Translations under genes and position numbers: made by a program
Origin: Cryomorphaceae bacterium
Lineage (GTDB): Bacteria; Bacteroidota; Bacteroidia; Flavobacteriales_D; Sanyastnellaceae
DNA length: 64,000 nucleotides
Direction of reading: 5' to 3'
NCBI GenBank assembly: GCA_016124575.1
Contig: WGNM01000023.1
Location: 62,001 to 126,000 of the forward strand
Notes under the pieces: generated by a model
What the model saw: only the letters and a program-made list of their open reading frames with translations
The model's database searches: none
Told to the model about the DNA's origin: nothing
In this document: positions 1 to 64,000 of the stretch, in pieces
Layout: the number at the start of each line of letters is the position of its first letter
How positions within the stretch are numbered: the stretch's first letter is position 1

Positions 1-1
1 C

Positions 2-139
2 TTAGCTAGTGATGATTTTAGAATAGCAGAACGACTCATACAGATTCACAATTTGCGTCCAAAATTAGACCTCAGCCGCCGAGTCTCCAAAAGTGGAATT
101 TATTTAGACCTATTCTTGATAAGAAAACGACAGCCTTGA
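2..139 (+). CDS. C-terminal end of an unidentified protein (5' end outside window)
   Basis: An open frame enters from the left edge and ends at a TGA at 137-139. It gives 45 residues ending in LDLFLIRKRQP. The tail is basic with alternating hydrophobic residues, which would suit a terminal beta strand. I do not recognise the family. A strong hairpin follows 17 bases later, which supports this being a genuine gene end. It converges on ssb. Confidence 0.5.
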   Translation, partial: LASDDFRIAERLIQIHNLRPKLDLSRRVSKSGIYLDLFLIRKRQP

Positions 140-149
140 CCTATTAAAC

Positions 150-179
150 AGAAAAGCGAGGTCAATGTTTTGACCTCGC
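150..179. terminator. Bidirectional intrinsic terminator between the left-edge gene and ssb
   Basis: A perfect 10-bp stem (GCGAGGTCAA at 156-165 with TTGACCTCGC at 170-179) closes a 4-base loop. On the minus strand the stem is followed by TTTTCTGT, which suits termination of ssb. The plus-strand side has no U tract, so it is weaker for the left-edge gene. Confidence 0.8.
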
Positions 180-212
180 CTCCCTTGCGAAAATGAACTG
201 TCGACTGAACGA

Positions 213-554
213 TTATTTGCCTTTCTTGCCCAGCATCAACAGCTCATTCACCACAATCTCCGTCACCTGTCTGGTAATGCCTTCCTTGTCTTCAAACGTC
301 CGATAAACGATACGCCCGTCTACAGCCACTTCACTCCCTTTCTTGAGATATGAATTCGCTATTTCAGCGAGGTTTCCCCACATGGCTAGCGAGTGCCATT
401 GTGTACTCTCAACCTTTTCGCCACTGCTATTCTTGTATGAATCTGACGTAGCTAGTCTGACGTTGGCAACCATTTTTCCACCGTCTAGGTTTTTCACTTC
501 TGGGTCTTGTCCTAAAAATCCAATTAGGCAAACCCGATTTCGTAATCCTGTCAT
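213..554 (-). CDS. ssb: Single-stranded DNA-binding protein, short form without acidic tail
   Basis: This is a 113-residue OB-fold SSB that coats single-stranded DNA during replication, repair or recombination. The N-terminus (NRVCLIGFLGQDPEV) and the core (VANVRLATSDSYKN, then TQWHSLAMWGNLAEIA) are typical of bacterial SSB. The protein stops at LLMLGKKGK. It therefore lacks both the flexible linker and the acidic DDIPF-like tip that recruits partner proteins in full-length SSB (about 150-180 residues). Bacteroidota often carry a short SSB of this size beside a full-length one, so this is probably the accessory paralogue. It stands alone on its strand and ends at a hairpin terminator. Confidence 0.93.
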   Translation of the reverse strand: MTGLRNRVCLIGFLGQDPEVKNLDGGKMVANVRLATSDSYKNSSGEKVESTQWHSLAMWGNLAEIANSYLKKGSEVAVDGRIVYRTFEDKEGITRQVTEIVVNELLMLGKKGK

Positions 555-703
555 TATTGATCTGTTTTAGTTTGAAATAATGTCTGGACAAATATGAAAA
601 AGCCGTTTTAAAGAGACCGCCATTTAAACGTTTATAAACGTTTAATTTTGAAATGTGGCCCTTCAACATCCGCCGAGTGAGGCGACAAGAAGAGGCAAAA
701 GAC

Positions 704-711
704 TATCTTTG
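704..711 (+). promoter_or_regulatory. -7 promoter box for gltX-folB
   Basis: TATCTTTG matches the Bacteroidota -7 consensus TAnnTTTG and lies 19 bases before the gltX ATG. No clear -33 TTTG is seen at the usual spacing. The box also argues against a longer gltX reading frame starting near 653. Confidence 0.6.
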
Positions 712-730
712 CCGCCTCAATACTGCATTC

Positions 731-2233
731 ATGAGTGTACGCGTTCGCTTTGCCCCTAGCCCAACTGGCCCCTTACACATTGGAGGTGTCCGCACTGCCC
801 TATACAACTACCTTTTTGCCAAACACCACGGTGGCACCTTCTTGCTTCGCATTGAAGACACCGACCAGGGGCGATTTGTACCCGGCGCTGAAGACTATAT
901 TTTGGAAGCCCTGAAATGGTGTGGCATTGAGCCAACAGAAGGCGTAGGCTATGGTGGAAAATTTGGGCCATACCGACAATCGGAGCGGAAGGCAATGTAC
1001 GCGCAATATGCTGAGCAGCTTGTGGTAAGTGGCAATGCTTATTACGCCTTTGATAGCGAAGAAGTGGTGACTGCTAAACGCAAAGAGGCAGAAGCGCAGG
1101 GGCAAGTGTGGCAATACGATGCCACAACCCGCATGGACATGACCAACTCGTTGACGATGAGTGATGACGAATCACAAAAACGCATAGCTGAGGGCAATTG
1201 GACCATTCGCTTCAAAATACCGGAGAATGATGTCGTAGTTTTTACCGATGAGATTCGGGGTGAGATACAAATACAAACCCGGGTTCTAGACGATAAAGTG
1301 CTCATGAAGAGCGACGGCATGCCGACCTATCATTTGGCAAATATTGTCGACGACCATTTGATGGAGATTACCCACGTAATTCGCGGGGAAGAATGGTTGC
1401 CATCGGCGCCACTGCACGTTTTGTTGTACCGTGCTTTTGGGTGGACGGCGCCTAAATTTGCCCATTTACCATTGATTTTGAAGCCAACTGGCAATGGGAA
1501 GTTGAGCAAACGCGATGGCGATGCCGGTGGATTTCCGGTTTTCCCGATTGAATGGAACGACCCATCGACAGGCGCGACCTCTTCGGGGTACCGCGAATCG
1601 GGCTATTTGCCAGCGGCCGTGATCAATATGCTACTCATGTTGGGGTGGAACCCAGGAACAGAGCAAGAGATTTTTACTGAAGCAGAGATGGTAGCCTTGT
1701 TTTCGCTTGACCGCGTCATTAAATCGGGTGCCCGCTTTAACCCTGATAAAACCAAATGGTACAATGAGCACTATTTGCGCAGCAAGTCGCCTGAAGAACT
1801 AACCCATGAGCTGCAACTTGTCTTGAAGGCAGGTGGCATTAGCGTATCGGACACGTTCGCAACAGGGGTTTGTAAGTTAATGCTTGAACGGGTAACCTTT
1901 GTAAAAGATATGGCCGAGGCTACCTACTTTTTTGCTGCGCCTGCCCGTTACGACGAAAAAGTAGTGAATAAACGTTGGAAAGAAGAAAGTGCTGCGCAGA
2001 TGTCGGCTTTGAGTGAGATGTTGGTTGGATTGACTGATTTTTCTGAATCGACCATCGACAGTGCTTTTCATGCCTTTTTGGAAGAGAAAGCATTTTCAGC
2101 AGGCGCTATCATGCCTGTTTTCCGCTTGTTGGTAACAGGCTTAGGTGGTGGTCCATCGATGTTTGCTATTTGTGAACTGCTTGGTAAAGAAGAAGTGGTG
2201 AAACGCATTGAAAAAGGAATCGCAACGTTGTGA
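731..2233 (+). CDS. gltX: Glutamyl-tRNA synthetase
   Basis: This class I aminoacyl-tRNA synthetase charges tRNA-Glu with glutamate. The 500-residue length is normal. The ATP-binding HIGH-type motif appears as APSPTGPLHIGG near residue 10. The KMSKS-type loop is KLSKRDG, just past residue 255. I chose the ATG at 731 (MSVRVRFAPSPTG) because it matches family N-termini and follows a good -7 promoter box. An upstream in-frame ATG at 653 would add 26 unrelated residues. The gene is cotranscribed with folB, sharing the overlap TGATG. Whether this enzyme also mischarges tRNA-Gln cannot be read from the sequence. Confidence 0.97.
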   Translation: MSVRVRFAPSPTGPLHIGGVRTALYNYLFAKHHGGTFLLRIEDTDQGRFVPGAEDYILEALKWCGIEPTEGVGYGGKFGPYRQSERKAMYAQYAEQLVVSGNAYYAFDSEEVVTAKRKEAEAQGQVWQYDATTRMDMTNSLTMSDDESQKRIAEGNWTIRFKIPENDVVVFTDEIRGEIQIQTRVLDDKVLMKSDGMPTYHLANIVDDHLMEITHVIRGEEWLPSAPLHVLLYRAFGWTAPKFAHLPLILKPTGNGKLSKRDGDAGGFPVFPIEWNDPSTGATSSGYRESGYLPAAVINMLLMLGWNPGTEQEIFTEAEMVALFSLDRVIKSGARFNPDKTKWYNEHYLRSKSPEELTHELQLVLKAGGISVSDTFATGVCKLMLERVTFVKDMAEATYFFAAPARYDEKVVNKRWKEESAAQMSALSEMLVGLTDFSESTIDSAFHAFLEEKAFSAGAIMPVFRLLVTGLGGGPSMFAICELLGKEEVVKRIEKGIATL

Positions 2234-2583
2234 TGGGACAAATAAAAGTAGAGAATATTCGCGTGTATGGCTACCACGGGTGCATGGAAGAAGAAGCCCG
2301 TTGTGGACAAGAGTTCATTGTTAACGTACTCTTAGATGTTGACCTTTCGAAAGCCAGCAACACCGATGATTTGAACGACACTGTAGATTATGTGGTTGTC
2401 CATGAAATTGTAAAACAACAAGCCCTGCAACGCTCAAAGCTCATTGAACATGTGGCACACCGCATAGGTGCAGCTTTGAGAGCACGTTACGACATGATTG
2501 AACGTTGCAGAGTAGAGTTGATAAAGCCGAATCCGCCAATCGGCGGGGATGTTGGGAGTGTGGCCGTTGTGGTTGAGGTGTGA
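2233..2583 (+). CDS. folB: Dihydroneopterin aldolase
   Basis: This folate-biosynthesis enzyme converts 7,8-dihydroneopterin to 6-hydroxymethyl-7,8-dihydropterin and glycolaldehyde. The N-terminal VENIRVYGYHGCMEEE motif, including the conserved glutamate, is characteristic. So are NDTVDYVVVHEIVK in the middle and the C-terminal KPNPPIGGDVGSVAV. The length of about 117 residues is normal. The ATG at 2233 shares its A with the gltX stop (TGATG), so translation is probably coupled. An in-frame GTG at 2230 is the alternative start. Confidence 0.93.
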   Translation: MGQIKVENIRVYGYHGCMEEEARCGQEFIVNVLLDVDLSKASNTDDLNDTVDYVVVHEIVKQQALQRSKLIEHVAHRIGAALRARYDMIERCRVELIKPNPPIGGDVGSVAVVVEV

Positions 2584-2744
2584 GTAGCTGGGTTGGTGAA
2601 TTCTCGCATCGATCAGTTTTGGTTTCGAAATAGTAGTTCATGTCGCTCATTATAGCATCAATGAATTATTGAAACCATAAATGATTTACTTTTAGGAGAA
2701 GACACTGACACATGTTAAACTGAGCTTCACAATTTCGAAACGAT

Positions 2745-4289
2745 TTGAAATCGTACATTAACATATTACTCTTTATTTTCGTAGGTGTTGTTCAATCAAC
2801 TTCTCAATCAACTTTTGTCAAAATTTTCCACTCAGGTGGCAATGGCACTGTGTCTGATTTTGTTTTGATGGATGATCATGTTTTCATGAAAACAGGGTTT
2901 TTGAATCCAGAACATGACTTTCATGGAGAGATGACTTTTTACAAAATCACCAGAAGTGGCGAGTTTGTCGATAGTCTGCGGTATTATAATACTGAACTTA
3001 GCTTTGGAAGACATTCGTACGCAACAATGGTGATTGACAATCATTCTTTGGTGACTGCGCAAACCTATGCTGGTCCGGCTACCATTATGTGGAAACTTAA
3101 TACCAATTTAGAAATCGTCGATTCAGTGATTGTTGAACCTGTTGATTTAGCGCAGCACCCCGATGCCACACAGTATATTAATCGCGCAGCAGTTACTGAC
3201 GGTTCAAATGTTTATATTACTTGTAAAATGTTCCTGCCCGATGGTTCTGAACGTGTAGATTTACTGAAATACAACTCCGATCTTGAATTGGAGTTTTCGG
3301 TGGAAAATGAGTTTTTAAGCTTCTTCATCGCTCCTATGATGCATTATGCTTTTGAAAGTAAGTTGATTATTGTTTCTGTCGCCAAAATTGTTACTTCAGG
3401 CTATGATAACGAATTACTTATTTATACCGAATCTGGGGAATTGGTCAATTCAATACCTATACCTACTCATGCCTTTTCCATACTCTCGAAAGAAAACAAA
3501 ATCTACTACGGCACCTCAGATGCAAATGGAGTCAACACCTTTCAAGCGAAACTTATTATCATTGACCTAGAAGGAAATCCAATTGCAGATACTGAAATTG
3601 AGGATCATTTCTGGCCAGAGTATAATACTTCTGCCGTGTATAACCTCACATCTACTTGCGATGGTGGTCTTGTTGGAACTACCGATCTTCAGAAAGTATA
3701 TTGGGTAGACGGTGAGCCGGATTACAGCCATGAAAATGACCTAGGGCTTTTAAAGTTTGATGAGTCGGGCAATATGCTCTGGAGCAGGCATTATCGCTTT
3801 CTAAATACCGAACGGTATTACCACTACATATATAAAATTGTAGAAGATGAAGATGGGTCGCTATACCTCGGCGGTGAGCTCAGAAACGACGATTATAACC
3901 ACCCTGAGTATGTCTATCCATCACAGCGGCATTGGTTTATGAAACTCGATGTCTGTGGTTGCTTGATTCCTGGTTGTGACCCAAGCTGCAATTACTCAGG
4001 TTGCTCAACCATCAACCCTGCAACATTGTCGGCCTCCGACTATTTCAATTTTGGGCCAAACCCTACAAACGATGTTCTCTCCATTTTCCTCAAAGACAAT
4101 CCCGACCTTAAAGGGGCGAAACTTAGCATTTTCAATGCAGCAGGGCAGTTGATTGAACAATACGTGTGTGATGAATCAAACATCACCTATATCCTCGATT
4201 GCACAGCGTATGCCGCAGGAAGTTATGTTGTGACATTGCATATGGATCAGGCGGTATTGCAAACGGAGAAAGTGCAGGTAATGCGATGA
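2745..4289 (+). CDS. Secreted protein with T9SS type A C-terminal sorting domain
   Basis: This 514-residue protein begins with a signal peptide (KSYINILLFIFVGVVQS). The middle is beta-rich, with repeated strands resembling WD or kelch-like propeller blades (LLKYNSDLELEF, LLIYTESGELV, LLKFDESGNMLWSRHY). A cysteine-rich spacer follows near residues 402-423. The last 75 residues form a T9SS type A sorting domain (NFGPNPTNDVLSI, then LSIFNAAGQLIEQ, ending in SYVVTLHMDQAVLQTEKVQV). It should pass the inner membrane by Sec and the outer membrane by type IX secretion. The start is a TTG at 2745, because the only nearby ATG in this frame is followed by a stop. The function of the propeller-like part is unknown. 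Confidence 0.85.
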   Translation: MKSYINILLFIFVGVVQSTSQSTFVKIFHSGGNGTVSDFVLMDDHVFMKTGFLNPEHDFHGEMTFYKITRSGEFVDSLRYYNTELSFGRHSYATMVIDNHSLVTAQTYAGPATIMWKLNTNLEIVDSVIVEPVDLAQHPDATQYINRAAVTDGSNVYITCKMFLPDGSERVDLLKYNSDLELEFSVENEFLSFFIAPMMHYAFESKLIIVSVAKIVTSGYDNELLIYTESGELVNSIPIPTHAFSILSKENKIYYGTSDANGVNTFQAKLIIIDLEGNPIADTEIEDHFWPEYNTSAVYNLTSTCDGGLVGTTDLQKVYWVDGEPDYSHENDLGLLKFDESGNMLWSRHYRFLNTERYYHYIYKIVEDEDGSLYLGGELRNDDYNHPEYVYPSQRHWFMKLDVCGCLIPGCDPSCNYSGCSTINPATLSASDYFNFGPNPTNDVLSIFLKDNPDLKGAKLSIFNAAGQLIEQYVCDESNITYILDCTAYAAGSYVVTLHMDQAVLQTEKVQVMR

Positions 4290-4336
4290 GTGCAAAGCAT
4301 ACCAAAATATTGGAAAATTATCAGGTCGCCCCTTCG

Positions 4337-4352
4337 GTGCTTGCGTAAGCAC
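4337..4352. other. Intergenic hairpin beside a motif similar to the 35-kb repeat core
   Basis: GTGCTT-gcgt-AAGCAC forms a perfect 6-bp stem. Just before it, CGCCCCTTCGGTGC (4328-4340) resembles the CGCCCCTATCGGTGC core of the tandem repeats at 34.9-35.3 kb. No good U tract follows, so a terminator role for the upstream T9SS gene is doubtful. Confidence 0.3.
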
Positions 4353-4472
4353 ATGCAATTGGTTTTCTAACGACTCATTCTGTGTCTGTATCGAAAAGTA
4401 GAAACACCTGGTTTGGCGGGGGCAGAGTTATACCAACTAGAAAGGGTATAGAAGCGACGCAGCGTGCTTAAC

Positions 4473-5132
4473 CTAATCTAAAAGATTCATTTCAGGCACT
4501 ACCTCAGGCACCACCAATTTACCGGCTGTAGCGGCTATTATTTGTTCCACGCTGACGCCTGGGGCTCTTTCGAGGAGGTGGAAAGCACCATCCTTTATTT
4601 CCAGCACCGCGAGTTCTGTTACTACCTTTTTCACACAACCCACTCCTGTGAGGGGCAGGGTGCATTCAGGGAGGATTTTAGATTCACCTGCCTTGTTGGT
4701 GTGCATCATTGCCACAATGATGTTTTCGGCACTGGCCACAAGATCCATGGCGCCACCCATGCCTTTTACCATTTTACCCGGTATTTTCCAATTGGCGATA
4801 TCGCCATTTTGACTAACCTCCATGGCGCCTAAAACGGTGAGCTGCACGTGGCGACCCCGAATCATTGCAAAGCTCATAGCAGAATCAAAATATGCCGCCC
4901 CTGGAAGAGCCGTAATTGTTTGTTTCCCTGCATTGATCAAATCAGGATCCTCGTTTCCTTCAATAGGGAAAGGGCCCATGCCTAGAATTCCATTTTCAGA
5001 TTGAAATTCCACATCGATACCTTGAGGAATATAATTCGCAACAAGCGTTGGAATTCCGATACCCAAGTTCACGTAGTATCCATCTTGCAACTCCTGGGCA
5101 ATGCGCCGTGCGATTCCGTTTTTATCTAACAT
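4473..5132 (-). CDS. scoB: Succinyl-CoA:3-ketoacid CoA-transferase, subunit B
   Basis: This is the beta subunit of a class I CoA-transferase that moves CoA between succinyl-CoA and acetoacetate. It links ketone-body or branched-chain catabolism to the TCA cycle. The SENGILGMGPFP motif near residue 45 carries the catalytic glutamate that forms the glutamyl-CoA intermediate. The GGAMDLVASA segment is also typical. At 219 residues it is full length. It lies 10 bases downstream of scoA on the same strand. The partner subunit supports a two-subunit enzyme rather than the fused mitochondrial form. Confidence 0.93.
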   Translation of the reverse strand: MLDKNGIARRIAQELQDGYYVNLGIGIPTLVANYIPQGIDVEFQSENGILGMGPFPIEGNEDPDLINAGKQTITALPGAAYFDSAMSFAMIRGRHVQLTVLGAMEVSQNGDIANWKIPGKMVKGMGGAMDLVASAENIIVAMMHTNKAGESKILPECTLPLTGVGCVKKVVTELAVLEIKDGAFHLLERAPGVSVEQIIAATAGKLVVPEVVPEMNLLD

Positions 5133-5142
5133 GTCTTTTCAA

Positions 5143-5844
5143 TTAAGCCTTTCTGACCGTGCGTTGTTCTATGCGTTTTTCGTAGCTCTTGCCTTGAAAT
5201 ATACGTTGGACAAATATCCCGGGGGTGTGGATTTGATTTGGGTCGAGCTGTCCGTTGGGCACCAATTCTTCTACTTCGGCAATGGTGGTTTTCCCTGCCA
5301 TCGCCATCAACGGATTGAAATTACGTGCTGTTGCTTTGTAAATCAAGTTGCCTGCCGTATCGCCCTTCCATGCTTTTACGATTGCAAAGTCTGCGGTGAG
5401 CGCCGATTCTAGGATGTGCGGTTTACCATCGAAAATCCGCACCTCTTTTCCTTCGCCCACTTCTGTTCCATAACCGGCAGGGGTAAAAAATGCGGGAATA
5501 CCGGCTCCTCCTGCGCGGCAGCGTTCAGCGAGAGAACCTTGCGGGATGAGATCCACCTCCAACTCACCACTGAGCATTTGGCGTTCAAACTCCTCATTTT
5601 CGCCAACGTATGAAGAGATCATCTTGCGAATCTGCTTTTTTTGAAGCAACAAACCAAGACCAAAATCATCGACTCCAGCATTGTTGGAGATACAAGTGAG
5701 GTTGATCACACCCATCTTCACCAGCTGGGCAATGCTGTTTTCTGGAATGCCACAAAGACCAAATCCGCCCACCATGAGCGTCATGCCGCTTTGAATACCG
5801 CGGCAAGCTTCTTCGGCATTTGCAACTACTTTATTTAAAGCCAT
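5143..5844 (-). CDS. scoA: Succinyl-CoA:3-ketoacid CoA-transferase, subunit A
   Basis: This is the alpha subunit (233 residues) of the CoA-transferase completed by sco[18 protein letters not shown] near residue 20 is the glycine-rich CoA-binding signature of the family. It is followed by the conserved [33 protein letters not shown] in the middle is also typical. The gene starts 9 bases after the end of the PBP1A gene, so the three genes are probably cotranscribed. A mechanistic link between the two activities is not obvious. Confidence 0.93.
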
Positions 5845-5853
5845 AATTTCATT

Positions 5854-8310
5854 CTAATCGAAGAGCTCTTCATCTTCAATGGTTTCTTCAACTTCACTTC
5901 CAAAGTTAACAGATTTATCTTCTCTGTATTTTCTGCAATCTAGCGAGCCGTCATCAAAACCTTCGGGAGCTTCAAAATCAGCAGTTGGAATAGCCAGTGA
6001 TTTATCAGCATAGGCAGCTTTCATGTAAAAACCGAATATCGGCAAGCCCGTATTGGCTCCTTGTCCTTTATCTGTGCTCGAAAAACGAACCCCCGGATCT
6101 TGAGCGCCTACCCAAACACCGGTTACTAGGGCGGGTGTTAACCCCATGAACCAGCCATCGGTGTTGTTTTGGGTTGTGCCTGTTTTACCAGCAATCGGCG
6201 TTTTGATGCCATCGTATTCACGCGAAGCAAGGTCCATTCGCAACCGCACGCCGGTACCGCTTGTTTTGCCCGTTTCACGATTGTAGGCACCATCTACCAC
6301 ACCTTTCATCAACTCAATGGTTTTATATGCCGTTACTTCGTCGATGCCTTGACGGATGTTAAGCTCCGGTTCGAAAATCACGTTTCCGTTTTTATCTTCA
6401 ATGCGAACGATGATGATGGGTTCGATGTACACACCTTTGTTGGCGAATGTTGCATTAGCGGCCACCATTTCGAACAAGCTGAGCTCAGCCACACCAAGGG
6501 CAATGGAAGGCACACTCGGCACTTTACTGGTAATTCCCATGTCTTGAGCTGTTCTTACCACGACATCGGTACCGTATTCTTTGATCAATTTGGCGGTGAT
6601 AGTATTCATTGAATTTGCCAAGGCGTATTTCATGGTTACCATACCACCATATTTGAAATCACTATTGTCAGGCGACCATGGTGGTTGTCCGTCAGGCATC
6701 TCAATCACCACTTTCTGATTCGGCAGTTCGGTGCACGGGTGCATGCCCAATCGGAGTGCCGTAGCATATACGAATGGCTTAAATGTTGAGCCTACTTGTC
6801 GGCGGGAGTGGTAGACATTATCGAACTGAAAAAACTTATAATCAATTCCGCCCACCCAGGCTTTCACGTGACCTGTAGCCGGTTCAATAGAAAGCAAACC
6901 AGCGTGCAAAAAGCTCTTGTGGTATTTGATTGAATCGATGGGCGACATGACTGTATCTGTAGGTCCTTGGTGCGAATAAACGCGCATTGCTACTGGCGTT
7001 TCGAACACCTTCTCGATTTCATTTTCTGATAGCTCTGGCCATTCATGTCCGCACCCACCTTTCTCATCATCACAAAAGAAGAAGTTACGTCCCTCCACCT
7101 TTTTGGTACCGATGTAGTATTCGGGGCGGTGGCATTCCGGACAAAGGTTTCCTGTTAGTTGTTGATAGCGTTCAGACTGACGAACTGCTTGTTTCATGAT
7201 GCGTTCGCGGTCTTTCACATCGATACCGTTATAGAACGGGAAGTTCTCATCTTTTCTGCGCTTCAAGTCTTTCCAAAAATCCTTTTGCAATTCACCACCA
7301 AGGTGGCGTTCAACAGCTGATTCGGCGTATTTCTGCAGCCGCGAATCGATGGTGGTATACACCTTCAAACCATCAGCATAGAGATCGAAAGGAGAACCAT
7401 CCGCTTTAGCGTATTTATAACTGCCATCGCTATTTTTGGTTTCTAGAATATCTTTGAGTTTTTGCCGTAACACCTCACGAAAATAGGGCGCAGCGCCCTC
7501 ATCGTGGCTCACACGTTGGTAGTCGAGACCCAGCGGAAGTTGGCGTAACGAGTCGTACTGTTGTTCAGTGATCGCATCATTGCGCATCATTTGACTTAGC
7601 ACCACCTCACGTCGTTTTAAGACCAACTCTGGGCGACGCAGCGGGTTGAACAACGAAGAGTTTTTGAGCATGCCGACGAGCATCGCAGATTCGTTGATGG
7701 AGAGGCTATCGACAGGTTTATTGAAATAGATATAAGCGGCTGATTTGATGCCCACAGCTTGGTTTAGAAAATCGTATCTGTTGAGATACAGCGCTACGAT
7801 TTCTTCTTTTGTATATTGACGTTCGAGGCGAGTAGCGATGATCCACTCCTTTGGTTTTTGGAGAAGGGCACGTTCAAGAAAGTTTGATGTTTCGTATTCT
7901 CTTGTAAAAAGAAGTTTGGCTAATTGTTGCGGGATGGTGCTACCACCCCCCTTCTTTCCAAGAAAAAAAGCTGCACGCGCCAGGCCTTTGAAATCGACGC
8001 CAGAGTGGTCCCAGTATCTCACATCTTCGGTAGACACCAGGGCGTTGACCAAGTGTGGAGGGAGGTTTTCGAACCGAATATCGGATCTGTTCTCACGGTA
8101 ATACCTCCCGATCACTTTATCATCTGCCGTAAAAACTTCAGTTGCCAAGTTGGTTTTTGGATTCGCCAGCGCTTCAGTATCGGGCAAAGAACTCATAGAT
8201 GCTAATACCAGAAGTACAGCGATACCCGCGAAGGGCGCAATTACCATGAGCCAAAATAGCATCTTCCATTTTCGGAAATTACCTGTATTCGATTTCTTTT
8301 TTGTTGCCAT
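5854..8310 (-). CDS. mrcA: Penicillin-binding protein 1A with zinc-ribbon-like insert
   Basis: This bifunctional peptidoglycan synthase has 818 residues. One N-terminal membrane helix (about 17-40) anchors it in the inner membrane. The glycosyltransferase domain (about 55-230) shows EDVRYWDHSG with the catalytic glutamate at 95, GGSTIPQQLAK, and RLERQYTKEEI. The transpeptidase domain (about 470-770) shows the active serine in STFK (508-511), SMN (567-569) and KTG (709-711). Between them, residues 390-420 hold CPEC and, 20 residues on, C-x6-C. That is a four-cysteine pattern like a zinc ribbon, which I do not know from standard PBP1A. The gene heads a leftward set with scoA and scoB. Confidence 0.95.
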   Translation of the reverse strand: MATKKKSNTGNFRKWKMLFWLMVIAPFAGIAVLLVLASMSSLPDTEALANPKTNLATEVFTADDKVIGRYYRENRSDIRFENLPPHLVNALVSTEDVRYWDHSGVDFKGLARAAFFLGKKGGGSTIPQQLAKLLFTREYETSNFLERALLQKPKEWIIATRLERQYTKEEIVALYLNRYDFLNQAVGIKSAAYIYFNKPVDSLSINESAMLVGMLKNSSLFNPLRRPELVLKRREVVLSQMMRNDAITEQQYDSLRQLPLGLDYQRVSHDEGAAPYFREVLRQKLKDILETKNSDGSYKYAKADGSPFDLYADGLKVYTTIDSRLQKYAESAVERHLGGELQKDFWKDLKRRKDENFPFYNGIDVKDRERIMKQAVRQSERYQQLTGNLCPECHRPEYYIGTKKVEGRNFFFCDDEKGGCGHEWPELSENEIEKVFETPVAMRVYSHQGPTDTVMSPIDSIKYHKSFLHAGLLSIEPATGHVKAWVGGIDYKFFQFDNVYHSRRQVGSTFKPFVYATALRLGMHPCTELPNQKVVIEMPDGQPPWSPDNSDFKYGGMVTMKYALANSMNTITAKLIKEYGTDVVVRTAQDMGITSKVPSVPSIALGVAELSLFEMVAANATFANKGVYIEPIIIVRIEDKNGNVIFEPELNIRQGIDEVTAYKTIELMKGVVDGAYNRETGKTSGTGVRLRMDLASREYDGIKTPIAGKTGTTQNNTDGWFMGLTPALVTGVWVGAQDPGVRFSSTDKGQGANTGLPIFGFYMKAAYADKSLAIPTADFEAPEGFDDGSLDCRKYREDKSVNFGSEVEETIEDEELFD

Positions 8311-8337
8311 GTTGCTAAGAGCGAGTAAACTTCGCTA

Positions 8338-8345
8338 CAAAGGTA
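8338..8345 (-). promoter_or_regulatory. -7 promoter box for the PBP1A gene
   Basis: On the minus strand this reads TACCTTTG, an exact TAnnTTTG box, about 27 bases before the PBP1A ATG. It sits in the divergent region shared with rseP. Confidence 0.55.
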
Positions 8346-8424
8346 AATTTCTTAAAAGGGTAATCACCATTGTGAAAGAAACAAAATGCGCACATACATT
8401 TCAAACATTCGTGTTTTAAACCGT

Positions 8425-8432
8425 TATCTTTG
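8425..8432 (+). promoter_or_regulatory. -7 promoter box for rseP
   Basis: TATCTTTG on the plus strand matches the Bacteroidota -7 consensus, 59 bases before the rseP ATG. It is back to back with the PBP1A promoter. Confidence 0.5.
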
Positions 8433-8491
8433 CCCACTTTAAATTGTATTCTTTCGCTTCGAGAGAGAATAAGAACGACAAAAAATACTCA

Positions 8492-9823
8492 ATGATAGCG
8501 CTTATAAAGGCTGCCCAGCTCATTCTCAGCTTATCGATACTGGTTGTACTGCACGAACTAGGTCATTTCTTGCCTGCAAAATATTTCAAAACCCGTGTTG
8601 AGAAGTTTTATCTGTTCTTCAACCCTGGATTCTCGCTTTTCAAGCGGAAAATAGGTGAAACAGAGTACGGGATCGGTTGGTTGCCACTGGGTGGTTATGT
8701 GAAAATAGCAGGGATGGTTGACGAATCAATGGATACCGAAGCATTGAGTCAACCTGTACAACCTTGGGAGTTTCGCTCGAAACCGGCTTGGCAGCGATTG
8801 ATCATCATGCTTGGTGGGGTAACCGTGAACTTGATACTCGGCTTTTTCATTTACGCCATGGTGCTTTACAGCTTCGGCGATAAAATCATTAAACCAAGTG
8901 ATGTCACTTACGGACTGCATGTAGACAGCCGCATCGCCAGTTTTGGTTTTGAAGAAGGAGATAAAATTTTAGCCCTCGACGGCAAAGAGCCTGAATCATA
9001 CAATCAAATACGCCGCATGTTGCTCACGAACCCGGTAACGGAGGTTTCTGTTGAGCGCAGCGGACAGCAGATGAATTTGACATTGCCATCGGATTTCGGA
9101 CAAGCGCTTATTGATAGCAATATCCGTGAGCCATTTGCGATGCGCTTTCCAACAGTGATTGATGTTGTTACTGCAGGTTCTCCGGCTGAGGCTGCCGGAC
9201 TTTTAAAAGGCGACAGCTTGGTTGGCGTGAACGACATTGATAGTCCGTTTTTCAACGACCTCGCCTCGGAAATACGCAGCAACGTAGACAAAGACATTAC
9301 CATTCACTACTACCGCAACGGTGTGTTGAAAGAGCAGGTGATACACACCACGCCAGAAGGCACAATCGGTTTTGGACCTGTTTTCCCATCAAAGCGTAGC
9401 GATTTCAACTACATCACTAAAGATTACACCTTTTTCCAATCGTTTGGGGCTGGATTTACAGAGGCATCAGAAACGTTGCAGGGGTACGTTCTCTCGTTGC
9501 GATTTCTCTTCTCAAAATCGGGTGCTAGCCAGATCGGCAGCTTCATCACCATCGGGTCTATTTTCGATGCTGGTTGGGATTGGCAAGTGTTCTGGAGAAC
9601 GACTGCATTCTTATCGTTGATTTTGGCATTCATGAATTTGTTGCCTATTCCTGCGTTGGATGGCGGACACGTTGTTTTCCTCCTTTACGAAATCATTTCT
9701 GGTCGTCCGGCTTCTCAAAAATTCTTGGAACGCGCGCAAATGGTTGGTGTGGTGATACTTTTAACTCTCATGGTATATGCAATCGGTAACGACATTTACC
9801 GTTGGCTTACCAATGCCTTCTGA
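8492..9823 (+). CDS. rseP: RIP metalloprotease RseP (site-2 protease)
   Basis: This is an intramembrane zinc protease of 443 residues. It releases membrane-bound regulators and clears signal-peptide remnants. The zinc motif HELGH lies at residues 21-25 inside the first membrane helix. The second metal-site motif (NLLPIPALDGGH) is near the C-terminus. Two PDZ domains lie between them (SRIASFGFEEGDKILALDG and VIDVVTAGSPAEAAGLLKGD). The ATG at 8492 starts the conserved MIALIKAAQLILSLS. The frame is open further upstream, but only a TTG is available and family proteins start here. No anti-sigma factor gene is adjacent, so its substrate is not indicated. Confidence 0.95.
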   Translation: MIALIKAAQLILSLSILVVLHELGHFLPAKYFKTRVEKFYLFFNPGFSLFKRKIGETEYGIGWLPLGGYVKIAGMVDESMDTEALSQPVQPWEFRSKPAWQRLIIMLGGVTVNLILGFFIYAMVLYSFGDKIIKPSDVTYGLHVDSRIASFGFEEGDKILALDGKEPESYNQIRRMLLTNPVTEVSVERSGQQMNLTLPSDFGQALIDSNIREPFAMRFPTVIDVVTAGSPAEAAGLLKGDSLVGVNDIDSPFFNDLASEIRSNVDKDITIHYYRNGVLKEQVIHTTPEGTIGFGPVFPSKRSDFNYITKDYTFFQSFGAGFTEASETLQGYVLSLRFLFSKSGASQIGSFITIGSIFDAGWDWQVFWRTTAFLSLILAFMNLLPIPALDGGHVVFLLYEIISGRPASQKFLERAQMVGVVILLTLMVYAIGNDIYRWLTNAF

Positions 9824-9857
9824 TTGCGTTAACGAAAAACCATTTAACTTGAGTGCA

Positions 9858-10598
9858 ATGAAGTACGTAGCATTTTTAATCATATTGCTGCCTTTGTTCG
9901 TTGCCGGACAAGAAACTACACGTGGTGGTTCTCGGTTGTTCGTTGGTCAAGAACAGGAGAACATTGCCATTGTGCCCTTTGAGCCACGCATGATACTTTC
10001 AGACATCCACCAAGAGATGTGCAGACACAACCAGCTCGGGTCGAAAGCATTGCATGAGCAGATCGCGGAAGGTTTTTTTTATGCCTTGCGAAAGCAAGCT
10101 CCTCGCGCAATCAGCGCGGATGTTTATGGTTGGAGTGATGAATGGCCGTCGTCGTTAGATTCCATCTATGGCTCCATGAAATACAAAGCACTGACCTTAG
10201 ACACCACCGAAATGGCTTTAGATGGAAGCACGCGGGTAATTCAAGGACAGCTGGTGAGCAGCGGTAACAGCATCGACAAATACATTGCCGCGGAAGTAGA
10301 CTCTGCACTTATTCGCAGGATGGCGGCTCAAAGCAGCGGTTCGTATGTGCTTGTTGTGTCGGAATTGGACATCCGCAACCTCGGAGTACCCGTTCAGATA
10401 GACCCATCAGGCGTAAAATTGTTTCTGCAAGTGCACTACAGCTTGTTCGACAAAGAAGGCGATTTAAGGAAGGGCGGCATTGTCCGTTTGCCGTTTGAAA
10501 AAACCTCATTGGACATTGTTTCATTTACCAAAAAAGATCTCTTCGCGCTTGCAAACGAGTTGTATAGAGAGATTGGCTTAACACCTGAAGAACAATAG
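9858..10598 (+). CDS. Secreted or periplasmic protein of unknown function
   Basis: This protein has 246 residues. A signal peptide (KYVAFLIILLPLFVAGQ) is followed by a mixed alpha/beta domain with no cysteine in a lipobox. The first strand, ENIAIVPFEPRMILSDI, resembles openings of Bacteroidota envelope proteins, but I do not recognise a named family. I chose the ATG at 9858 because it starts the signal peptide; upstream alternatives overlap rseP. It sits 34 bases after rseP and 1 base before the antiporter, so it is probably in their transcript. Confidence 0.75.
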   Translation: MKYVAFLIILLPLFVAGQETTRGGSRLFVGQEQENIAIVPFEPRMILSDIHQEMCRHNQLGSKALHEQIAEGFFYALRKQAPRAISADVYGWSDEWPSSLDSIYGSMKYKALTLDTTEMALDGSTRVIQGQLVSSGNSIDKYIAAEVDSALIRRMAAQSSGSYVLVVSELDIRNLGVPVQIDPSGVKLFLQVHYSLFDKEGDLRKGGIVRLPFEKTSLDIVSFTKKDLFALANELYREIGLTPEEQ

Positions 10599-10599
10599 C

Positions 10600-11904
10600 A
10601 TGCTGGCAGTAATAGAAATTAGCAACGCGTACGGATTGGTGATTGGTGCATCACTCGTCATCATCGTGTCGTATTTTTTCCAGTTGTTCGCCAGAAAAAC
10701 GAATATACCTAGTCCGCTGTTGCTCATCGCCTTAGGAATTCTCCTTCAGCAAGGATTGCATACCATAGGCATCACCCGTATTCCTTATGAAGGGCTATTG
10801 TTGGAGATATTGGGTACCGTTGGATTGATATTTATTGTCTTAGAAGCGGCATTGGACCTCGAGTTGAATAAAGACAAGTGGCCCATCATTTGGAAAAGTT
10901 TTTTAGTTGCCCTAGTTGGGTTGTTGCTTACCTCCTTTTCCATTGCCATTTTCTTGCACCTCATGGTGATTGACGATTTCATGTCGGCCCTCGTATACGC
11001 CATTCCACTCAGTATTATGAGCAGTGCCATCATCATTCCTAGCGTTGGGGGATTGGTGCGCGTGCAAAAAGAGTTCATGGTTTATGAGAGTACTTTTTCC
11101 GACATCCTCGGCATCATGTTCTTTTACCTTGTCCTTGGAAATGTGAATGCCGAGAGTGCTGGACATGTGATTGGAAGTGTGTTTTCAAACATTGGAATCA
11201 CCGTTGTTTTGGCTGTTATTTTTGGGTACGGATTGGTGTGGGTGATACAGAAACTTACTGGAGAGGTAAAGTTGTTCATGACCATCGCCATTTTGCTATT
11301 GATTTATGCAATTGAGAAGATCTATCACCTTTCACCGCTTATTCTCATTCTCGCCTTTGGCTTGATGCTCAATAACTACCAGCTCTTTTGGTTCAAAGGG
11401 TTGCGGAAATTCGTGGATGATCAAAAAATACGTTCGTTGCACAACGAGTTTCATTTGTTGACACTCGAAACAGCCTTTGTTATCCGCACCTTCTTCTTTG
11501 TAATGTTCGGACTTACCATTTCGCTTGCCAGCTTGTTGAGTTGGACCGTTTTGTTTTTCAGTTTGGTGATTGTGGTGTTTATATACCTCGTGCGCCTTCT
11601 TTTGCTTTGGTTGTTTGATCGTAAGAACATTTTTCCGCTCGTGTATATTGCGCCACGCGGACTCATCACCATTTTGCTGTTTTTCCAGATTTACAGCAGC
11701 CATCCTGAGTATGTTTCAGATAGTTTTGAACGTGGAATACTTCTTCAGGTAGTCTTTATTTCAAGTATCGTAATGACCATTTCATTGATTCAAAACGGTT
11801 GGGGAATCAAGGAAGTAGAGCGAAACCGCTTAAGCGGCGATTTAGAAATTGACGATGAAGAACAGCCCGATGCTGCAACAGATGAAAATTCTGTGGGTAA
11901 ATAA
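10600..11904 (+). CDS. Cation:proton antiporter (CPA family)
   Basis: This inner-membrane Na+ or K+/H+ exchanger has 434 residues and about 12 hydrophobic segments. The N-terminal half carries PSPLLLIALGILLQQG and LIFIVLEAALDLELN, matching the discontinuous-helix region of CPA1/CPA2 exchangers. A polar acidic tail (DDEEQPDAATDEN) lies in the cytoplasm and could be regulatory. The ion specificity cannot be read. The start codon follows the stop of the secreted unknown by one base, so translation is probably coupled. Confidence 0.88.
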   Translation: MLAVIEISNAYGLVIGASLVIIVSYFFQLFARKTNIPSPLLLIALGILLQQGLHTIGITRIPYEGLLLEILGTVGLIFIVLEAALDLELNKDKWPIIWKSFLVALVGLLLTSFSIAIFLHLMVIDDFMSALVYAIPLSIMSSAIIIPSVGGLVRVQKEFMVYESTFSDILGIMFFYLVLGNVNAESAGHVIGSVFSNIGITVVLAVIFGYGLVWVIQKLTGEVKLFMTIAILLLIYAIEKIYHLSPLILILAFGLMLNNYQLFWFKGLRKFVDDQKIRSLHNEFHLLTLETAFVIRTFFFVMFGLTISLASLLSWTVLFFSLVIVVFIYLVRLLLLWLFDRKNIFPLVYIAPRGLITILLFFQIYSSHPEYVSDSFERGILLQVVFISSIVMTISLIQNGWGIKEVERNRLSGDLEIDDEEQPDAATDENSVGK

Positions 11905-11964
11905 ACTTCATGATGCACGCATACTTTATTGAAATTATTACCTTTCGCAGCAGCTTAGAAAACA

Positions 11965-12309
11965 ATGCTAATTAACCTCGATAACCTCAAGGTGCTCTCC
12001 AGGCACAATCACAGTTTTATACGTGAAATCCTAGAGGTGTATCTAATGAACACTCCGAAAGACCTCTTGAAAATGAGGGAATCTGTGGTTGCACAGGATT
12101 GGCAAGTTGTCCGTTATTTCGCACACAAACTTAAATCATCGTCATTCACCATTGGTTTTATCGAAGGCCATCGTCGTTTCCAATTGATTGAGCAGATCAT
12201 CAAAAACGAAGGCGACATGTCTCAGATAACGCCCATGTTCGATGACGCCTTCTTGCTTTGTGACGATTGCATTACCGAAGTAAAGCTTGAATTAACCAAG
12301 TACATCTGA
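11965..12309 (+). CDS. Hpt-domain phosphotransfer protein
   Basis: This is a free-standing histidine phosphotransfer domain of 114 residues. The motif FAHKLKSSSFTIG near residue 52 has the expected phospho-accepting histidine followed by K and S. The flanking helices (SFIREILEVYLMNTPKDLLKM and RRFQLIEQIIKNEG) complete a four-helix bundle. It would relay phosphate between a hybrid kinase and a response regulator, but neither is adjacent. A paralogue follows directly. Confidence 0.85.
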   Translation: MLINLDNLKVLSRHNHSFIREILEVYLMNTPKDLLKMRESVVAQDWQVVRYFAHKLKSSSFTIGFIEGHRRFQLIEQIIKNEGDMSQITPMFDDAFLLCDDCITEVKLELTKYI

Positions 12310-12398
12310 GTGTAAGATTATTCTGACCACGTGTCCGTCCCCAATCCTACCTTCTGATTTTCAAAAGCTTAGTAACATTGGATAATAAATTCAGTGTT

Positions 12399-12728
12399 AT
12401 GATCAACTTGCATCTGCTCACGAAGATTTCCGGGTTCGATAGCGCCTACAGAAATCAGATTACCAGTCTCATCTCATCGCAAGCTGAGCGTGTTAGCAAA
12501 CAAGTGCACGAACTTTTGAAGGCGCAGAAATGGGCGTATTGTCAGGTAACACTCGAAAAGTACATTCACGACATTCAGCCCTATTGTCAGCTATCGTTTA
12601 TTGACGGCTTGCTGCAAGACCTCGATGGATTTGCAAAAGCCGAAGCCCCCGAAGTGAAAGAAATGATCTGCAAGCACATCCTCAACACCATTCAAAATAG
12701 CCTTGTGCAGATCATAAATAAAGGCTAA
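12399..12728 (+). CDS. Divergent Hpt-like protein
   Basis: This 109-residue paralogue follows the Hpt gene. Both begin with INL plus a short helix, and both have an aromatic-rich second helix. The region aligned with FAHKLKSS of the first gene reads YIHDIQPY. A histidine is kept, but the lysine and serine that follow it in active Hpt domains are lost. It may be a decoy, an inhibitor or a specialised relay. I chose the ATG at 12399 to match the first gene; a TTG at 12378 would add 7 residues. Its stop overlaps the dprA stop by 4 bases. Confidence 0.7.
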   Translation: MINLHLLTKISGFDSAYRNQITSLISSQAERVSKQVHELLKAQKWAYCQVTLEKYIHDIQPYCQLSFIDGLLQDLDGFAKAEAPEVKEMICKHILNTIQNSLVQIINKG

Positions 12729-13816
12729 GACAACGCGTATCGTTGTCCAGGTAGGTGTTTAATCACCCCCAGCATTTCCATTTGGAGCAACACAAACGAC
12801 AGACGACTGCCAAGCGGAGAGCAATAAAACCCCAACTCATCAAGGTGTGTAGCTCCTTTCTCTCTTAGCACCTCCACCACCTGCATTTGTTCTGGTTCCA
12901 ACGCCAAAGGAAGGCGCATTTGGATATTCTGCTCCACACGTTCCCAACCCAAATCGCGGGCTATTTGTCCGCCATGCGTTGCAAGCTGCGCCTCCAGCCC
13001 CCTGATTAGCATGTGACAACCACCCGACATAGGGTTTCTGATATCACCAGGCACGGCAAAAACATCACGGTGGTACGACGCTGCCAAACGCGCAGTGATG
13101 ATCGACCCCCCTTGCCGGTCAGACTCAACCACAATCGTGCAATCTGTTAGGCCTGCGATGACCCTATTTCGCGAGGGGAAATGCTCCCTGCTGGGCCGCG
13201 TACCCGATTGAAACTCGGTTACCCACCCACCTGATTTGCACATTTCCACAGCATCGCGGTAATGCTGATGCGGGTAAATACGATCGATGCCATGGGCCAA
13301 GCACGCAATGGTCGGCATATTCTCCTCCAATGCTGCACGATGCGCTGCAATGTCGATACCGAACGCCAATCCACTGACTACTGAAACATTGTAAACCGAC
13401 AGCTCTTTCACCAGCGCACGACACATTTCCAAACCATAGGTTGAGGCCCTCCTTGTTCCTACAATGCTCACCATACGCATAGCGTCCAAATCGGGCACCC
13501 CTTTGATAAAAATTGCCACTGGCGCATCCGGACAACGCGCCAACCGCGCGGGGTATCCAAGTTGTCCGAGCAGTGCCACCCGGCCCTCCAACTCCTCCAA
13601 CCGCTCCGCCTCCAACCGCGCATGTGTATGCAAGGTCTTGTCTTTGATTCCAGCAATCAACCGATCAGAAAACCCATGTCGGCGCAGGGCATGTGCCGAA
13701 GCCCCGAAAACACCACTAACCGATTCAAAATGCTGCAATAATTTCTTTGCCGTGCTCGGTCCAACCCCATCTGCTTTGGCAAAAGCAATGATTTCTGTAG
13801 TTTCGTCTAATGTCAT
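12725..13816 (-). CDS. dprA: DNA-processing protein DprA
   Basis: DprA binds incoming single-stranded DNA and loads RecA during natural transformation. The 363-residue protein has an N-terminal helix-hairpin-helix (DGVGPSTAKKLLQHF) and the Rossmann-like core with SIVGTRRAS, VVSGLAFGIDIAAHRAAL, REHFPSRNRVIAGL and VESDRQGGSIITAR. A winged-helix end follows (DELGFYCSPLGSRLSFVLLQME). The ATG at 13816 gives the usual N-terminus; an upstream in-frame start at 13852 would add 12 residues. It suggests that the organism can take up DNA, but no other competence gene is in view. Confidence 0.94.
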   Translation of the reverse strand: MTLDETTEIIAFAKADGVGPSTAKKLLQHFESVSGVFGASAHALRRHGFSDRLIAGIKDKTLHTHARLEAERLEELEGRVALLGQLGYPARLARCPDAPVAIFIKGVPDLDAMRMVSIVGTRRASTYGLEMCRALVKELSVYNVSVVSGLAFGIDIAAHRAALEENMPTIACLAHGIDRIYPHQHYRDAVEMCKSGGWVTEFQSGTRPSREHFPSRNRVIAGLTDCTIVVESDRQGGSIITARLAASYHRDVFAVPGDIRNPMSGGCHMLIRGLEAQLATHGGQIARDLGWERVEQNIQMRLPLALEPEQMQVVEVLREKGATHLDELGFYCSPLGSRLSFVLLQMEMLGVIKHLPGQRYALS

Positions 13817-13856
13817 GCACAATCTTACGAGTTTTGTAGAACGCTTCAACAACGAC

Positions 13857-13885
13857 TTTGTGTGTGCTGCATTTTATTATACTTG
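13857..13885 (+). promoter_or_regulatory. Probable promoter of the TonB-dependent receptor gene
   Basis: TTTG at 13857-13860, a 17-base spacer and TATACTTG at 13878-13885 match the Bacteroidota -33/-7 layout with one deviation in the -7 box. It lies 24 bases before the receptor ATG. Confidence 0.45.
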
Positions 13886-13909
13886 TGCGAACCTTAGCTC
13901 ATCTTTAGA

Positions 13910-16321
13910 ATGAAAACCATCCTAACTTTTCTATTTATTGCCTTGTCAGTAACTCTTTCAGCTCAAAACGGCGTTGTGAAAGGGCGTGTTATCGACTCAA
14001 AATCAAAAGAGGCAATTATTGGTGCAAACATACTTGCAGAAAACAACACCGGTGTATCTACAGATATCAATGGCGATTACATATTAAATCTCTTGTTAGG
14101 CGAGCATAAACTGCGCTTTTCATTTATCGGATACACCACCAAAGAAATAACTGTGAGTGTAAGCGCGAATCAGAGCCTTACAATGGACGTCGCTCTTGAA
14201 AGCGTGACTTTGGACCTTGATTTTGTGGTCATCTCCGCAGGAAAATTCGAGCAAGATCTTGGTGAAGTCACCGTTTCTATGGAAGTGCTCAAACCCAATA
14301 TCATCGAGAATAAAAACACGACATCCGTGGATGACATCTTGCAGCAAACGCCAGGTGTAAGCATCGTCGACAACGAGCCACAGATACGCAGCGGAAGCGG
14401 GTATAGCTTTGGCGCAGGAAGTCGTGTGATGATCTTGATGGACGACCTCCCAATACTCAGTGGTGATGCTGGTAGACCCTCGTGGGGATTCTTGCCTGTT
14501 GAGAACATCGAGCAAATCGAGATCATCAAAGGGGCATCATCGGTGTTGTATGGAAGCTCTGCATTGAGCGGCGTGATCAACCTGCGCACAGCGTATCCAA
14601 AAGACAAGCCACAGACCAAGATAACAGCTTACCATGGCATGTACAGCGACCCGCAAACGAAAGATTCTAAATATTGGCAAGGACAAGGAATGCAGTCGGG
14701 CATTCAGTTCTTACATTCCCGAAAGATTGGGAATTTAGACTTCGTAATTGGTGGGAATTTTATGGGAGATGACGGTTCTTTCGGGCCAACCATCAATACC
14801 AATGCGAACGGCGTCGTTACCGACACCTCCTCATCGAAATTCAATCCCTTTAAAGTTGACAGGTACGATGCTGAATCGCGCGCGCGCATGAACGTCAACC
14901 TCCGCTACCACAGTAAAAAAACACCGGGTTTGCAATATGGAATCAATACCAACTGGCTTTTAAGCGAGTCGCTAGCCACCCTTATTTGGGACAACGACAC
15001 CACCGGATTGTACCAAGCCTATGCAGGATCTGCAACACGCACCAAACAATTGATGGGCACTGTTGACCCCTTTGTGCAGTACTACACAAAAAAAGGAGGT
15101 CAGCACTCATTGAGGGGCAGGTGGCAGAAGTTAGACAACGACAACGACAACGATCAGGGCAATTTCTCAGACGTTTTTTATGGTGAATATCAGTACCAGC
15201 AGAACTTCGAGGCATACGGTTTGAAAGACTTCACGACAACTTTCGGGTTGGTTGGCATCAATACCTTTGGAGAGTCGCAGTTGTACAATGGCGACAATCC
15301 CGAGGGTAAAAACACAGCCAAAAATTACGCCTCCTATTTGCAACTTGACAAAAGCTTTTTTGATCGGTTGACCCTTTCAGCAGGTGTTCGTTATGAATAC
15401 TACCAGATAAACACAGAAACCGCACAGAAGCCCGTTTTCAGATCAGGAATCAACTACCGAATGGGGCAGGCCACTTTTTTGCGGGCTTCATACGGACAAG
15501 GATTCCGTTTTCCGAGTATTGCCGAGAAATACATACAGACCGCCGTTGGGCAGCTCGTTATTTTTCCCGGCGCCGATTTGCTGCCAGAAACATCGTATAA
15601 CGCAGAATTTGGTGTGAAGCAAGGGTTCAAAATCGGAGAGTTCAAAGGTTTTATCGATGGCGCCGTCTTTATCCAAGAATACAACAACTTCATAGAATTC
15701 ACCTTCGGCCGATGGACCGAGTCGGTCAACATCGAAGAATTGTTTGGCTTTGGTTTTCGCAGCGTCAATACAGGAAAAAGTCGGGTAACAGGTTACGAGT
15801 TATCGGTATTAGGAACTGGAAAGTTGGGTAAATTCACCATCAACACCCTAGCAGGGTATACGTATACCAAGCCAATATCTACCACACCTGACTATGCTTA
15901 TGCCGATGGAGACCCCACAGCAAACTTCCAGCCTGTGACCTACTTAAGCACCAGTTCCAACACAGAAAACAACATTTTGAAGTACCGCATTCAACATCTG
16001 GCGCGAGCCGATGTAGAATTGCAGCACCCGCGCTATCTGGTCGGTTTAAGTTACCGCTTCCAATCAGCCATTCAAAACATCGATGAAGCGTTCATATTCG
16101 TCGACTCCATTGACCCGACCATCAACTGGGGAATTGAAAAATGGTTAGATGAACATACAGAAGGCATTCATATCTTTGACGCAAGATTGGGCTATTTCAT
16201 TACTGAATCGCAACGTATATCCATCATTGTCCAAAACGTGACTAACCTGGAGTATGCTATACGTCCGCTTTCCATTGAGTCGCCTCGATTAACAACATTA
16301 CAATACACAATCAAGTTCTAA
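13910..16321 (+). CDS. TonB-dependent receptor with carboxypeptidase-like N-terminal domain
   Basis: This outer-membrane active transporter has 803 residues. It has a signal peptide (KTILTFLFIALSVTLSAQ). A CarboxypepD-regulatory-like domain follows (about 22-105; GVVKGRVIDSKSKEAIIGAN). The plug (about 115-225) contains SGSGYSFGAGSRVMILMDD and VEIIKGASSVLYGSSALSG-like sequence. The rest is a long beta-barrel ending in LRTLQYTIKF-like aromatic strands. No SusD partner is adjacent, so a siderophore, vitamin or metal substrate is as likely as a glycan. The stop TAA shares its last A with the kdsB start. Confidence 0.93.
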   Translation: MKTILTFLFIALSVTLSAQNGVVKGRVIDSKSKEAIIGANILAENNTGVSTDINGDYILNLLLGEHKLRFSFIGYTTKEITVSVSANQSLTMDVALESVTLDLDFVVISAGKFEQDLGEVTVSMEVLKPNIIENKNTTSVDDILQQTPGVSIVDNEPQIRSGSGYSFGAGSRVMILMDDLPILSGDAGRPSWGFLPVENIEQIEIIKGASSVLYGSSALSGVINLRTAYPKDKPQTKITAYHGMYSDPQTKDSKYWQGQGMQSGIQFLHSRKIGNLDFVIGGNFMGDDGSFGPTINTNANGVVTDTSSSKFNPFKVDRYDAESRARMNVNLRYHSKKTPGLQYGINTNWLLSESLATLIWDNDTTGLYQAYAGSATRTKQLMGTVDPFVQYYTKKGGQHSLRGRWQKLDNDNDNDQGNFSDVFYGEYQYQQNFEAYGLKDFTTTFGLVGINTFGESQLYNGDNPEGKNTAKNYASYLQLDKSFFDRLTLSAGVRYEYYQINTETAQKPVFRSGINYRMGQATFLRASYGQGFRFPSIAEKYIQTAVGQLVIFPGADLLPETSYNAEFGVKQGFKIGEFKGFIDGAVFIQEYNNFIEFTFGRWTESVNIEELFGFGFRSVNTGKSRVTGYELSVLGTGKLGKFTINTLAGYTYTKPISTTPDYAYADGDPTANFQPVTYLSTSSNTENNILKYRIQHLARADVELQHPRYLVGLSYRFQSAIQNIDEAFIFVDSIDPTINWGIEKWLDEHTEGIHIFDARLGYFITESQRISIIVQNVTNLEYAIRPLSIESPRLTTLQYTIKF

Positions 16322-17061
16322 TGCGCATTCTCGGTATCATTCCAGCACGATTCGCTTCCACTCGTTTTCCAGGAAAACCATTGGCCATGATTCACGGTAA
16401 GGCCATGATTCAGCGGGTTTACGAGCAAGCCTTGAAGGCAGAGGAACTCGCGGAGGTATGGGTGGCTACCGACGACGACCGCATTGCCGAATTTGTGGCT
16501 GACTTCGGAGGAAAAGTGGTGACAACCTTGCCCGATCACATCACCGGTACCGAGCGGTGCCATGAAGCTTTACAAAAAATCGGACTTGCTGATGCCGTAG
16601 TGAATATTCAAGGCGACGAGCCATACATTGCTCCTGCGCAGATAAACGAAGTAGCGCGTTTACTAAAAAAAGAACACGTAGACATTGCCACAGTTGTGAA
16701 GCGCATTGAAGATGCTTCCCTGCTGCTTGACCCGAACAAAGTGAAAGTGGTGATAGGTAAAAACAACCGCGCCCTTTATTTTAGTAGAAGCGCCATACCT
16801 TTTTACCGTGGCGAATCGCTAAACGAATGGGTGCTCAAGCACGACTTTTATAAACACATAGGCTTGTACGGCTATAAAGCCGATGCACTGCGGCAAATTG
16901 TGCATTTCGAGCCCACCGCCCTTGAAATAGCCGAAAGTTTAGAGCAACTGCGTTGGCTGGAAAATGGTAAAGAAATACACTGTGTTATATCGAGTTATGA
17001 ATCGATGTCGGTAGATACTCTTGCAGATCTTGAGGAAATTGAGCGCACTTACGCTGAATAG
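16321..17061 (+). CDS. kdsB: 3-deoxy-manno-octulosonate cytidylyltransferase
   Basis: KdsB activates Kdo with CTP to CMP-Kdo for lipopolysaccharide core synthesis in the cytoplasm. The 246-residue protein starts with IIPARFASTRFPGKPLA, the nucleotide-binding signature. It also shows the metal-binding segment NIQGDEPYI and the KHIGLYGYK motif typical of KdsB. The start codon overlaps the last base of the receptor stop (TAATG), an unusual partner for this gene. Its presence supports a Kdo-containing outer membrane. Confidence 0.96.
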   Translation: MRILGIIPARFASTRFPGKPLAMIHGKAMIQRVYEQALKAEELAEVWVATDDDRIAEFVADFGGKVVTTLPDHITGTERCHEALQKIGLADAVVNIQGDEPYIAPAQINEVARLLKKEHVDIATVVKRIEDASLLLDPNKVKVVIGKNNRALYFSRSAIPFYRGESLNEWVLKHDFYKHIGLYGYKADALRQIVHFEPTALEIAESLEQLRWLENGKEIHCVISSYESMSVDTLADLEEIERTYAE

Positions 17062-17085
17062 CGAACAAAATATCGCAGAATTCGT

Positions 17086-17093
17086 TACTTTCG
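17086..17093 (+). promoter_or_regulatory. -7 box immediately before the HU/SPOR gene
   Basis: TACTTTCG lies only 4 bases before the ATG at 17098. If used, transcription would start at or just inside the start codon, giving a leaderless mRNA. The box differs from TAnnTTTG at one base. Confidence 0.4.
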
Positions 17094-17097
17094 TATC

Positions 17098-18174
17098 ATG
17101 ATTGCCCCTCACATACAACAGTCTATCAGCGAGCTGATTTATCATGCTGAATGTGTAATTGTACCTGGTTTTGGCGGTTTTGTTGCCAACGAACGTCCGG
17201 CCAAGCTCAACAAAAACAGCCACCAGATCCTTCCTCCTTCGCGCGAAGTAAGTTTCAATCAACGCTTGATTCACAACGACGGATTGCTGGCTCAGCAGGT
17301 ACGTTTTCAATTGAGTTGCTCTTTTGATGTGGCCATGGGCATTCTAAACGCCGAAGTAGCGGCCATAAAAGCCGAATTAGACAAGGGCAAACAGATCGAC
17401 CTGCATCAAGTAGGTGTGCTGTTTCTTGACCGCCTTGGCAATCTGCAATTTGTGCCTTCTAACGAGCGAAATTTTCTTCCATCGGCCTTCGGACTGAGCG
17501 CAGTAGATTTAACGCCAATTGTACGCCAGCAGCAAGCGATTGAAAACGACACCCCAGTGGTTACTATCGGCACAGAAACCGCAGCGTTGGTGATTCAACG
17601 ATCAACGGTTGGCCGTTCTATTAGAAATTTAGCCGCCGCGGCTGCCATTCCGATGATGATAGCTGGTGCATGGTTTGCGCAAAGCGATGTTTCAAAAGCC
17701 ACTTTTTCTTTGGGAAGTCTGAAAGAAGTTGGACGTTTCGAAAAGCAATCAACCTACAATCCACGTTTTGAAGAAGAGGGCCTCGGCCTTTCGGCAATCA
17801 GCACTGCCAATCCGTTCAATGCGTGGTGGGAAAACAATGATAAAGTGTCTACTAAATGGTCGTTCGAGAATGAAATCGCCGACGAATCAGGAATCACAAT
17901 AAGCGAAAAAGCAGTTGATGTAAGTGTTGAAAAAGCCTCAACCAAGCTGCAATTATACTTTGTTGTTGGTGGTGCTTTCAAAGAAAAAGAAAACGCCCTT
18001 TCGTTTGTTAAAGAGCTTCAAGACAAAGGCTACGACGCATCGATCTTTACCCAAAGTGGAGATCTACACCTTGTCGCCTACGGCGGATACAACACCGAGA
18101 CTGCAGCAATAGTAGCATTGGAAAATGTGAAATCACGCGAGAAAGCTGGAGCATGGTTGAAGCGAATGAAATAA
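17098..18174 (+). CDS. HU-domain (CCDC81-like) and SPOR-domain protein
   Basis: This Bacteroidota-type protein has 358 residues. The N-terminal 60 residues (LIYHAECVIVPGFGGFVAN, then SREVSFNQRLIHNDGLLAQQ) match the prokaryotic CCDC81-like HU domain. A second HU-like segment covers about 62-135. A hydrophobic stretch (about 179-197; LAAAAAIPMMIAGAWFA) may cross the membrane. The C-terminal 75 residues (LYFVVGGAFKEKENALSFVKEL, shown here by its pattern) are a SPOR domain, which binds denuded peptidoglycan at division sites. It may tie DNA or protein on the cytoplasmic side to septal cell wall. It overlaps the following HAD gene by 22 bases. Confidence 0.88.
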   Translation: MIAPHIQQSISELIYHAECVIVPGFGGFVANERPAKLNKNSHQILPPSREVSFNQRLIHNDGLLAQQVRFQLSCSFDVAMGILNAEVAAIKAELDKGKQIDLHQVGVLFLDRLGNLQFVPSNERNFLPSAFGLSAVDLTPIVRQQQAIENDTPVVTIGTETAALVIQRSTVGRSIRNLAAAAAIPMMIAGAWFAQSDVSKATFSLGSLKEVGRFEKQSTYNPRFEEEGLGLSAISTANPFNAWWENNDKVSTKWSFENEIADESGITISEKAVDVSVEKASTKLQLYFVVGGAFKEKENALSFVKELQDKGYDASIFTQSGDLHLVAYGGYNTETAAIVALENVKSREKAGAWLKRMK

Positions 18175-18812
18175 AAATCTTGCCTCACCCGGCGGATGTA
18201 GATGCCATTATTTTCGATTTCGGAGGTGTCCTTTTCAACATCGATTACGACGCTCCAGCTAGAGCTTTCAAAGCTTTGGGAATGGCCGACTTCGAAGCTA
18301 TTTACTCGAAAGCTTCTCAATCTGACCTTTTCGATAAACTCGAAACCGGACGCATTTCAAACGATGATTTCATCGGTGAGCTGATGAAACATGTGCCTTC
18401 GCATGTGTCGAAACCTGAAGTGCTGCATGCGTGGAACGTCATATTGCTCGACATTCCAAAAGCGCGAATCGAATTGATACACGACCTGAAAAACAGATAC
18501 CGTACCTTCCTTTTGAGTAATACCAATGCCATTCACGTTGCTGAATTCGAAAAAACCATCGATGTTACCATGGGGCTGCCGTACTTCAGAAGCGCGTTTG
18601 AAAAGATCTACTACTCGAACGTTATAGGCATCAAAAAGCCGTATCCTGAAACGTTTTTAGACGTTTGCAAATGGAATAACCTCATCCCCTCGAAGACACT
18701 TTTTATTGATGATTCGGTACAACATGTTGTTGGTGCGCACCGAGCCGGGTTGCTTGCTTACCATTTGCGTGTTGAAGAAAACGACATCTGCGATGTACTC
18801 GCACATTATTGA
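18153..18812 (+). CDS. HAD-superfamily phosphatase
   Basis: This 219-residue haloacid-dehalogenase-like hydrolase has motif I DFGGVLFNID near residue 22. Here the second aspartate of the usual DxD is replaced (DFGG). Motif II is FLLSNTN, and a motif III lysine with motif IV FIDDS lie near residues 165 and 185. The DFGGV form is common in the YihX-like alpha-D-glucose-1-phosphate phosphatase group, which is a reasonable but unproven guess. The start lies inside the previous gene; no better start exists before motif I. Confidence 0.85.
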   Translation: MVEANEIKILPHPADVDAIIFDFGGVLFNIDYDAPARAFKALGMADFEAIYSKASQSDLFDKLETGRISNDDFIGELMKHVPSHVSKPEVLHAWNVILLDIPKARIELIHDLKNRYRTFLLSNTNAIHVAEFEKTIDVTMGLPYFRSAFEKIYYSNVIGIKKPYPETFLDVCKWNNLIPSKTLFIDDSVQHVVGAHRAGLLAYHLRVEENDICDVLAHY

Positions 18813-19294
18813 TTTTTCACCATCGCTTTTAAGGCCATGAACATGCTTTCTTTGCATGGTTGAGCGCCACTTTCGATCATTGCAAAGAGCTCTTGATTGC
18901 GAGAACTTTGGTACTTCTGCGTTCCCACAAAAAGCGATGGATTCAATGACAGGATATCTATCTCCCCAGTAGAAAGTGCATTCAGATCTTTGGCATTGGT
19001 GAGGTCGATGTTTACATTTTCTGGCAAGCGAATCTCAACCAATTCGGCAATGTCGTCGTTGAACCGCAAGATGCGAAGCAAGTTTTTAGAACGCACTTCT
19101 ACGGCGGGAATTTTGGTCAATGCCTTTTCCCAAAAAATATCAGAAAACACGTCTACGAGCGACTCCGCAGCGGGAGGGTCAGCTTGTTTGAGTCTGACCC
19201 AATCGTCGGCAGTAACAGAGTTAGACGCTAAAAAACGTATAAACTCATCTTTGATGGCTTCGAGCTCTTCGCGGTGCAGACGTCGGTAATTCAT
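18806..19294 (-). CDS. DUF6495-like conserved Bacteroidota protein
   Basis: This protein has 162 residues, with no signal peptide or membrane segment. The opening MNYRRLHREELEAIKDEFIR and the later DVFSDIFWEKALTK fit my recollection of the DUF6495 family; I could not search to confirm. I chose the ATG at 19294 because it begins this conserved segment, while the longer frame from 19345 runs through a terminator. The end overlaps the HAD gene by 7 bases, convergently. Function unknown. Confidence 0.75.
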   Translation of the reverse strand: MNYRRLHREELEAIKDEFIRFLASNSVTADDWVRLKQADPPAAESLVDVFSDIFWEKALTKIPAVEVRSKNLLRILRFNDDIAELVEIRLPENVNIDLTNAKDLNALSTGEIDILSLNPSLFVGTQKYQSSRNQELFAMIESGAQPCKESMFMALKAMVKNQ

Positions 19295-19320
19295 GTGTGC
19301 GAAGATAGAAAAGCGAGCGC

Positions 19321-19355
19321 AAAAAAAGCCCCGTGTCGGCAACACAGGGCTTTTT
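19321..19355 (-). terminator. Intrinsic terminator after the oligopeptidase gene
   Basis: A 13-pair stem with one C-A mismatch (19323-19336 with 19342-19355) closes a 5-base loop. It is followed by a run of T on the minus strand (A tract 19315-19327 on the plus strand). It lies 2 bases after the S9 peptidase stop. Confidence 0.8.
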
Positions 19356-19357
19356 GA

Positions 19358-21529
19358 TTATTCTTTTATTCCTTCCAAGTCGAGCAGGAATGCATATTCC
19401 ATTGCCGTTTCTCGGAAGCGTTCGAATCGACCGCTGGCGCCGCCATGTCCTGTATCCATATTGCAGTACATAACGAGCATGTTGTTATCGGTTTTCAATT
19501 CGCGCAGCTTAGCAACCCATTTTGCTGGTTCCCAATACTGCACTTGGCTGTCCCAATAGCCCGTAGTAACCAGCATATTCGGGTAGTTTTGTGCTACAAC
19601 ATTATCGTATGGTGAGTACGACTTCATGTACATGTAGTACGTGCTATCTTTTGGATTTCCCCATTCATCAAACTCACCTGTAGTGAGTGGAATGGTTTCA
19701 TCGAGCATGGTGTTGATCACGTCAACAAAAGGCACTGCAGCTACAACACCGTTCCAAAGGTCAGGGCGCATATTCACTACCGCCCCCATCAGCAATCCAC
19801 CTGCTGAGCCACCCATGGCATACATGTGTTCTGCAGAGGTATATCCTTCTTTGATCAAGTGATCGCCACAATCGATAAAGTCGGTAAAGGTGTTTTTCTT
19901 CTTCAACAACTTACCATCTTCGTACCACATCCGACCCATCTCTTGTCCGCCACGAATGTGCGCGATAGCAAAAATAAATCCGCGATCTAGCAAGCTCAAG
20001 CGAACAGAGCTAAAGTAAGCGTCAGTGCTAGACCCATAAGATCCGTAGGCATACAGCAGCAATGGGTTTTTTCCATTTTTCTCCATGCCTTTGCGGTAAA
20101 CGATTGAAACGGGAACGTCGGTTCCATCGATGGCCTTCGCCATGAAACGCTCAGAGGCGTAGTTCTCTGGCTTGAAGTTCTCGTCGATCACTTCTTGCTG
20201 TTTCAACAAGGTGCGATCTTTTGATACCATGCCATAGTCGTAGGTAGAATTCGGAGTCGTCAACGAGCTGTAACCGTAACGCAAGATGTCTGAATCAAAC
20301 TCTGGGTTATAATCAACATAACATGTATAAGCAGGGTCTTGGAATTCGATGTAGTGTTCTTCACCTTCCCAAGGCTTGATGCGAATCTGGTTCAAACCTC
20401 CTTTGCGCTCTTCAACAACGAGGTAATCTTTAAATATCTCAATTCCTTCGAGCAAAACATCATCGCGGTTAGCGATAACATCTTCCCAATTTTCTTTGGT
20501 GTTCTTGCCTATCTCTACGCGAGAAAGTTTGAAGTTCGTCGCATTTAGGTTGTTTACGATGTAAAAGTGCTTTCCGTATTGAGAAACGCTGTATTCCAAT
20601 CCACGTTCACGTGGTTGAATTATCTGCCATGTTCCCGCTGGATTGTTCGCATCGAGGTACCTCCACTCACTTGAAAGCGTTGAATAGCTGCCAATCATGA
20701 GATATTCTTTCGATTTTGATTTCCCTATGCCTACACTGTACGTTTCGTCTTTTTCTTCATATACCAAAACATCTTCAGAAGCTGGTGTTCCAAGTACGTG
20801 ACGGTAGATTAGTGAAGAGCGCAATGTAACGGGGTCTTGCTTTGAGTAAAACAACGTTTTGTTGTCGTTCGCCCATGTAGCGCCACCTGTAGTTTCTGGA
20901 ATCTCATCGGCTAAGATCTCCCCTGAGGCGAGGTTCTTAACGTACAGTGTGTATTGACGGCGGCTAACGGTGTCGACACCGTAAACCATCAATTCATTGT
21001 TCGGAGAAACTGAGCGGCCACCAATGGCGTAGTATGAGAAACCTTCTGCCATTTTTGGCACGTCGAGCATGATCTCTTCTGGATTGTCCATGCTGTCTTT
21101 CTTACGACAATGGAAAGGATACTCTTTTCCTTCCTCATAACGTGTGTAGTACCAGTACCCGTCTACTTTAACAGGAACCGATTGATCGTCTTGCTTTATG
21201 CGGCCAACGATTTCATCAAACAATTTGCTTTGCAAACTATCGGTATGGGCCATTACGGCTTTGCGGTAGTCGTTTTCAGCATTCAAATAATCAAGAACAT
21301 CTTGTGTCTGAGCATCGGGTTCAGCAGCATTTTTTTGCTCGTCTGACAATCGCATCCAGAAGTAATCGTCAACACGCACATCTCCGTGGTCTTTAAACGT
21401 TACTGGAATTTTCTTTGCAACGGGTGCTTGGGGCATGGGCTTGGTTTCGTGATCGGTTGTACTTTCAGTACTACAACCAATCGCAAATGTAAGAGCCATT
21501 GCGGCAAAAAATGGAATTTTTTTGATCAT
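19358..21529 (-). CDS. ptrB: S9 family oligopeptidase (oligopeptidase B), lipoprotein
   Basis: This prolyl-oligopeptidase-family serine peptidase has 723 residues. The N-terminus MIKKIPFFAAMALTFAIGC ends in a lipobox cysteine, so it is probably a lipoprotein rather than a cytosolic enzyme. A seven-bladed propeller fills about 50-460. The hydrolase domain carries Ser575 in GGSAGG, Asp660 in YWDSQV and His695 in DTGHGG. The family cleaves short peptides after basic residues (protease II) or proline. PYDN and the GEFDEWG segment favour oligopeptidase B. I chose the ATG at 21529 over one 21 bases upstream because it gives a clean lipoprotein signal. Confidence 0.92.
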   Translation of the reverse strand: MIKKIPFFAAMALTFAIGCSTESTTDHETKPMPQAPVAKKIPVTFKDHGDVRVDDYFWMRLSDEQKNAAEPDAQTQDVLDYLNAENDYRKAVMAHTDSLQSKLFDEIVGRIKQDDQSVPVKVDGYWYYTRYEEGKEYPFHCRKKDSMDNPEEIMLDVPKMAEGFSYYAIGGRSVSPNNELMVYGVDTVSRRQYTLYVKNLASGEILADEIPETTGGATWANDNKTLFYSKQDPVTLRSSLIYRHVLGTPASEDVLVYEEKDETYSVGIGKSKSKEYLMIGSYSTLSSEWRYLDANNPAGTWQIIQPRERGLEYSVSQYGKHFYIVNNLNATNFKLSRVEIGKNTKENWEDVIANRDDVLLEGIEIFKDYLVVEERKGGLNQIRIKPWEGEEHYIEFQDPAYTCYVDYNPEFDSDILRYGYSSLTTPNSTYDYGMVSKDRTLLKQQEVIDENFKPENYASERFMAKAIDGTDVPVSIVYRKGMEKNGKNPLLLYAYGSYGSSTDAYFSSVRLSLLDRGFIFAIAHIRGGQEMGRMWYEDGKLLKKKNTFTDFIDCGDHLIKEGYTSAEHMYAMGGSAGGLLMGAVVNMRPDLWNGVVAAVPFVDVINTMLDETIPLTTGEFDEWGNPKDSTYYMYMKSYSPYDNVVAQNYPNMLVTTGYWDSQVQYWEPAKWVAKLRELKTDNNMLVMYCNMDTGHGGASGRFERFRETAMEYAFLLDLEGIKE

Positions 21530-21621
21530 GATTACATATTGGGTAACCACGAAGCTATGATAATCTGATTGATTTTAAATACGGTTTAGGTATGGATTAC
21601 ATGAGTGGACATAAACATCCG

Positions 21622-24600
21622 TCAGCGGATGACATTCACATGTCCCACCAGTTTTGCTTTTCCCTCCTTGGTATCATACCAAACCGTCCACACGTACGTG
21701 TCTATCTGAACATAATAATCGCCACCATTTACTGACCCGTCCCAACCTTGGTTGATGTCATCACTGGCATATACCAACTCTCCCCAGCGATTGCGGATCT
21801 CCATGCGGAATCCTTTTACATTGTCGCCATAAGCTTTAAAAAGATCGTTGATACCGTTGTTGTCGGGCGTGAACGTGTTCGGCACATACAGCGGAAAGTA
21901 AACGTCAACAAAGACTGAATCTTTACCCACACATCCGTTTGCGTCAACGGCATGCAATACATACCACATGGGGTCTTCAGTGAACACTTCTGGCACAAGA
22001 CAATCGGTGCAAGAAATGCCGATGCTTGGCTCCCACCAAAAAGGCAGACCTGAGGCGTCACCAAACAAATTGTCGGTTTCAAGCCAGTTGATGATGCGGT
22101 CAGGGCCGGCGTTGATGTAAGGCAGCGGTAAGACATCGACAAAAACCTGGGCAGAAGCTACACAGCCATAGGCATCGGTAACGTAGACGGTGAACGTTTG
22201 GTCGTCGGGCGGACTAACCGTAGTTTGTTGCGCTTCGTCGTTTTGGACAAAAAGTGCAGGTTGCCATTGGTATGAAACACCTCCTTCAGCCCAAACCGGG
22301 TGCGATTCTCCAAAACAAATAACACCGTCTTCTCCGGCTTGAGCTTGAGGAACGATTACTTCCACTGTTACTTGATCAGTACCTGTGCCACAGGCGTTGG
22401 TGACATCCACAAAAAAGGTCGTTGTTGTTGTTGGGTTAACAGTTGCTGTTTGTCCTTGACTTACCACTAACTGCGCTGGCGACCACACCCAACTTAATCC
22501 ACTAACAGCAGTAACTTCAGCTGTGTGGCCAATGCACATTTGGACGTTAGGGTACACCTCGCCGCCCGGGAGGTCGAGGTCGACATTCACAGTTACTTCT
22601 TCAGAAGTTTCACACCCCTCAACGGTTATGATTGAAACTTCATAAGTGGTGGTTTCTGTTGGAGAGGCGTTGGTTGTTGCAGCATTTGTTGTCGATAATC
22701 CTATAGGCGGAAACCACACATACGTTGCGCCTCCCGTTGCTTCCAATGTTGTTGATTGTCCGATGCAAATGGTCGGATCATTGGAAATGGTCGTTTGCGG
22801 GACAACAAAATCGACAAACACAGCCACCGTGTCTGATTCGCAATCGTTCTCATCAACCAAGAAATAGGTGGTAGGCACAAGGGGTGTCACAGTAGGGTTC
22901 AAGACATTTGTTGCACTGATCGTCGGGTCATCCAACCAATAGAAACTGGTTGATGCTGTTGCATCCAACGCAGTTGACGCACCTTCACAAATCGGGTCAA
23001 CAGGAGCAATGAGTGGATTGACACCCGGTAAAATGGTGAGCACAACGCTTGCTGTATCGGCATCTAAGCAGTTTTGTGAGTCATCCACGATCAGTGTGAT
23101 TGTAAACGTCCCATTTGTCTCATAAACGTGTGTTGGCTCAAATGCACTGCTAGCCATGCCATCGCCAAAGGTCCACTGATACGAGTCTCCTCCTGATGAA
23201 TTGTTCACGAATTCAGCGGGCTGTCCTTCACAAACCTCAGTTGGGCCATCAATCAAAACCTGCGCATTTATGCCCCCCAAGTCAAACTTGAAGACTCCCA
23301 AATTGCAATTTATGCTCATGTTGTCGGCGCTCCAAGCCCCAGGCGTGTAAGGGAAGTCGTCGTTCCCCCCGCAGCCTGCGCAAACCGCTTGGTACACACT
23401 TCCGTCTTTATCGAACTTCGATGTGCCCCCGTCTACGTGTTCTGTGCTTGTTCCTCCGCCAAAATAGGTTGCATACAGCAACGATTGGGCATCTGGATTC
23501 AAAACACACAAATAGAAATCACTGCCATCGGTTGTCGATTGAAAGGCGTTCGTGGTCAGCGGCAAGCCGGATGTGGTGCTGGACGTTGCCCATTGAGAAT
23601 AGCTGGTATTGGTCAGTCCGCCCCATCCAGAAAAGTATATCTGATTGCAGTCGCTCACCAAAAAGGCAGTCGGACTGATATCAATGTCGCCGCTACCCGT
23701 TCCGATAGTTGTAGACCAGATCTGGTTTGAAAGCGAAGGGTTGAATTTCGCAATAAATTGTCCGCTGCCCGGGTTGGCATAAACTCCCGGACTAACAGGA
23801 TAATTTCCTTCTGTTTGTCCGATTATGTAGACATTATCAGCATCATCAAGTTGGACAAAGTACGCCTGATCGTAGCTCGAAGTCCCAGCATACGTCATGG
23901 CTGTCATGTTCGCCCCAGTGTTGTTGTATTTTACAATGAAAGCATCAATATCTCCATTGAAAGTCCCATCAAAAGGGGTACCCGCGGTAGGAAATCCTTG
24001 TCCACGTGTGCCACCCGTTACAACCAGCGCACCTCCACTATCTGGCTGAACGCTAAATGCAGCATCGTCTCCACCTCCTCCGATGTATGTTGCCCACTGC
24101 AGATTCGATAAGCTCGAGTTCATTTTGAAAACGATGCCGTCTTGTCCGCCTATGGCCGTTTGCTGCGGTGACGCGCCACCCATTGGAAAAGAGCCGCCAG
24201 TGGTTGACGAAGCCACCACAATCTCATTCTGTTCGGTAACGATTACCTCACCCCTGAACACATCTCCATAATTGTAGAACAGCTTGTTGGCCAGGTTCAA
24301 CCCATCGGTACCTGAGCCCCCCACGTAGGTAGATGCTATCAGGCCGCTTTCATTGTTGTTGAACTTCGAGATAAAAAAATCGCAGCCATCTTGGTGGTTG
24401 GCATTGATGAAAAACGAAGAGAAATTCACCAGCGGACCTCCTGCAAGGGTCGATTGGTACGCCCCTGCGGTTACTGGAAAATCTAAACTACCCGTGGTGC
24501 CCATCACAATGTAATTGCCTTGGTTGTCGCACACAATGCTGTGTGCCATTTCGACCCCTGCACCACCGAGGTAGGTTGAGTACAAAAGTTGCGACCCATC

Positions 24601-25488
24601 GGCGCTGAATTTACTTACACCAACATCGCAACTGCCGTTGTATACGAGGTTAAAATCATCTTCAATGGCGCCCAGCGTTGTTGGGTATCCGGCTTGAAAT
24701 ATACACGACCCAGCAACCAAGTTCCCATCGGGATCATCGGTAGCTGTGAACCCGAAATTGCTGGCTGTGGACCCGATATAAGATGAGAACGTAATTTCTG
24801 GATCGATGACCAAGGTGTGAGTTGGATTGAAATCTCCGACTTCAAATCCAACCAATCCATTGGCGATTACAAAGCGACATTCTACCTCATGCATTTCGCC
24901 ATCGAGCAATTGATAGGCAAACGGCTTCATTTCAGTCAAGAGACCCACGCTGGTCGTGATTTGCAGCTTTCCATCAACAATTTCAGGGTTTTCAACACCT
25001 GCATACTTGATGGCAATTGCTTCAACATCCGCCCCCGGGCGCACCAATAAATCATACTTTAAGCGATCACCCTTGCCATACAAAAGCATGTCGATGCCTG
25101 GATAAAGATCATGCGTGAACGCTTGTTTGTAATTCTTCACCCCTTGGGCCCAGCGTGTAGAATCATTTCCGATGTAGTAGTTATTGAAATCTGAATGTAG
25201 TTTTCTGCCCTCAAAAGTACCACCGCCGCCAACAAATTGCGCCTTCATGATGTGCGCTTTGAAAGGCCCGTCGGTAAAGTCGGGGTGGTTTTTTCCTGGG
25301 ATTCCAGAGCCAAGTAAGACGTAGGTCAGTGCTCCATTTTCACCCCACACCACGGCATTGCTCATTTCCACGCGGAAATGGACATGTTGATCCCACTGTC
25401 CTTTGTTCTCAGTAAATTTAAACTCCTGGGCACACGCGGTACCGATGAACAAAGTCAGTAGTAAACATATTGCCGTACTTCTGATCAT
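21622..25488 (-). CDS. Large secreted SBBP/PKD protein with T9SS type B sorting domain
   Basis: This protein has 1288 residues. After a signal peptide (about 1-20) comes the ENKGQWDQHVHFRVEM region, typical of the N-terminal domain found before SBBP repeats. From about 235 to 720 there are many SBBP-like beta-propeller repeats (YSTYLGGAG, ASTYVGGSG, WATYIGGGG, YATYFGGGT). A PKD domain with YQWTFGDGMASS follows near 770. Ig-like repeats, each with a Y/F-x-W core (TYVWFPPIG, SWVWSPAQL, SYQWQPALF), reach about 1170. The last 95 residues (PNTFTPDNNGINDLFKAYG, NRWGELVYAS, GWDGS) are the T9SS type B domain. It is a probable surface adhesin or structural protein. Confidence 0.93.
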   Translation of the reverse strand: MIRSTAICLLLTLFIGTACAQEFKFTENKGQWDQHVHFRVEMSNAVVWGENGALTYVLLGSGIPGKNHPDFTDGPFKAHIMKAQFVGGGGTFEGRKLHSDFNNYYIGNDSTRWAQGVKNYKQAFTHDLYPGIDMLLYGKGDRLKYDLLVRPGADVEAIAIKYAGVENPEIVDGKLQITTSVGLLTEMKPFAYQLLDGEMHEVECRFVIANGLVGFEVGDFNPTHTLVIDPEITFSSYIGSTASNFGFTATDDPDGNLVAGSCIFQAGYPTTLGAIEDDFNLVYNGSCDVGVSKFSADGSQLLYSTYLGGAGVEMAHSIVCDNQGNYIVMGTTGSLDFPVTAGAYQSTLAGGPLVNFSSFFINANHQDGCDFFISKFNNNESGLIASTYVGGSGTDGLNLANKLFYNYGDVFRGEVIVTEQNEIVVASSTTGGSFPMGGASPQQTAIGGQDGIVFKMNSSLSNLQWATYIGGGGDDAAFSVQPDSGGALVVTGGTRGQGFPTAGTPFDGTFNGDIDAFIVKYNNTGANMTAMTYAGTSSYDQAYFVQLDDADNVYIIGQTEGNYPVSPGVYANPGSGQFIAKFNPSLSNQIWSTTIGTGSGDIDISPTAFLVSDCNQIYFSGWGGLTNTSYSQWATSSTTSGLPLTTNAFQSTTDGSDFYLCVLNPDAQSLLYATYFGGGTSTEHVDGGTSKFDKDGSVYQAVCAGCGGNDDFPYTPGAWSADNMSINCNLGVFKFDLGGINAQVLIDGPTEVCEGQPAEFVNNSSGGDSYQWTFGDGMASSAFEPTHVYETNGTFTITLIVDDSQNCLDADTASVVLTILPGVNPLIAPVDPICEGASTALDATASTSFYWLDDPTISATNVLNPTVTPLVPTTYFLVDENDCESDTVAVFVDFVVPQTTISNDPTICIGQSTTLEATGGATYVWFPPIGLSTTNAATTNASPTETTTYEVSIITVEGCETSEEVTVNVDLDLPGGEVYPNVQMCIGHTAEVTAVSGLSWVWSPAQLVVSQGQTATVNPTTTTTFFVDVTNACGTGTDQVTVEVIVPQAQAGEDGVICFGESHPVWAEGGVSYQWQPALFVQNDEAQQTTVSPPDDQTFTVYVTDAYGCVASAQVFVDVLPLPYINAGPDRIINWLETDNLFGDASGLPFWWEPSIGISCTDCLVPEVFTEDPMWYVLHAVDANGCVGKDSVFVDVYFPLYVPNTFTPDNNGINDLFKAYGDNVKGFRMEIRNRWGELVYASDDINQGWDGSVNGGDYYVQIDTYVWTVWYDTKEGKAKLVGHVNVIR

Positions 25489-25599
25489 GGTATAATGACG
25501 CTATTGAAGGCGATTTAGTTGGCTGGAACCCACTAAAATACTACAGAAAAAATGGTGCGACAAGTAAAAAAGGGGGTTACCGTAAGATTCCTAAGCCGA

Positions 25600-26610
25600 T
25601 CAGCTCAATTGATCTGCTAGCAATCGCATTTCGATGACAGGTGAAATGCGCTCGTACAATATGCGATACACCGCCTCTGCAATGGGGATGTCGACTTGAA
25701 AGCGGGTATTCATTTCATGTATTCCTTTGGCGGCATAATACCCCTCTGCCACCATGCTCATCTCCATCATGGCGCCTTTTACTGAGTATCCTTTTCCGAC
25801 CATGGTGCCGAACGATCGATTTCGGGAATAAGGCGAATACGCCGTCACCAGTAGGTCACCCAAGTAAGCACTGGTTTTAACATCGCGGTGTACTGTGTGC
25901 ACCTCATCAACAAAGCGTTTGATTTCTTGTATTGCGTTGGAAATAAGAACACTTTGAAAGTTATCTCCATAACCCACGCCATGACAAATACCTGCGGCAA
26001 CCGCGTACACATTTTTCAATACCGCGCTAATTTCTGTCCCGAATACATCTTCTGATATAGATGTTTTGATGTATCGGCATTGCAGCAAATCGGCCATGGC
26101 GGCGGCAACATCAAGATTCGGACAAGCCAGTGTAAGGTAAGAGAGCTTTTCGCTAGCCACTTCTTCGGCATGACACGGTCCCGCTATGATACCAATGTTT
26201 TCATATGGCGTGCGAAACTCTTTGTGCAGGTATCGGGCGGGAATTGAGTCGTATTCGATGATTACCCCTTTGATGGCTGAAAACAAGATCTTGTTCTCCA
26301 TGCCTTGGGGCTTGATGGCTTTCATCGTTTTATCGAGAAAAGCCGACGGAATAGCAATCACAAGGATGTCTGAGGCATCGATGACTTCTTGCATGTTACT
26401 GCTAAGATGTACCTTATCGAGGTCAAACTCAATGCTCTGGATGTACTTCGGGTTGTGTTTGAACTTTCGCAGGTGATCGATGGAGCTTTCACTGCGCATC
26501 CACCAATTCACGCGGTCTCTGTTGTTGCAAAGCAATTTCACGATAGCTGTTGCCCAACTACCACCTCCTAACACGCCTACGCGCAATTCGCTTCTGTCTT
26601 CCGAAAGCAT
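25600..26610 (-). CDS. gpsA: Glycerol-3-phosphate dehydrogenase [NAD(P)+]
   Basis: GpsA reduces dihydroxyacetone phosphate to sn-glycerol-3-phosphate, the backbone of membrane phospholipids. The 336-residue cytosolic enzyme has the N-terminal dinucleotide fold VGVLGGGSWATAIVKLL. The catalytic-lysine motif is EISAVLKNVYAVAAG, and the C-terminal domain includes the NRSFGTMVGKGYS loop. Length is normal. A near-consensus -7 box ends 3 bases before its ATG. The serine hydrolase gene lies upstream on the same strand, 23 bases away. Confidence 0.96.
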   Translation of the reverse strand: MLSEDRSELRVGVLGGGSWATAIVKLLCNNRDRVNWWMRSESSIDHLRKFKHNPKYIQSIEFDLDKVHLSSNMQEVIDASDILVIAIPSAFLDKTMKAIKPQGMENKILFSAIKGVIIEYDSIPARYLHKEFRTPYENIGIIAGPCHAEEVASEKLSYLTLACPNLDVAAAMADLLQCRYIKTSISEDVFGTEISAVLKNVYAVAAGICHGVGYGDNFQSVLISNAIQEIKRFVDEVHTVHRDVKTSAYLGDLLVTAYSPYSRNRSFGTMVGKGYSVKGAMMEMSMVAEGYYAAKGIHEMNTRFQVDIPIAEAVYRILYERISPVIEMRLLADQLS

Positions 26611-26613
26611 GTC

Positions 26614-26621
26614 GCAAGATA
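26614..26621 (-). promoter_or_regulatory. -7 box directly before gpsA
   Basis: On the minus strand this reads TATCTTGC and ends 3 bases before the gpsA ATG. It is close to the TAnnTTTG consensus but differs at two bases. If active, gpsA would have a leaderless transcript of its own. Confidence 0.3.
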
Positions 26622-26633
26622 CAAATATGCACG

Positions 26634-27896
26634 TTACTGCACAGCGAACCTTGTGGCTTGTTCTCCGATTGTTAGAACGTACATCCCTTTTGGGAGATTC
26701 TTTACATCGACAAAACTCTCATTTCCAGTTGCCACAACCCGTCCGAAACCGTCAAAAACAAAGAACTTCTCATTTGGTAATTTGCCTTGAATATTGAGGA
26801 CTTCGCTAGCAGGATTCGGGTACAATGAAATCTGCTTCTCACGAGACTCAGCAATGTCAGAGCAAAACAAATCTTCAATAAAAGGCCACATTTGGTTTAC
26901 AAACTGTGTCGACACTGCCGAATTATCCGGTGAATTCCCCATACGAACCACAACCATGTCTAACGACGGAATAACCATCGCTATTTGTCCGTCTTTCCCT
27001 ATCGCGGCATATGCATCATCTGGGGCAGTGGGAACAATCTCAAGTGGAATTTGTGCTTGAAACCCTGGAAGCATATAGCTCGATTGTCCGTTCAACCACC
27101 ACAAATACCCGTATGATGGATTCAAATTTTGCGATGGGTGCACCATATCGTAAGCATATTGCGCATTCAATATCTGCGTACCATTCCACTCTCCGCCTCT
27201 CAGCGCCAAGCTGCCAAACCTCGCCATGTCTCTCGCTTTGCTAACAAACACTCTGTTATAGCCAAAGGGTAAAAACAAGCCATTCATGCCAATAGGCTGA
27301 GAAATGCGGTTATAGATAAATAAATTCAGTGACGTGCCCGATGCCTCAGCAATTACCTCATCTAACATGGTGTACGGACCATTGTGGTAGGCCCACCGAG
27401 TGCCCGGTTCAGCCAAGCAGGTCAAACACTCTGGATCTGTGCAATACACGTCGATCACACCATCGTCAAGCCCTGAAGTCATCGAAATTTGATCTCGAAT
27501 GGTAATCAATGCCTCATCCTCCAATGTACAAGATGTCCACCCCTCACCCAAATAATCTGCACTCGAATCATCCAGCGATAGCAATCCTTCCTGCTCAGCG
27601 ATACCGATAGCCATCGACGTCAGCGATTTTCCTGCAGAGTTCCACAACCATAAACTATCGGCCGTGAAGTTCCCGAAATACTGTTCGATTACTATTTTCC
27701 CTCCAATGGTAACAATAAACGCCTTCGTGCTTTGATCGGTATGAAAATCCATTAAAGCAGGAAGATTCTCTTCACACCATCCTACGTCATCGAAAGAGAG
27801 GGTTTCCCAATCATCGCTGTTATTCGGCGGAAAGTAAAATGCATCTTGAGCTGCTACAGCAAAAGGCATGAGAAATAAGAACAATAGATAGCGCAT
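26634..27896 (-). CDS. Secreted class C beta-lactamase-like serine hydrolase with T9SS type A domain
   Basis: This protein has 420 residues. A signal peptide (1-16) is followed by a beta-lactamase/DD-peptidase fold. The nucleophile motif SAGKSLT is near residue 89 and YHNGPY (YxN) near 169. MVHPSQNLNPSYGYLWW, near 250, is typical of this family. The last 75 residues (SLYPNPASEVLNI, VFDGFGRVVATG, KGMYVLTIGEQATRFAV) form a T9SS type A sorting domain, so the enzyme is exported to the surface or medium. Relatives include esterases, D-amino-acid peptidases and lactamases; the substrate is not indicated, and the fold alone is not evidence of antibiotic resistance. Confidence 0.9.
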   Translation of the reverse strand: MRYLLFLFLMPFAVAAQDAFYFPPNNSDDWETLSFDDVGWCEENLPALMDFHTDQSTKAFIVTIGGKIVIEQYFGNFTADSLWLWNSAGKSLTSMAIGIAEQEGLLSLDDSSADYLGEGWTSCTLEDEALITIRDQISMTSGLDDGVIDVYCTDPECLTCLAEPGTRWAYHNGPYTMLDEVIAEASGTSLNLFIYNRISQPIGMNGLFLPFGYNRVFVSKARDMARFGSLALRGGEWNGTQILNAQYAYDMVHPSQNLNPSYGYLWWLNGQSSYMLPGFQAQIPLEIVPTAPDDAYAAIGKDGQIAMVIPSLDMVVVRMGNSPDNSAVSTQFVNQMWPFIEDLFCSDIAESREKQISLYPNPASEVLNIQGKLPNEKFFVFDGFGRVVATGNESFVDVKNLPKGMYVLTIGEQATRFAVQ

Positions 27897-27967
27897 AAGT
27901 TTCGCTTTGACTACAAAGTACGAAAAGGTTTAACGTTGCATATTTGATTCATGCTAAATTTTCGACA

Positions 27968-28339
27968 ATGAAGGCTTTGCTCACAATTGGCTTATTGGTT
28001 CTCTCCAATGCTTTTATGACTCTGGCGTGGTATGGTCACTTGAAGTTTCAGCATTGGAAACCGTTAGAAAAAGCCGGACTGATAGGGCTTGTGCTAATTA
28101 GTTGGGGCATCGCTTTGTTCGAATATTTCTTTCAAGTGCCAGCCAACCGCATCGGTTATCAGGGCAATGGCGGACCCTTTAGCCTTGTAGAACTAAAGGT
28201 GTTGCAAGAAGTCATCACACTTGTGGTGTTTATGATTTTCTCCCTAACCTTTTTTCGCAGCGAAGTCCTCAAGTGGAATCATGCCGTGGGCTTCGTTTTC
28301 CTTATCCTCGCAGTATTCTTCGTTTTTAAAAAGTGGTGA
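27968..28339 (+). CDS. DUF486 (DMT-family) membrane protein
   Basis: This small inner-membrane protein has 123 residues and four hydrophobic segments. The motifs MTLAWYGHLKF, LISWGIALFEYFFQVPANRIGYQ and KVLQEVITLVVFMIFS are characteristic of DUF486, a half-size member of the drug/metabolite transporter group. It probably works as a dimer; substrate unknown. I chose the ATG at 27968 over a TTG 24 bases upstream. The stop abuts the glyS stop (28339/28340) with no terminator between. Confidence 0.88.
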   Translation: MKALLTIGLLVLSNAFMTLAWYGHLKFQHWKPLEKAGLIGLVLISWGIALFEYFFQVPANRIGYQGNGGPFSLVELKVLQEVITLVVFMIFSLTFFRSEVLKWNHAVGFVFLILAVFFVFKKW

Positions 28340-29875
28340 TCAGACAAATAGGTTTTTAAAGGCCACGCGATCTCCAATAATTTTTGAGAGATCCTTCATG
28401 TCTACGCGGTCTTGCTTCATCCCATCGCGTTCGCGGATGGTCACTGTGCCATCTTCCAACGTTTGGTGATCAACTGTAATGCAATACGGCGTGCCAATGG
28501 CATCTTGACGACGGTATCTGCGACCTATTGCATCTTTTTCATCGTATTGACAATTGAAATCGAAGCGCAGCGCCTTCATAATTTCACGTGCTTTTTCTGG
28601 CAACCCATCTTTCTTCAAAAGCGGTAAAACTGCAGCTTTAACAGGAGCCAAGGCAGGAGGAATACGCAATACAGTGCGCTCAGACCCATCTTCCAACGTT
28701 TCTTCAACAAAGGAGTTGCTCAATGTCGCGAGGAACATGCGGTCGAGTCCGATTGAAGTCTCAATAACATACGGCACAAAGTTTTGGTTCTCTTCTGGGT
28801 CGAAATATTGCAACTTTTTACCACTGAACTTCTCGTGGCTCATGAGGTCAAAATCGGTTCTGCTGTGAATTCCCTCAAGCTCTTTAAAGCCCATCGGGAA
28901 GTTGAACTCGATGTCACAAGCAGCATCGGCATAGTGTGCCAACTTCACGTGGTCGTGAAACTTGTAGTTCTCTTCGCCCATGCCAAGAGCTTTGTGCCAG
29001 CGGATGCGCTCATTTTTCCAGTACTCATACCACTCTTGTTGGGTTCCTGGCTTGATGAAGAATTGCATTTCCATCTGTTCAAACTCACGCATGCGGAAGA
29101 TGAACTGACGTGCAATAATCTCATTTCTAAACGCTTTACCGATCTGCGCAATTCCAAAAGGAATCTTCATGCGACCACTTTTCTGAACGTTTAAGAAGTT
29201 CACGAAAATACCTTGTGCTGTTTCCGGACGAAGGTAGATGATGCCAGAATCGCCCGATACAGCTCCTAACTCAGTTTTAAACATGAGGTTAAACTGCCTC
29301 ACGTCGGTCCAGTTGCGAGATCCCGTTTCAGGATCTGCAATCTGAAGGTCTTCGATCAAAGTTTTTACACCTGCTAAATTTTCGGCCTCCATGCTTGTCT
29401 TAAACCGGTTGTTGATGCCGTTAATCTCCTCTTGTCTGCGCACCACGTTTGGGTTTGTCGCCCTAAACTGCACCTCATCAAATGCATCTCCAAAACGTTC
29501 TTTGGCCTTGTCTACGTCTTTTTGAATTTTCGCCTCAATCTTTTGAATGTGCTCTTCAATCAAGACATCCGCGCGGTAGCGCTTTTTTGAATCTTTGTTA
29601 TCAATCAACGGGTCATTGAATGCATCAACGTGTCCTGAAGCTTTCCAAGTTGTCGGGTGCATAAATATCGATGCATCCAATCCCACAATATTTTCGTGCA
29701 TCTTCACCATGGCGGTCCACCAATACTCTTTGATGTTGTTTTTCAATTCAACACCCAACTGGCCGTAATCATACGCCGCGCTCAATCCATCATAAATCTC
29801 ACTGCTCGGAAATACAAATCCGTACTCTTTCGCGTGTCCGATTACCTTCTTTAGCTTATCTTCTTGTGTGGCCAT
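28340..29875 (-). CDS. glyS: Glycyl-tRNA synthetase (single-chain, dimeric type)
   Basis: This class II synthetase charges tRNA-Gly. The 511-residue length and the opening GHAKEYGFVFPSSEIYDGLSA fit the alpha2 type rather than the alpha2beta2 type. Class II motifs are visible. Motif 2 surrounds IGKAFRNEIIARQFIFRMREF. Motif 3 is near ETSIGLDRMFLATL. The anticodon-binding domain follows (PPALAPVKAAVLPLLKKDGLP). The start ATG follows a strong -7 box. Confidence 0.96.
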   Translation of the reverse strand: MATQEDKLKKVIGHAKEYGFVFPSSEIYDGLSAAYDYGQLGVELKNNIKEYWWTAMVKMHENIVGLDASIFMHPTTWKASGHVDAFNDPLIDNKDSKKRYRADVLIEEHIQKIEAKIQKDVDKAKERFGDAFDEVQFRATNPNVVRRQEEINGINNRFKTSMEAENLAGVKTLIEDLQIADPETGSRNWTDVRQFNLMFKTELGAVSGDSGIIYLRPETAQGIFVNFLNVQKSGRMKIPFGIAQIGKAFRNEIIARQFIFRMREFEQMEMQFFIKPGTQQEWYEYWKNERIRWHKALGMGEENYKFHDHVKLAHYADAACDIEFNFPMGFKELEGIHSRTDFDLMSHEKFSGKKLQYFDPEENQNFVPYVIETSIGLDRMFLATLSNSFVEETLEDGSERTVLRIPPALAPVKAAVLPLLKKDGLPEKAREIMKALRFDFNCQYDEKDAIGRRYRRQDAIGTPYCITVDHQTLEDGTVTIRERDGMKQDRVDMKDLSKIIGDRVAFKNLFV

Positions 29876-29895
29876 ACCCGTTCATTTTACGGCTG

Positions 29896-29903
29896 CAAAG
29901 GTA
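29896..29903 (-). promoter_or_regulatory. -7 promoter box for glyS
   Basis: On the minus strand this reads TACCTTTG, an exact consensus box 20 bases before the glyS ATG. The 286-base gap between glyS and creD shows nothing else clear. Confidence 0.55.
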
Positions 29904-30161
29904 ATAATTTGTATCGAGAGCGGATGGTTTTTTCCCTTGTGGCGCTGGCGCGGATGTGAATGCTGCATTTCTTTTTCTCACACTCCCAATCTTCCAACTC
30001 CGTATCTTAAAAATTACGAATTTCAAATGCGCGATTCAAAACGAATCATGTGCTCTATATTTCCTGACAAATAATCGCAATTTGATAGCGTTATCCTGTT
30101 TTCACATGCGTTAACAATTGCCTTTTGGAATCTTGCGCCCTAATCAAAACAAAGTAAAACC

Positions 30162-31520
30162 ATGACTGAAAAATCAAGTTTCGAAAAATTCCGCGAATGG
30201 GTAGCGAACTCGTCTACACTCAAATTACTTGGCATCGGATTCATCTTGCTGATACTTCTAATTCCCATTGAGATGGTGCGCGACATCATTCAAGAGAGAC
30301 AGTATTATCAGTTTGATGTGCAACAAGAAATTACATCCTCATGGGGGCATGAGCAAGTAATTGAAGGACCCGTGCTTACCGTGCCTTATGACGTAACGAC
30401 ATTTGTGCGCACTACAGAAAATAAAACGGAAGAGATAAAGACGAGGTACTTCGCTCATTTTCTACCCGAAACACTTGATTATTCTGGTGCTTTGAATATC
30501 GACACGTTGCATCGCGGTATTTATAGTGTGAATGTGTACACTGCAGATATGAAAATCTCTGGGTCTTTTGTCGAACAAAGTGTTGAAGACTGGCAAAATG
30601 ATCATGTTGACATACTGTGGGATAAATGCCAAATATCCGTGGGAATTCCCGATCAACGCGGGGTACAAGAAGAACTTTTTCTGAACTGGAACGATGAAAA
30701 GGTCGCCTTTTCTTCTGGCATTAAATACCAGGGACTCATCAAAGAAGGTGTAAGTGCGCTGATTGACCTTTCTGACAGCACAAGCAGAAGTTGTGCCTTC
30801 AACATGGATTTGGAATTAAGGGGCAGCAACCGATTCGGACTAAGTCCGCTTGGAAAAGTGAGTACTGCCGCCATCTCCTCTTCATGGAAAGATCCAAAAT
30901 ACTTTGGTGAGTTTCCTCCCGACTACCGCAACGACCCGAATGAATCTGGATTCGAAGCCAATTGGAAAATACTGCATCTTAATCGCAGCATCCCTCAATC
31001 ATTCACCGATGTCAATTTCAACTCTAGCCAATATGTTTACGGGGTTGAAATATTCGAAGAGGTCGGTGAATACCGGAAAACTGAGCGCTCAGCAAAGTAT
31101 GCAGTGCTGTTTATCGCACTCACATTTGTGACGTTCTTCTTTATTCAAGTGATTCGTAAGGTGCAGCTGCATGCGCTGCAGTTCATTATAGTAGGTCTGG
31201 CCCTTTGTCTGTTCTACGTCTTATTGCTTTCTCTTTCAGAATACATTGGTTTCAACTCGGCCTATGTCATCGCCGCTACTGCGGTGGTAGTGCAAATAAC
31301 GTGGTACGTAAAGCACATTTTCAACAACACAAAACTCAGCATCATTGTCATGGCGATTCTTGGATTGTTGTACTTCTTCATCTTCACCTTGGTGCAGCTT
31401 GCCAACTACTCACTTTTGATGGGTAGCATCGGACTATTCATCGTGATGGGGGTATTGATGTACATGAGCCGCAACCTCGATTGGTCAAAAAAGAAAAGTG
31501 AGCCTCCGGTAGTTTCTTAA
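30162..31520 (+). CDS. creD: Cell envelope integrity protein CreD
   Basis: This inner-membrane protein has 452 residues. After a first membrane helix (about 20-38; LLGIGFILLILLIPIEMV) comes the CreD hallmark IQERQYYQFDVQQEITSSWG plus GPVLTVPY. A periplasmic domain (about 60-305) then leads to several C-terminal helices (about 310-440). In Enterobacteria CreD is under CreBC control and affects envelope stability and beta-lactam response. No CreBC pair is nearby here. The gene ends at a strong terminator, so it is a single-gene unit. Confidence 0.93.
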   Translation: MTEKSSFEKFREWVANSSTLKLLGIGFILLILLIPIEMVRDIIQERQYYQFDVQQEITSSWGHEQVIEGPVLTVPYDVTTFVRTTENKTEEIKTRYFAHFLPETLDYSGALNIDTLHRGIYSVNVYTADMKISGSFVEQSVEDWQNDHVDILWDKCQISVGIPDQRGVQEELFLNWNDEKVAFSSGIKYQGLIKEGVSALIDLSDSTSRSCAFNMDLELRGSNRFGLSPLGKVSTAAISSSWKDPKYFGEFPPDYRNDPNESGFEANWKILHLNRSIPQSFTDVNFNSSQYVYGVEIFEEVGEYRKTERSAKYAVLFIALTFVTFFFIQVIRKVQLHALQFIIVGLALCLFYVLLLSLSEYIGFNSAYVIAATAVVVQITWYVKHIFNNTKLSIIVMAILGLLYFFIFTLVQLANYSLLMGSIGLFIVMGVLMYMSRNLDWSKKKSEPPVVS

Positions 31521-31547
31521 TTCAAAGCTGCTTTTCCGCATTCCGTA

Positions 31548-31610
31548 GACTCCCTCCACGCTTCAAACAATCAATGACATTGTGGCGGCGTGAAGGGAGT
31601 CTGCTTTTTT
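31548..31610 (+). terminator. Intrinsic terminator after creD
   Basis: A 14-bp stem (GACTCCCTCCACGC at 31548-31561 with GCGTGAAGGGAGTC at 31588-31601, one wobble pair) closes a 26-base loop. TGCTTTTTTAT follows. Confidence 0.8.
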
Positions 31611-31687
31611 ATGTAAATCATCCAAAAGGGTGAGGGGCGATTTCAAATATGAAGACACCTTTGACCTATCAATAAAATTTAGAAGTC

Positions 31688-32002
31688 ATGAACAATTCCT
31701 TAACGCTGCAACTGCAACTTAACCTTCGCGAACAAAAGTCGGAAGTGCGAGCTTCCATTAAATTCATACATCTGCTCTACACGCTGCAGATCTGTCTCGC
31801 TGCAATGTTTTTCTTCTACGGAAGTTTCACCCTAGGTTTCATCATGGCTGCTGCCATTCCTGTAACTGCACTTTTCAGTATGTTTTCAAAAGGACTGACC
31901 TATGATTTCGATTTTGAAATTGAAGAAGAACTGACCGATAAAATCAACGACGACCTTATTTTCGACGGTAACTGGTTAGCTGAAGTAGATGGTGAGAATT
32001 AA
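31688..32002 (+). CDS. Small membrane protein of unknown function
   Basis: This protein has 104 residues. One hydrophobic hairpin (about 33-63; TLQICLAAMFFFYGSFTLGFIMAAA-like) is flanked by a charged N-terminal helix and an acidic C-terminal tail (DFDFEIEEELTDKINDD). I do not recognise it. It starts at an ATG 78 bases after the creD terminator and overlaps the next small gene by 14 bases, suggesting a two-gene unit. Confidence 0.65.
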   Translation: MNNSLTLQLQLNLREQKSEVRASIKFIHLLYTLQICLAAMFFFYGSFTLGFIMAAAIPVTALFSMFSKGLTYDFDFEIEEELTDKINDDLIFDGNWLAEVDGEN

Positions 32003-32198
32003 TGCTCAAAATCAATTTATTGCCGACAGCATCGCACAAAACAATGCGTTGTGGACTTCAGCCGCTGAATGGTTGTCGATCGACCGCGCACTTGCCACAC
32101 ACAACAATCTCAATAACCAAAATCCGCTCGCAGAAGCTCTAGATCTTTCTGCAAATACCCTTTTGAAGAAAATAGGTCGCTACTTGGGTCTATATTGA
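31989..32198 (+). CDS. Small helical protein of unknown function
   Basis: This is a 69-residue frame rich in N, A and L with no membrane segment. The C-terminal helix NTLLKKIGRYLGLY is amphipathic. Its ATG at 31989 lies inside the end of the previous gene, in another frame, which is typical of translational coupling. It may be real or chance; I judge it slightly more likely real because the gap up to the kinase gene is otherwise empty. Confidence 0.5.
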   Translation: MVRINAQNQFIADSIAQNNALWTSAAEWLSIDRALATHNNLNNQNPLAEALDLSANTLLKKIGRYLGLY

Positions 32199-32227
32199 TG
32201 TATTTTTGATGAACCAATTGACATGAC

Positions 32228-34147
32228 TTGCGAAAACTACTAACAGCACTATTTAGCCTATTTTATCTCATCTCTCTTTCTCAATCAACGGCGCTCGATA
32301 GTCTTGATTCGCGAATCAAGGCGACAACGAACGCTTCACAAAAGGTTGAACTGCTTTGGACTGCAGCCAATTTAGCTTATGACGAAGATGTTTCTCAAGT
32401 AGATAAGTTTACCAAACAACTGCTTGAAAATGCAATTGTAAAAGCCGATAGTGCCAAATGGATTGAAGCACTTCGCTTGCAATCTCACTCAGATCGAAAA
32501 ACGGGTCGTTTCGCAAATGGAATAGCTGGTTTCTTGACTTGTTATAAGTATTACATCTTCCACCAAGACACCGCAAACTGGATCACTGCCGCCAATCAAT
32601 TGGGAAGCATGAACCTGTTTACAGGGTACAACGAAGCTGCTCAAAAATACTTGCTCGAAGTCTATGAACTTGAAAAAGAAAGAGGCGACGAGGGAGATAT
32701 TGCTCACGCAATCAACGGTTTAGCGATATTTTATGACAACACCGGCCAACTCGAAAAAGCGGTAGCGAGGTACAATGAAGCGCTACGTGTTTTTGAAACC
32801 GTTGACGACACCTTAGGACGAGCCAACGTACATGCCAACCTTGGTTTAACACTGATGGATCTGGGCCGACTTGATGAAGCAGAATTCCACATCAAAATGC
32901 AAGGCAAGCTCGACACTTTGTTGGGCACCATGTGGGGCTTGGGGTTCTTTCACGACTTCATGGGCCAGTTGAAAAAAGAACAAGGCAAATTACAAGATGC
33001 TTACGAATTCCATAAAAAAGCGCTCGAGATCAGAGAATCTTTACCCAGCCATTACAACATTAGTGAGTCGCGCGTCAGCGTAGCTTCTAGTCTGTTCGAT
33101 CTTGGAAAATATTCCGATGCGATACTTCAAGCCAACATGGTTATTGCCAACGACACCGAACACCAATCGCTCAGCCACCAGCAAAGTGCGTATTCTGTGC
33201 TCTCAAAGGCCCACGAAGCACTCGGAAATTACCCCGATGCACTTCGCTACCACAAACAATATAAGGCGATTTCTGATTCCATCTTCAACTCCGACATCCT
33301 TGAAAAAGTAGCTGAAAAAGATGCCAAATTCGAGCTTGTTGAACAACGTGCCAAAGTGGACGTTTTAAATGCCCAAAATTCAGCCGCTCAGGCAATCATC
33401 GAGCAGAAAAACCGCACCCTTCTGTTCGGTGGCTTAGGGCTCCTTCTTGTCACTGTTTTAAGTTGCATCCTCTACTTTTTAGTACGAAAATACTTGCGCC
33501 AAAAATTCATTCTGGCTAAAGCTGTGTCCGACAAAGATTTACTCCTCAGAGAGATTCACCACAGGGTGAAAAACAACCTGCAGATGGTGTCGAGCCTGCT
33601 TTCATTGCAAAGCCGCTCCATCGACGATGAAACGGCGCTGAAAGCCATCAACGACGGAAAAAGTCGTGTGCGATCAATGGCCATCATTCACCAAGATCTG
33701 TATCAAAACGACAATCTAACAGGTGTCAATGTCCAATCATACCTCGAGAAGCTATGCAGCGAATTGTTTGCGACATACAATATCAACGACGAAAAAATTC
33801 AATTGAATCTGGATATAGAAAACATCGACGCAGATGTAGATACCCTGGTACCACTCGGATTAGTCATCAACGAGCTGGTAACAAACTCGTTGAAATACGC
33901 TTTTCAAGGCCGAGAGAATGGAGTGGTAAGCATCTCCCTCAAAGAACAATCCAATGTGTTGCTTTTAACTGTTTCCGACAACGGAATTGGCTTTAACGAG
34001 TCAGACATTCTCGCTACTTCTTTCGGAAACAAACTGGTTTCTTCGCTGGCAAAACAACTAAAGGCCACAATCGAAACGAAAAATGAAAATGGGTCGACTA
34101 CAACCCTTGAAATTTCGAACTACAAGGTTCGCAAAAGCGATGCCTGA
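32228..34147 (+). CDS. TPR-containing sensor histidine kinase (HisKA_2 type)
   Basis: This protein has 639 residues. A signal-like N-terminus (RKLLTALFSLFYLISLS) is followed by about six TPR repeats (about 80-350) outside the membrane. One membrane helix lies at about 398-420. The kinase core follows, with REIHHRVKNNLQMV (phospho-accepting His445), the N-box VINELVTNSLKYAF near 548 and the G-box SDNGIGF near 583. This HisKA_2/HWE-like layout often signals to an orphan regulator. No response regulator is adjacent. The start appears to be a TTG at 32228, because the nearby ATG is out of frame. Confidence 0.88.
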   Translation: MRKLLTALFSLFYLISLSQSTALDSLDSRIKATTNASQKVELLWTAANLAYDEDVSQVDKFTKQLLENAIVKADSAKWIEALRLQSHSDRKTGRFANGIAGFLTCYKYYIFHQDTANWITAANQLGSMNLFTGYNEAAQKYLLEVYELEKERGDEGDIAHAINGLAIFYDNTGQLEKAVARYNEALRVFETVDDTLGRANVHANLGLTLMDLGRLDEAEFHIKMQGKLDTLLGTMWGLGFFHDFMGQLKKEQGKLQDAYEFHKKALEIRESLPSHYNISESRVSVASSLFDLGKYSDAILQANMVIANDTEHQSLSHQQSAYSVLSKAHEALGNYPDALRYHKQYKAISDSIFNSDILEKVAEKDAKFELVEQRAKVDVLNAQNSAAQAIIEQKNRTLLFGGLGLLLVTVLSCILYFLVRKYLRQKFILAKAVSDKDLLLREIHHRVKNNLQMVSSLLSLQSRSIDDETALKAINDGKSRVRSMAIIHQDLYQNDNLTGVNVQSYLEKLCSELFATYNINDEKIQLNLDIENIDADVDTLVPLGLVINELVTNSLKYAFQGRENGVVSISLKEQSNVLLLTVSDNGIGFNESDILATSFGNKLVSSLAKQLKATIETKNENGSTTTLEISNYKVRKSDA

Positions 34148-34233
34148 CGACCTGCTCGTCGATAAGACTTGAACAATTGCTCGCTCATCACAAACATGTC
34201 CAAAATTCTACTGCACGTGCGACTAACAATAAT

Positions 34234-34261
34234 AAACCTACGCCCCTATCGGTGCGTGATG
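34234..34261 (+). repeat. Isolated partial copy of the tandem-repeat hairpin
   Basis: The 24 bases from AAACCTACGC to GTGCGTGATG match the core of the first tandem unit near 35010-35032. Here the copy lacks the following T run. It stands about 660 bases from the array, 86 bases after the sensor kinase stop. Confidence 0.75.
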
Positions 34262-34301
34262 AAGAACGTAACTTGAACAAATGAGAAATACCCGAAGAAA
34301 G

Positions 34302-34793
34302 TTAATGGTTCAGTTCATAGTTTTTTATTTCTAGTATAGTTTGATCCCAAATATTATGAATCTCATTGAACTCATAGCGCCAAGTATTATTGTAGAGCCA
34401 AAATAGATGTTCGTAACCTGCATAATAACTATATCGGGCGGGGTCTGATATACGCCATTGCAACGCTTCTTCTTTCGTAGGATAAACAGAACTTTTCCTA
34501 AACTCATCAATTTGAAATACTTCCATCAGTTCACGCAGATCATGAATTTTGAATAAGAAATCTTTTGGGGCATCAGGAAACTTTTCGTCTAATCGATCCG
34601 AAAACTCATTTCTCATTTCTAAGTTCAAGTCCAACTCTGTTGGGTTCTGAAATATGGCTCGTTTTATTTCTTCGGCATTATGAATGAGACTATCTACTGG
34701 ATCATGTTTTTTGGTGCGACGACCAAATATGAAATAGATTACGGCTAGAACTAATAAAATCAAGGCGAATACTGTGAGTAGGAAAACGTCCAT
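34302..34793 (-). CDS. Membrane-anchored protein of unknown function
   Basis: This protein has 163 residues. It has one N-terminal membrane helix (about 4-24) followed by a basic GRRTKK stop-transfer sequence, so the C-terminus should be cytoplasmic. The soluble part is helical and charged, with an aromatic-rich end (YSYYAGYEHLFWLYNNTWRYEF). I do not recognise it. The gene is more AT-rich than its neighbours and sits in the pocket bounded by repeat copies near tRNA-Cys, which suggests acquisition by transfer. Confidence 0.65.
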   Translation of the reverse strand: MDVFLLTVFALILLVLAVIYFIFGRRTKKHDPVDSLIHNAEEIKRAIFQNPTELDLNLEMRNEFSDRLDEKFPDAPKDFLFKIHDLRELMEVFQIDEFRKSSVYPTKEEALQWRISDPARYSYYAGYEHLFWLYNNTWRYEFNEIHNIWDQTILEIKNYELNH

Positions 34794-34916
34794 TGGTTTT
34801 GTACTTAACGAATATTAAAACTAGAACCGTCTTGGTTTTGAAATTATATCAATCCTGTAAATAACAAAAAAATAATAAATGAGGACATCAAATAACCCAT
34901 AAGGAAGACCGAAAGT

Positions 34917-35342
34917 GTGCGCTCAAGCAGAGCTTGGAGAGTTATTGATTTAAAATTCTATCGTTCTCGGATTATTGCATGATCATGGGGGGAGCCCTTT
35001 TAAAAACCTACGCCCCTATCGGTGCGTGATGGTTTTTTTATGCCCAAATCGTGCGCTCAAGCAGAGCTTGGAGAGTGGATTATAAAAAATTCAATCGTTC
35101 GCGGATTATTGCATGATCATGGGGGGGGGCCCTCTTAAAAACCTACGCCCCTATCGGTGCGTCTTGGTTTTTTATTCCCAAATCGTGCGCTCAAGCAGAG
35201 CTTGGCGAGTTATTGATTTAAAAATTCAATCGTTCGCGGATTATTGCATGATCATGGGGGGAGCCCTCTTAAAAACCTACGCCCCTATCGGTGCGTCTTG
35301 GTTTTTTTATTCCCAAATCGTGCGCTCAAGCAGAGCTTGGCG
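34917..35342. repeat. Tandem array of three 134-135 bp units plus a partial fourth
   Basis: Units start with GTGCGCTCAAGCAGAGCTTGG at 34917, 35051, 35185 and 35320 (truncated). Each full unit contains a small hairpin around CAAGC-aga-GCTTG, the palindrome CATGATCATG (34978, 35112, 35247), a G run of 6-9, and a terminator-like hairpin (AAAAACCTACGC to TGCGTCTTGGTTTTTTT). Copies differ by a few substitutions and by homopolymer length. The plus strand reads through open in one frame, but this is an artefact of the repeat length. It occupies the gene-free stretch 34794-35387; the first 120 bases of that stretch are AT-rich with nothing recognisable. Confidence 0.92.
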
Positions 35343-35353
35343 ACGATTTGGGA

Positions 35354-35385
35354 ATAAAAAAACCCCGCATTCGCGAGGTTTTTTA
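35354..35385 (-). terminator. Terminator of tRNA-Cys
   Basis: On the minus strand AAAAAACCTCGCG-AATG-CGGGGTTTTTTT forms a stem-loop with one mismatch ending in a U run, starting 3 bases after the tRNA. The sequence beyond it matches the tandem-repeat unit in inverted orientation. Confidence 0.8.
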
Positions 35386-35387
35386 AG

Positions 35388-35458
35388 AGGTCCCGAGCGG
35401 ATTCGAACCGCTGTAGCAGGTTTTGCAGACCTGAGCCTAGCCACTCGGCCACAGGACC
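35388..35458 (-). tRNA. tRNA-Cys (anticodon GCA)
   Basis: The minus strand folds into a full cloverleaf: acceptor GGTCCTG with CGGGACC, anticodon stem CAGGT/ACCTG with loop CTGCAAA (anticodon GCA), and T arm AGCGGTTCGAATCCGCT. The unpaired base 73 is U, as expected for cysteine tRNA. The CCA end is not encoded. Length is 71 bases. Confidence 0.96.
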
Positions 35459-35588
35459 AGTTTTCTAAACGGATGGCAAATATAATAATTCTTCAAACGT
35501 TTTCAACAGCTAGTACTCAAGTTGAAAAAGAAAGTTTCAGATCCATTCGAAGTTTTTTGCTTTGCACTGATTATCAACGCCTTTCATT

Positions 35589-35621
35589 TTTGTCTGGTCG
35601 CACTGTAAATCTGTATCTTCG
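35589..35621 (+). promoter_or_regulatory. Promoter of pssA-purS
   Basis: TTTG at 35589-35592, a 21-base spacer and TATCTTCG at 35614-35621 fit the -33/-7 layout with one deviation. The box ends 4 bases before the first ATG, so the transcript may be leaderless or nearly so. Confidence 0.5.
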
Positions 35622-35625
35622 CCGC

Positions 35626-36324
35626 ATGGCTATGAAGCGACTCATTCCGAACGGACTAACACTGCTAAATGCATCATTGGGTGGATTGGCCATCATTCTT
35701 TTGCTTCGGTTTCAAGATGTCGAAACGGCTTGTATGTGCATTCTTGGCGCTGCGATTGCCGATTTTTTCGATGGCTTCGCTGCGCGGATGTTAAATGTTG
35801 CTGGTCCACTTGGTAAACAGCTAGATTCTCTGGCAGATGCCATTTCTTTTGGAGTCTTCCCTGCATTACTCGGGGTTTTTACCCTCGAAAACATTGGTGT
35901 CGATTCCTGGGTGATGTTCACTCCTCTCATCATTCTACCTGCTTCGGTATATCGATTGGCTAATTTCAATATCGACACCAGACAAACACATGGTTTCATT
36001 GGCATGCCAACGCCAGCAGTGACGTTGTTATGGGTTGGTATAGCAATGACCATTTACTCACTCGGTTTTCAATTCGCGTGGCTGCCTTTTGGCATCGTTG
36101 TGGCAGCAATCGCTTCGGCTTACCTGCTTAACGCAAACATTCCTATGCTATCAATGAAAATTGCTGGTGGTAAATTAAGTCGGTCACAAGCCATTCTTAT
36201 CGCTATTTCAATCGCGACATACGCTATTGTATATTTGCTTGCACGAAATCCTTGGGCGCCCGTGCCCTTTATACTACTTTTGTATCCGATTATTTCTGTT
36301 ATAACCAGAACGAAACACGCATGA
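35626..36324 (+). CDS. pssA: CDP-diacylglycerol--serine O-phosphatidyltransferase
   Basis: This inner-membrane enzyme makes phosphatidylserine, the precursor of phosphatidylethanolamine. The CDP-alcohol phosphotransferase signature is complete: DFFDGFAAR, then eight residues, G, three residues, D, three residues, D (GPLGKQLDSLAD). About 7 membrane helices fill the 232 residues. ATG codons at 35626 and 35632 are both possible starts. The frame is open back to 35113 only because it runs through the tandem repeats and antisense to tRNA-Cys, so the long version is rejected. The stop overlaps the purS start (ATGA). Confidence 0.94.
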   Translation: MAMKRLIPNGLTLLNASLGGLAIILLLRFQDVETACMCILGAAIADFFDGFAARMLNVAGPLGKQLDSLADAISFGVFPALLGVFTLENIGVDSWVMFTPLIILPASVYRLANFNIDTRQTHGFIGMPTPAVTLLWVGIAMTIYSLGFQFAWLPFGIVVAAIASAYLLNANIPMLSMKIAGGKLSRSQAILIAISIATYAIVYLLARNPWAPVPFILLLYPIISVITRTKHA

Positions 36325-36572
36325 AATTCAGAGCTGAAATAGACATTATGCCGCTTGAGGCACTTTTAGACCCTCAAGGTAAAGCGGTGAGCAATAACAT
36401 GAAAAACATCGGCCTTGCTGAGATTTCAAATGTCCGCATCGGAAAACACATCACCCTTGCTCTAGAAGCTGCCGACAAAGCTACCGCTGAAGCCAAAGTG
36501 AAAGAGGCTTGCGAAAAACTGCTCGCAAATCAAATCATGGAATACTTCAGCTTTAAAGTTGAAGAGGCCTGA
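36321..36572 (+). CDS. purS: Phosphoribosylformylglycinamidine synthase, PurS subunit
   Basis: PurS is the small subunit that bridges PurL and PurQ in the fourth step of purine synthesis. The 83-residue protein begins MKFRAEIDIMPLEALLDPQG and has the conserved ISNVRIGKHITLALE. It ends in NQIMEYFSFKV, which fits PurS. The ATG at 36321 overlaps the pssA stop. PurL and PurQ are not in view. The gene ends flush with the convergent gene at 36573. Confidence 0.92.
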   Translation: MKFRAEIDIMPLEALLDPQGKAVSNNMKNIGLAEISNVRIGKHITLALEAADKATAEAKVKEACEKLLANQIMEYFSFKVEEA

Positions 36573-37043
36573 TCACAAAAGGTCCAAAGCCATCATCAAA
36601 GCAAATATCTCAGGCACGCTCGGAGTTCCTGAAATAGTAAACAGGCGATCGAAAATTATTTTACTGTCGCCTTTATAAATACCTCCTTGATGTAGGGTAT
36701 ACAAAGCGTCCAATGAAAAGGTGCTATCTCCTTGGTAAATGACGCCGTCTTTGAACGTGTACAAAACATCCAAGCTGAAGCGGCTATCAACAGGGTATAA
36801 CTTGCCATTTCGAACGGTAAAAAGCAAATCGAAGGTGGAAGTAGAATAGCCTTTGAAAATCTTCTCGTTGGCAATGGTCAACACAGCATCCATGCGAAAC
36901 CTTGAGCTGCCCTCGTTCAATACCCCATCTTCTATATTGAAAAGCATCTCTCCAAAAAACATGCGTTCATTGGGAAATACGCTAACCTGTCCGAAAAGGC
37001 GAACGGTGGCAATCAACAATAGACAAACAAGTACATTTCTCAT
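36573..37043 (-). CDS. Secreted five-repeat protein, beta-flower-like
   Basis: This protein has 156 residues. A signal peptide (1-19) is followed by five uninterrupted 20-residue repeats at 36-55, 56-75, 76-95, 96-115 and 116-135. The consensus is T-x-x-D/N-G-x-I/L-Y-x-G-D-S-x-F-x-L-D-x-L-F/Y, for example TFKDGVIYQGDSTFSLDALY. The short strand-turn-strand pattern and five-fold count resemble proteins described as 5-fold beta-flower. That is inference from pattern, not from a search. It lies 9 bases after pgk on the same strand, so it is probably cotranscribed with it. Confidence 0.8.
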   Translation of the reverse strand: MRNVLVCLLLIATVRLFGQVSVFPNERMFFGEMLFNIEDGVLNEGSSRFRMDAVLTIANEKIFKGYSTSTFDLLFTVRNGKLYPVDSRFSLDVLYTFKDGVIYQGDSTFSLDALYTLHQGGIYKGDSKIIFDRLFTISGTPSVPEIFALMMALDLL

Positions 37044-37052
37044 ATTCTTCGC

Positions 37053-38240
37053 TTACTCGCGGATGGCAGCTATTCCAGGCAGCTCTATACCTTCAAGGTA
37101 CTCCAGCATGGCTCCCCCTCCTGTCGACACATAACTAACGCGTTCTGCTAGTCCAAACTTGTTCACTGCAGCAACCGAGTCTCCACCGCCAACCAAAGTG
37201 AATGTCTCACCAGCAGTGGCATCAACAAGGGCATCCGCCACTGCGCGGGTTCCATGGGCAAAAGCATCCATTTCAAAAACGCCCATTGGTCCGTTCCACA
37301 ACACTGTTTTACTGCTTTTGATCACTTCCGCGTAAGCGTCTTCCGTTTTCGGACCGATATCAAGTCCCATCCACCCGTCTGGAATGGCTGTAGAATCTAC
37401 AATTTGAGTGTTCGCATCGGCAGAAAAGGCATCCGCGATCAGCGTATCTTGTGGAATGTGAATTTTCACGCCTTTGGCAATGGCTTTCGCTGATATTTCA
37501 CGAGCTTTCTCAAGGTACTCATCTTCCACTAAACTATTTCCAATGGTTCCTCCTTGCGACTTTATGAAGGTATATGCCATACCGCCACCTATCAAAACGG
37601 CGTCAACACGGTCGATCAAGTTCTCAAGTATGGTGATCTTCGATGAAACTTTTGCTCCACCTACAATAGCGGTTACAGGCTTGTCTTTGCTATTCAACAC
37701 GCGCTCAACATTCAACACTTCGTTCTCCATCAAGAAACCGAACATCTTATCATGTGGGAAGAAACGTGCAATAATGGCAGTGCTTGCATGGGCTCTGTGA
37801 GCCGTTCCAAATGCGTCGTTCACATACACATCCCCGCTCTCTGCCAATTGTCCGGCAAAAAACTCATCGCCTTTCTCTTCTTCTTTGTGAAATCGTAAGT
37901 TTTCGAGCAAAACCACCTTACCCGATCCTAAATTCGCTGTCAGTTTCAAAGCAGCATCGCCAATACAATCTTCAGCAAACATTACAGGTTGACCAATTAA
38001 TTTCTCAACGGTCGGCAAAATATGTATGAGTGAAAACTGCGGGTCTACTCCTTTAGGCCGGCCTAAATGCGACATCAAAACAACGCTTCCTCCACAAGCA
38101 AGAATATGCTTGATGGTAGGCACTGCAGCGCGTATGCGGGTGTCATCCGTTACTTCGAACTGGTCGTTGAGAGGTACGTTGAAGTCAACGCGGACAAGTG
38201 CACGACGTCCGCTGAAATCGTATGATGAAAGGTTTGCCAT
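37053..38240 (-). CDS. pgk: Phosphoglycerate kinase
   Basis: Pgk transfers phosphate from 1,3-bisphosphoglycerate to ADP in glycolysis. The 395-residue enzyme has the N-terminal substrate motif ALVRVDFNVPLND, LMSHLGRPKG, the hinge region and the C-terminal nucleotide motif FTLVGGGDSVAA. I chose the ATG at 38240 (MANLSSYDFSGRRALVR) over an upstream ATG that adds 11 unrelated residues. A TATATTTG -7 box precedes it. Confidence 0.97.
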   Translation of the reverse strand: MANLSSYDFSGRRALVRVDFNVPLNDQFEVTDDTRIRAAVPTIKHILACGGSVVLMSHLGRPKGVDPQFSLIHILPTVEKLIGQPVMFAEDCIGDAALKLTANLGSGKVVLLENLRFHKEEEKGDEFFAGQLAESGDVYVNDAFGTAHRAHASTAIIARFFPHDKMFGFLMENEVLNVERVLNSKDKPVTAIVGGAKVSSKITILENLIDRVDAVLIGGGMAYTFIKSQGGTIGNSLVEDEYLEKAREISAKAIAKGVKIHIPQDTLIADAFSADANTQIVDSTAIPDGWMGLDIGPKTEDAYAEVIKSSKTVLWNGPMGVFEMDAFAHGTRAVADALVDATAGETFTLVGGGDSVAAVNKFGLAERVSYVSTGGGAMLEYLEGIELPGIAAIRE

Positions 38241-38256
38241 ATAAAACTTGAAAAGA

Positions 38257-38264
38257 CAAATATA
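38257..38264 (-). promoter_or_regulatory. -7 promoter box for pgk
   Basis: On the minus strand this reads TATATTTG, an exact TAnnTTTG box, 16 bases before the pgk ATG. Confidence 0.5.
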
Positions 38265-38339
38265 AGGTTTCAAAGGGTGACACTTTTTGAGTTCATTAAA
38301 ATCGTTTGACTTGTGTATCTTGAACCAACCTTTTGACTC

Positions 38340-40523
38340 ATGAGAATCGCTTTAGTACTAACCTTTCTTCTAACATCACTGGCAAGTTTTGCCTCGCACA
38401 TTGTGGGTGGGGTAATTCACTATGAATGTTTGGGTGGTGATCAATATGAAATTACCCTCTACGTTTACCGCGACTGCAATCCGGGCAATTCGCAATACGA
38501 CAACAACCCTGTTATCGGTATTTATGAAAACAGCACTTTGGTGACATCGCTGACCTTGAGCCTAGCCAATGCCCTCGTTACAACGTTACCGCTTGACACC
38601 GGCGATCCTTGTCTGGTTCCTCCCGATAATGTTTGCGTTCAACAGGCGATCTACAGCGGTATTGTGACGATTCCTCCTTCAGCAATTGGCTATACCCTGG
38701 CCTATCAACGCTGCTGCAGAAACACTACGATCTTGAATGTCCCTGCTGCTGGCGACAACCTCGGAAGTACTTTCTTCGCTCAAATCCCTCCTACTTCGCA
38801 AGCTGTCTGCAACAGCAATCCGTTGTTCAATAACCTGCCTCCTGTGCTGCTGTGTGCAAACCAGCCGTTTGTCTTTGATCACGCGGCTACCGACCTCAAC
38901 GGCGATTCGTTGGCGTATAAATTTTGCAACCCAAAAGATGGCGGAATCCCAGGTGTTCAAATGAATCCACCTACCGCTCCACCGTATATGGATGTGAGTT
39001 GGAATGCGACGTTCTCTACCGACTATCCAATCACCTCAGCACCTGCCTTTACGTTGGATCCCGTGACCGGATTGCTCACAGGAACGCCAAATCAAGTAGG
39101 CCAATATGTTGTCGGCATTTGTGTAGAAGAATACCGAAATGGGGTGCTGATATCGAATACCAATCGAGATTTCCAGTTTAATGTGGTGCTGTGCGGACAA
39201 GCGACAATTGCTTTTTTAGACGATCTGCCCCAATGTCAAGGACTGGATTTCCAGTTCCAAAATGGTTCTGCAGGTGCGAATACCTTTTTCTGGGATTTTG
39301 GTACAGAAGAAAATGATACAAGCATCGAAGCCAATCCTGCTTTTGCATATCCCGACACAGGCACCTACGTTGTAACTCTTGTAGCAAATCCGGGAGGTGT
39401 ATGCGCCGATACAGTCACCACAACCGTCTATGCCTATCCTCCGGTTGATGCTAGTTTTTCGGTCATCGGCGGCGATTGTGGCAATGGCGGACGAACATTC
39501 ATTGCCACACCTGATAGCACGTATGGAGAAGGATACACGTACAACTGGAGCTTCGGTGCCAATGCAAATCCACCCTCATCCAATGACAACAACCCGGTTA
39601 ACTTCACATTGCTAAACCCTGGATTGAATCAGACGCTACTCGAAATTTCTGTCGGCCCGTGCACTTCAACCCAACAGTTAAGCATAAATGTCGACCCGTT
39701 CCCCCAGGCCGTGATAGAAGAACAAACTGTATTCTGTGGTGACTTGTTTTTGGAGTTTCAAAACGGCTCATCCAATGCCAGTAGTTTTCTGTGGAATTTC
39801 GGTCACGTTGGTAACAATACATCAACCCTCGAGAACCCATCGCACGTGTTTCCAAATACGGGAAGCTTCAACATAAGCATGATTGCTGACCCCGGTTCAG
39901 ATTGCGCTGATACTGCCTTTACAACGGTTCAGATTCTACCCGCCGACCCCATCACTTTGCAATATAGCCTCGCCATTCCAGGCCCTTGCGACACCATCAA
40001 CCGCCTCGATATGCTCTTCACGGGGGCTGGCGCCGATGAAATAACATGGGACACCGGTGATGGTAACATTTATAGCGGAACAAGCTCAACAAACACCTAT
40101 CAAAACGATGGATTTTATACCGTAACAATCACAGCATACAATGCTTTGTGCGAACTAACAGAATCCGACGCAGTCGAAATTTATATTAGTGCTGAGCCCC
40201 TTGATCTGCCTCTAGCTTTGCCGAATGTCTTCAGTCCGAACCGGGACAGCCATAACGACACGTTCATTCCATACTTCGAAATAACACCGGGAGTTCCTGC
40301 CACTTTACCCGGAAACCGCACTGTTTTCGACTACTTAGAAGATTATACATTGCTCATTTACAATCGCTGGGGCGCTTTGATTTATGACTCTCTAAACAAC
40401 AAACCCGGTTGGGATGGTGGCGATTATCCTGATGGAACGTACTATGCAATCATCAGCTACAAAAGAGCTTGTTTAGACACCAATAGCACAGAAAAAGGCA
40501 TTCATTTCACACTCCTGAGGTAG
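38340..40523 (+). CDS. Secreted PKD-domain protein with T9SS type B sorting domain
   Basis: This protein has 727 residues. A signal peptide (about 1-18) precedes an N-terminal domain (about 20-280) that opens with SHIVGGVIHYECLGGDQYEI and contains paired cysteines (QRCCRN). This opening is common in gliding-motility-associated surface proteins of Bacteroidota. Two or three PKD repeats follow (TFFWDFGTEEND, SFLWNFGHVGN, EITWDTGDG). The C-terminus (LPNVFSPNRDSHNDTFIPY, NRWGALIYDS, PGWDGG) is a T9SS type B domain. It probably is an exported adhesin-like protein. Confidence 0.92.
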   Translation: MRIALVLTFLLTSLASFASHIVGGVIHYECLGGDQYEITLYVYRDCNPGNSQYDNNPVIGIYENSTLVTSLTLSLANALVTTLPLDTGDPCLVPPDNVCVQQAIYSGIVTIPPSAIGYTLAYQRCCRNTTILNVPAAGDNLGSTFFAQIPPTSQAVCNSNPLFNNLPPVLLCANQPFVFDHAATDLNGDSLAYKFCNPKDGGIPGVQMNPPTAPPYMDVSWNATFSTDYPITSAPAFTLDPVTGLLTGTPNQVGQYVVGICVEEYRNGVLISNTNRDFQFNVVLCGQATIAFLDDLPQCQGLDFQFQNGSAGANTFFWDFGTEENDTSIEANPAFAYPDTGTYVVTLVANPGGVCADTVTTTVYAYPPVDASFSVIGGDCGNGGRTFIATPDSTYGEGYTYNWSFGANANPPSSNDNNPVNFTLLNPGLNQTLLEISVGPCTSTQQLSINVDPFPQAVIEEQTVFCGDLFLEFQNGSSNASSFLWNFGHVGNNTSTLENPSHVFPNTGSFNISMIADPGSDCADTAFTTVQILPADPITLQYSLAIPGPCDTINRLDMLFTGAGADEITWDTGDGNIYSGTSSTNTYQNDGFYTVTITAYNALCELTESDAVEIYISAEPLDLPLALPNVFSPNRDSHNDTFIPYFEITPGVPATLPGNRTVFDYLEDYTLLIYNRWGALIYDSLNNKPGWDGGDYPDGTYYAIISYKRACLDTNSTEKGIHFTLLR

Positions 40524-40634
40524 CACTTAACTTATCAACAGCCTCTTATACAAGAAAAAAAGACACAGATATTCCTTCTAGCGCAATGCAAAGTCGCGGG
40601 AAGCGTTAACTTCGCATATAAATCAATCATCATT

Positions 40635-41513
40635 ATGAATAACAAAGGATACATCGGCGTCATCGTTGCTCTTTTGCTGGTATGCGCTTATCTGGGTTTT
40701 AATCTGTCTAAAAAACAGGATGTCATCGAAGTTCAAGCAGAGGAAGTTGCTGATCTTGGCGTTGAGCGTCGTGAGCTAGAACTTGAACTGCAAAAGATGA
40801 TGTTCAGCTACGACACCCTGCAAACAGAAAACACCGTTTTGATGGCAGAAATGGCCGCTCAAAAAAGTCAAATTGAAGACCTGCTTAAAAAAGTTAAAGA
40901 CAAAGACTGGAGCGTGAGCAAGTTGAAAAAAGAGACCAACACCTTACGCGAAATCATGAAAGGCTATGTTGTAACAATCGACTCGCTAAACCAACTCAAT
41001 CAGGCATTGATGGCTGAAAACAGTGAAATGCGCGATCGTGTGGCGACCGTTGAAGGCGAGAAAGAGAACTTGCTGAACAGACAACAAAACATGGAGGGCA
41101 TTATTGCTACCGGACAAATATTGCAAGCCGTTGGCATCAGCGCGCAAGCTATCAATTTGCGAAATAGTGGAAAACAGGTGGAAACATCTCGGGCTTCAAA
41201 AACCGAAATGATCAAAGCGTGTTTCACCGTGATTGAAAACAAAATCGCAAAGCCAGGCACCAAAAACATCTACCTCCGTATCATCGGGCCCGATGGAAAA
41301 GTTCTTCCTTCTTCAGAAGCCAATGCTAGCCGAGAATTCGATGGCGAAGGCACGCAACCTTACAGCGTGGCTCGTTCAATCGACTACAATAACAAAATGA
41401 TGGACGTTTGTGTGTTCTACACAGTATCAAACGAAATCAACGATGGCGATTATAAAGTGTTCGTTTATGAAGATTCTCATAAAATTGGTAGCTACGATTT
41501 GATACTTAAGTAG
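40635..41513 (+). CDS. Membrane-anchored coiled-coil protein of unknown function
   Basis: This protein has 292 residues. It has an N-terminal membrane helix (about 5-23), a long coiled coil (about 30-150; VEVQAEEVADLG through LMAENSEMRDRVATVEGEKE) and a globular beta-rich end (about 185-292). That end carries YLRIIGPDGKVLPSS and a terminal YDLILK strand. I have no name for the end domain, although this layout is common in Bacteroidota. The gene is a single unit with its own terminator. Confidence 0.8.
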   Translation: MNNKGYIGVIVALLLVCAYLGFNLSKKQDVIEVQAEEVADLGVERRELELELQKMMFSYDTLQTENTVLMAEMAAQKSQIEDLLKKVKDKDWSVSKLKKETNTLREIMKGYVVTIDSLNQLNQALMAENSEMRDRVATVEGEKENLLNRQQNMEGIIATGQILQAVGISAQAINLRNSGKQVETSRASKTEMIKACFTVIENKIAKPGTKNIYLRIIGPDGKVLPSSEANASREFDGEGTQPYSVARSIDYNNKMMDVCVFYTVSNEINDGDYKVFVYEDSHKIGSYDLILK

Positions 41514-41536
41514 TCTAACATCGCATCTACAAAATT

Positions 41537-41567
41537 AAAAGCGTCACCCACAAAGTGACGCTTTTTT
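41537..41567 (+). terminator. Intrinsic terminator after the coiled-coil gene
   Basis: A perfect 11-bp stem AAAAGCGTCAC with GTGACGCTTTT (41537-41547, 41555-41565) closes a 7-base loop and ends in a T run. Confidence 0.9.
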
Positions 41568-41595
41568 GTATCCATTTTCTTCTCACTTTGGCTGT

Positions 41596-41961
41596 ATGGA
41601 AACAACATCTGCCATTGGAGAAGAAGGAGAGGAAATAGCCGCAAACTACCTCGCTTCTGCCGGTTACGAAATAAAAGCGAAGCGTTGGCGATTGGGAAAA
41701 AACGAAGTTGACATCATTGCTTTTAAAAACAATACCGTTTGCTTTGTAGAAGTCAAGTTGCGGAAATCGACCACTGTAGCAAAACCCTGGCAAGCTGTGA
41801 ATCGAGCAAAACAAAAAAGCATTATTCGCTGCGCGGATGCCTATTTGAGATGGCACACCCGAGGAGACAGTGAGGCCCGTTTCGATGTTATCTCCATAAC
41901 AGGACCAGCCCCCAATTATCAAATAGAACACATCGAACACGCCTTTTACGCCACCATGTAA
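41596..41961 (+). CDS. yraN: YraN/UPF0102 family nuclease-like protein
   Basis: This protein has 121 residues of the restriction-endonuclease-like fold. GEEGEEIAANYLASAGYEI, then VDIIAFKNNTVCFVEVKLRK holds the D-x(n)-E-x-K catalytic pattern (D38, E52 and K54 approximately). The biological role of UPF0102 proteins is not settled; Holliday-junction-type nuclease activity has been suggested. I chose the ATG at 41596, because the earlier frame start lies in the terminator. Confidence 0.9.
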   Translation: METTSAIGEEGEEIAANYLASAGYEIKAKRWRLGKNEVDIIAFKNNTVCFVEVKLRKSTTVAKPWQAVNRAKQKSIIRCADAYLRWHTRGDSEARFDVISITGPAPNYQIEHIEHAFYATM

Positions 41962-41980
41962 ACCTCTCGCGACATATCCG

Positions 41981-41988
41981 TACCTTTG
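41981..41988 (+). promoter_or_regulatory. -7 promoter box for rluB
   Basis: TACCTTTG, an exact consensus box, ends 16 bases before the rluB ATG. Confidence 0.55.
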
Positions 41989-42004
41989 TGAACTGAATTC
42001 AGTC

Positions 42005-43054
42005 ATGAGCAAAAAACCAACAACAGGAGGTCGCCAACGTCAAGATGGTACCGCACGCAAAACAAGATCAACCAAGCCCGATGGGCCTGTAACGCGATCG
42101 TCAGCTTCAGCGCCGTCTCGAACCAAAAAGTCTGACGGTGACGACCGCAAAAAACCGTTGCGGAAAACGAGTGCTACAGAAGAAAAGCGCCCCGCTGCAA
42201 AACGCCCCGGTTCTAAACCAGATTTTAAAGACGGAAAACGCGACTTCAAAGGAGGGAAACCGTTTGGAAAGACTTACGGCAAACCGTTCGACAAGAAGAA
42301 AAAAACGATTAAAAAAAGCACTACACCACCCGATGAAAACACTGAGATTCGTCTCAACCGATTCATCGCAAATAGCGGTATTTGCTCACGACGCGATGCC
42401 GATGTTATGATCACTACCGGTGTAGTATCTGTGAATGGCATCATTGTAACTGAACTGGGTACAAAAGTGACCACCAAAGACGTTGTGAAATATGACGGAC
42501 ATACCATCCGCCCAGAGAAAAAGCAGTACATACTGTTGAACAAGCCAAAGAACTTCTTAGCAACATTCGAAGATCCGAAAGGACGAAACACAGTAATGCA
42601 ACTCATCAAAGGAGCTACAAAAGAAGTTGTATTCCCTGTTGGCAAAATGGATCGCAGTGCGATGGGCTTGATACTGTTCACCAACGATGAAGACATGGCC
42701 AAACGCCTTCTTTCTCCTACTAGCAACGTCAAAAACATCTTTCACGTCGCTACTCGTGAAAAAATGAAACCGTCGCACATCGATGAAATTCGCGCGGGTG
42801 TTACCCTAGATGATGGACTCGTTAAAATCGACCAAATCAGCTTCGTTGGCGATGGTCAAAACTTCCACGAAGTGGGAATTGAATTGAGATCGGGCCGCCC
42901 CAACATTGTGAAACGTATTTTCGATCATTTCGGATATAATATAACGAAGTTGGATAGAGTGGTGCTAGCTGGACTAACGAAAAAAGACCTACCGAGAGGA
43001 CATTGGAGACCGCTCACACAGGAAGAAATTAGCTTTTTGTACATGAACAGCTAA
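42005..43054 (+). CDS. rluB: rRNA pseudouridine synthase (RluB/RsuA family) with basic N-terminal extension
   Basis: This protein has 349 residues. The first about 113 residues are a low-complexity K/R/G/P/T tail, likely disordered and RNA-binding. An S4 RNA-binding domain follows (about 115-175; LNRFIANSGICSRRDADVMI). The catalytic domain has the active aspartate in VGKMDRSAMGLILFTND near residue 217, where most relatives read GRLD. The C-terminus ends in LPRGHWRPLTQEE, typical of the family. It should modify a uridine in 23S rRNA; the exact site is not readable. Confidence 0.92.
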   Translation: MSKKPTTGGRQRQDGTARKTRSTKPDGPVTRSSASAPSRTKKSDGDDRKKPLRKTSATEEKRPAAKRPGSKPDFKDGKRDFKGGKPFGKTYGKPFDKKKKTIKKSTTPPDENTEIRLNRFIANSGICSRRDADVMITTGVVSVNGIIVTELGTKVTTKDVVKYDGHTIRPEKKQYILLNKPKNFLATFEDPKGRNTVMQLIKGATKEVVFPVGKMDRSAMGLILFTNDEDMAKRLLSPTSNVKNIFHVATREKMKPSHIDEIRAGVTLDDGLVKIDQISFVGDGQNFHEVGIELRSGRPNIVKRIFDHFGYNITKLDRVVLAGLTKKDLPRGHWRPLTQEEISFLYMNS

Positions 43055-43119
43055 GGTTTACTTCCTTTAACATGTTCATTCGCCACATATCTTATATTTA
43101 CAAACTGAAAATTTGAACT

Positions 43120-43842
43120 GTGTCTGATAGCCTGGTAATCATCCCAACATACAATGAAAAAGAAAATGTAGAAGCCATCGTACGCAAGGTTTTCTCCTTG
43201 ACGGTGCCCCTGCATATTCTCATTGTTGATGACAGTTCTCCCGATGGTACTGCAGGCATAGTAAAGAGATTGATGGCCGAGTTTCCCGGTGCGCTTCACA
43301 TCCTCGAAAGATCAGGAAAACAAGGACTCGGCACGGCATACATCGCTGGATTTCATTGGGGGTTAGGCCGCGGTTATACCTACCTCTTTGAGATGGATGC
43401 CGACTTCTCCCACAACCCCGACGACCTTGTCCGCTTGCGTGAAGCATGCATCGCGGGCGCTGATTTTGCCATCGGCTCGCGGTACGTTAAAGGTGGTAAA
43501 GTCGACAACTGGCCTATGAATCGCGTGCTGATGAGCTATTTCGCGAGCGTATACGTCAACCTCATTCTTTGGATGGGCATTCGCGACTGCACAGCAGGAT
43601 TCAAATGCTATCACCGCAATGTTTTACGGGCGATTGACCTATCCGACATCCGATTCATCGGGTATGCTTTTCAAATCGAAATGAAATACAAAGCTCAACG
43701 TCTGGGCTTCAAGGCGAAAGAAGTTCCCATTACATTTGTTGACCGCCAATTCGGAGAAAGTAAAATGAGCATGGGAATTTTCAAAGAGGCCTTTTGGGGT
43801 GTGCTGAAAATGCGGTTCATGCCGGTGAAAAGAGCCAAATAA
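43120..43842 (+). CDS. Polyprenol monophosphomannose synthase-like glycosyltransferase (GT2)
   Basis: This protein has 240 residues. It is a GT-A glycosyltransferase like Dpm1, moving mannose or a similar sugar from GDP-sugar to a polyprenyl phosphate at the cytoplasmic face. The motifs VIIPTYNEKENVEAIV, ILIVDDSSPDGT, LFEMDADFSHNPD (DxD) and DCTAGFKCYHRNVL are characteristic. No C-terminal membrane helices are present. The start is a GTG at 43120, with no nearer ATG before the first strand. It lies 7 bases before pyrC. Confidence 0.9.
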   Translation: MSDSLVIIPTYNEKENVEAIVRKVFSLTVPLHILIVDDSSPDGTAGIVKRLMAEFPGALHILERSGKQGLGTAYIAGFHWGLGRGYTYLFEMDADFSHNPDDLVRLREACIAGADFAIGSRYVKGGKVDNWPMNRVLMSYFASVYVNLILWMGIRDCTAGFKCYHRNVLRAIDLSDIRFIGYAFQIEMKYKAQRLGFKAKEVPITFVDRQFGESKMSMGIFKEAFWGVLKMRFMPVKRAK

Positions 43843-43849
43843 AACGACT

Positions 43850-45190
43850 ATGACTTCCACCCTGTTCAAGAATGCAACCCTAATAAATGAAGGAACTGTA
43901 AGAAAAGCGAACGTGGTCGTCCGCGATGAGCGCATTCAAGCCATCGACTTTTCTTGCACCATCCAACCGCCGGTTGACGAAGTAATTGACGCCAACGGAT
44001 GCTACCTCATCCCGGGAGCAATTGATGATCAAGTGCATTTTCGAGAACCCGGTTTAACCCATAAAGCAGAAATTGCAACTGAATCGCGCGCAGCGGTAGC
44101 AGGTGGCATCACCTCCTTTATGGAGATGCCAAACACTGTTCCCAATACGCTGACGCAAGAGTTGCTACAACAGAAATACGACCGCGCAGCGCAAGTGTCG
44201 CCAGCCAACTACTCGTTCTTTATGGGAGCCAGCAACGACAACCTTGAAGAAGTGCTAAAAACAAACCCAAAAACGGTTTGTGGCGTTAAGGTTTTCATGG
44301 GGTCTTCAACGGGGAATATGCTCGTCGACAACAAAGAAGTTCTTGAATCACTGTTTCGTGAGTGCAAAATGCTCATCGCTACGCACTGCGAAGACGAAGC
44401 CACAATTCGCCGAAACACAGAAGCAGCGAAAGCAACGTATGGCGATGTTGTACCTATGAGCCAGCACCCAATCATTCGCAGCGAAGAAGCATGCTACCTT
44501 AGCTCTTCAATGGCAGTAGAACTGGCAAAGAAGCACAACACCCGCCTGCACATACTGCACATCTCAACATCCAAAGAGTTGTCGCTATTTCGAAATGATA
44601 TTCCCCTCTCTGAAAAAAGAATTACCGCTGAAGCATGCATTCACCATTTGTGGTTCACAGACAAAGATTACGTAGAAAAAGGTTCTTTTATAAAATGGAA
44701 CCCCGCAGTGAAAACAGAAAGCGATCGCTCGGCAATACAAGCAGCAATTAAAAACGGCACCATCGACGTGGTTGCAACCGACCATGCACCGCATACACTG
44801 GCCGAAAAACAAGAAAGCTATTTCAAAGCACCATCTGGCGGACCACTCGTGCAACATGCCGTAGTAGCCATGTTCGAACTAGCAAAAAAAGGAGCAATTG
44901 AACTGGTAGATATTCCCCGACTCATGGCTCACAACGTTGCCATCATGTTCGACATCGTTGATCGCGGGTACATCAGAGAAGGCTATTGCGCCGACTTGGT
45001 ATTGGTTAAGCCTAACGCAAACTGGATCGTTACCAAAGAAAGTCTCCTTTCAAAATGTGGCTGGTCTCCTTTCGAAGGGGCTTCTTTCTCAAACCGCATC
45101 GAAGGAACATGGGTGAATGGCACAAAGGTTTACGACGGAAAATCGGTGTCTGATTCGCTTGCGGGAAAGAGACTACTTTTCAACCGATGA
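43850..45190 (+). CDS. pyrC: Dihydroorotase
   Basis: This amidohydrolase closes N-carbamoyl-aspartate to dihydroorotate in pyrimidine synthesis. The 446-residue enzyme has the metal motif DDQVHFREPGLTHK, with Q in place of the usual second half (DxHxH becomes DDQVHF with the second histidine kept). The metal motif VVATDHAPHT lies near residue 306. A lysine in KVFMGSSTGN could be the carboxylated one. Relatives with a changed first motif include hydantoinase-like and non-catalytic dihydroorotases, so activity needs a check. It overlaps the DUF4296 gene by 4 bases. Confidence 0.88.
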   Translation: MTSTLFKNATLINEGTVRKANVVVRDERIQAIDFSCTIQPPVDEVIDANGCYLIPGAIDDQVHFREPGLTHKAEIATESRAAVAGGITSFMEMPNTVPNTLTQELLQQKYDRAAQVSPANYSFFMGASNDNLEEVLKTNPKTVCGVKVFMGSSTGNMLVDNKEVLESLFRECKMLIATHCEDEATIRRNTEAAKATYGDVVPMSQHPIIRSEEACYLSSSMAVELAKKHNTRLHILHISTSKELSLFRNDIPLSEKRITAEACIHHLWFTDKDYVEKGSFIKWNPAVKTESDRSAIQAAIKNGTIDVVATDHAPHTLAEKQESYFKAPSGGPLVQHAVVAMFELAKKGAIELVDIPRLMAHNVAIMFDIVDRGYIREGYCADLVLVKPNANWIVTKESLLSKCGWSPFEGASFSNRIEGTWVNGTKVYDGKSVSDSLAGKRLLFNR

Positions 45191-45534
45191 GATACGCAGC
45201 AATCCTCCTCATTGTATTCGCTTCTTGCTCTTCAAGCGAACGCATTCCACCTGCAGATATCATCCCTCGTGACTCGTTCGTAGCTCTGCTCACAGATGTC
45301 CAATTGCTCGAGGCAGTAAGCAAGCAGAAAATGATCAGAACCGATAATCCAGGTCCACGTATTGCCCGTTACTACAAGAAAACATTTGAGAAATTCGAAG
45401 TCACCGAAGAACAATTTCTGGCTTCATTCAAATGGTACTATGAAGATCCTGAAGACATGATCTCTATCTACGAAGAAGTGCTTAACGAACTCGTTAACCG
45501 CCAGTCGGAACGCAACCAACAACCAAAGCCTTAG
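45187..45534 (+). CDS. DUF4296 lipoprotein
   Basis: This protein has 115 residues. The N-terminus MRYAAILLIVFASCSSS ends in a lipobox cysteine (Cys14), so it is membrane-anchored. The body DSFVALLTDVQLLEAV plus YYKKTFEKFEVTEEQFLASFKWY is the DUF4296 signature, a Bacteroidota family without a known role. The start overlaps the pyrC stop (ATGA), suggesting coupling. Confidence 0.9.
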   Translation: MRYAAILLIVFASCSSSERIPPADIIPRDSFVALLTDVQLLEAVSKQKMIRTDNPGPRIARYYKKTFEKFEVTEEQFLASFKWYYEDPEDMISIYEEVLNELVNRQSERNQQPKP

Positions 45535-45536
45535 TG

Positions 45537-46541
45537 TTATTGAGCGGCAGACTTGTACTTCGCTTTATATGCTTCTCCGGCTGACTTAATAACCGCATCC
45601 AACGGTCGAAAGGCAAAGCCCGTAGCGCTCATTTTCTCGGCGCTATAGCGATAATCTTGATCGGTATTCTGAACCGCCTCTCGGGTTATTACCGCGCGCT
45701 TTCCTGAAATTTTTTCCCAAACCCAAGCTGCGCGCCATGCCAGATTTAAAAGCCAGTTTGGCGCACTCTTTTGAGGTGGTAAGACAGCTATCGACTCAGC
45801 AATTTTATTGAACAGATGTTGAAATGACTGGTGTTCACCAACAAGCAAATAGCGCTCGTTGAAACGTCCGTTATCTCTCAAATAAAAACATGCGTCAACA
45901 ACATCTTCAACAGCAACAAACCCATTTGACCCTGCGGGGAAGAAAGGTAACCCTTTGTCTATATTCGAATACAAAGCAGCACTGCTTCTGCTGAAATCCC
46001 CACGTCCGACAATCACTCCTGGATTTACGACAACAACCCGCAACCCTTCCTCATGTCCGCGCCATACCTCACGTTCAGCCAAATGCTTGCTTCTGGCGTA
46101 ATTCGTCAATTCCGGACCATCCTTCCACTCGGTTTCCTCTTCTGTTACACTCCCACGTCCGCCCCGCCCTAAAGCAGCAACTGAACTGATATAATAGAAT
46201 GTCTGAATTTCTCTTTCCAGGGCTGCATTCACCACGTTTGCCGTGCCTTCCACATTTACTTTGTATAGCATATCCCGATCAGCAGCGTGAAAAGAAACCA
46301 TGGCAGCAGCGTGAAAAACAGCAGTGCAGCCTTCCATGGCTTCAACCAAAAAAGTGGTGTCGAATAAATCTCCCTCTACCCACATCACATCTTCCGAAAG
46401 TCCTTGGTCACGGAGCAAAGCCAGCAATGGATCTCTGTCACTGCCTTCACGCACCAGCAAGCGCAACCGCTCGCCTCTGCGAAGAAACGTTGCTACAGCA
46501 TGCATGCCAACCAACCCTGTACCACCAGTTACAAATATCAT
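45537..46541 (-). CDS. NAD-dependent epimerase/dehydratase (extended SDR)
   Basis: This extended short-chain dehydrogenase has 334 residues. IFVTGGTGLVGMHAVATFL at the start is the NAD(P)-binding loop. The active Y-x3-K is YARSKHLAE near residue 147. The protein is close to dihydroflavonol-reductase-like SDRs (VNPGVIVGRGD) that act on sterol, sugar or ketone substrates. The substrate is not indicated. It ends two bases from the DUF4296 gene on the other strand. Confidence 0.9.
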   Translation of the reverse strand: MIFVTGGTGLVGMHAVATFLRRGERLRLLVREGSDRDPLLALLRDQGLSEDVMWVEGDLFDTTFLVEAMEGCTAVFHAAAMVSFHAADRDMLYKVNVEGTANVVNAALEREIQTFYYISSVAALGRGGRGSVTEEETEWKDGPELTNYARSKHLAEREVWRGHEEGLRVVVVNPGVIVGRGDFSRSSAALYSNIDKGLPFFPAGSNGFVAVEDVVDACFYLRDNGRFNERYLLVGEHQSFQHLFNKIAESIAVLPPQKSAPNWLLNLAWRAAWVWEKISGKRAVITREAVQNTDQDYRYSAEKMSATGFAFRPLDAVIKSAGEAYKAKYKSAAQ

Positions 46542-46649
46542 GTCTCAAAGGTACGGTGCAAGAATTATATTCAAGCCATTAACCGTGAGCGATGTTTAAC
46601 CATTCTTTGATGCGGAAATAGCAGATAGACGTCATTCCACTAGAGATTA

Positions 46650-46680
46650 TTGAACACTGACTCGGTTCTCTGTAACTTTG
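46650..46680 (+). promoter_or_regulatory. Promoter of uvrC
   Basis: TTG at 46650-46652, a 20-base spacer and TAACTTTG at 46673-46680 fit the Bacteroidota promoter layout. The ATG is 20 bases further. Confidence 0.55.
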
Positions 46681-46700
46681 CGAGACGAGCGTGCCCAATT

Positions 46701-48500
46701 ATGGAGTTTTCAAAACATATCAAAGACATCCTTCAACGACTGCCTGATAAGCCCGGTGTTTATCAGTATTACGACAGTGAAGGCACCTTGCTGTATATCG
46801 GAAAAGCGAAGTCGCTGAAAAAGCGTGTTTCGTCTTATTTCACGAAAATCAAGCATGAAAACGGGAAGACAAGGATTCTTGTTAGGAAGATTGTCGACAT
46901 CAAATTCATCATTGTCGACACCGAGCTTGACGCCTTGTTGCTCGAGAACAACCTGATAAAGCAATACCAGCCGCGCTACAACATTGCGTTGAAAGACGAT
47001 AAAACCTATCCTTCCATCGTAATCAAAAACGAGCGTTTTCCGCGTATTTATGCCACCCGACAAATCATCCAAGATGGGTCAGAGTACTTCGGTCCGTATG
47101 CCTCGGTAAAATCAATGCATACATTGTTAGAACTGATAAAAAAGCTCTATCCAATTCGCTCATGCACATACCAATTGAGCGAATCCAACATCAAGGCTGA
47201 GAAATTCAAAGTTTGTCTGGAATACCACATTGGAAACTGCTTAGGTCCGTGCGTCGGACACTTCAATGAGGAAGAATACAACCAGAATGTTGAATCCATT
47301 CGGCACATTATTCGCGGCAATCACAACGATGTTATCAAGTACCTTAAAGACCGCATGCATGGCTTTGCCAGTGAACTTGCATTCGAAAAGGCGGCATCAT
47401 TGAAAAACAGGATAGAAATACTTGAAAAATTTCAAGCGAAAAGCACGATTGTCCACCCTAGCATTCACAACACAGACGTATTTGGTATCGTTTCCGACAA
47501 AAAGAGCAGCTTCGTAAACTACATGCGGATCATGAATGGTATGATCATCCAAGGGTTCACATCCGAGTTCAAGCACCGTTTAGATGAAACAGAGCAGGAA
47601 GTGCTTGAATATGCCATCATCGCTATGCGCGATCGATTTAACTCCAATGCGAATGAGATTTTTGTCCCAATAAATATCTCAATTGAGATTCCAGGTGTAA
47701 AGGCCCACATCCCGCAACGCGGGGATAAAAAGAAATTGCTTGAGCTTTCGATTCGGAATGCGAATTTCTTCATGCGCGACAAGCAGAAACAACTCGAACT
47801 TACCGACCCTGAAGCACATACCACGCGCACACTAGAAGCCATTCGCGACGATTTGCGTTTATCCGAACTTCCTATTCAGATAGAGTGTTTCGATAACTCG
47901 AACATTCAAGGAACGCACCCTGCTTCAGCTTGCGTTGTTTTTAAAGATGCCAAACCCGCCAAATCTGAGTACCGCACATTCAACATCAAAACGGTAGAAG
48001 GCCCTAACGATTTCGCCAGCATGAAAGAAGTCGTTTACCGCCGATACAAACGCCTGCAAGATGAGCATTTGCCCATGCCACAATTGATCATCATTGATGG
48101 TGGAAAGGGACAATTATCATCTGCCGTTGAGGCGCTTGAAGAGCTGAATTTACGCGGACAGATCGCCATCATTGGCATTGCCAAACGACTCGAAGAAATA
48201 TACTTCCCAGGAGATAGCATACCACTCTACCTCGATAAAAGATCCTCTACGCTTAGGGTAATACAACACCTCCGCAATGAAGCTCACCGCTTTTCACTGA
48301 GTCACCACCGAAACCGCAGGAGCAAGAACGCCTATCGTTCAAGTCTGACTGATATAGCGGGTGTCGGACAACAATCGGCAGAAAAGCTGTTGAACGCATT
48401 CAAAAGCCTCGATGAAATTGAAGTTGCGACGATAGAACAACTTACCAAAGTGGTAAATCTCAAAATTGCACAATCGGTCTATAAGCACTACAATTCATAG
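46701..48500 (+). CDS. uvrC: Excinuclease ABC subunit C
   Basis: UvrC makes both incisions in nucleotide excision repair. The 599-residue protein has the N-terminal GIY-YIG nuclease (KPGVYQYYDSEGTLLYIGKAKSL). A UVR segment follows near 200 (HNDVIKYLKDRMHGFA). The RNase H-like nuclease domain has CFDNSNIQGTHPA and IIDGGKGQLSSA. A C-terminal helix-hairpin-helix pair ends it (DIAGVGQQSAEKLLNAF). I chose the ATG at 46701 because an upstream in-frame ATG at 46650 lies before the promoter -7 box. Confidence 0.97.
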   Translation: MEFSKHIKDILQRLPDKPGVYQYYDSEGTLLYIGKAKSLKKRVSSYFTKIKHENGKTRILVRKIVDIKFIIVDTELDALLLENNLIKQYQPRYNIALKDDKTYPSIVIKNERFPRIYATRQIIQDGSEYFGPYASVKSMHTLLELIKKLYPIRSCTYQLSESNIKAEKFKVCLEYHIGNCLGPCVGHFNEEEYNQNVESIRHIIRGNHNDVIKYLKDRMHGFASELAFEKAASLKNRIEILEKFQAKSTIVHPSIHNTDVFGIVSDKKSSFVNYMRIMNGMIIQGFTSEFKHRLDETEQEVLEYAIIAMRDRFNSNANEIFVPINISIEIPGVKAHIPQRGDKKKLLELSIRNANFFMRDKQKQLELTDPEAHTTRTLEAIRDDLRLSELPIQIECFDNSNIQGTHPASACVVFKDAKPAKSEYRTFNIKTVEGPNDFASMKEVVYRRYKRLQDEHLPMPQLIIIDGGKGQLSSAVEALEELNLRGQIAIIGIAKRLEEIYFPGDSIPLYLDKRSSTLRVIQHLRNEAHRFSLSHHRNRRSKNAYRSSLTDIAGVGQQSAEKLLNAFKSLDEIEVATIEQLTKVVNLKIAQSVYKHYNS

Positions 48501-48619
48501 TAGAATATCATTTCTAAGGCCATTAGATTAGGTAATTAATCCGAATTATTATTTCAGTTCTAAGGCTTATATTTACATCAATTTTGTATCTTTCCAAAGA
48601 CCACTTAATTGATTGTGCC

Positions 48620-50152
48620 ATGTCGAACAAAGCCAGCGATAACCTACACCGCCTAATAAAATCGTTATCTAAACCAGAAAAACGGTATTTCAAAGTGTTC
48701 TCCTCACGCCATGTTATAGGCGATGAAAACAACTATCAACGCCTTTTTGATGCGATAGACCGTCAAGAAGATTATGACGAAGAAAAGCTGTTGAAGAAAT
48801 TCGCAAGCGACGCCTTCGTAAATCGCTTTAGCATTGCCAAAAACCGACTTTATCAAAGTGTCCTTAAGAGTCTAGATTCCTACCACGCCAACAGCTCTGT
48901 GGAGGCTCAAATAAAACGTCAGATACACGCTGCTGAAATCTTGTACAACAAGAGTTTGTATGACCAGTCGCTAAAGATCTTAAGGAGTGTAAAAAAGATT
49001 GCTGAACGACATGAAAAAATCACAAGTCTAATCGAAATTTCTCGCTGGGAAAAACGCATTCTTGAGAAAGATCAATATGAAGGATTAGGAAAAAAAGACC
49101 TGAAACGCATTTTAGATGGGGATTTGGCATTGACTGCGCGTATAGACACCTACAATGAGTTATGGAATATCAAAAGCAGAATATTCCGCAATCTGTATGT
49201 GAAAGGCAAAGCGCGGTCGAAGAAAGAAATGGTGAAATACAAGAAAATTCTTGATGAACTCGCTGTGCGACAAGAAAAAGAAGGTATGCTTACCGAAAAT
49301 GCCTACTTGTTAAATCATCTCTATAGCGCATACTATTACGGTATTGGCGAAGATCAGGCGTCGTACCCATACCTCATCCAAAACCTCGACCTGATTGAAC
49401 GCATGCCATTCTTGTTTTTAGAAGAACCATCGATGCATTTGAGCACGCTTACCAATGCCATTTATTTGGGGAATAAACTCGGACATAAAGAAGAGGCCTT
49501 CAATAATTTGGAAAACCTACGTGCACTTCCAAAATTGTTGGAATCTAACAACACAGAAGACCTTGAAATTCGAATCTTCGCACTATCGAACAGTATAGAA
49601 CTGGCTTTGCATACCGAAGATGGGAACTTTGAAGAAGGAATAAAGCTTGTACCGTTAATAGAAGAGGGGTTGTTGAAATATGAGGGACAGCTTAGCTCTG
49701 TTAGAAAAGCTTCGTTCTATTTCAATATTGCTGTGTTGTACTTCAAGGCCGGACATCCCAATGAAGCATTAAAGTGGATCAATCAACTACTCAACAACAT
49801 TGAGATTGATGAAACACAAGATATTCATTGCATGGCGCAGATAATGAACTTGATCATTCACCTTGAACTTGGAAACAAAAGTCTGCTGCCCTACACGATG
49901 AGGTCGACCCAGCGCTACCTAGAAACAAGGGAGAAAGTCTACGCCTTTGAAACAGTTTTCCTTGAGTTCATCAATGAAATCCTCAAGAAAAGAACGACGC
50001 GCACCGAACGTGATCTATATGAAGAACTGGTGCAGAAGCTCGATGAACTGAAAAGAGATCCGTATGAAAGACAAGTATTCGAATACTTTGATTTTCTGAT
50101 TTGGGCTTCCAACCGATTATTGGTGGCTTCTGATTCACTTTCAGACGACTAA
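48620..50152 (+). CDS. Helical TPR-like protein of unknown function
   Basis: This protein has 510 residues with no signal or membrane segment. The opening LHRLIKSLSKPEKRYFKVF is a motif I associate with a Bacteroidota-specific family of helical-repeat proteins. About a dozen helix pairs, such as FYFNIAVLYFKAGHPNEALKWINQLL, resemble TPR repeats. It could be a scaffold or regulator. I chose the ATG at 48620 over one 36 bases upstream, because a TATCTTTC -7-like box lies just before it. No operon partner is seen. Confidence 0.75.
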   Translation: MSNKASDNLHRLIKSLSKPEKRYFKVFSSRHVIGDENNYQRLFDAIDRQEDYDEEKLLKKFASDAFVNRFSIAKNRLYQSVLKSLDSYHANSSVEAQIKRQIHAAEILYNKSLYDQSLKILRSVKKIAERHEKITSLIEISRWEKRILEKDQYEGLGKKDLKRILDGDLALTARIDTYNELWNIKSRIFRNLYVKGKARSKKEMVKYKKILDELAVRQEKEGMLTENAYLLNHLYSAYYYGIGEDQASYPYLIQNLDLIERMPFLFLEEPSMHLSTLTNAIYLGNKLGHKEEAFNNLENLRALPKLLESNNTEDLEIRIFALSNSIELALHTEDGNFEEGIKLVPLIEEGLLKYEGQLSSVRKASFYFNIAVLYFKAGHPNEALKWINQLLNNIEIDETQDIHCMAQIMNLIIHLELGNKSLLPYTMRSTQRYLETREKVYAFETVFLEFINEILKKRTTRTERDLYEELVQKLDELKRDPYERQVFEYFDFLIWASNRLLVASDSLSDD

Positions 50153-50319
50153 CCCTTGTAAAACAAAGGCTTTAGGACTTTTCAAGAAAGTTAACATCCC
50201 TATATTTATATTGATTTTCAGTCGTTTAGACTCCAAGAAGCACGTCTTCCTGTAGGTCGTTTCGAAACATTTTGTAGGTAATCGCCGTATCTTTCAAACG
50301 AAACCTGCAAAATAATTTT

Positions 50320-51348
50320 ATGTCGAAGACTATCCTTATGATGGCCTCACTTTTCGTGTGCCTCTCGTCTTACGGTCAATACGGAGACCTTGGAACAGAC
50401 GTCCAACCAGACCCCTCTGAACACACCGCGCCGCTTATTTATTACGGTGAAGTTTTCGACTTCAGCGGTGGGTATCAAGTAGGTGATACAGCGATGAACT
50501 TTACCATTTATGATAAAGCAGGAGAGCGAATCAATTTGTACGAAGAATTGGCCGGTGATAAACCCGTGGTGATGGTTAGTGGAAGTGTAAGTTGCAATCG
50601 CTTTAGGGATGTTTTCGAGAACAACGCTGTAGGCCCGTATTTGGAAGTTCAAAACTACATTTCGGAAAACCGAGACGATTTCAACTGGATTTTTGTCTAT
50701 GGTGTTGAGGCTCACCCAACAGATGGCAATTGTCCGAGCAATTGTCCGCCAACAATCACAACCGACACTACAGTGCTTCAACATCCCGACTACAACTATC
50801 GTTTATGGGCCTTGCAAGGATGGCTTGATTCACCAGAACACGAGTTTGATTATCCGATGTACGCTGACAATCCTGATAATTCGGTTTACAACACCTTTTT
50901 TCAAAAAGCATTTGGCATTCTCGTGTTTAACTGTGATGGCACTGTTGCCATGCAGGGCGATTGGGCACTGAATTTCATCCCAGAAAACACAGATGCGCTG
51001 GCTGAATTCAAAGAAAACTATTCCATGTGTTCTATTGATTGGCCACCTGCCCCGCCATACTTAGGAGAGGCAGAGAGTGTCGATGACCAAGAAGACACCG
51101 TTGGGGTGCAAGAATTAGACGCTACACAAATTTCGATTTATCCAAATCCGTCAAATGGCATGTGTGCTATTGAAGCAGATGCCAATGCAACGATTGAAAT
51201 TCGCGGTATTAACGGACAGCTCATAGACACACTGCCAGCAGGAAGTGCAAAAAGAATGTTCAACACAAGCAACTTAGCGAACGGTATTTATTTCGCTGTG
51301 AGCAATCTAGGAAATACGGCCACCCAAAAATTGGTAGTCTTACACTAG
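50320..51348 (+). CDS. Secreted thioredoxin-fold protein, iodothyronine-deiodinase-like, with T9SS type A domain
   Basis: This protein has 342 residues. A signal peptide (1-19) leads to a thioredoxin-like domain (about 50-230) with GDTAMNFTIYDKAGERINLYEEL. Next comes VVMVSGSVSCNRFRDVF, where Cys92 occupies the place of the catalytic selenocysteine of iodothyronine deiodinases (GSCTUPPFR). FVYGVEAHPTDG near 127-136 matches the deiodinase EAHPSDGW segment. A second cysteine pair (CPSNC, 138-142) lies close by. The last 75 residues (SIYPNPSNGMCAI, IEIRGINGQLIDT) are a T9SS type A sorting domain. True substrates are unknown. It may be a peroxiredoxin-like or dehalogenating enzyme. Confidence 0.85.
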   Translation: MSKTILMMASLFVCLSSYGQYGDLGTDVQPDPSEHTAPLIYYGEVFDFSGGYQVGDTAMNFTIYDKAGERINLYEELAGDKPVVMVSGSVSCNRFRDVFENNAVGPYLEVQNYISENRDDFNWIFVYGVEAHPTDGNCPSNCPPTITTDTTVLQHPDYNYRLWALQGWLDSPEHEFDYPMYADNPDNSVYNTFFQKAFGILVFNCDGTVAMQGDWALNFIPENTDALAEFKENYSMCSIDWPPAPPYLGEAESVDDQEDTVGVQELDATQISIYPNPSNGMCAIEADANATIEIRGINGQLIDTLPAGSAKRMFNTSNLANGIYFAVSNLGNTATQKLVVLH

Positions 51349-51351
51349 ACC

Positions 51352-52386
51352 TTATTTGGTTGTAAATGAATCCCAACCCTGCGCCTGTAGTGGAACCTGC
51401 TTACCGTCTTTGGTGATCAATTCGTACCCTTCAGACTTGTCTGTCATATACCCAATAACAGTAAAGTTTGGCAGGTCTTTGATAGCATCATAAGAAGCTT
51501 GAGGCAAGGTAAAGAGCAACTCATAGTCTTCTCCCCCGCTCAGGGCACACAGCGTTGGATCTAAGTTAAAATCACGTGCTGTGTCGTAAGTTTGCTGGTC
51601 AATCGGAATTTTATCCTCGTATAGCTTAACCCCGACTTGCGACTCCGAACAGATGTGAAAAATCTCAGAGGCGAGCCCATCTGAAATGTCAATCATTGCC
51701 GTTGGCACCAAATTCATTTCCTCAAATTGACCGACGATGTCGACCCTCGGCTCTGGCTTCAGTTGACGCTCAAGAATATAATCGTAGCCTTCCAATTCAG
51801 GCTGAGCGCCCGGCGCTTCGCGGAACACCAGCTTCTCTCTTTCCAAAACCTGAAGTCCCATATACGCGCCGCCCAAATCACCTGTAACAATCAACAAATC
51901 ACCTTTTTGGGCCCCATTTCGGCGAACAACCTTGGCTGCAGGGGCGACGCCCAAAACAGTCACAGAAATTGTCAATCCCGATAACGAGGTTGTGGTATCT
52001 CCTCCTATTAAATCTACCTTGTAATTGTTACACGCCGCACGAATTCCTTCGTACAATTCTTCGAGCGCCTCCACTGTGAACCGACTAGAAACCGCAATCG
52101 ATACCAACACCTGTTTTGGCTGGCCGTTCATTGCCACTATGTCTGAAAGATTCACCGTAATGGCTTTGTAACCTAAGTGCTTTAGCGGCGCATACATCAT
52201 GTCGAAATGCACCCCTTCTGTTAGCATATCGGTTGAAACCAACATGACACCCTCTTCTTGATTCACCACCGCTGCATCGTCGCCAATACCCACCATCGTT
52301 GAGCCATTAAAACGCTCAAATTTCGATGTCAACTTCCTAATTAGGCCAAATTCGCCCAATTCATTGATGTTTGTTGTTTCACTCAT
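51352..52386 (-). CDS. thiL: Thiamine-monophosphate kinase
   Basis: ThiL phosphorylates thiamine phosphate to the active coenzyme thiamine diphosphate. The 344-residue protein has the ATP and metal motif VGIGDDAAVVN near residue 35. LVSTDMLTEGVHFDM, LIGGDTTTSLSGLTISVTVLG and the late ALSGGEDYELLFTL are typical. I chose the ATG at 52386 (MSETTNINELGEFGLI) over an upstream one adding 5 residues. It faces the T9SS gene end to end and diverges from the suf operon. Confidence 0.95.
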   Translation of the reverse strand: MSETTNINELGEFGLIRKLTSKFERFNGSTMVGIGDDAAVVNQEEGVMLVSTDMLTEGVHFDMMYAPLKHLGYKAITVNLSDIVAMNGQPKQVLVSIAVSSRFTVEALEELYEGIRAACNNYKVDLIGGDTTTSLSGLTISVTVLGVAPAAKVVRRNGAQKGDLLIVTGDLGGAYMGLQVLEREKLVFREAPGAQPELEGYDYILERQLKPEPRVDIVGQFEEMNLVPTAMIDISDGLASEIFHICSESQVGVKLYEDKIPIDQQTYDTARDFNLDPTLCALSGGEDYELLFTLPQASYDAIKDLPNFTVIGYMTDKSEGYELITKDGKQVPLQAQGWDSFTTK

Positions 52387-52465
52387 GCTGCAAATGTACA
52401 TGGATTTGAGTTGAGCAACATCAATTTCATAGAGCTACTACCGCAAAAAAGGTATTTTTTGCATC

Positions 52466-52504
52466 TTTATTTAGACCATTTCTAAATAAAAGACAATACC
52501 TTTG
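52466..52504 (+). promoter_or_regulatory. suf promoter under a 25-bp perfect dyad (probable operator)
   Basis: TTTATTTAGA (52466-52475) and TCTAAATAAA (52481-52490) are perfect inverted repeats around a 5-base centre. The -7 box TACCTTTG follows at 52497-52504. The dyad covers the expected -33 region, so a bound dimeric repressor would block RNA polymerase. A link to iron or Fe-S status is inferred from the genes controlled; no regulator gene is adjacent. Confidence 0.7.
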
Positions 52505-52537
52505 CAACATTGAATTCATTGGATTGTTAGAACAATT

Positions 52538-52864
52538 ATGATAAAAGTTAACGACAGTGCAAGAGAGCAGGTTGCTCATTTGTTGAGCGAAGGTACTCAC
52601 CCATCAGAAGCCTTTGTTCGTGTTGGAGTGAAGGGTGGTGGTTGTTCAGGATTGATGTATGACCTTGACTTTGACACAGAGATCAGAGAGGGAGATCAAG
52701 TTTTCGAAGACAACGGTGTAAAAGTCGTAGTTGACCGAAAGAGCTTCTTATATCTGGTTGGTACTGAATTAGAATTTACTGGTGGGTTGAACGGAAAAGG
52801 TTTTGTTTTCCGCAACCCAAACGCAAATAGAACCTGTGGATGTGGAGAGAGTTTCTCCATCTAA
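52538..52864 (+). CDS. sufA: Iron-sulfur cluster assembly accessory protein (HesB/IscA type)
   Basis: This A-type carrier has 108 residues and holds Fe or an Fe-S cluster for delivery to targets. The three conserved cysteines are present in GVKGGGCSGLMYDL and in the terminal CGCGESFSI. It is the first gene of the suf operon here and starts 33 bases after the promoter. Family members are called SufA or IscA; the SufA name follows from context. Confidence 0.93.
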   Translation: MIKVNDSAREQVAHLLSEGTHPSEAFVRVGVKGGGCSGLMYDLDFDTEIREGDQVFEDNGVKVVVDRKSFLYLVGTELEFTGGLNGKGFVFRNPNANRTCGCGESFSI

Positions 52865-52888
52865 ATCCATTAAAAAGTTAATCACGAT

Positions 52889-54337
52889 ATGGCATACGCC
52901 GGAGATGATGAATTGCTCGAACACGTAACCGGTAAGGAATACGAGTTTGGCTTCACCACAAACATTGAATCAGATAAGGCTCCTCCAGGATTGAACGAAG
53001 ACACGATTCGGTTAATTTCTCAAAAGAAAAATGAGCCAGAATGGCTGTTGGAATGGCGTCTGGATGCTTTTCGGGTTTGGAGCGAAATGGTGGAGCCAGA
53101 ATGGGCTCATGTTCAATACCAAAAACCCGATTTTCAAGCCATCAGCTACTACGCCGCACCGAAGAAAAAGGCGCAGCTGAACAGCTTGGATGAAGTTGAC
53201 CCGGAATTGCGCCGCACCATGGAGAAGCTTGGCATATCGATGGAAGAACAGAAGCGCCTATCGGGTGTTGCAGTTGATTTTGTCCTCGATTCTGTTTCCG
53301 TTGCCACATCATTCAAAGAAAAGCTAGGAGAGTTGGGCATTATCTTTTGCTCTATGAGCGATGCGGTGCAAGAACATCCGGAGCTGGTGAAGAAATATCT
53401 TGGGTCGGTAGTTCCAAAAACCGACAATTTCTATGCTGCATTAAACAGCGCAGTATTCACCGATGGTTCTTTCTGTTACATTCCAAAAGGTGTTAGATGT
53501 CCGATGGAGCTCTCGACATACTTCAGAATCAACGAAGCAGGAACCGGACAATTCGAGCGAACGCTTGTAATCGCCGACGAGTCTAGCTACGTCAGCTACC
53601 TCGAAGGTTGCACAGCGCCTTCGCGCGACGAAAATCAATTGCACGCGGCTGTAGTAGAGCTCATTGCCCTTGACCATGCAGAGATAAAATACAGCACCGT
53701 TCAAAACTGGTATCCTGGAGATGAAAATGGAAAAGGTGGTGTGTTCAACTTTGTTACCAAACGAGGCATTTGCCATCTGAGATCGAAAATTTCATGGACC
53801 CAGGTTGAGACAGGTTCTGCGATCACTTGGAAATATCCCTCTTGTATTTTGAAAGGCGACCATTCGGTTGGCGAGTTCTACTCGGTAGCTGTTACCAACA
53901 AGCGCCAACAAGCAGATACAGGAACGAAGATGATACACATTGGTAAAAACACCAATAGCACAATCATTTCGAAAGGAATCTCATCGGGTTATAGCCAAAA
54001 CAGCTATCGCGGATTGGTACAGATTAACAAGTCGGCCAAAAACGCACGCAACTTCAGTCAGTGCGATTCGCTGCTGATGACCGATCATTGCGGTGCACAC
54101 ACCTTCCCCTACATCGAAGTGAAAAATTCTTCTGCCAAAGTTGAGCACGAAGCAACCACCTCAAAAATCGGTGAAGATCAAATTTTCTATTGTCTGCAAC
54201 GCGGAATAAACGAAGAAAAGGCCATCAGCCTGATCGTGAACGGTTATGCCAAAGATGTTTTAAATAAACTCCCAATGGAGTTCGCTGTTGAAGCCCAAAA
54301 ATTGCTCGCCATCAGTCTCGAAGGGTCTGTTGGATAA
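52889..54337 (+). CDS. sufB: Fe-S cluster assembly protein SufB
   Basis: SufB (482 residues) is the main scaffold of the SufBC2D complex, on which clusters form. The core beta-helix with [23 protein letters not shown] and the C-terminal conserved cysteine and glutamates fit the family. The [17 protein letters not shown]-like segment appears as [12 protein letters not shown]. It lies 24 bases after sufA and 25 bases before sufC. Confidence 0.97.
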
Positions 54338-54362
54338 GAATATTGACGATTACAAACACATT

Positions 54363-55115
54363 ATGCTTCAGATAAAAGACCTACATGCCAATATTGATGG
54401 CACTGAAATATTGAAGGGACTAAGTCTCCACATTAAACCAGGAGAGATTCATGCAATCATGGGTCCTAATGGCTCTGGTAAAAGCACCCTTGCAAGCGTT
54501 TTAGCCGGAAATGAAGACTATGAAATAACTGGAGGAAGTGTCGCCTTCGGCGATAAAGACCTGTTGGAGTTAAGCACTGAAGACCGCGCCAGGGAAGGCC
54601 TTTTCCTTGCTTTCCAATATCCGGTTGAAATTCCAGGAGTGAGCAACATCAATTTTTTGCGCACCGCAGTGAACGAAATACGCGAATACAAAGGGGAAGA
54701 ACCGATGAGCGCAGGCGACTTCCTAAAACTGGTGAAAGAGCGCAGCGCCCTCGTTGAATTGGATGGTAAATTGGCTAACCGCTCTGTGAATGAAGGTTTC
54801 TCAGGGGGTGAAAAAAAACGCAACGAAGTCTTCCAAATGGCGATGCTTGAACCCAAGTTGGCGATACTTGATGAAACCGACTCAGGATTAGACATCGACG
54901 CACTTAAAATTGTGGCTCAAGGGGTGAACGCAATGCGAAGCCCGGAACGCAGCTTTGTCGTTATCACCCACTATCAGCGTCTTTTAGACTATATCGTGCC
55001 CGACTTTGTGCACGTGCTTTACAAAGGAAAAATTGTCAAATCTGGTTCGAAAGAACTCGCACTTGAACTAGAAGCGCGAGGTTATGATTGGATCAAAGAA
55101 GAGGTTTCAGCATGA
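54363..55115 (+). CDS. sufC: Fe-S cluster assembly ATPase SufC
   Basis: SufC (250 residues) is the ABC-type ATPase that drives structural change of SufB and SufD. It has Walker A GPNGSGKST, the signature SGGEKKRNEV and Walker B LAILDETDSGLDID. I chose the ATG at 54363 (MLQIKDLHANIDG). The frame is open back into sufB, but family proteins start here. It overlaps sufD (ATGA). Confidence 0.97.
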   Translation: MLQIKDLHANIDGTEILKGLSLHIKPGEIHAIMGPNGSGKSTLASVLAGNEDYEITGGSVAFGDKDLLELSTEDRAREGLFLAFQYPVEIPGVSNINFLRTAVNEIREYKGEEPMSAGDFLKLVKERSALVELDGKLANRSVNEGFSGGEKKRNEVFQMAMLEPKLAILDETDSGLDIDALKIVAQGVNAMRSPERSFVVITHYQRLLDYIVPDFVHVLYKGKIVKSGSKELALELEARGYDWIKEEVSA

Positions 55116-56380
55116 TAACGACCGAAACAGTTAACGTGCAGGACGAAAAAAAATCAGCTTTCCTTGGCAGTCTATCATCTGCTTTTCAAGGTGTTGAATC
55201 GTATACGGCATTGCGCAAGTCTGCTTGGGACACCTTGAGCAAGTTTGCCATACCTGGCACGAAAACAGAAGCTTGGAAATATACCCGGGTGGGGAAGGTA
55301 ATCAATCAGGCGAGGAAGAAAAGCGGTGGAAATACCCAAATAAATCTTCCGGAGATAGCCATTGGTGGTCTGCGGTATGTATTCGTGGATGGAGTTTTCA
55401 GAGCCGATTTAAGTGATGAGTTGACATGGCAAGGCCTCAACATCCGCCGCACAGGCGAAAGTGCAGAAAATAATCTGTTAGGGACATTGTCGAATCACAA
55501 CGCAGATTGGTTTGAAGCCGTAAACGCAGCTTTCTTCAATGATGGGTTGGTGATTGACGTCGATAAACACACACACATTGACTGCCCAATACACCTTGTT
55601 TTCTTCGCCTCAGAAGAAAATACCGCCGCGTTTAGCAGAAATGTAATTTCTCTGCAAGAATCTTCATCCTTGCAAGTGTTTACGCATTATATCGGATCGC
55701 AGCATTCAACATTTTCGAGCGTGGTGACGGAAGCATTTGTTGCAAAAAACGCGTCACTAAAAATTGATAAGATACAGGAAGGGAATGAAGCCGCATTTCA
55801 CCATGTCGAGTGGACAAAACAAGAACGCGACAGTCGCTTTGACATCACTACTGTAACGCTGAAATCAAGTTGGGTTCGGAACGATTTGAACATTCGTGTG
55901 GCAGGAGAAAACTGTCATTCATCTCTCACCGGCGCTTACTTGCCGAGTGGTAAAGAACATGTCGACAACCACACCATGGTTGATCACATGGTTCCAAACT
56001 GCGAATCGGATGAGAAATACAAAGGCATAGTGCGCGAAAACGCTACCGCGGTTTTTAACGGTAAAGTATTCGTACGTCCTGATGCTCAAAAAACAAACGC
56101 GTTTCAGCAGAATGCCAACATCGTTTTGGATGATACAGCCACCATGTTCTCCAAACCGGAGCTGGAAATCTACGCCGACGATGTGAAATGCAGCCACGGA
56201 TCCACTACAGGCCAGTTCGATGAAGAAGCCGTTTTTTACCTCCGTGCGCGAGGTATTGGTGAAGTGATGGCCCGCAAATTATTGGTTGAAGCATTCTTGG
56301 CGGATGTAATAACCACCCTAAGTGACGAACGACTCCAATCCTACTGCACCGAAAAGATTCAACAATTGATGCACTCATGA
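55112..56380 (+). CDS. sufD: Fe-S cluster assembly protein SufD
   Basis: SufD (422 residues) pairs with SufB in the scaffold complex and helps iron entry. The C-terminal half carries GKVFVRPDAQKTNAFQQN and CSHGSTTGQFDEEAVFYLRARG, both typical of SufB/SufD. The N-terminus TKTEAWKYTRVGK is the helical region of SufD. The start ATG at 55112 overlaps the sufC stop; an ATG 24 bases upstream is less likely. The stop overlaps tlyA. Confidence 0.95.
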   Translation: MITTETVNVQDEKKSAFLGSLSSAFQGVESYTALRKSAWDTLSKFAIPGTKTEAWKYTRVGKVINQARKKSGGNTQINLPEIAIGGLRYVFVDGVFRADLSDELTWQGLNIRRTGESAENNLLGTLSNHNADWFEAVNAAFFNDGLVIDVDKHTHIDCPIHLVFFASEENTAAFSRNVISLQESSSLQVFTHYIGSQHSTFSSVVTEAFVAKNASLKIDKIQEGNEAAFHHVEWTKQERDSRFDITTVTLKSSWVRNDLNIRVAGENCHSSLTGAYLPSGKEHVDNHTMVDHMVPNCESDEKYKGIVRENATAVFNGKVFVRPDAQKTNAFQQNANIVLDDTATMFSKPELEIYADDVKCSHGSTTGQFDEEAVFYLRARGIGEVMARKLLVEAFLADVITTLSDERLQSYCTEKIQQLMHS

Positions 56381-57111
56381 ATGAACTGCACCGTCTTGAT
56401 CAATTGCTCGTCGCTAAAAAATTAGTGAATTCAAGACAGCGTGCAGAAGTATTGATACGTGAGGGAGGGGTCACGGTAGATGGTAAAGTGATCGACAAAC
56501 CCGGCAAGAAATTCGACTTAGAAGCAATGATTTCGCTTATTCGCGAGCCCATGCCCTGGGTGTCTAGAGCCGCGTTGAAATTGCTTGCAGCAGTTGATTA
56601 TTGGAAACTAGAGGACTCTATCCATTCGAAAACATGCATGGACGTAGGCGCATCTACGGGTGGCTTTACCCAGGTGTTGCTTGAAAAAGGAGCGTCGAAA
56701 GTTTTTGCATTGGATACAGGACATGGCCAATTGGTGCAAATGCTTGCGGAAGATCAACGAGTGGTAAATCTCGAAAAACACAACATTCGAAATACGCCAC
56801 TTGAAGAAATTGGTAAAGTAGATTTCATTGTGGTAGATGTATCTTTCATCAGTCTGACCCTCGTGCTTCCCGAGCTACTGAAATTCCGAAACCCGCATAC
56901 CCCTGTGCTCGCTCTTGTAAAACCGCAGTTTGAGGTTGGCCCGGCCGCACTGGGAAGAAACGGTATCGTTCAGAAAGAATCTGATCGACTAAAAGCCCTT
57001 GAGACAGTGAAGAAAACAGCATTAACGCTCGGATATACTGTTCAAGGTACTATCGATAGTCCGATAAGTGGTGGCGATGGAAACAGAGAATTTTTGATTT
57101 ATCTGACATGA
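56377..57111 (+). CDS. tlyA: TlyA family RNA 2'-O-methyltransferase
   Basis: This 244-residue protein has an N-terminal S4 domain (LDQLLVAKKLVNSRQRAEVLI). It is followed by an FtsJ-like Rossmann methyltransferase with VSRAALKLLAAVDYW and the SAM-binding CMDVGASTGGFTQVLLEKGA. Relatives methylate cytidines in rRNA and are often annotated hemolysin A. The gene overlaps sufD upstream and sufS downstream, both by ATGA, so it is embedded in the suf operon. Its link to Fe-S assembly is unclear. Confidence 0.93.
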   Translation: MNELHRLDQLLVAKKLVNSRQRAEVLIREGGVTVDGKVIDKPGKKFDLEAMISLIREPMPWVSRAALKLLAAVDYWKLEDSIHSKTCMDVGASTGGFTQVLLEKGASKVFALDTGHGQLVQMLAEDQRVVNLEKHNIRNTPLEEIGKVDFIVVDVSFISLTLVLPELLKFRNPHTPVLALVKPQFEVGPAALGRNGIVQKESDRLKALETVKKTALTLGYTVQGTIDSPISGGDGNREFLIYLT

Positions 57112-58328
57112 CAGCATACAGCATAGAACGCATTCGGGAGCAATTTCCAATTCTGAATCAACAGGTGAATAACCGGCCGCTGGTATATCTCGACAATGCC
57201 GCATCGAACCAAAAGCCCAACGCAGTTGTCGATTGCATCTCGAACTACTACACCTCATATCACGCCAACATTCACCGCGGAGCGCACCATTTGGCGCAAT
57301 TGGCAACCGAGGCATATGAAAATGCACGCACAATCATAGCGAACCACCTAAATGCCCAAAGGGAAGAAATCATCTTCACGTATGGTACCACCGATGGAAT
57401 CAATTTGGTGGCACAGACATGGGGTCGTAGGAATTTAAAAGCAGGCGATCGCATTGTTATTTCCGGACTTGAGCACCATTCGAACCTCGTTCCATGGCAG
57501 ATGGTTGCTGAGGAGAACGGCTGTATAATTGACATCATCCCCGTGCTTTCTGATGGCACACTCGACATGGTTGTTTACGATCAACTGCTAGAGAAAAAGC
57601 CGAAGCTAGTTGCCGTTAACCAGGTGTCAAATAGTTTGGGAACAGTGAACCCTATCGCTGAAATGATTTCCAAAGCTAAAAATGTTAATGCTTGTGTTTT
57701 AATTGATGGGGCACAGGCAGTGTCTCACTTTGAAATAGACGTGAAGCGCATGGACTGTGACTTCTACGTTTTTTCTGGACATAAAATTTATGGCCCAACA
57801 GGCATCGGGGTGTTGTATGGTAAAAAAGACATCCTAGAAGCCATGCCTGCATGGAGAGGGGGTGGCGAGATGATCAAAAGCGTCTCATACCAGTCTTTTT
57901 CAGTGAATGAGCTTCCATACAAATTCGAAGCCGGAACGCCGAACATCGCCGACGGTATTGCCTTGGGACAAGCCATTGAATTCGTCAATTCACTCGGATT
58001 GAATGCAATCAGAGAGCATGAAACCTTGCTTACCCAAACGGCAACACAACGTCTTTTGGAAGTGCCAGGAATGCGCTTGATTGGCACTGCTGAAGAAAAA
58101 ACATCTGTTATTTCATTTTTGATTGATGGTTTGCATCCTTACGATGTGGGTACCTTGCTTGATCAACTTGGCGTGGCTGTGCGCACCGGACATCATTGTA
58201 CCGAGCCGCTGATGCATGCACTCGGGATTCCGGGCACAATCCGCGCATCATTTGCATGTTATAACACCCTCGAAGAGGTCGACTTATTCATCGAAGCAGT
58301 CAAAAAAGCCACTCAAATGCTTTCATGA
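57108..58328 (+). CDS. sufS: Cysteine desulfurase SufS
   Basis: This PLP enzyme has 406 residues and takes sulfur from cysteine for cluster assembly. It shows VYLDNAASNQKP at the N-terminus, the PLP lysine in FSGHKIYGPTGIGVLYGK and the persulfide cysteine in RTGHHCTEPLM. The short RTGHHC loop marks the SufS (group II) class, which needs SufE. Its start overlaps tlyA. Confidence 0.97.
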   Translation: MTAYSIERIREQFPILNQQVNNRPLVYLDNAASNQKPNAVVDCISNYYTSYHANIHRGAHHLAQLATEAYENARTIIANHLNAQREEIIFTYGTTDGINLVAQTWGRRNLKAGDRIVISGLEHHSNLVPWQMVAEENGCIIDIIPVLSDGTLDMVVYDQLLEKKPKLVAVNQVSNSLGTVNPIAEMISKAKNVNACVLIDGAQAVSHFEIDVKRMDCDFYVFSGHKIYGPTGIGVLYGKKDILEAMPAWRGGGEMIKSVSYQSFSVNELPYKFEAGTPNIADGIALGQAIEFVNSLGLNAIREHETLLTQTATQRLLEVPGMRLIGTAEEKTSVISFLIDGLHPYDVGTLLDQLGVAVRTGHHCTEPLMHALGIPGTIRASFACYNTLEEVDLFIEAVKKATQMLS

Positions 58329-58367
58329 GAACAACCCAAGCTTAAGAACAGTTAAGCAACTAGCAAT

Positions 58368-58383
58368 GTCTACCTTTGTAGAC
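58368..58383 (+). promoter_or_regulatory. -7 box for sufE within a small dyad
   Basis: TACCTTTG (58371-58378) lies inside GTCTAC-cttt-GTAGAC, a perfect 6-bp dyad, 13 bases before the sufE ATG. A second promoter for sufE-dxr is likely; the dyad may be chance. Confidence 0.45.
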
Positions 58384-58396
58384 CCAAGGAATAGAA

Positions 58397-58825
58397 ATGA
58401 CTATTGAACAACGACAACAAGAGATAATAGAAGAGTTCGCACTATTTGATGACTGGATGCAGAAATACGAGCACATCATTGAATTGGGCAAGGAGCTTCC
58501 TGTTATCTCCTCAGAATTTAAAACCGATGACAACATCATCAAAGGCTGCCAGTCGCGTGTTTGGCTTCATGCAGAAATGTTAGACAGCGGCGTTGTTCAT
58601 TTTACAGCAGACAGCGATGCCATCATCACAAAAGGCATGATTGCCATGATGATCCGTGTGTTATCTGACCAAGCCCCAGAAGACATTGCTTCAGCAGATT
58701 TGCATTTTGTTAATGAAATCGGACTTCATCAACATCTTTCACCAACAAGAAGTAACGGGTTGTTATCAATGATCAAGCAAATGAAATTTTATAGTCTGGC
58801 TTTTCAAGCAAAGAACAATGGATAA
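58397..58825 (+). CDS. sufE: Sulfur acceptor protein SufE
   Basis: SufE (142 residues) accepts persulfide sulfur from SufS and passes it to SufB. The reactive cysteine is in IIKGCQSRVWLHAE near residue 50. The N-terminal FALFDDWMQKYEHIIELGK and the C-terminal SPTRSNGLLSMI are family-typical. It overlaps the DUF59 gene by 8 bases. Confidence 0.95.
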   Translation: MTIEQRQQEIIEEFALFDDWMQKYEHIIELGKELPVISSEFKTDDNIIKGCQSRVWLHAEMLDSGVVHFTADSDAIITKGMIAMMIRVLSDQAPEDIASADLHFVNEIGLHQHLSPTRSNGLLSMIKQMKFYSLAFQAKNNG

Positions 58826-59129
58826 AAGAGCCACAGAAAAACGCGTCATAGAAGTTCTCAAAACCATCTTTGACCCCGAAATTCCCGTTGATATTTACGA
58901 GCTCGGACTGATTTACGAAGTAAACGTTCAAGACGATGCCCATATTCACATCAAAATGACGCTGACATCGCCTTCTTGTCCGGTTGCTGAAACTCTTCCT
59001 GTGGAAGTCGAACAAAAGGTAGCGGGCATTGAAGGTGTAGCAGGTGCAAAAGTTGAAATTACTTTTGAGCCAACGTGGACGCAAGATATGATGAGTGAAG
59101 AAGCAAAGTTAGACCTCGGTTTTTTATAA
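58818..59129 (+). CDS. DUF59 (MIP18/PaaD-like) Fe-S assembly factor
   Basis: This protein has 103 residues. VIEVLKTIFDPEIPVDIYEL is the MIP18 opening with the DPEIP signature. MTLTSPSCPVAETLPVEVE carries the conserved TSPxCP with a cysteine. Such proteins mature Fe-S targets and are often the last gene of Bacteroidota suf clusters, where they are called SufT. It overlaps sufE and lies 6 bases before dxr. Confidence 0.93.
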   Translation: MDKRATEKRVIEVLKTIFDPEIPVDIYELGLIYEVNVQDDAHIHIKMTLTSPSCPVAETLPVEVEQKVAGIEGVAGAKVEITFEPTWTQDMMSEEAKLDLGFL

Positions 59130-59135
59130 TTCAGT

Positions 59136-60299
59136 ATGTCGACCACAGAAAGAAAAAAGCACATCGCCATACTTGGTTCAACAGGATCTATTGGCACACA
59201 AGCGCTCGAAGTTATCGAAGAGCAGCACGAAAGTTTTGTGGTTGAAGTGTTAACCGCTGGTTCGAATGCCGATTTACTCATTGAGCAAGCCTTGAAGTTT
59301 AAACCAAATACCGTCGTTATTGGTGACCAAAGCAAATTTGAAATCGTTCGCGATTGTCTTTGGGAACACGGCATAAAAACATTTGCAGGCGAGAAAGCCT
59401 TGGAGCAGGTTGTTGAAATGGCTGAAATCGACATTGTTTTAACGGCTTTGGTTGGCTTCGCCGGATTGAGACCTACCCTTGCTGCTATCAACGCAGGCAA
59501 GCACATCGCTTTAGCTAACAAAGAAACACTTGTTGTTGCTGGTGAGATTGTTACCTCGTTGGCAAAAGAGAAAGGGGTGAACATCTACCCCGTCGATTCA
59601 GAGCATTCAGCGATCTTTCAGTGTTTGGTTGGCGAATGGCACAACCCGATCGAGAAGATTGTTTTAACAGCCTCTGGCGGCCCATTTCGAGGACGAACCA
59701 AACTCGATTTGAGTGCCGTTACAAAGGCCCAAGCTTTGAAGCACCCAAATTGGAGTATGGGAGCCAAAATCACCATTGATTCAGCGAGTTTGATGAACAA
59801 AGGTTTGGAGGTGATTGAAGCGAAGTGGCTATTTGGATTGAAAAACGAACAAATCGAGGTCATTGTGCATCCGCAATCGATCATACACAGTTTGGTACAA
59901 TTCAAAGACGGGTCGATGAAGGCGCAGATGGGCTTGCCCGATATGAAGTTACCTATTCAGTATGCACTCGGCTTTCCGAAGCGGATGGAGAACAATTTTC
60001 CCCGTTTTAATTTTCACGACTATCCGCAATTGAATTTTGAGCTTGCCGACTTGAGAACGTTTAGAAACTTGCAATTCGCTTTCGACGCCCTCGAAAAAGG
60101 AGGCAATTCGCCCTGTGTGCTGAACGCAGCGAATGAAGTGGCTGTCGCCTTGTTTTTGGATGATAAAATAAGTTTCCTAGGAATGAGCGATTTGATCGAA
60201 TCGGTCATGGCGCAGGTAAAACACATAGCTAAGCCAACGTTGGAAGATCTTTTTTGGTCAGACACCGAGGCGCGGCGGATAGCGAGTACGGGGGCATAA
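59136..60299 (+). CDS. dxr: 1-deoxy-D-xylulose-5-phosphate reductoisomerase
   Basis: Dxr makes MEP from DXP in the non-mevalonate isoprenoid pathway. The 387-residue enzyme has NADPH-binding ILGSTGSIGTQALEVIEE. The catalytic loop region has ALANKETLVVAGE and PVDSEHSAIFQCL. ASGGPFRGR and SLMNKGLEVIEA complete the active site. Being next to Fe-S genes makes sense since the later enzymes IspG and IspH carry Fe-S clusters, although those are not in view. It ends at a bidirectional terminator shared with frr. Confidence 0.96.
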   Translation: MSTTERKKHIAILGSTGSIGTQALEVIEEQHESFVVEVLTAGSNADLLIEQALKFKPNTVVIGDQSKFEIVRDCLWEHGIKTFAGEKALEQVVEMAEIDIVLTALVGFAGLRPTLAAINAGKHIALANKETLVVAGEIVTSLAKEKGVNIYPVDSEHSAIFQCLVGEWHNPIEKIVLTASGGPFRGRTKLDLSAVTKAQALKHPNWSMGAKITIDSASLMNKGLEVIEAKWLFGLKNEQIEVIVHPQSIIHSLVQFKDGSMKAQMGLPDMKLPIQYALGFPKRMENNFPRFNFHDYPQLNFELADLRTFRNLQFAFDALEKGGNSPCVLNAANEVAVALFLDDKISFLGMSDLIESVMAQVKHIAKPTLEDLFWSDTEARRIASTGA

Positions 60300-60300
60300 A

Positions 60301-60324
60301 AAAGTCCGCCTTGCGACGGACTTT
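60301..60324. terminator. Bidirectional terminator between dxr and frr
   Basis: AAAGTCCG (60301-60308) pairs with CGGACTTT (60317-60324) around an 8-base loop. Poly-A before the stem serves as the U tract for the minus strand. It lies just after dxr and 20 bases past the frr end. Confidence 0.75.
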
Positions 60325-60344
60325 CACAATATCTCCAAAGACGA

Positions 60345-60908
60345 TTACACCGTCATAATCTCCGCTTCTTTTGTGTCAAGCACAGCGTCCACTTTCTTCA
60401 CGTATTGATCCGTAAGTTCTTGCACTTTTGTTTCTGCGAGTTTTGCGAAATCTTCGCTTAACCCGTCTTTTTCTGCAGACTTGATAAAGTCGTTGGCTTC
60501 TTTTCGCGCGTTGCGGATACCAACTTTTGCGTGTTCACCTTCAGACCTGGCCTTCTTTGAAAGATCTCGGCGACGCTCCTCTGTGAGTGCAGGAACGTTG
60601 ACAATAATCATTTCGCCATTGTTTTGAGGGTTCAAACCAAGGTTCGAGTTGATGATTCCTGTAGAGATTGGGTCAATCATCGCCTTTTCCCAAGGTTGAA
60701 TAGTGATTGTGCGTGGGTCTGGTGTATTCACGTTTGCGACTTGTTTCAATGGTGTCATAGTACCATAATAGTCGACCATCACTGAATCCAACATGCTTGG
60801 GTGAGCTTTTCCTGCACGAATTTTATTCAATTCGAACTCCAGGTGAGCCATGGCTTTGTTCATTTGGTCTTTCGCTTCATCGAGCGCCATTTGAATCTCT
60901 TCAGTCAT
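60345..60908 (-). CDS. frr: Ribosome recycling factor
   Basis: Frr splits ribosomes after termination together with EF-G. The 187-residue protein has the full helical arm and hinge, with HLEFELNKIRAGKAHPSMLD, VDYYGTMTPLKQVANVNTPDPR and the late TEERRRDLSKKARSEGEHAKV. It follows pyrH by 83 bases and is the last gene of the translation cluster. Confidence 0.97.
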   Translation of the reverse strand: MTEEIQMALDEAKDQMNKAMAHLEFELNKIRAGKAHPSMLDSVMVDYYGTMTPLKQVANVNTPDPRTITIQPWEKAMIDPISTGIINSNLGLNPQNNGEMIIVNVPALTEERRRDLSKKARSEGEHAKVGIRNARKEANDFIKSAEKDGLSEDFAKLAETKVQELTDQYVKKVDAVLDTKEAEIMTV

Positions 60909-60991
60909 ACCAATTGTTTCTTATGTGGCAAAAATACGCAGAACTTTGAATCTAAAGCGATGCAGAGAATTGCTAATCTTTCAATCCTTAA

Positions 60992-61702
60992 TTATTCGAA
61001 TTCTACAAGTGTCCCGAGTTCTTCACCTTGCATCAGTCGAAGCAAATTTCCAGGCGTATTGATATCGAATACGATGATTGGCAATTTGTTCTCGTTGCAA
61101 AGCGTAAAGGCAGTCATATCCATAACTTTCAACCCCTTCTTATACACTTCATCGAAGGTTACTCGGCTGTACTTGGTTGCGGTAGGGTCTTTCTCAGGAT
61201 CAGAAGTATAAATACCATCCACCCGCGTTCCTTTCAGAATTACGTCTGCTTTAATTTCGATTGCGCGCAGAGAAGCTGCTGAATCAGTTGTAAAATATGG
61301 GTTTCCAGTTCCAGCTCCAAAAATCACAACACGTCCTTTCTCAAGGTGTCTCACCGCTCGGCGGCGGATAAATGGTTCGGCTACCTGTTTCATTTCAATG
61401 GCCGATTGCAAGCGTGTTCTGACGGAGATTTTTTCCAGCGCAGCTTGCAGAGCCATCGCATTAATAACCGTAGCTAGCATTCCCATGTAGTCGCCCTGTG
61501 TGCGTTCAATACCACCTTCCTCAGCCTGTATTCCACGAAAGATATTTCCTCCGCCAATGACGATGGCAGTTTCTACACCACCATCAACAATTTCCTTTAT
61601 TTCTCGGGCATATTGCATCAATCGTTCATTATCGATGCCAAACTGCTTATCCCCCATCAACGCTTCACCGCTGAGTTTGAGTAGTATCCTTTTGTATTTC
61701 AT
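60992..61702 (-). CDS. pyrH: Uridylate kinase
   Basis: PyrH phosphorylates UMP to UDP in pyrimidine supply. The 236-residue amino-acid-kinase-fold protein has [19 protein letters not shown], the glycine loop [11 protein letters not shown] and [20 protein letters not shown]. It is separated from tsf by a terminator-containing gap of 124 bases, so expression may differ from the ribosomal genes. Confidence 0.97.
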
Positions 61703-61773
61703 GTATCAAAGACTGGATGCAAATATGTGAAAATAACTTGTAATTGGCTTGAGCTAATTACCGACGTTGATAT

Positions 61774-61808
61774 GTCAAAAAAAAGCCCCCTCAAAAATGA
61801 GGAGGCTT
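61774..61808 (-). terminator. Intrinsic terminator after tsf
   Basis: AAGCCCCCTC (61783-61792) with GAGGAGGCTT (61799-61808) forms a 10-position stem with one C-A mismatch and a 6-base loop. On the minus strand it is followed by a T run of 8-9. It ends the rplM-rpsI-rpsB-tsf transcript ahead of pyrH. Confidence 0.8.
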
Positions 61809-61826
61809 AAATATTTCAGTTTATGA

Positions 61827-62657
61827 CTAACCGATAGCAATTCTTCGGAACTCATTCACCGTTAGACCCTTTTCAACACTTGTTAAATACTGTTGAATAG
61901 ATAGTTTGTTGTCTTTGATGAACGCCTGTTCTAGAAGCGCCGCTTCTTTGAACCACTTGTTCACACGACCATCAGCAATTTTGTCGGCCATATCTTCTGG
62001 CTTACCTTCTTGGATAGCCAATTCGCGAGCGATTTCCTTTTCTTTCGCGACGAGGTTGGCAGGAATTTCATCAGCGCTAACAGCTACTGGAGCCATTGCC
62101 GCTACTTGCATGGCAACGTCACGAGCAACATCATCATTGGTAGCGATGTTAAAACCGACCATTGAAGCCAGTTTGTTTCCTGGGTGGTTGTATGCAACCA
62201 CTTTTCCACCAGAAACCACTTCGAAAGCTGAGAGATCGATTTTTTCGCCGATTTTCCCAATTTCTTCTGTGATTTTGTCTGCGATAGACAAATCAGAGCC
62301 AGTGAAATTCATTCCTTTAAGCGCGTCCAAACCACTTGGGTTAGCGTTAACTGCTATGTCAAGAATGGTATTAGCGAACGTTCCGAAAGATTCGTTTTTC
62401 GCTACGAAATCGGTTTCACAGTTCAAAACGATCAATGCACCGCGGGTGCCATCAGCGTTTGTTTTAGCTAGAACCAATCCTTCAGCAGCATCGCGATCAC
62501 TGCGTTTAGCTGCTACTTTTTGTCCTTTTTTGCGTAGAACTTCGATTGCTGTTTCGAAATCCCCGTTTGCTTCTTCGAGGGCTTTTTTGCAGTCCATCAT
62601 ACCGGCACCGGTAGTTTGACGCAATTTATTTACCTCTGCTGCAGAAATCTTAATCAT
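61827..62657 (-). CDS. tsf: Elongation factor Ts
   Basis: EF-Ts recycles EF-Tu from the GDP to the GTP state. The 276-residue protein begins with the UBA-like KLRQTTGAGMMDCKKALEEA-type helix (given here by pattern). It has VLNCETDFVAKNESFG, the Tu-contact motif TDFVA. The C-terminus LLEQAFIKDNKLSIQQYL is typical. It lies 50 bases after rpsB. Confidence 0.97.
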   Translation of the reverse strand: MIKISAAEVNKLRQTTGAGMMDCKKALEEANGDFETAIEVLRKKGQKVAAKRSDRDAAEGLVLAKTNADGTRGALIVLNCETDFVAKNESFGTFANTILDIAVNANPSGLDALKGMNFTGSDLSIADKITEEIGKIGEKIDLSAFEVVSGGKVVAYNHPGNKLASMVGFNIATNDDVARDVAMQVAAMAPVAVSADEIPANLVAKEKEIARELAIQEGKPEDMADKIADGRVNKWFKEAALLEQAFIKDNKLSIQQYLTSVEKGLTVNEFRRIAIG

Positions 62658-62707
62658 GATATTTCTTTTTTGAGCTAGTAGTTCGAGACGAAATAAATAG
62701 GAGAAGA

Positions 62708-63451
62708 TTAGTTTTCTTCTTCTACTGCGCTTTCCTTACGTTCTCCTTTTTTGTCTTTGTCAACTTTACGTTCTGACAACCCTTCAGCGATAGCACCGCA
62801 AATAACGTCTAGAATTTTAGCAATAGACTTAGATGCGTCATCATTCGCAGGAATTGGGAAGTCGATAGGACGAGGATCTGAGTTTGTATCCACCATCGCA
62901 AAAATTGGAATACCCAATTTTTGAGCTTCAGCAACAGCGATGTGTTCTTTCTTAACGTCAACGATGAAGATGGCAGCTGGCAGACGGCTCAGGTCAGAGA
63001 TAGAACCAAGGTTTTTTTCAAGTTTCGCGCGTTGGCGGGTAACTTGAAGACGTTCACGCTTAGAAAGCGTCATGAACGTACCATCTGTTTCCATTTTATC
63101 GATTTGCGACATTTTGCGGATCGCCTTACGAACGGTAGCGAAGTTGGTAAGCATACCACCTGACCAACGCTCTGTAACGAACGGCATATTCACCGCGTCA
63201 ACGCGCTCGGCAACAAGTTCTTTTGCTTGTTTCTTCGTAGCTACGAAAAGGATTTTCTTTCCTGACTTTGCAATCTGACGCATAGCGTTCGCTGCTTCAT
63301 CAAGTTTAACGATCGTCTTATTCAGATCGATGATGTGGATTCCTTTCTGCTCTGTAAAAATGTACGGAGCCATGTTTGGATTCCATTTACGCTTAAGGTG
63401 ACCGAAGTGTACTCCAGCATCCAAAAGCTCTTCAAATGTTGCTTTTGCCAT
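62708..63451 (-). CDS. rpsB: 30S ribosomal protein S2
   Basis: S2 (247 residues) sits on the back of the small subunit near the mRNA exit. DAGVHFGHLKRKWNPNMAPYI and VERWSGGMLTNFATVRKAI-type segments are family-typical. The C-terminus is an extended charged tail (DKDKKGERKESAVEEEN). A long hairpin in its leader may regulate expression. Confidence 0.97.
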   Translation of the reverse strand: MAKATFEELLDAGVHFGHLKRKWNPNMAPYIFTEQKGIHIIDLNKTIVKLDEAANAMRQIAKSGKKILFVATKKQAKELVAERVDAVNMPFVTERWSGGMLTNFATVRKAIRKMSQIDKMETDGTFMTLSKRERLQVTRQRAKLEKNLGSISDLSRLPAAIFIVDVKKEHIAVAEAQKLGIPIFAMVDTNSDPRPIDFPIPANDDASKSIAKILDVICGAIAEGLSERKVDKDKKGERKESAVEEEN

Positions 63452-63473
63452 TTGTTTACTTTCCTAATTAAAC

Positions 63474-63508
63474 AACTCCTGAGTAGCCCATAGGGGATCT
63501 CAGGAGTT
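63474..63508 (-). promoter_or_regulatory. Hairpin in the rpsI-rpsB intergenic leader
   Basis: AACTCCTGAG (63474-63483) and CTCAGGAGTT (63499-63508) make a perfect 10-bp stem around a 15-base loop. On the minus strand there is no strong U run after it, so it is not an obvious terminator. It could be a binding site for S2-type autoregulation, a processing site or an mRNA stabiliser. Confidence 0.55.
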
Positions 63509-63544
63509 TGGATTCTAAACTTATTATTAAAGTTCCAGTGCGTA

Positions 63545-63931
63545 TTAACGCTTAGAGAACTGGAATTTCTTACGCGCTTTCTTCTGACCGAACTTCTTAC
63601 GCTCAACCATACGTGGGTCACGTGTAGTAAGTCCTTCAGCTTTCAATGCCGACTTCCAATCTGCGTTGATCTCGATCAAAGCTTTCGATATCGCCAAACG
63701 AATTGCCTCAGCTTGTCCAGTAATACCACCACCTTGTACATTCACTTTAACGTCGTACTTGTCTACGTTTTCAGTCAATGCAAACGGCTGGCGCACTTTG
63801 TATTGTAGGATCCCTGCTGGGAAATAATCTTTAACGTCGCGCTTATTAACTACGATCTGTCCGCTACCTTCTTTCAAATAGATACGGGCTACAGATGTCT
63901 TACGACGGCCTGAGGTATTAACAACTTCCAT
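63545..63931 (-). CDS. rpsI: 30S ribosomal protein S9
   Basis: S9 (128 residues) has NTSGRRKTSVARIYLKEG at the N-terminus, VQGGGITGQAEAIRLAISKAL in the middle and the C-terminal tail KKARKKFQFSKR. The end SKR reaches into the ribosomal P site. It follows rplM by 15 bases. Confidence 0.98.
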   Translation of the reverse strand: MEVVNTSGRRKTSVARIYLKEGSGQIVVNKRDVKDYFPAGILQYKVRQPFALTENVDKYDVKVNVQGGGITGQAEAIRLAISKALIEINADWKSALKAEGLTTRDPRMVERKKFGQKKARKKFQFSKR

Positions 63932-63946
63932 GCTGTGATGGCTTTA

Positions 63947-64000
63947 TTACTTTTTGATTTCGTATTTCTCTGGCTTCTGTGCCTCGTACTTGTGCTCCGA
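63947..64000 (-). CDS. rplM: 50S ribosomal protein L13, C-terminal end (5' part outside window)
   Basis: The last 17 codons on the minus strand read SEHKYEAQKPEKYEIKK followed by tandem stop codons TAA TAA. The HxAQ-P-E pattern is the usual end of L13, and L13 nearly always precedes S9. The rest lies beyond the right edge. Confidence 0.88.
   Translation of the reverse strand, partial: SEHKYEAQKPEKYEIKK

Follow-up and report, generated by a model that had tools for sequence, protein, structure and literature searches.

A tandem array behind tRNA-Cys as a probable decayed member of a tRNA-linked insertion element family in Bacteroidota

Directly behind its tRNA-Cys gene, the window (the complete analyzed stretch of 64,000 nt) carries a tandem array which we consider to be a tRNA-linked insertion element that has decayed and been duplicated in tandem and that reads in tRNA-Cys direction (probability about 0.78). 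A mobile repeat had been among the readings offered in an earlier note on this DNA, and this reading is borne out by homologous elements behind many tRNA genes and by empty and filled sites at one orthologous locus. The window locus by itself would not prove the case, as its tail agrees with tRNA-Cys in AATCCGC only. The copy at tRNA-Cys is probably no longer mobile because its duplication of the tRNA 3′ end has decayed to this short match. The element would be non-autonomous and moved by an enzyme supplied in trans, with insertion at the T-loop of tRNA genes.

The tandem array behind tRNA-Cys

The array was delineated by TRF at positions 34917-35340 (period 134, 3.2 copies, 91% matches, score 732); no other tandem array in the window comes close to it in strength. 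The minus strand, in the direction of tRNA-Cys, is its sense strand. The structured array beside tRNA-Cys which the earlier note had described is thus confirmed, and its components (three full copies and a truncated fourth, the palindrome CATGATCATG, a variable G run, and hairpins with a T run) are all present. The element continues past the end proposed there and reaches position 35386, which leaves a gap of 0 nt to the tRNA. The tRNA-adjoining copy is the sole complete unit, with the order tRNA, P1 arm, P2 terminator hairpin, P3 long stem, P4 hairpin, P1 arm, C-run, and hairpin GATCATGCAATAATCC (Table 1). Copies B and C and the last piece are tandem duplications of a single 5′-truncated unit that is devoid of the P1 5′ arm, P2, and the P3 5′ arm.

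The small hairpin attributed to each unit exists but is only the tip of the long stem P3, which is complete at 35300-35364 and broken elsewhere. A compensatory alternation of the endings GGAGAG and GGCGAG is not supported; GGCGA belongs to the intact stem and GGAGAG is a change in decayed copies, and the fourth copy actually reads GGCGAC rather than GGCGAG. The terminal hairpin of the window copies lacks its first G-C pair (TGAT..ATCC).

Table 1. Features of the tRNA-Cys locus, with positions in the window.
Feature	Position	Strand	Basis
Host gene: tRNA-Cys(GCA)	35387..35458	-	ARAGORN, Rfam RF00005
P1 5′ arm TTAAAAAACC, immediately 3′ of the tRNA	35377..35386	-	position; P1 pairing test, 50 elements, z = -16.7
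P2 hairpin core; with the ensuing T run reads as tRNA terminator	35363..35378	-	same terminator behind tRNA-Cys in G001 and G002
P3 long stem, unbroken in the tRNA-adjoining copy only	35300..35364	-	own-partner test, z = -9.1
P3 tip AAGCTCTGCTT	35328-35338	-	part of P3, tRNA-adjoining copy
P4 hairpin	35279..35296	-	position and fold
P1 3′ arm GGTTTTTAAG	35268..35277	-	position, fold, P1 pairing test
C run, copy A	35255-35266	-	precedes terminal hairpin
Terminal hairpin TGATCATGCAATAATCC, copy A	35238..35254	-	member of the searched motif family
Copy B: decayed tail and filler, P3 tip, P3 3′ arm, P4, C run, hairpin (35103-35119)	35103..35237	-	
Copy C, truncated as copy B; hairpin 34969-34985	34969..35102	-	
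Last truncated copy: tail, filler, P3 tip (34925-34935)	34917..34968	-	
163-aa ORF, between array and 24-base fragment	34302..34793	-	no Pfam match
24-base fragment with P4 and part of P1 3′ arm	34234..34257	-	G000:C61:96234-96257, 100% identity, E = 1.8e-5

In the other species of the genus, the histidine kinase gene is located close behind tRNA-Cys. In the window, about 1.2 kb are found in addition after tRNA-Cys, consisting of the array, the 163-aa ORF, and the 24-base fragment, the latter being a remnant of one more element copy. The ORF is missing from the equivalent interval in G001, the other species of the genus. By analogy with loci L242, L158, and L128 (see below), it may represent cargo that was caught between copies. 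A second array is encountered in the same genome behind tRNA-Pro and carries a 17-bp copy of the tRNA 3′ end, AATCCTGCCGCCCCGAC.

Structure of the element

An intact element has a length of about 150 bp. Its P1 encloses P2, P3, and P4 and is followed by a linker, which is often C-rich, and by the hairpin GGAT-C.A-AT-GNA-AT, which occupies the place of a T-arm. With DNA parameters, the complete copy from the window is predicted to adopt a four-armed fold with P1 around P2/P3/P4 (-46.8 kcal/mol, z = -9.9). With RNA parameters, three successive hairpins are formed from the same arms (z = -7.2). Both folds are possible because the four arms are alternately complementary.

The specificity of the pairing was evaluated for 50 elements. 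When the first 22 nt are paired with their own P1 partner, the mean is -17.0 kcal/mol compared to -9.9 kcal/mol with re-dealt partners (z = -16.7), while the outermost 12 nt of P1 alone result in z = -15.9 and the corresponding test for P3 in z = -9.1; this own-partner test is alignment-free, but related elements are non-independent and the permutation scores are somewhat inflated. The mean folding z of these 50 elements is -6.4, and P1 pairing is predicted for 33 of them with RNA parameters and for 35 with DNA parameters. Stacked terminators, which the earlier note had also considered, are an apt description insofar as P2 and P4 have the form of terminators, but both are part of one four-armed structure in which the outer P1 arms pair specifically.

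In the terminal hairpin, the C.A mismatch is found in 41 of 41 exact matches (one family, 240 genomes). When the mismatch positions were freed in the search, those 41 matches were again all C.A, and neither a T-A nor a C-G pair occurred among the 16 further matches; the one inspected further match with a tRNA-like tail (from G286) has C.C instead. Hairpin variants of the type ATGC-GCA-GCAT have a stem that is longer on both sides. The fact that the mismatch is constant while the stem is compensated suggests that the terminal hairpin is recognized as a folded strand. On the opposite strand, the C.A mismatch would read as a G.T wobble. The enzyme acting in trans might recognize the folded single strand by its conserved C.A mismatch and its GNA triloop.

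tRNA-end copies and the empty site at an orthologous locus

In the elements of this family, the 3′ end of the respective host tRNA is repeated after GGATCATGNAATAATCC. This copy is exact in intact elements, extending from AATCC to the discriminator or CCA (17-20 bp). Overall, the tail is 53% identical to its own tRNA and 29% identical to tRNAs of other isotypes (z = 10.5), a difference not reached in any of 20,000 permutations. On the 5′ side of the hairpin, the bases below GG..CC match the T-stem of the host (z = 6.7). The stretch from P1 to the hairpin shows no signal of similarity or complementarity to its own tRNA (absolute z < 1.2).

The tRNA-Arg(acg) locus from one genus of Crocinitomicaceae is available in the empty (G347) and in the filled state (G405 and G397) with a shared flank; the family name is taken from named records that are identical to two of the genomes. 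The empty site reads GAATCCTTACGAGGTCAC / AAAGTAAGCTAAAAACCCCATTCC, with the slash at the junction. In G405, the same tRNA is followed by an element array and then by GGATCATGGAATAATCCTTACGAGGTCAC / AAAGTAATCTTAAAGTCCCATTCC, while G397 has a single element with the end CATAATCCTTACGAGGTCAC / AAAACAAGTTGAAAGCCCCATTCC. Between the tRNA and the native flank, the element and its 17-20 bp tRNA-end copy are thus either both there or both missing, as one block, and this orthologous empty site shows that the elements from Bacteroidota are insertions. At the filled sites, the 3′ end of the tRNA is intact, P2 is the new terminator, and the old terminator is located beyond the tRNA-end copy. The fact that the native terminator sits after the copy indicates that the terminator which is now next to the tRNA came with the element; an inserted element can replace the terminator of a tRNA gene.

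In Bacteroidota, no other clean empty site was found for which the flank is shared. The tRNA-Arg(tct) sites checked in a second genus are element-free, though not with a demonstrated shared flank. No element was seen to have moved from one tRNA to another within a genome. In G170, a serine-recombinase element sits behind tRNA-Arg, and the small element is found about 45 kb further on. The occurrence of elements at a distance from a tRNA is, at least in part, explained by such later islands.

Distribution in Bacteroidota

A search of the unit against its own genome and against relatives retrieved the nearby 24-base copy and, with 75% match and E = 1.3e-6, a homologue behind the orthologous tRNA-Cys of another genus, with pgk in the vicinity in both cases. 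This homologue has the same order of parts in a single occurrence. In the G002 homologue, the outer stem of P3 is altered on both sides (ATTCCCAAATCG/CGATTTGGGAAT vs. ATGCCCTTTGC/GCAAAGGGCAT), while the P3 tip CTCAAGC...GCTTGG is conserved between this homologue and the window.

Because the exact P4 sequence has no match in 84,980 genomes, the terminal hairpin is the only searchable part, and this diagnostic hairpin makes the elements from Bacteroidota accessible to searches. The pattern GATCATGNNNTAATCC resulted in 42 matches in 200 genomes, compared to 3 for the reversed control. For GGATCATGNAATAATCC, there were 41 matches in 25 of 240 genomes from a second family of Flavobacteriales and 0 in the control. 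Across sequenced species, the motif was encountered in Flavobacteriales, Bacteroidales, Chitinophagales, Sphingobacteriales, and Cytophagales; matches in other phyla are without a tRNA and look like coding sequence. A total of 58 non-redundant copies are found less than 200 nt behind tRNA genes, and the hosts across Bacteroidota comprise at least ten isotypes (Ser, Arg, Pro, Cys, Val, Tyr, Met, Leu, Lys, and His). Other loci have one to four copies, and the window has three and a fragment. Copies multiply in place, and their 5′ part is frequently lost.

None of the 11 motif matches in IMG/VR is behind a tRNA. Rfam reported the tRNA alone at gathering as well as at permissive thresholds, and no family of the type of the E. 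coli tRNA-linked repeats (TLRs) was among the weak matches. The recurrent neighbor genes at element loci are restricted to housekeeping gene clusters, and the motif sequence had no match in the literature searched.

At a few loci, genes are found beside or between element copies. Locus L128, from a Bacteroidales MAG, has four copies in a single orientation, two of which enclose 4.4 kb of cargo-like genes, with ORFs named by eye as an ArsR-like regulator, a permease, and thioredoxin-like and rhodanese-like proteins. At L242, the direct element copies at positions 651 and 2077 are separated by one ORF of about 306 aa, which is secreted-type by eye. A reverse-transcriptase-like ORF adjoins the element near position 2755 (reverse complement) of L229, which is likely a coincidence.

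Alternative interpretations

In line with the repeated small RNAs considered in the earlier note, the element could be a functional small-RNA gene, which would be transcribed by read-through of P2, processed to a tRNA-like 3′ end, and yield a stable structured RNA, insertion then being its origin and the RNA its present function. At the orthologous-looking tRNA-Met loci L213, L218, and L239, which share their gene order, the structure is kept while the sequence has changed, and the tail mimics a tRNA 3′ end. A precedent is provided by rrA/B/F of E. coli, for which transcription, processing, and in vitro binding to Hfq and CsrA have been reported; they are the only E. coli TLRs with a known function, and transcription has been shown for some members only (PMC8144298). 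However, P2 is a terminator right behind the tRNA, presence is sporadic (25/240 genomes of one family by exact motif), sequence is scarcely conserved outside the hairpin, the element is absent from Rfam, and the window copies are broken, so that we regard a small-RNA gene as somewhat unlikely. Plain slippage duplication of terminator hairpins beside tRNA-Cys, with no element involved, correctly describes how copies B-D arose from one truncated unit. As an account of the locus it is hardly credible and already contradicted by the homologue in another genus and by the tRNA-Arg(acg) comparison, because the unit has homologues behind other tRNAs and in other genera, with specific long-range pairing and with tRNA-end copies; the outcome for which the earlier note had reserved this explanation, a unit found nowhere else, is contradicted by its wide occurrence.

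Direct repeats of a tRNA 3′ end are a hallmark of tRNA-targeting islands with tyrosine or serine recombinases, and the elements might be att-like remnants or cis-mobilizable ends of such islands, with the tRNA 3′ end at attR. Cargo genes are found between copies in L128, L242, and L158, and the same tRNA-Arg carries a large island in G402 (L343, G402:C20), where a serine-recombinase-like ORF of 526 aa adjoins the tRNA. We nevertheless consider this unlikely, since a diversity of integrases would not be expected to have one hairpin in common across ten isotypes, the three islands examined at tRNA-Arg begin with a different sequence, and the element loci scanned have neither an ORF with the tyrosine-recombinase motif pair nor a recurrent neighbor gene. 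In addition, the element in G170 lies beyond the end of the island, as would an older resident. A hairpin with conserved mismatch and triloop is also reminiscent of REP/PATE-like elements, which a Y1 HUH transposase would move in single-stranded form. Y1_Tnp is found in about 18 of 25 element-bearing genomes and in about 106 of 215 others, but this co-occurrence is weak and unlinked, 19 Y1-gene regions examined have no motif within two mismatches, and a duplicated tRNA end is unexpected for insertions of the IS200/IS605 type. Such an origin thus seems quite improbable.

As a side observation, restriction-type genes are found deeper inside the island at L343.

Relation to other repeat systems

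The tRNA-linked insertion elements described here share features with several known systems. Integrative elements at tRNAs (tyrosine recombinase islands, tycheposon-like) likewise produce a second copy of the tRNA 3′ end without disrupting the tRNA, whereas the elements from Bacteroidota have about 150 bp, are gene-less, use one hairpin for many isotypes, and have no recombinase nearby. REP/BIME sequences with RAYT also have an imperfect palindrome in which a mismatch is conserved and which may act as single-stranded DNA; unlike these, our elements are few in copies, are located behind tRNA genes, and have no linked Y1 gene. Integron attC sites and CALIN resemble them as long folded single-strand sites in arrays, at times with genes in between, but the elements from Bacteroidota have a tRNA-end copy, R boxes were not recognized by eye, and no integron integrase was seen.

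TLRs have been known since 1978, and we know of no agreed origin for them. In E. coli, 22 such sequences at ten loci have been described, and their 3′-terminal 18-19 bp are identical to the upstream tRNA or rRNA (PMC8144298). Like the intact elements from Bacteroidota, TLRs are hairpin-rich, are located directly behind a tRNA or 5S gene, have an end copy of about 17-20 bp, and are found singly or as several copies in tandem. A TLR locus has one to five copies, and the array in the window has three copies and a fragment. As a further criterion, set here and not taken from published work, we looked for an insertion block with its own terminator opposite an empty paralogue or orthologue, which is the situation in G405 and G397 compared to G347. 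E. coli TLRs lack the GGATCATGNAATAATCC hairpin, whereas the elements from Bacteroidota have a defined four-armed fold and the hairpin with the conserved C.A mismatch, and sequence homology between the two was not detectable by Rfam. The elements from Bacteroidota are thus TLR-like by layout, not as proven homologues, and in this sense the array in the window is probably a decayed TLR-type element. They add dozens of intact members from many species to the TLR-type elements, and the origin of TLRs becomes testable.

We tentatively suggest, while considering the odds to be rather against it, that elements from Bacteroidota and enterobacterial TLRs could together form a single overlooked class of gene-less mobile DNA with two branches, which would insert at the T-loop (or the 5S end) as a folded single strand, copy the 3′ end of the target so that the host gene survives, and supply a new terminator. 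If this two-branch reading is true, the widely used rrnB T1 terminator would be part of such an insertion. In strain K-12, each unit at tyrV (rttR) ends with ...GAGT / AATCCTTCCCCCACCACCA, which is the same break point as in Bacteroidota (AATCC of the T-loop). The K-12 rrnB operon has the order 5S-CAAATAAAA-T1-hairpins-ATAAACTGCCAGGCAT-CAAATTAAGCAGAAGGCCATCC, and its layout (5S, T1, hairpins, 5S end copy, T2) is the same as that of tRNA, P2, P3, P4, hairpin, tRNA end copy, and old terminator. The matching empty site is rrnG, with 5S-CAAATTATGCGAAAGGCCATCC. The block in rrnB (L366), consisting of T1, hairpins, and the 5S-end copy, is absent from rrnG (L375), where a T2-like terminator is located directly behind 5S. 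The insertion logic of the elements from Bacteroidota also holds for rrnB compared to rrnG, with T1 inside the block.

Follow-up and report, generated by a model that had tools for sequence, protein, structure and literature searches.

A divergent cysteine-containing member of the deiodinase superfamily with predicted type IX export in a Cryomorphaceae bacterium

The window, by which we mean the whole stretch of 64,000 nucleotides analysed here, carries on its forward strand (50320-51348) an open reading frame that runs uninterrupted from ATG to TAG and encodes a deiodinase-like protein of 342 amino acids with predicted type IX export. We consider it highly probable that this protein both belongs to the deiodinase superfamily and is exported. 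As to its function, the reading that we prefer, with a probability of roughly 0.55 for the mechanism as a whole, is that of an exported cysteine reductase that uses a deiodinase catalytic core on a substrate other than a thyronine. The question addressed is the role of the deiodinase fold where thyroid hormones are absent.

Results and discussion

Gene and relatives

Residues 1-20 (50320-50379) form a probable signal peptide, as judged by eye, and Q20 is near-invariant across 37 full-length relatives. They are followed by a T4_deiodinase-like thioredoxin-fold domain (residues 42-198 by Pfam, 50443-50913) and, at the C-terminus, by a sorting domain of the type IX system (residues 273-340, 51136-51339). 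The gene is single-copy, and the 36 other matches in the genome are to the part of the query that holds the sorting tail. Scans for promoters and terminators yielded values close to those of shuffled sequences.

Relatives were sought in genomes that share the family, order or phylum of the source, and also in named genomes, where they came from Flavobacteriales MAGs, Aureispira, Chitinophagales and Planctomycetota. The first scan matched 25 of 150 at E<=1e-3, the second 76 of 399 at E<=1e-4 (42 below 1e-30) and the third 23 of 395 (4 below 1e-30). All three totals include weak matches, and only those below E 1e-30 were called deiodinase-like. The weaker matches whose translations were read mostly resemble ordinary redoxins. 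One exception, L069 (G537; E 6e-7), is deiodinase-like and short, has GSITCP and YVREAHP, and shows no evident signal peptide or loop-D stretch. The named-genome scan gave 169 stretches, of which the best 80 were kept. Two profiles were built, A1 from 26 rows of the protein's own branch and A2 from a wider set of 59 rows; the full-length set A3 was restricted to complete ORFs and comprised 36 of the best 80 loci plus the window. No relative was found in the viral contigs that were scanned, and a phage origin was rejected.

Assignment to the deiodinase superfamily

The preliminary description of this DNA had proposed a profile search for T4_deiodinase as a check. The whole protein indeed matched PF00837 (24.4 bits, E 2.1e-5), though under the 27-bit gathering score, and residues 1-247 alone gave 25.3 bits, still below that cut-off; superfamily relatives score 31 to 114 bits against the same model. 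This was the sole catalytic Pfam match at E<=10. In NCBIfam, the 'deiodinase family protein' model NF038285 matched with an E of 6.9e-12 and 45.5 bits, far under its cut-off of 250. The AhpC/TSA, Redoxin and Thioredoxin families (PF00578, PF08534 and PF00085 in Pfam) gave no match at E<=10 in either collection. The preliminary description had named firm placement among redoxins or AhpC/TSA proteins, with no deiodinase match, as the outcome that would speak against it. As no redoxin family matched at E<=10, its own test fails to overturn it.

In a PDB search with the single sequence, mouse Dio3 already appeared, weakly (E 0.096). The A1 profile placed mouse Dio3 (1.3e-7) and Dio2 (4.6e-7) at the top with the next entry at 0.22, and the A2 profile returned Dio3 at 2.2e-24 and Dio2 at 2e-23, followed by a redoxin at 4.6e-7.

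The deiodinase-like thioredoxin fold claimed earlier was borne out by an AlphaFold2 model of residues 20-252 (pLDDT 89.1, pTM 0.88), which matches the catalytic cores of Dio3 and Dio2 best. Foldseek ranked Dio3 (3.3e-9) and Dio2 (1.6e-8) ahead of the next entry (1.3e-6), and VIA-align did the same, with a Z of 15.4 for Dio3 (3.1 Å, 166 residues aligned), 15.2 for Dio2 (3.2 Å, 164 aligned) and 13.9 for the next. Identity to Dio2/Dio3 in the structural alignment is about 20-21%. In both programs AhpE, other peroxiredoxins and ResA/TlpA redoxins were the next-best folds. As these redoxins come close behind, the fold alone would not decide the family.

A tree of 68 rows, made by a quick method and with long branches flagged for L088, L075, L069 and L068, separated six redoxins from the superfamily, animal enzymes included, at an SH-aLRT of 99. 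The window-type proteins and their relatives with TSP3 repeats formed one branch (support 99) on a long stem of 1.44, and the animal enzymes adjoined a Planctomycetota group (support 88-92). This placement makes the window protein a divergent superfamily member and no close counterpart of the animal enzymes.

We therefore rejected the explanation that the protein is an ordinary AhpC/TSA or Redoxin member with deiodinase motifs arisen by chance. It shares the thioredoxin superfamily with such proteins, and AhpC-TSA was matched weakly by 2 of the 37 full-length relatives, but the window protein itself has no redoxin-type match at E<=10, and the profile searches, the fold and the tree alike point to deiodinases; we regard this explanation as extremely improbable. 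Judged by its sequence, the protein represents a divergent branch of the deiodinase superfamily and falls outside the curated T4_deiodinase family.

Catalytic site and substrate site

The stretch GSVSCNRFR (residues 88-96) aligns with the deiodinase active site as had been claimed, with Ser89, Ser91 and Cys92 at Dio positions. The active-site GSVSC (residues 88-92) lies at 50581-50595, and Ser89/Ser91 correspond to Dio3 Ser167/Thr169. In Dio2, Ser127, Thr129, Tyr157, Glu160, His162 and His182 have been proposed to form a proton relay (PMC11592359). The alignment gives the corresponding residues of the window protein as Ser89, Ser91, Tyr127, Glu130, His132 and His155. Among them, Y127-x-x-E130-A-H132 (50698-50715) is equivalent to the Dio3 relay residues Tyr197, Glu200 and His202 (PMC11592359), and His155 (50782-50784), a position that varies within the branch, is equivalent to Dio3 His219. 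Because the pattern used in the named-genome scan demanded Y-x-x-EAH, rows from that scan have Tyr, Glu and His by construction. Of the 59 A2 rows, 24 were chosen without the pattern (the window, 20 from the scan of 150 and 3 from the scan of 395); all of these keep Tyr and His, and 23 keep Glu, with Asp instead in L068.

The preliminary description had further equated EAHPTDG (residues 130-136) with the deiodinase motif EAHPSDGW. The match holds up to the Gly, but does not reach the final Trp, as the next residues are NCPSNC with Cys138 and Cys142.

It had also placed Cys92 where the animal enzymes have selenocysteine, and this stands: the codon at 50593-50595 is TGC, and the catalytic residue is Cys in all 59 A2 rows and in each of the best 80 of the 169 named-genome loci. 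No selA match was found in the source genome (4 of 14 control genomes had one), and no tRNA-Sec there scored over the gathering score; weak tRNA-Sec matches also occurred in all 14 control genomes. On these grounds we rejected a selenoprotein. A Dio3 with Cys in place of Sec retains some activity, about 1000-fold lower (PMC11592359). Cys-based catalysis by the window protein appears probable.

Among the residues of deiodinases, Phe258 and Trp207 lie near the substrate, and Dio3 Arg275 or Dio2 Lys241 is the proposed carboxylate clamp (PMC11592359). In the alignment, all of these proposed thyronine-binding residues are lost from the window protein. The Phe258 position is A197, and the clamp position is W215 (50962-50964). 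The Trp207 position adjoins a loop gap and falls on S140 by column or on N137 directly after G136, with no Trp either way. With the first Planctomycetota group set aside, 43/43 A2 rows (18+7+14+4) have Trp at the clamp position; of the 16 rows in that group, 14 have Arg and two are gapped. As the residues of the thyronine site are not kept, thyronine deiodination as such is unlikely, and from its sequence thyroid hormone is an unlikely substrate of the window protein.

A related possibility is an extracellular reductive dehalogenase, in which Cys92 would abstract I+ or Br+ from marine halogenated phenols or tyrosines, by analogy with Sec acting on thyroxine. Marine environments are rich in iodinated and brominated phenolics, which counts for it, as do the preserved Dio core with its proton relay and the fact that Cys forms of Dio still deiodinate (Dio3, PMC11592359; DIO1 U126C, PMC9141512). 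However, the 1000-fold slowing of deiodination by Cys and the absence of the Trp207, Phe258 and Arg275/Lys241 equivalents argue against it, and no halogen-metabolism gene was recognised beside the window gene when translations of its neighbours were read by eye. We consider this dehalogenase unlikely.

Cysteines specific to the branch

The CPSNC pair that had been noted just after EAHPTDG is confirmed as C138-P-S-N-C142 (50731-50745), in the loop equivalent to Dio loop-D by alignment. Together with Cys205 (50932-50934), Cys138 and Cys142 occur in 25/25 A2 rows of the branch uniting window-type and TSP3 proteins, and in 0/34 others. By alignment column C-x3-C is present in 18/18 window-type rows, and a regular expression counted it in 17/18; the miss was taken to be L013, where an earlier EAH occurs. 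The Cys138/Cys142 loop belongs to the parts modelled with the lowest confidence (pLDDT blocks of 80 and 59).

Both regenerating cysteines of Dio3, proximal Cys168 and distal Cys239, are absent from the window protein, which has V90 and F176 there; Dio2 also lacks the proximal one. In DIO1 the proximal Cys is required for regeneration by glutathione and dispensable for the deiodination step (PMC9141512). The sequence suggests that Cys138/Cys142 may regenerate Cys92. A bolder version, in which this loop dithiol replaces the missing proximal and distal Cys and lets the enzyme turn over outside the cell, clearing marine organic matter of halogens or oxidants, is speculative, and we would give it little weight.

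The presence of several conserved Cys besides Cys92 would also suit a secreted thiol-disulfide protein that reduces or isomerises extracellular proteins, or a surface scaffold with no catalytic role, as would the ResA/TlpA-like folds next in the structure ranking and the TSP3 repeats of relatives, which are typical of surface proteins. However, a thiol-disulfide protein fits poorly with an active site that has no CxxC, and the relay residues that are kept would be unneeded by a scaffold. Either role is improbable in our estimate.

Export and gene context

The C-terminal domain matches Por_Secre_tail PF18962 with 45.1 bits against a cut-off of 27, and the NCBIfam T9SS tail model with 34.3 bits against 23. 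The source genome encodes SprA, at 2452 bits against a cut-off of 200, and PorU, at 1240 bits against 420. The earlier claim of a type IX sorting domain thus stands, and the location outside the cell that went with it is, from sequence, probable. The sorting tail is found in 28 of the 37 full-length Bacteroidota proteins and TSP3 repeats in 9; from these counts the nine tail-less proteins would be the nine TSP3 proteins. L022, a TSP3 protein outside the set of 37, carries both TSP3 repeats and a sorting tail. The TSP3 sister proteins (L024-L031, L111-L120), in which a deiodinase-like domain precedes many bacterial TSP3 repeats, make up a single group at genus level, in which the gene has a neighbourhood of its own. 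Elsewhere in the order, two genomes from a different family carry adjacent pairs of deiodinase-like genes (L032/L035 and L033/L036).

By eye, the translations of the neighbours of the window gene are uvrC-like, a 522-aa ORF upstream, thiL-like and suf-like. This gene order is common to the window, L090 and L101, and in other genera the gene is placed elsewhere; comparison of the loci found no partner gene recurring across the window's branch. The gene order thus identifies no functional partner.

The source genome also encodes a second T9SS-tailed thioredoxin-fold protein (L088 1378-2256, C2:140299) with CPPC and with AhpC-TSA/Redoxin matches. Its role as a reducing partner stays a guess, because the sole evidence for it is shared export. 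In the scan of 399, weak matches similar to L088 also occurred in genomes without a deiodinase-like gene.

AhpD-like extensions in other phyla

Of 39 non-Bacteroidota loci drawn from the best 80 of the 169 named-genome stretches, almost all of them from Planctomycetota, 7 carry a CNYCMGH-type motif on a C-terminal extension of the protein; another 7 encode the motif downstream within the locus. In the seven fusions (L142 4158-6830, L150, L160, L161, L129, L149 and L169), from Planctomycetota and one genome labelled Myxococcota, the deiodinase-like domain lies ahead of an AhpD/CMD-like extension of ~400 aa with CNYCMGH or CFYCMGH; in those that were scanned, EF-hands precede it. Matches of the extension to CMD/AhpD-like models are weak (TIGR01926 at 7.8e-5 for L142, PF02627 at 2.9e-4 for L129), and by itself the extension of L142 matched no CMD model in Pfam. 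The fusion belongs to other phyla, not to the source genome or its branch. It hints that bacterial deiodinase-like domains can work with an AhpD-like dithiol partner, and such a partnership leans towards peroxide-type chemistry.

Proposed mechanism

As an exported cysteine reductase, the protein would pass the inner membrane through Sec and then the outer membrane through T9SS. Once there, its Cys92 thiolate would take an electrophilic atom from an extracellular substrate. The preliminary description had suggested activity on halogenated aromatics or peroxides. The oxygen of a peroxide-type oxidant would be a likelier target than the halogen of an aromatic, although we put forward a peroxide-type rather than a halogenated substrate only tentatively. 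The relay would protonate the leaving product. The Cys138/Cys142 pair, in a loop that would lie beside the active site, would resolve the sulfenyl intermediate, with an external thiol donor completing the cycle. Such a cycle would need an extracellular reductant, and none was found. The lack of the peroxiredoxin motif PxxxTxxC and of a CxxC at Cys92 also counts against this scheme.

A protein in which the relay is kept and the thyronine site lost separates the chemistry from the substrate, and a soluble, exported, Cys-only member should express easily. Should it prove to dehalogenate, it would count as a secreted enzyme for halogen removal; should it reduce peroxides, it would tie deiodinases to peroxiredoxin-like ancestry.

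Comparison with known systems

Our literature search found no paper combining 'deiodinase' and 'type IX secretion', and nothing relevant in titles and abstracts on Planctomycetes or on iodotyrosine and marine dehalogenation. Bacterial deiodinase-like proteins are listed in reviews of 2022 (PMC9312934) and 2026 (PMC13188914), the latter stating that the functions of the prokaryotic selenoproteins of this group, deiodinase-like ones included, remain largely unknown. As the family has been in print since 2005, the novelty lies in an exported branch within it: the Flavobacteriales branch with its own conserved Cys set seems undescribed.

The report of 2005 described Cys and Sec deiodinase-like proteins of Sargasso Sea bacteria and suggested a redox role (PMC1088965). 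These resemble the window protein in being bacterial, marine and, in part, of the Cys form, but the part of that report at hand mentions neither type IX export nor the Cys138/142/205 set. The NF038285 proteins of Planctomycetota belong to the same superfamily and share Y-x-x-EAHP(T)DG and the Cys, but differ in having EF-hands, GPF after the Cys, the Trp and Arg that the window protein has lost, and sometimes an AhpD-like domain.

PxxxTxxC is the peroxiredoxin motif, and CxxC the redoxin-type motif. On inspection of the sequence neither is present at Cys92, which together with the missing family match sets the window protein apart from AhpE and other peroxiredoxins and from ResA/TlpA redoxins. 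The closest likeness is to Dio2 and Dio3 (PF00837; PDB 9h48, 4tr3), with which it shares the thioredoxin fold, the Dio layout, the catalytic position and the Ser/Thr-Tyr-Glu-His relay. However, the animal enzymes use Sec and are anchored in the membrane, whereas the window protein has Cys and is predicted to be exported by the type IX system.
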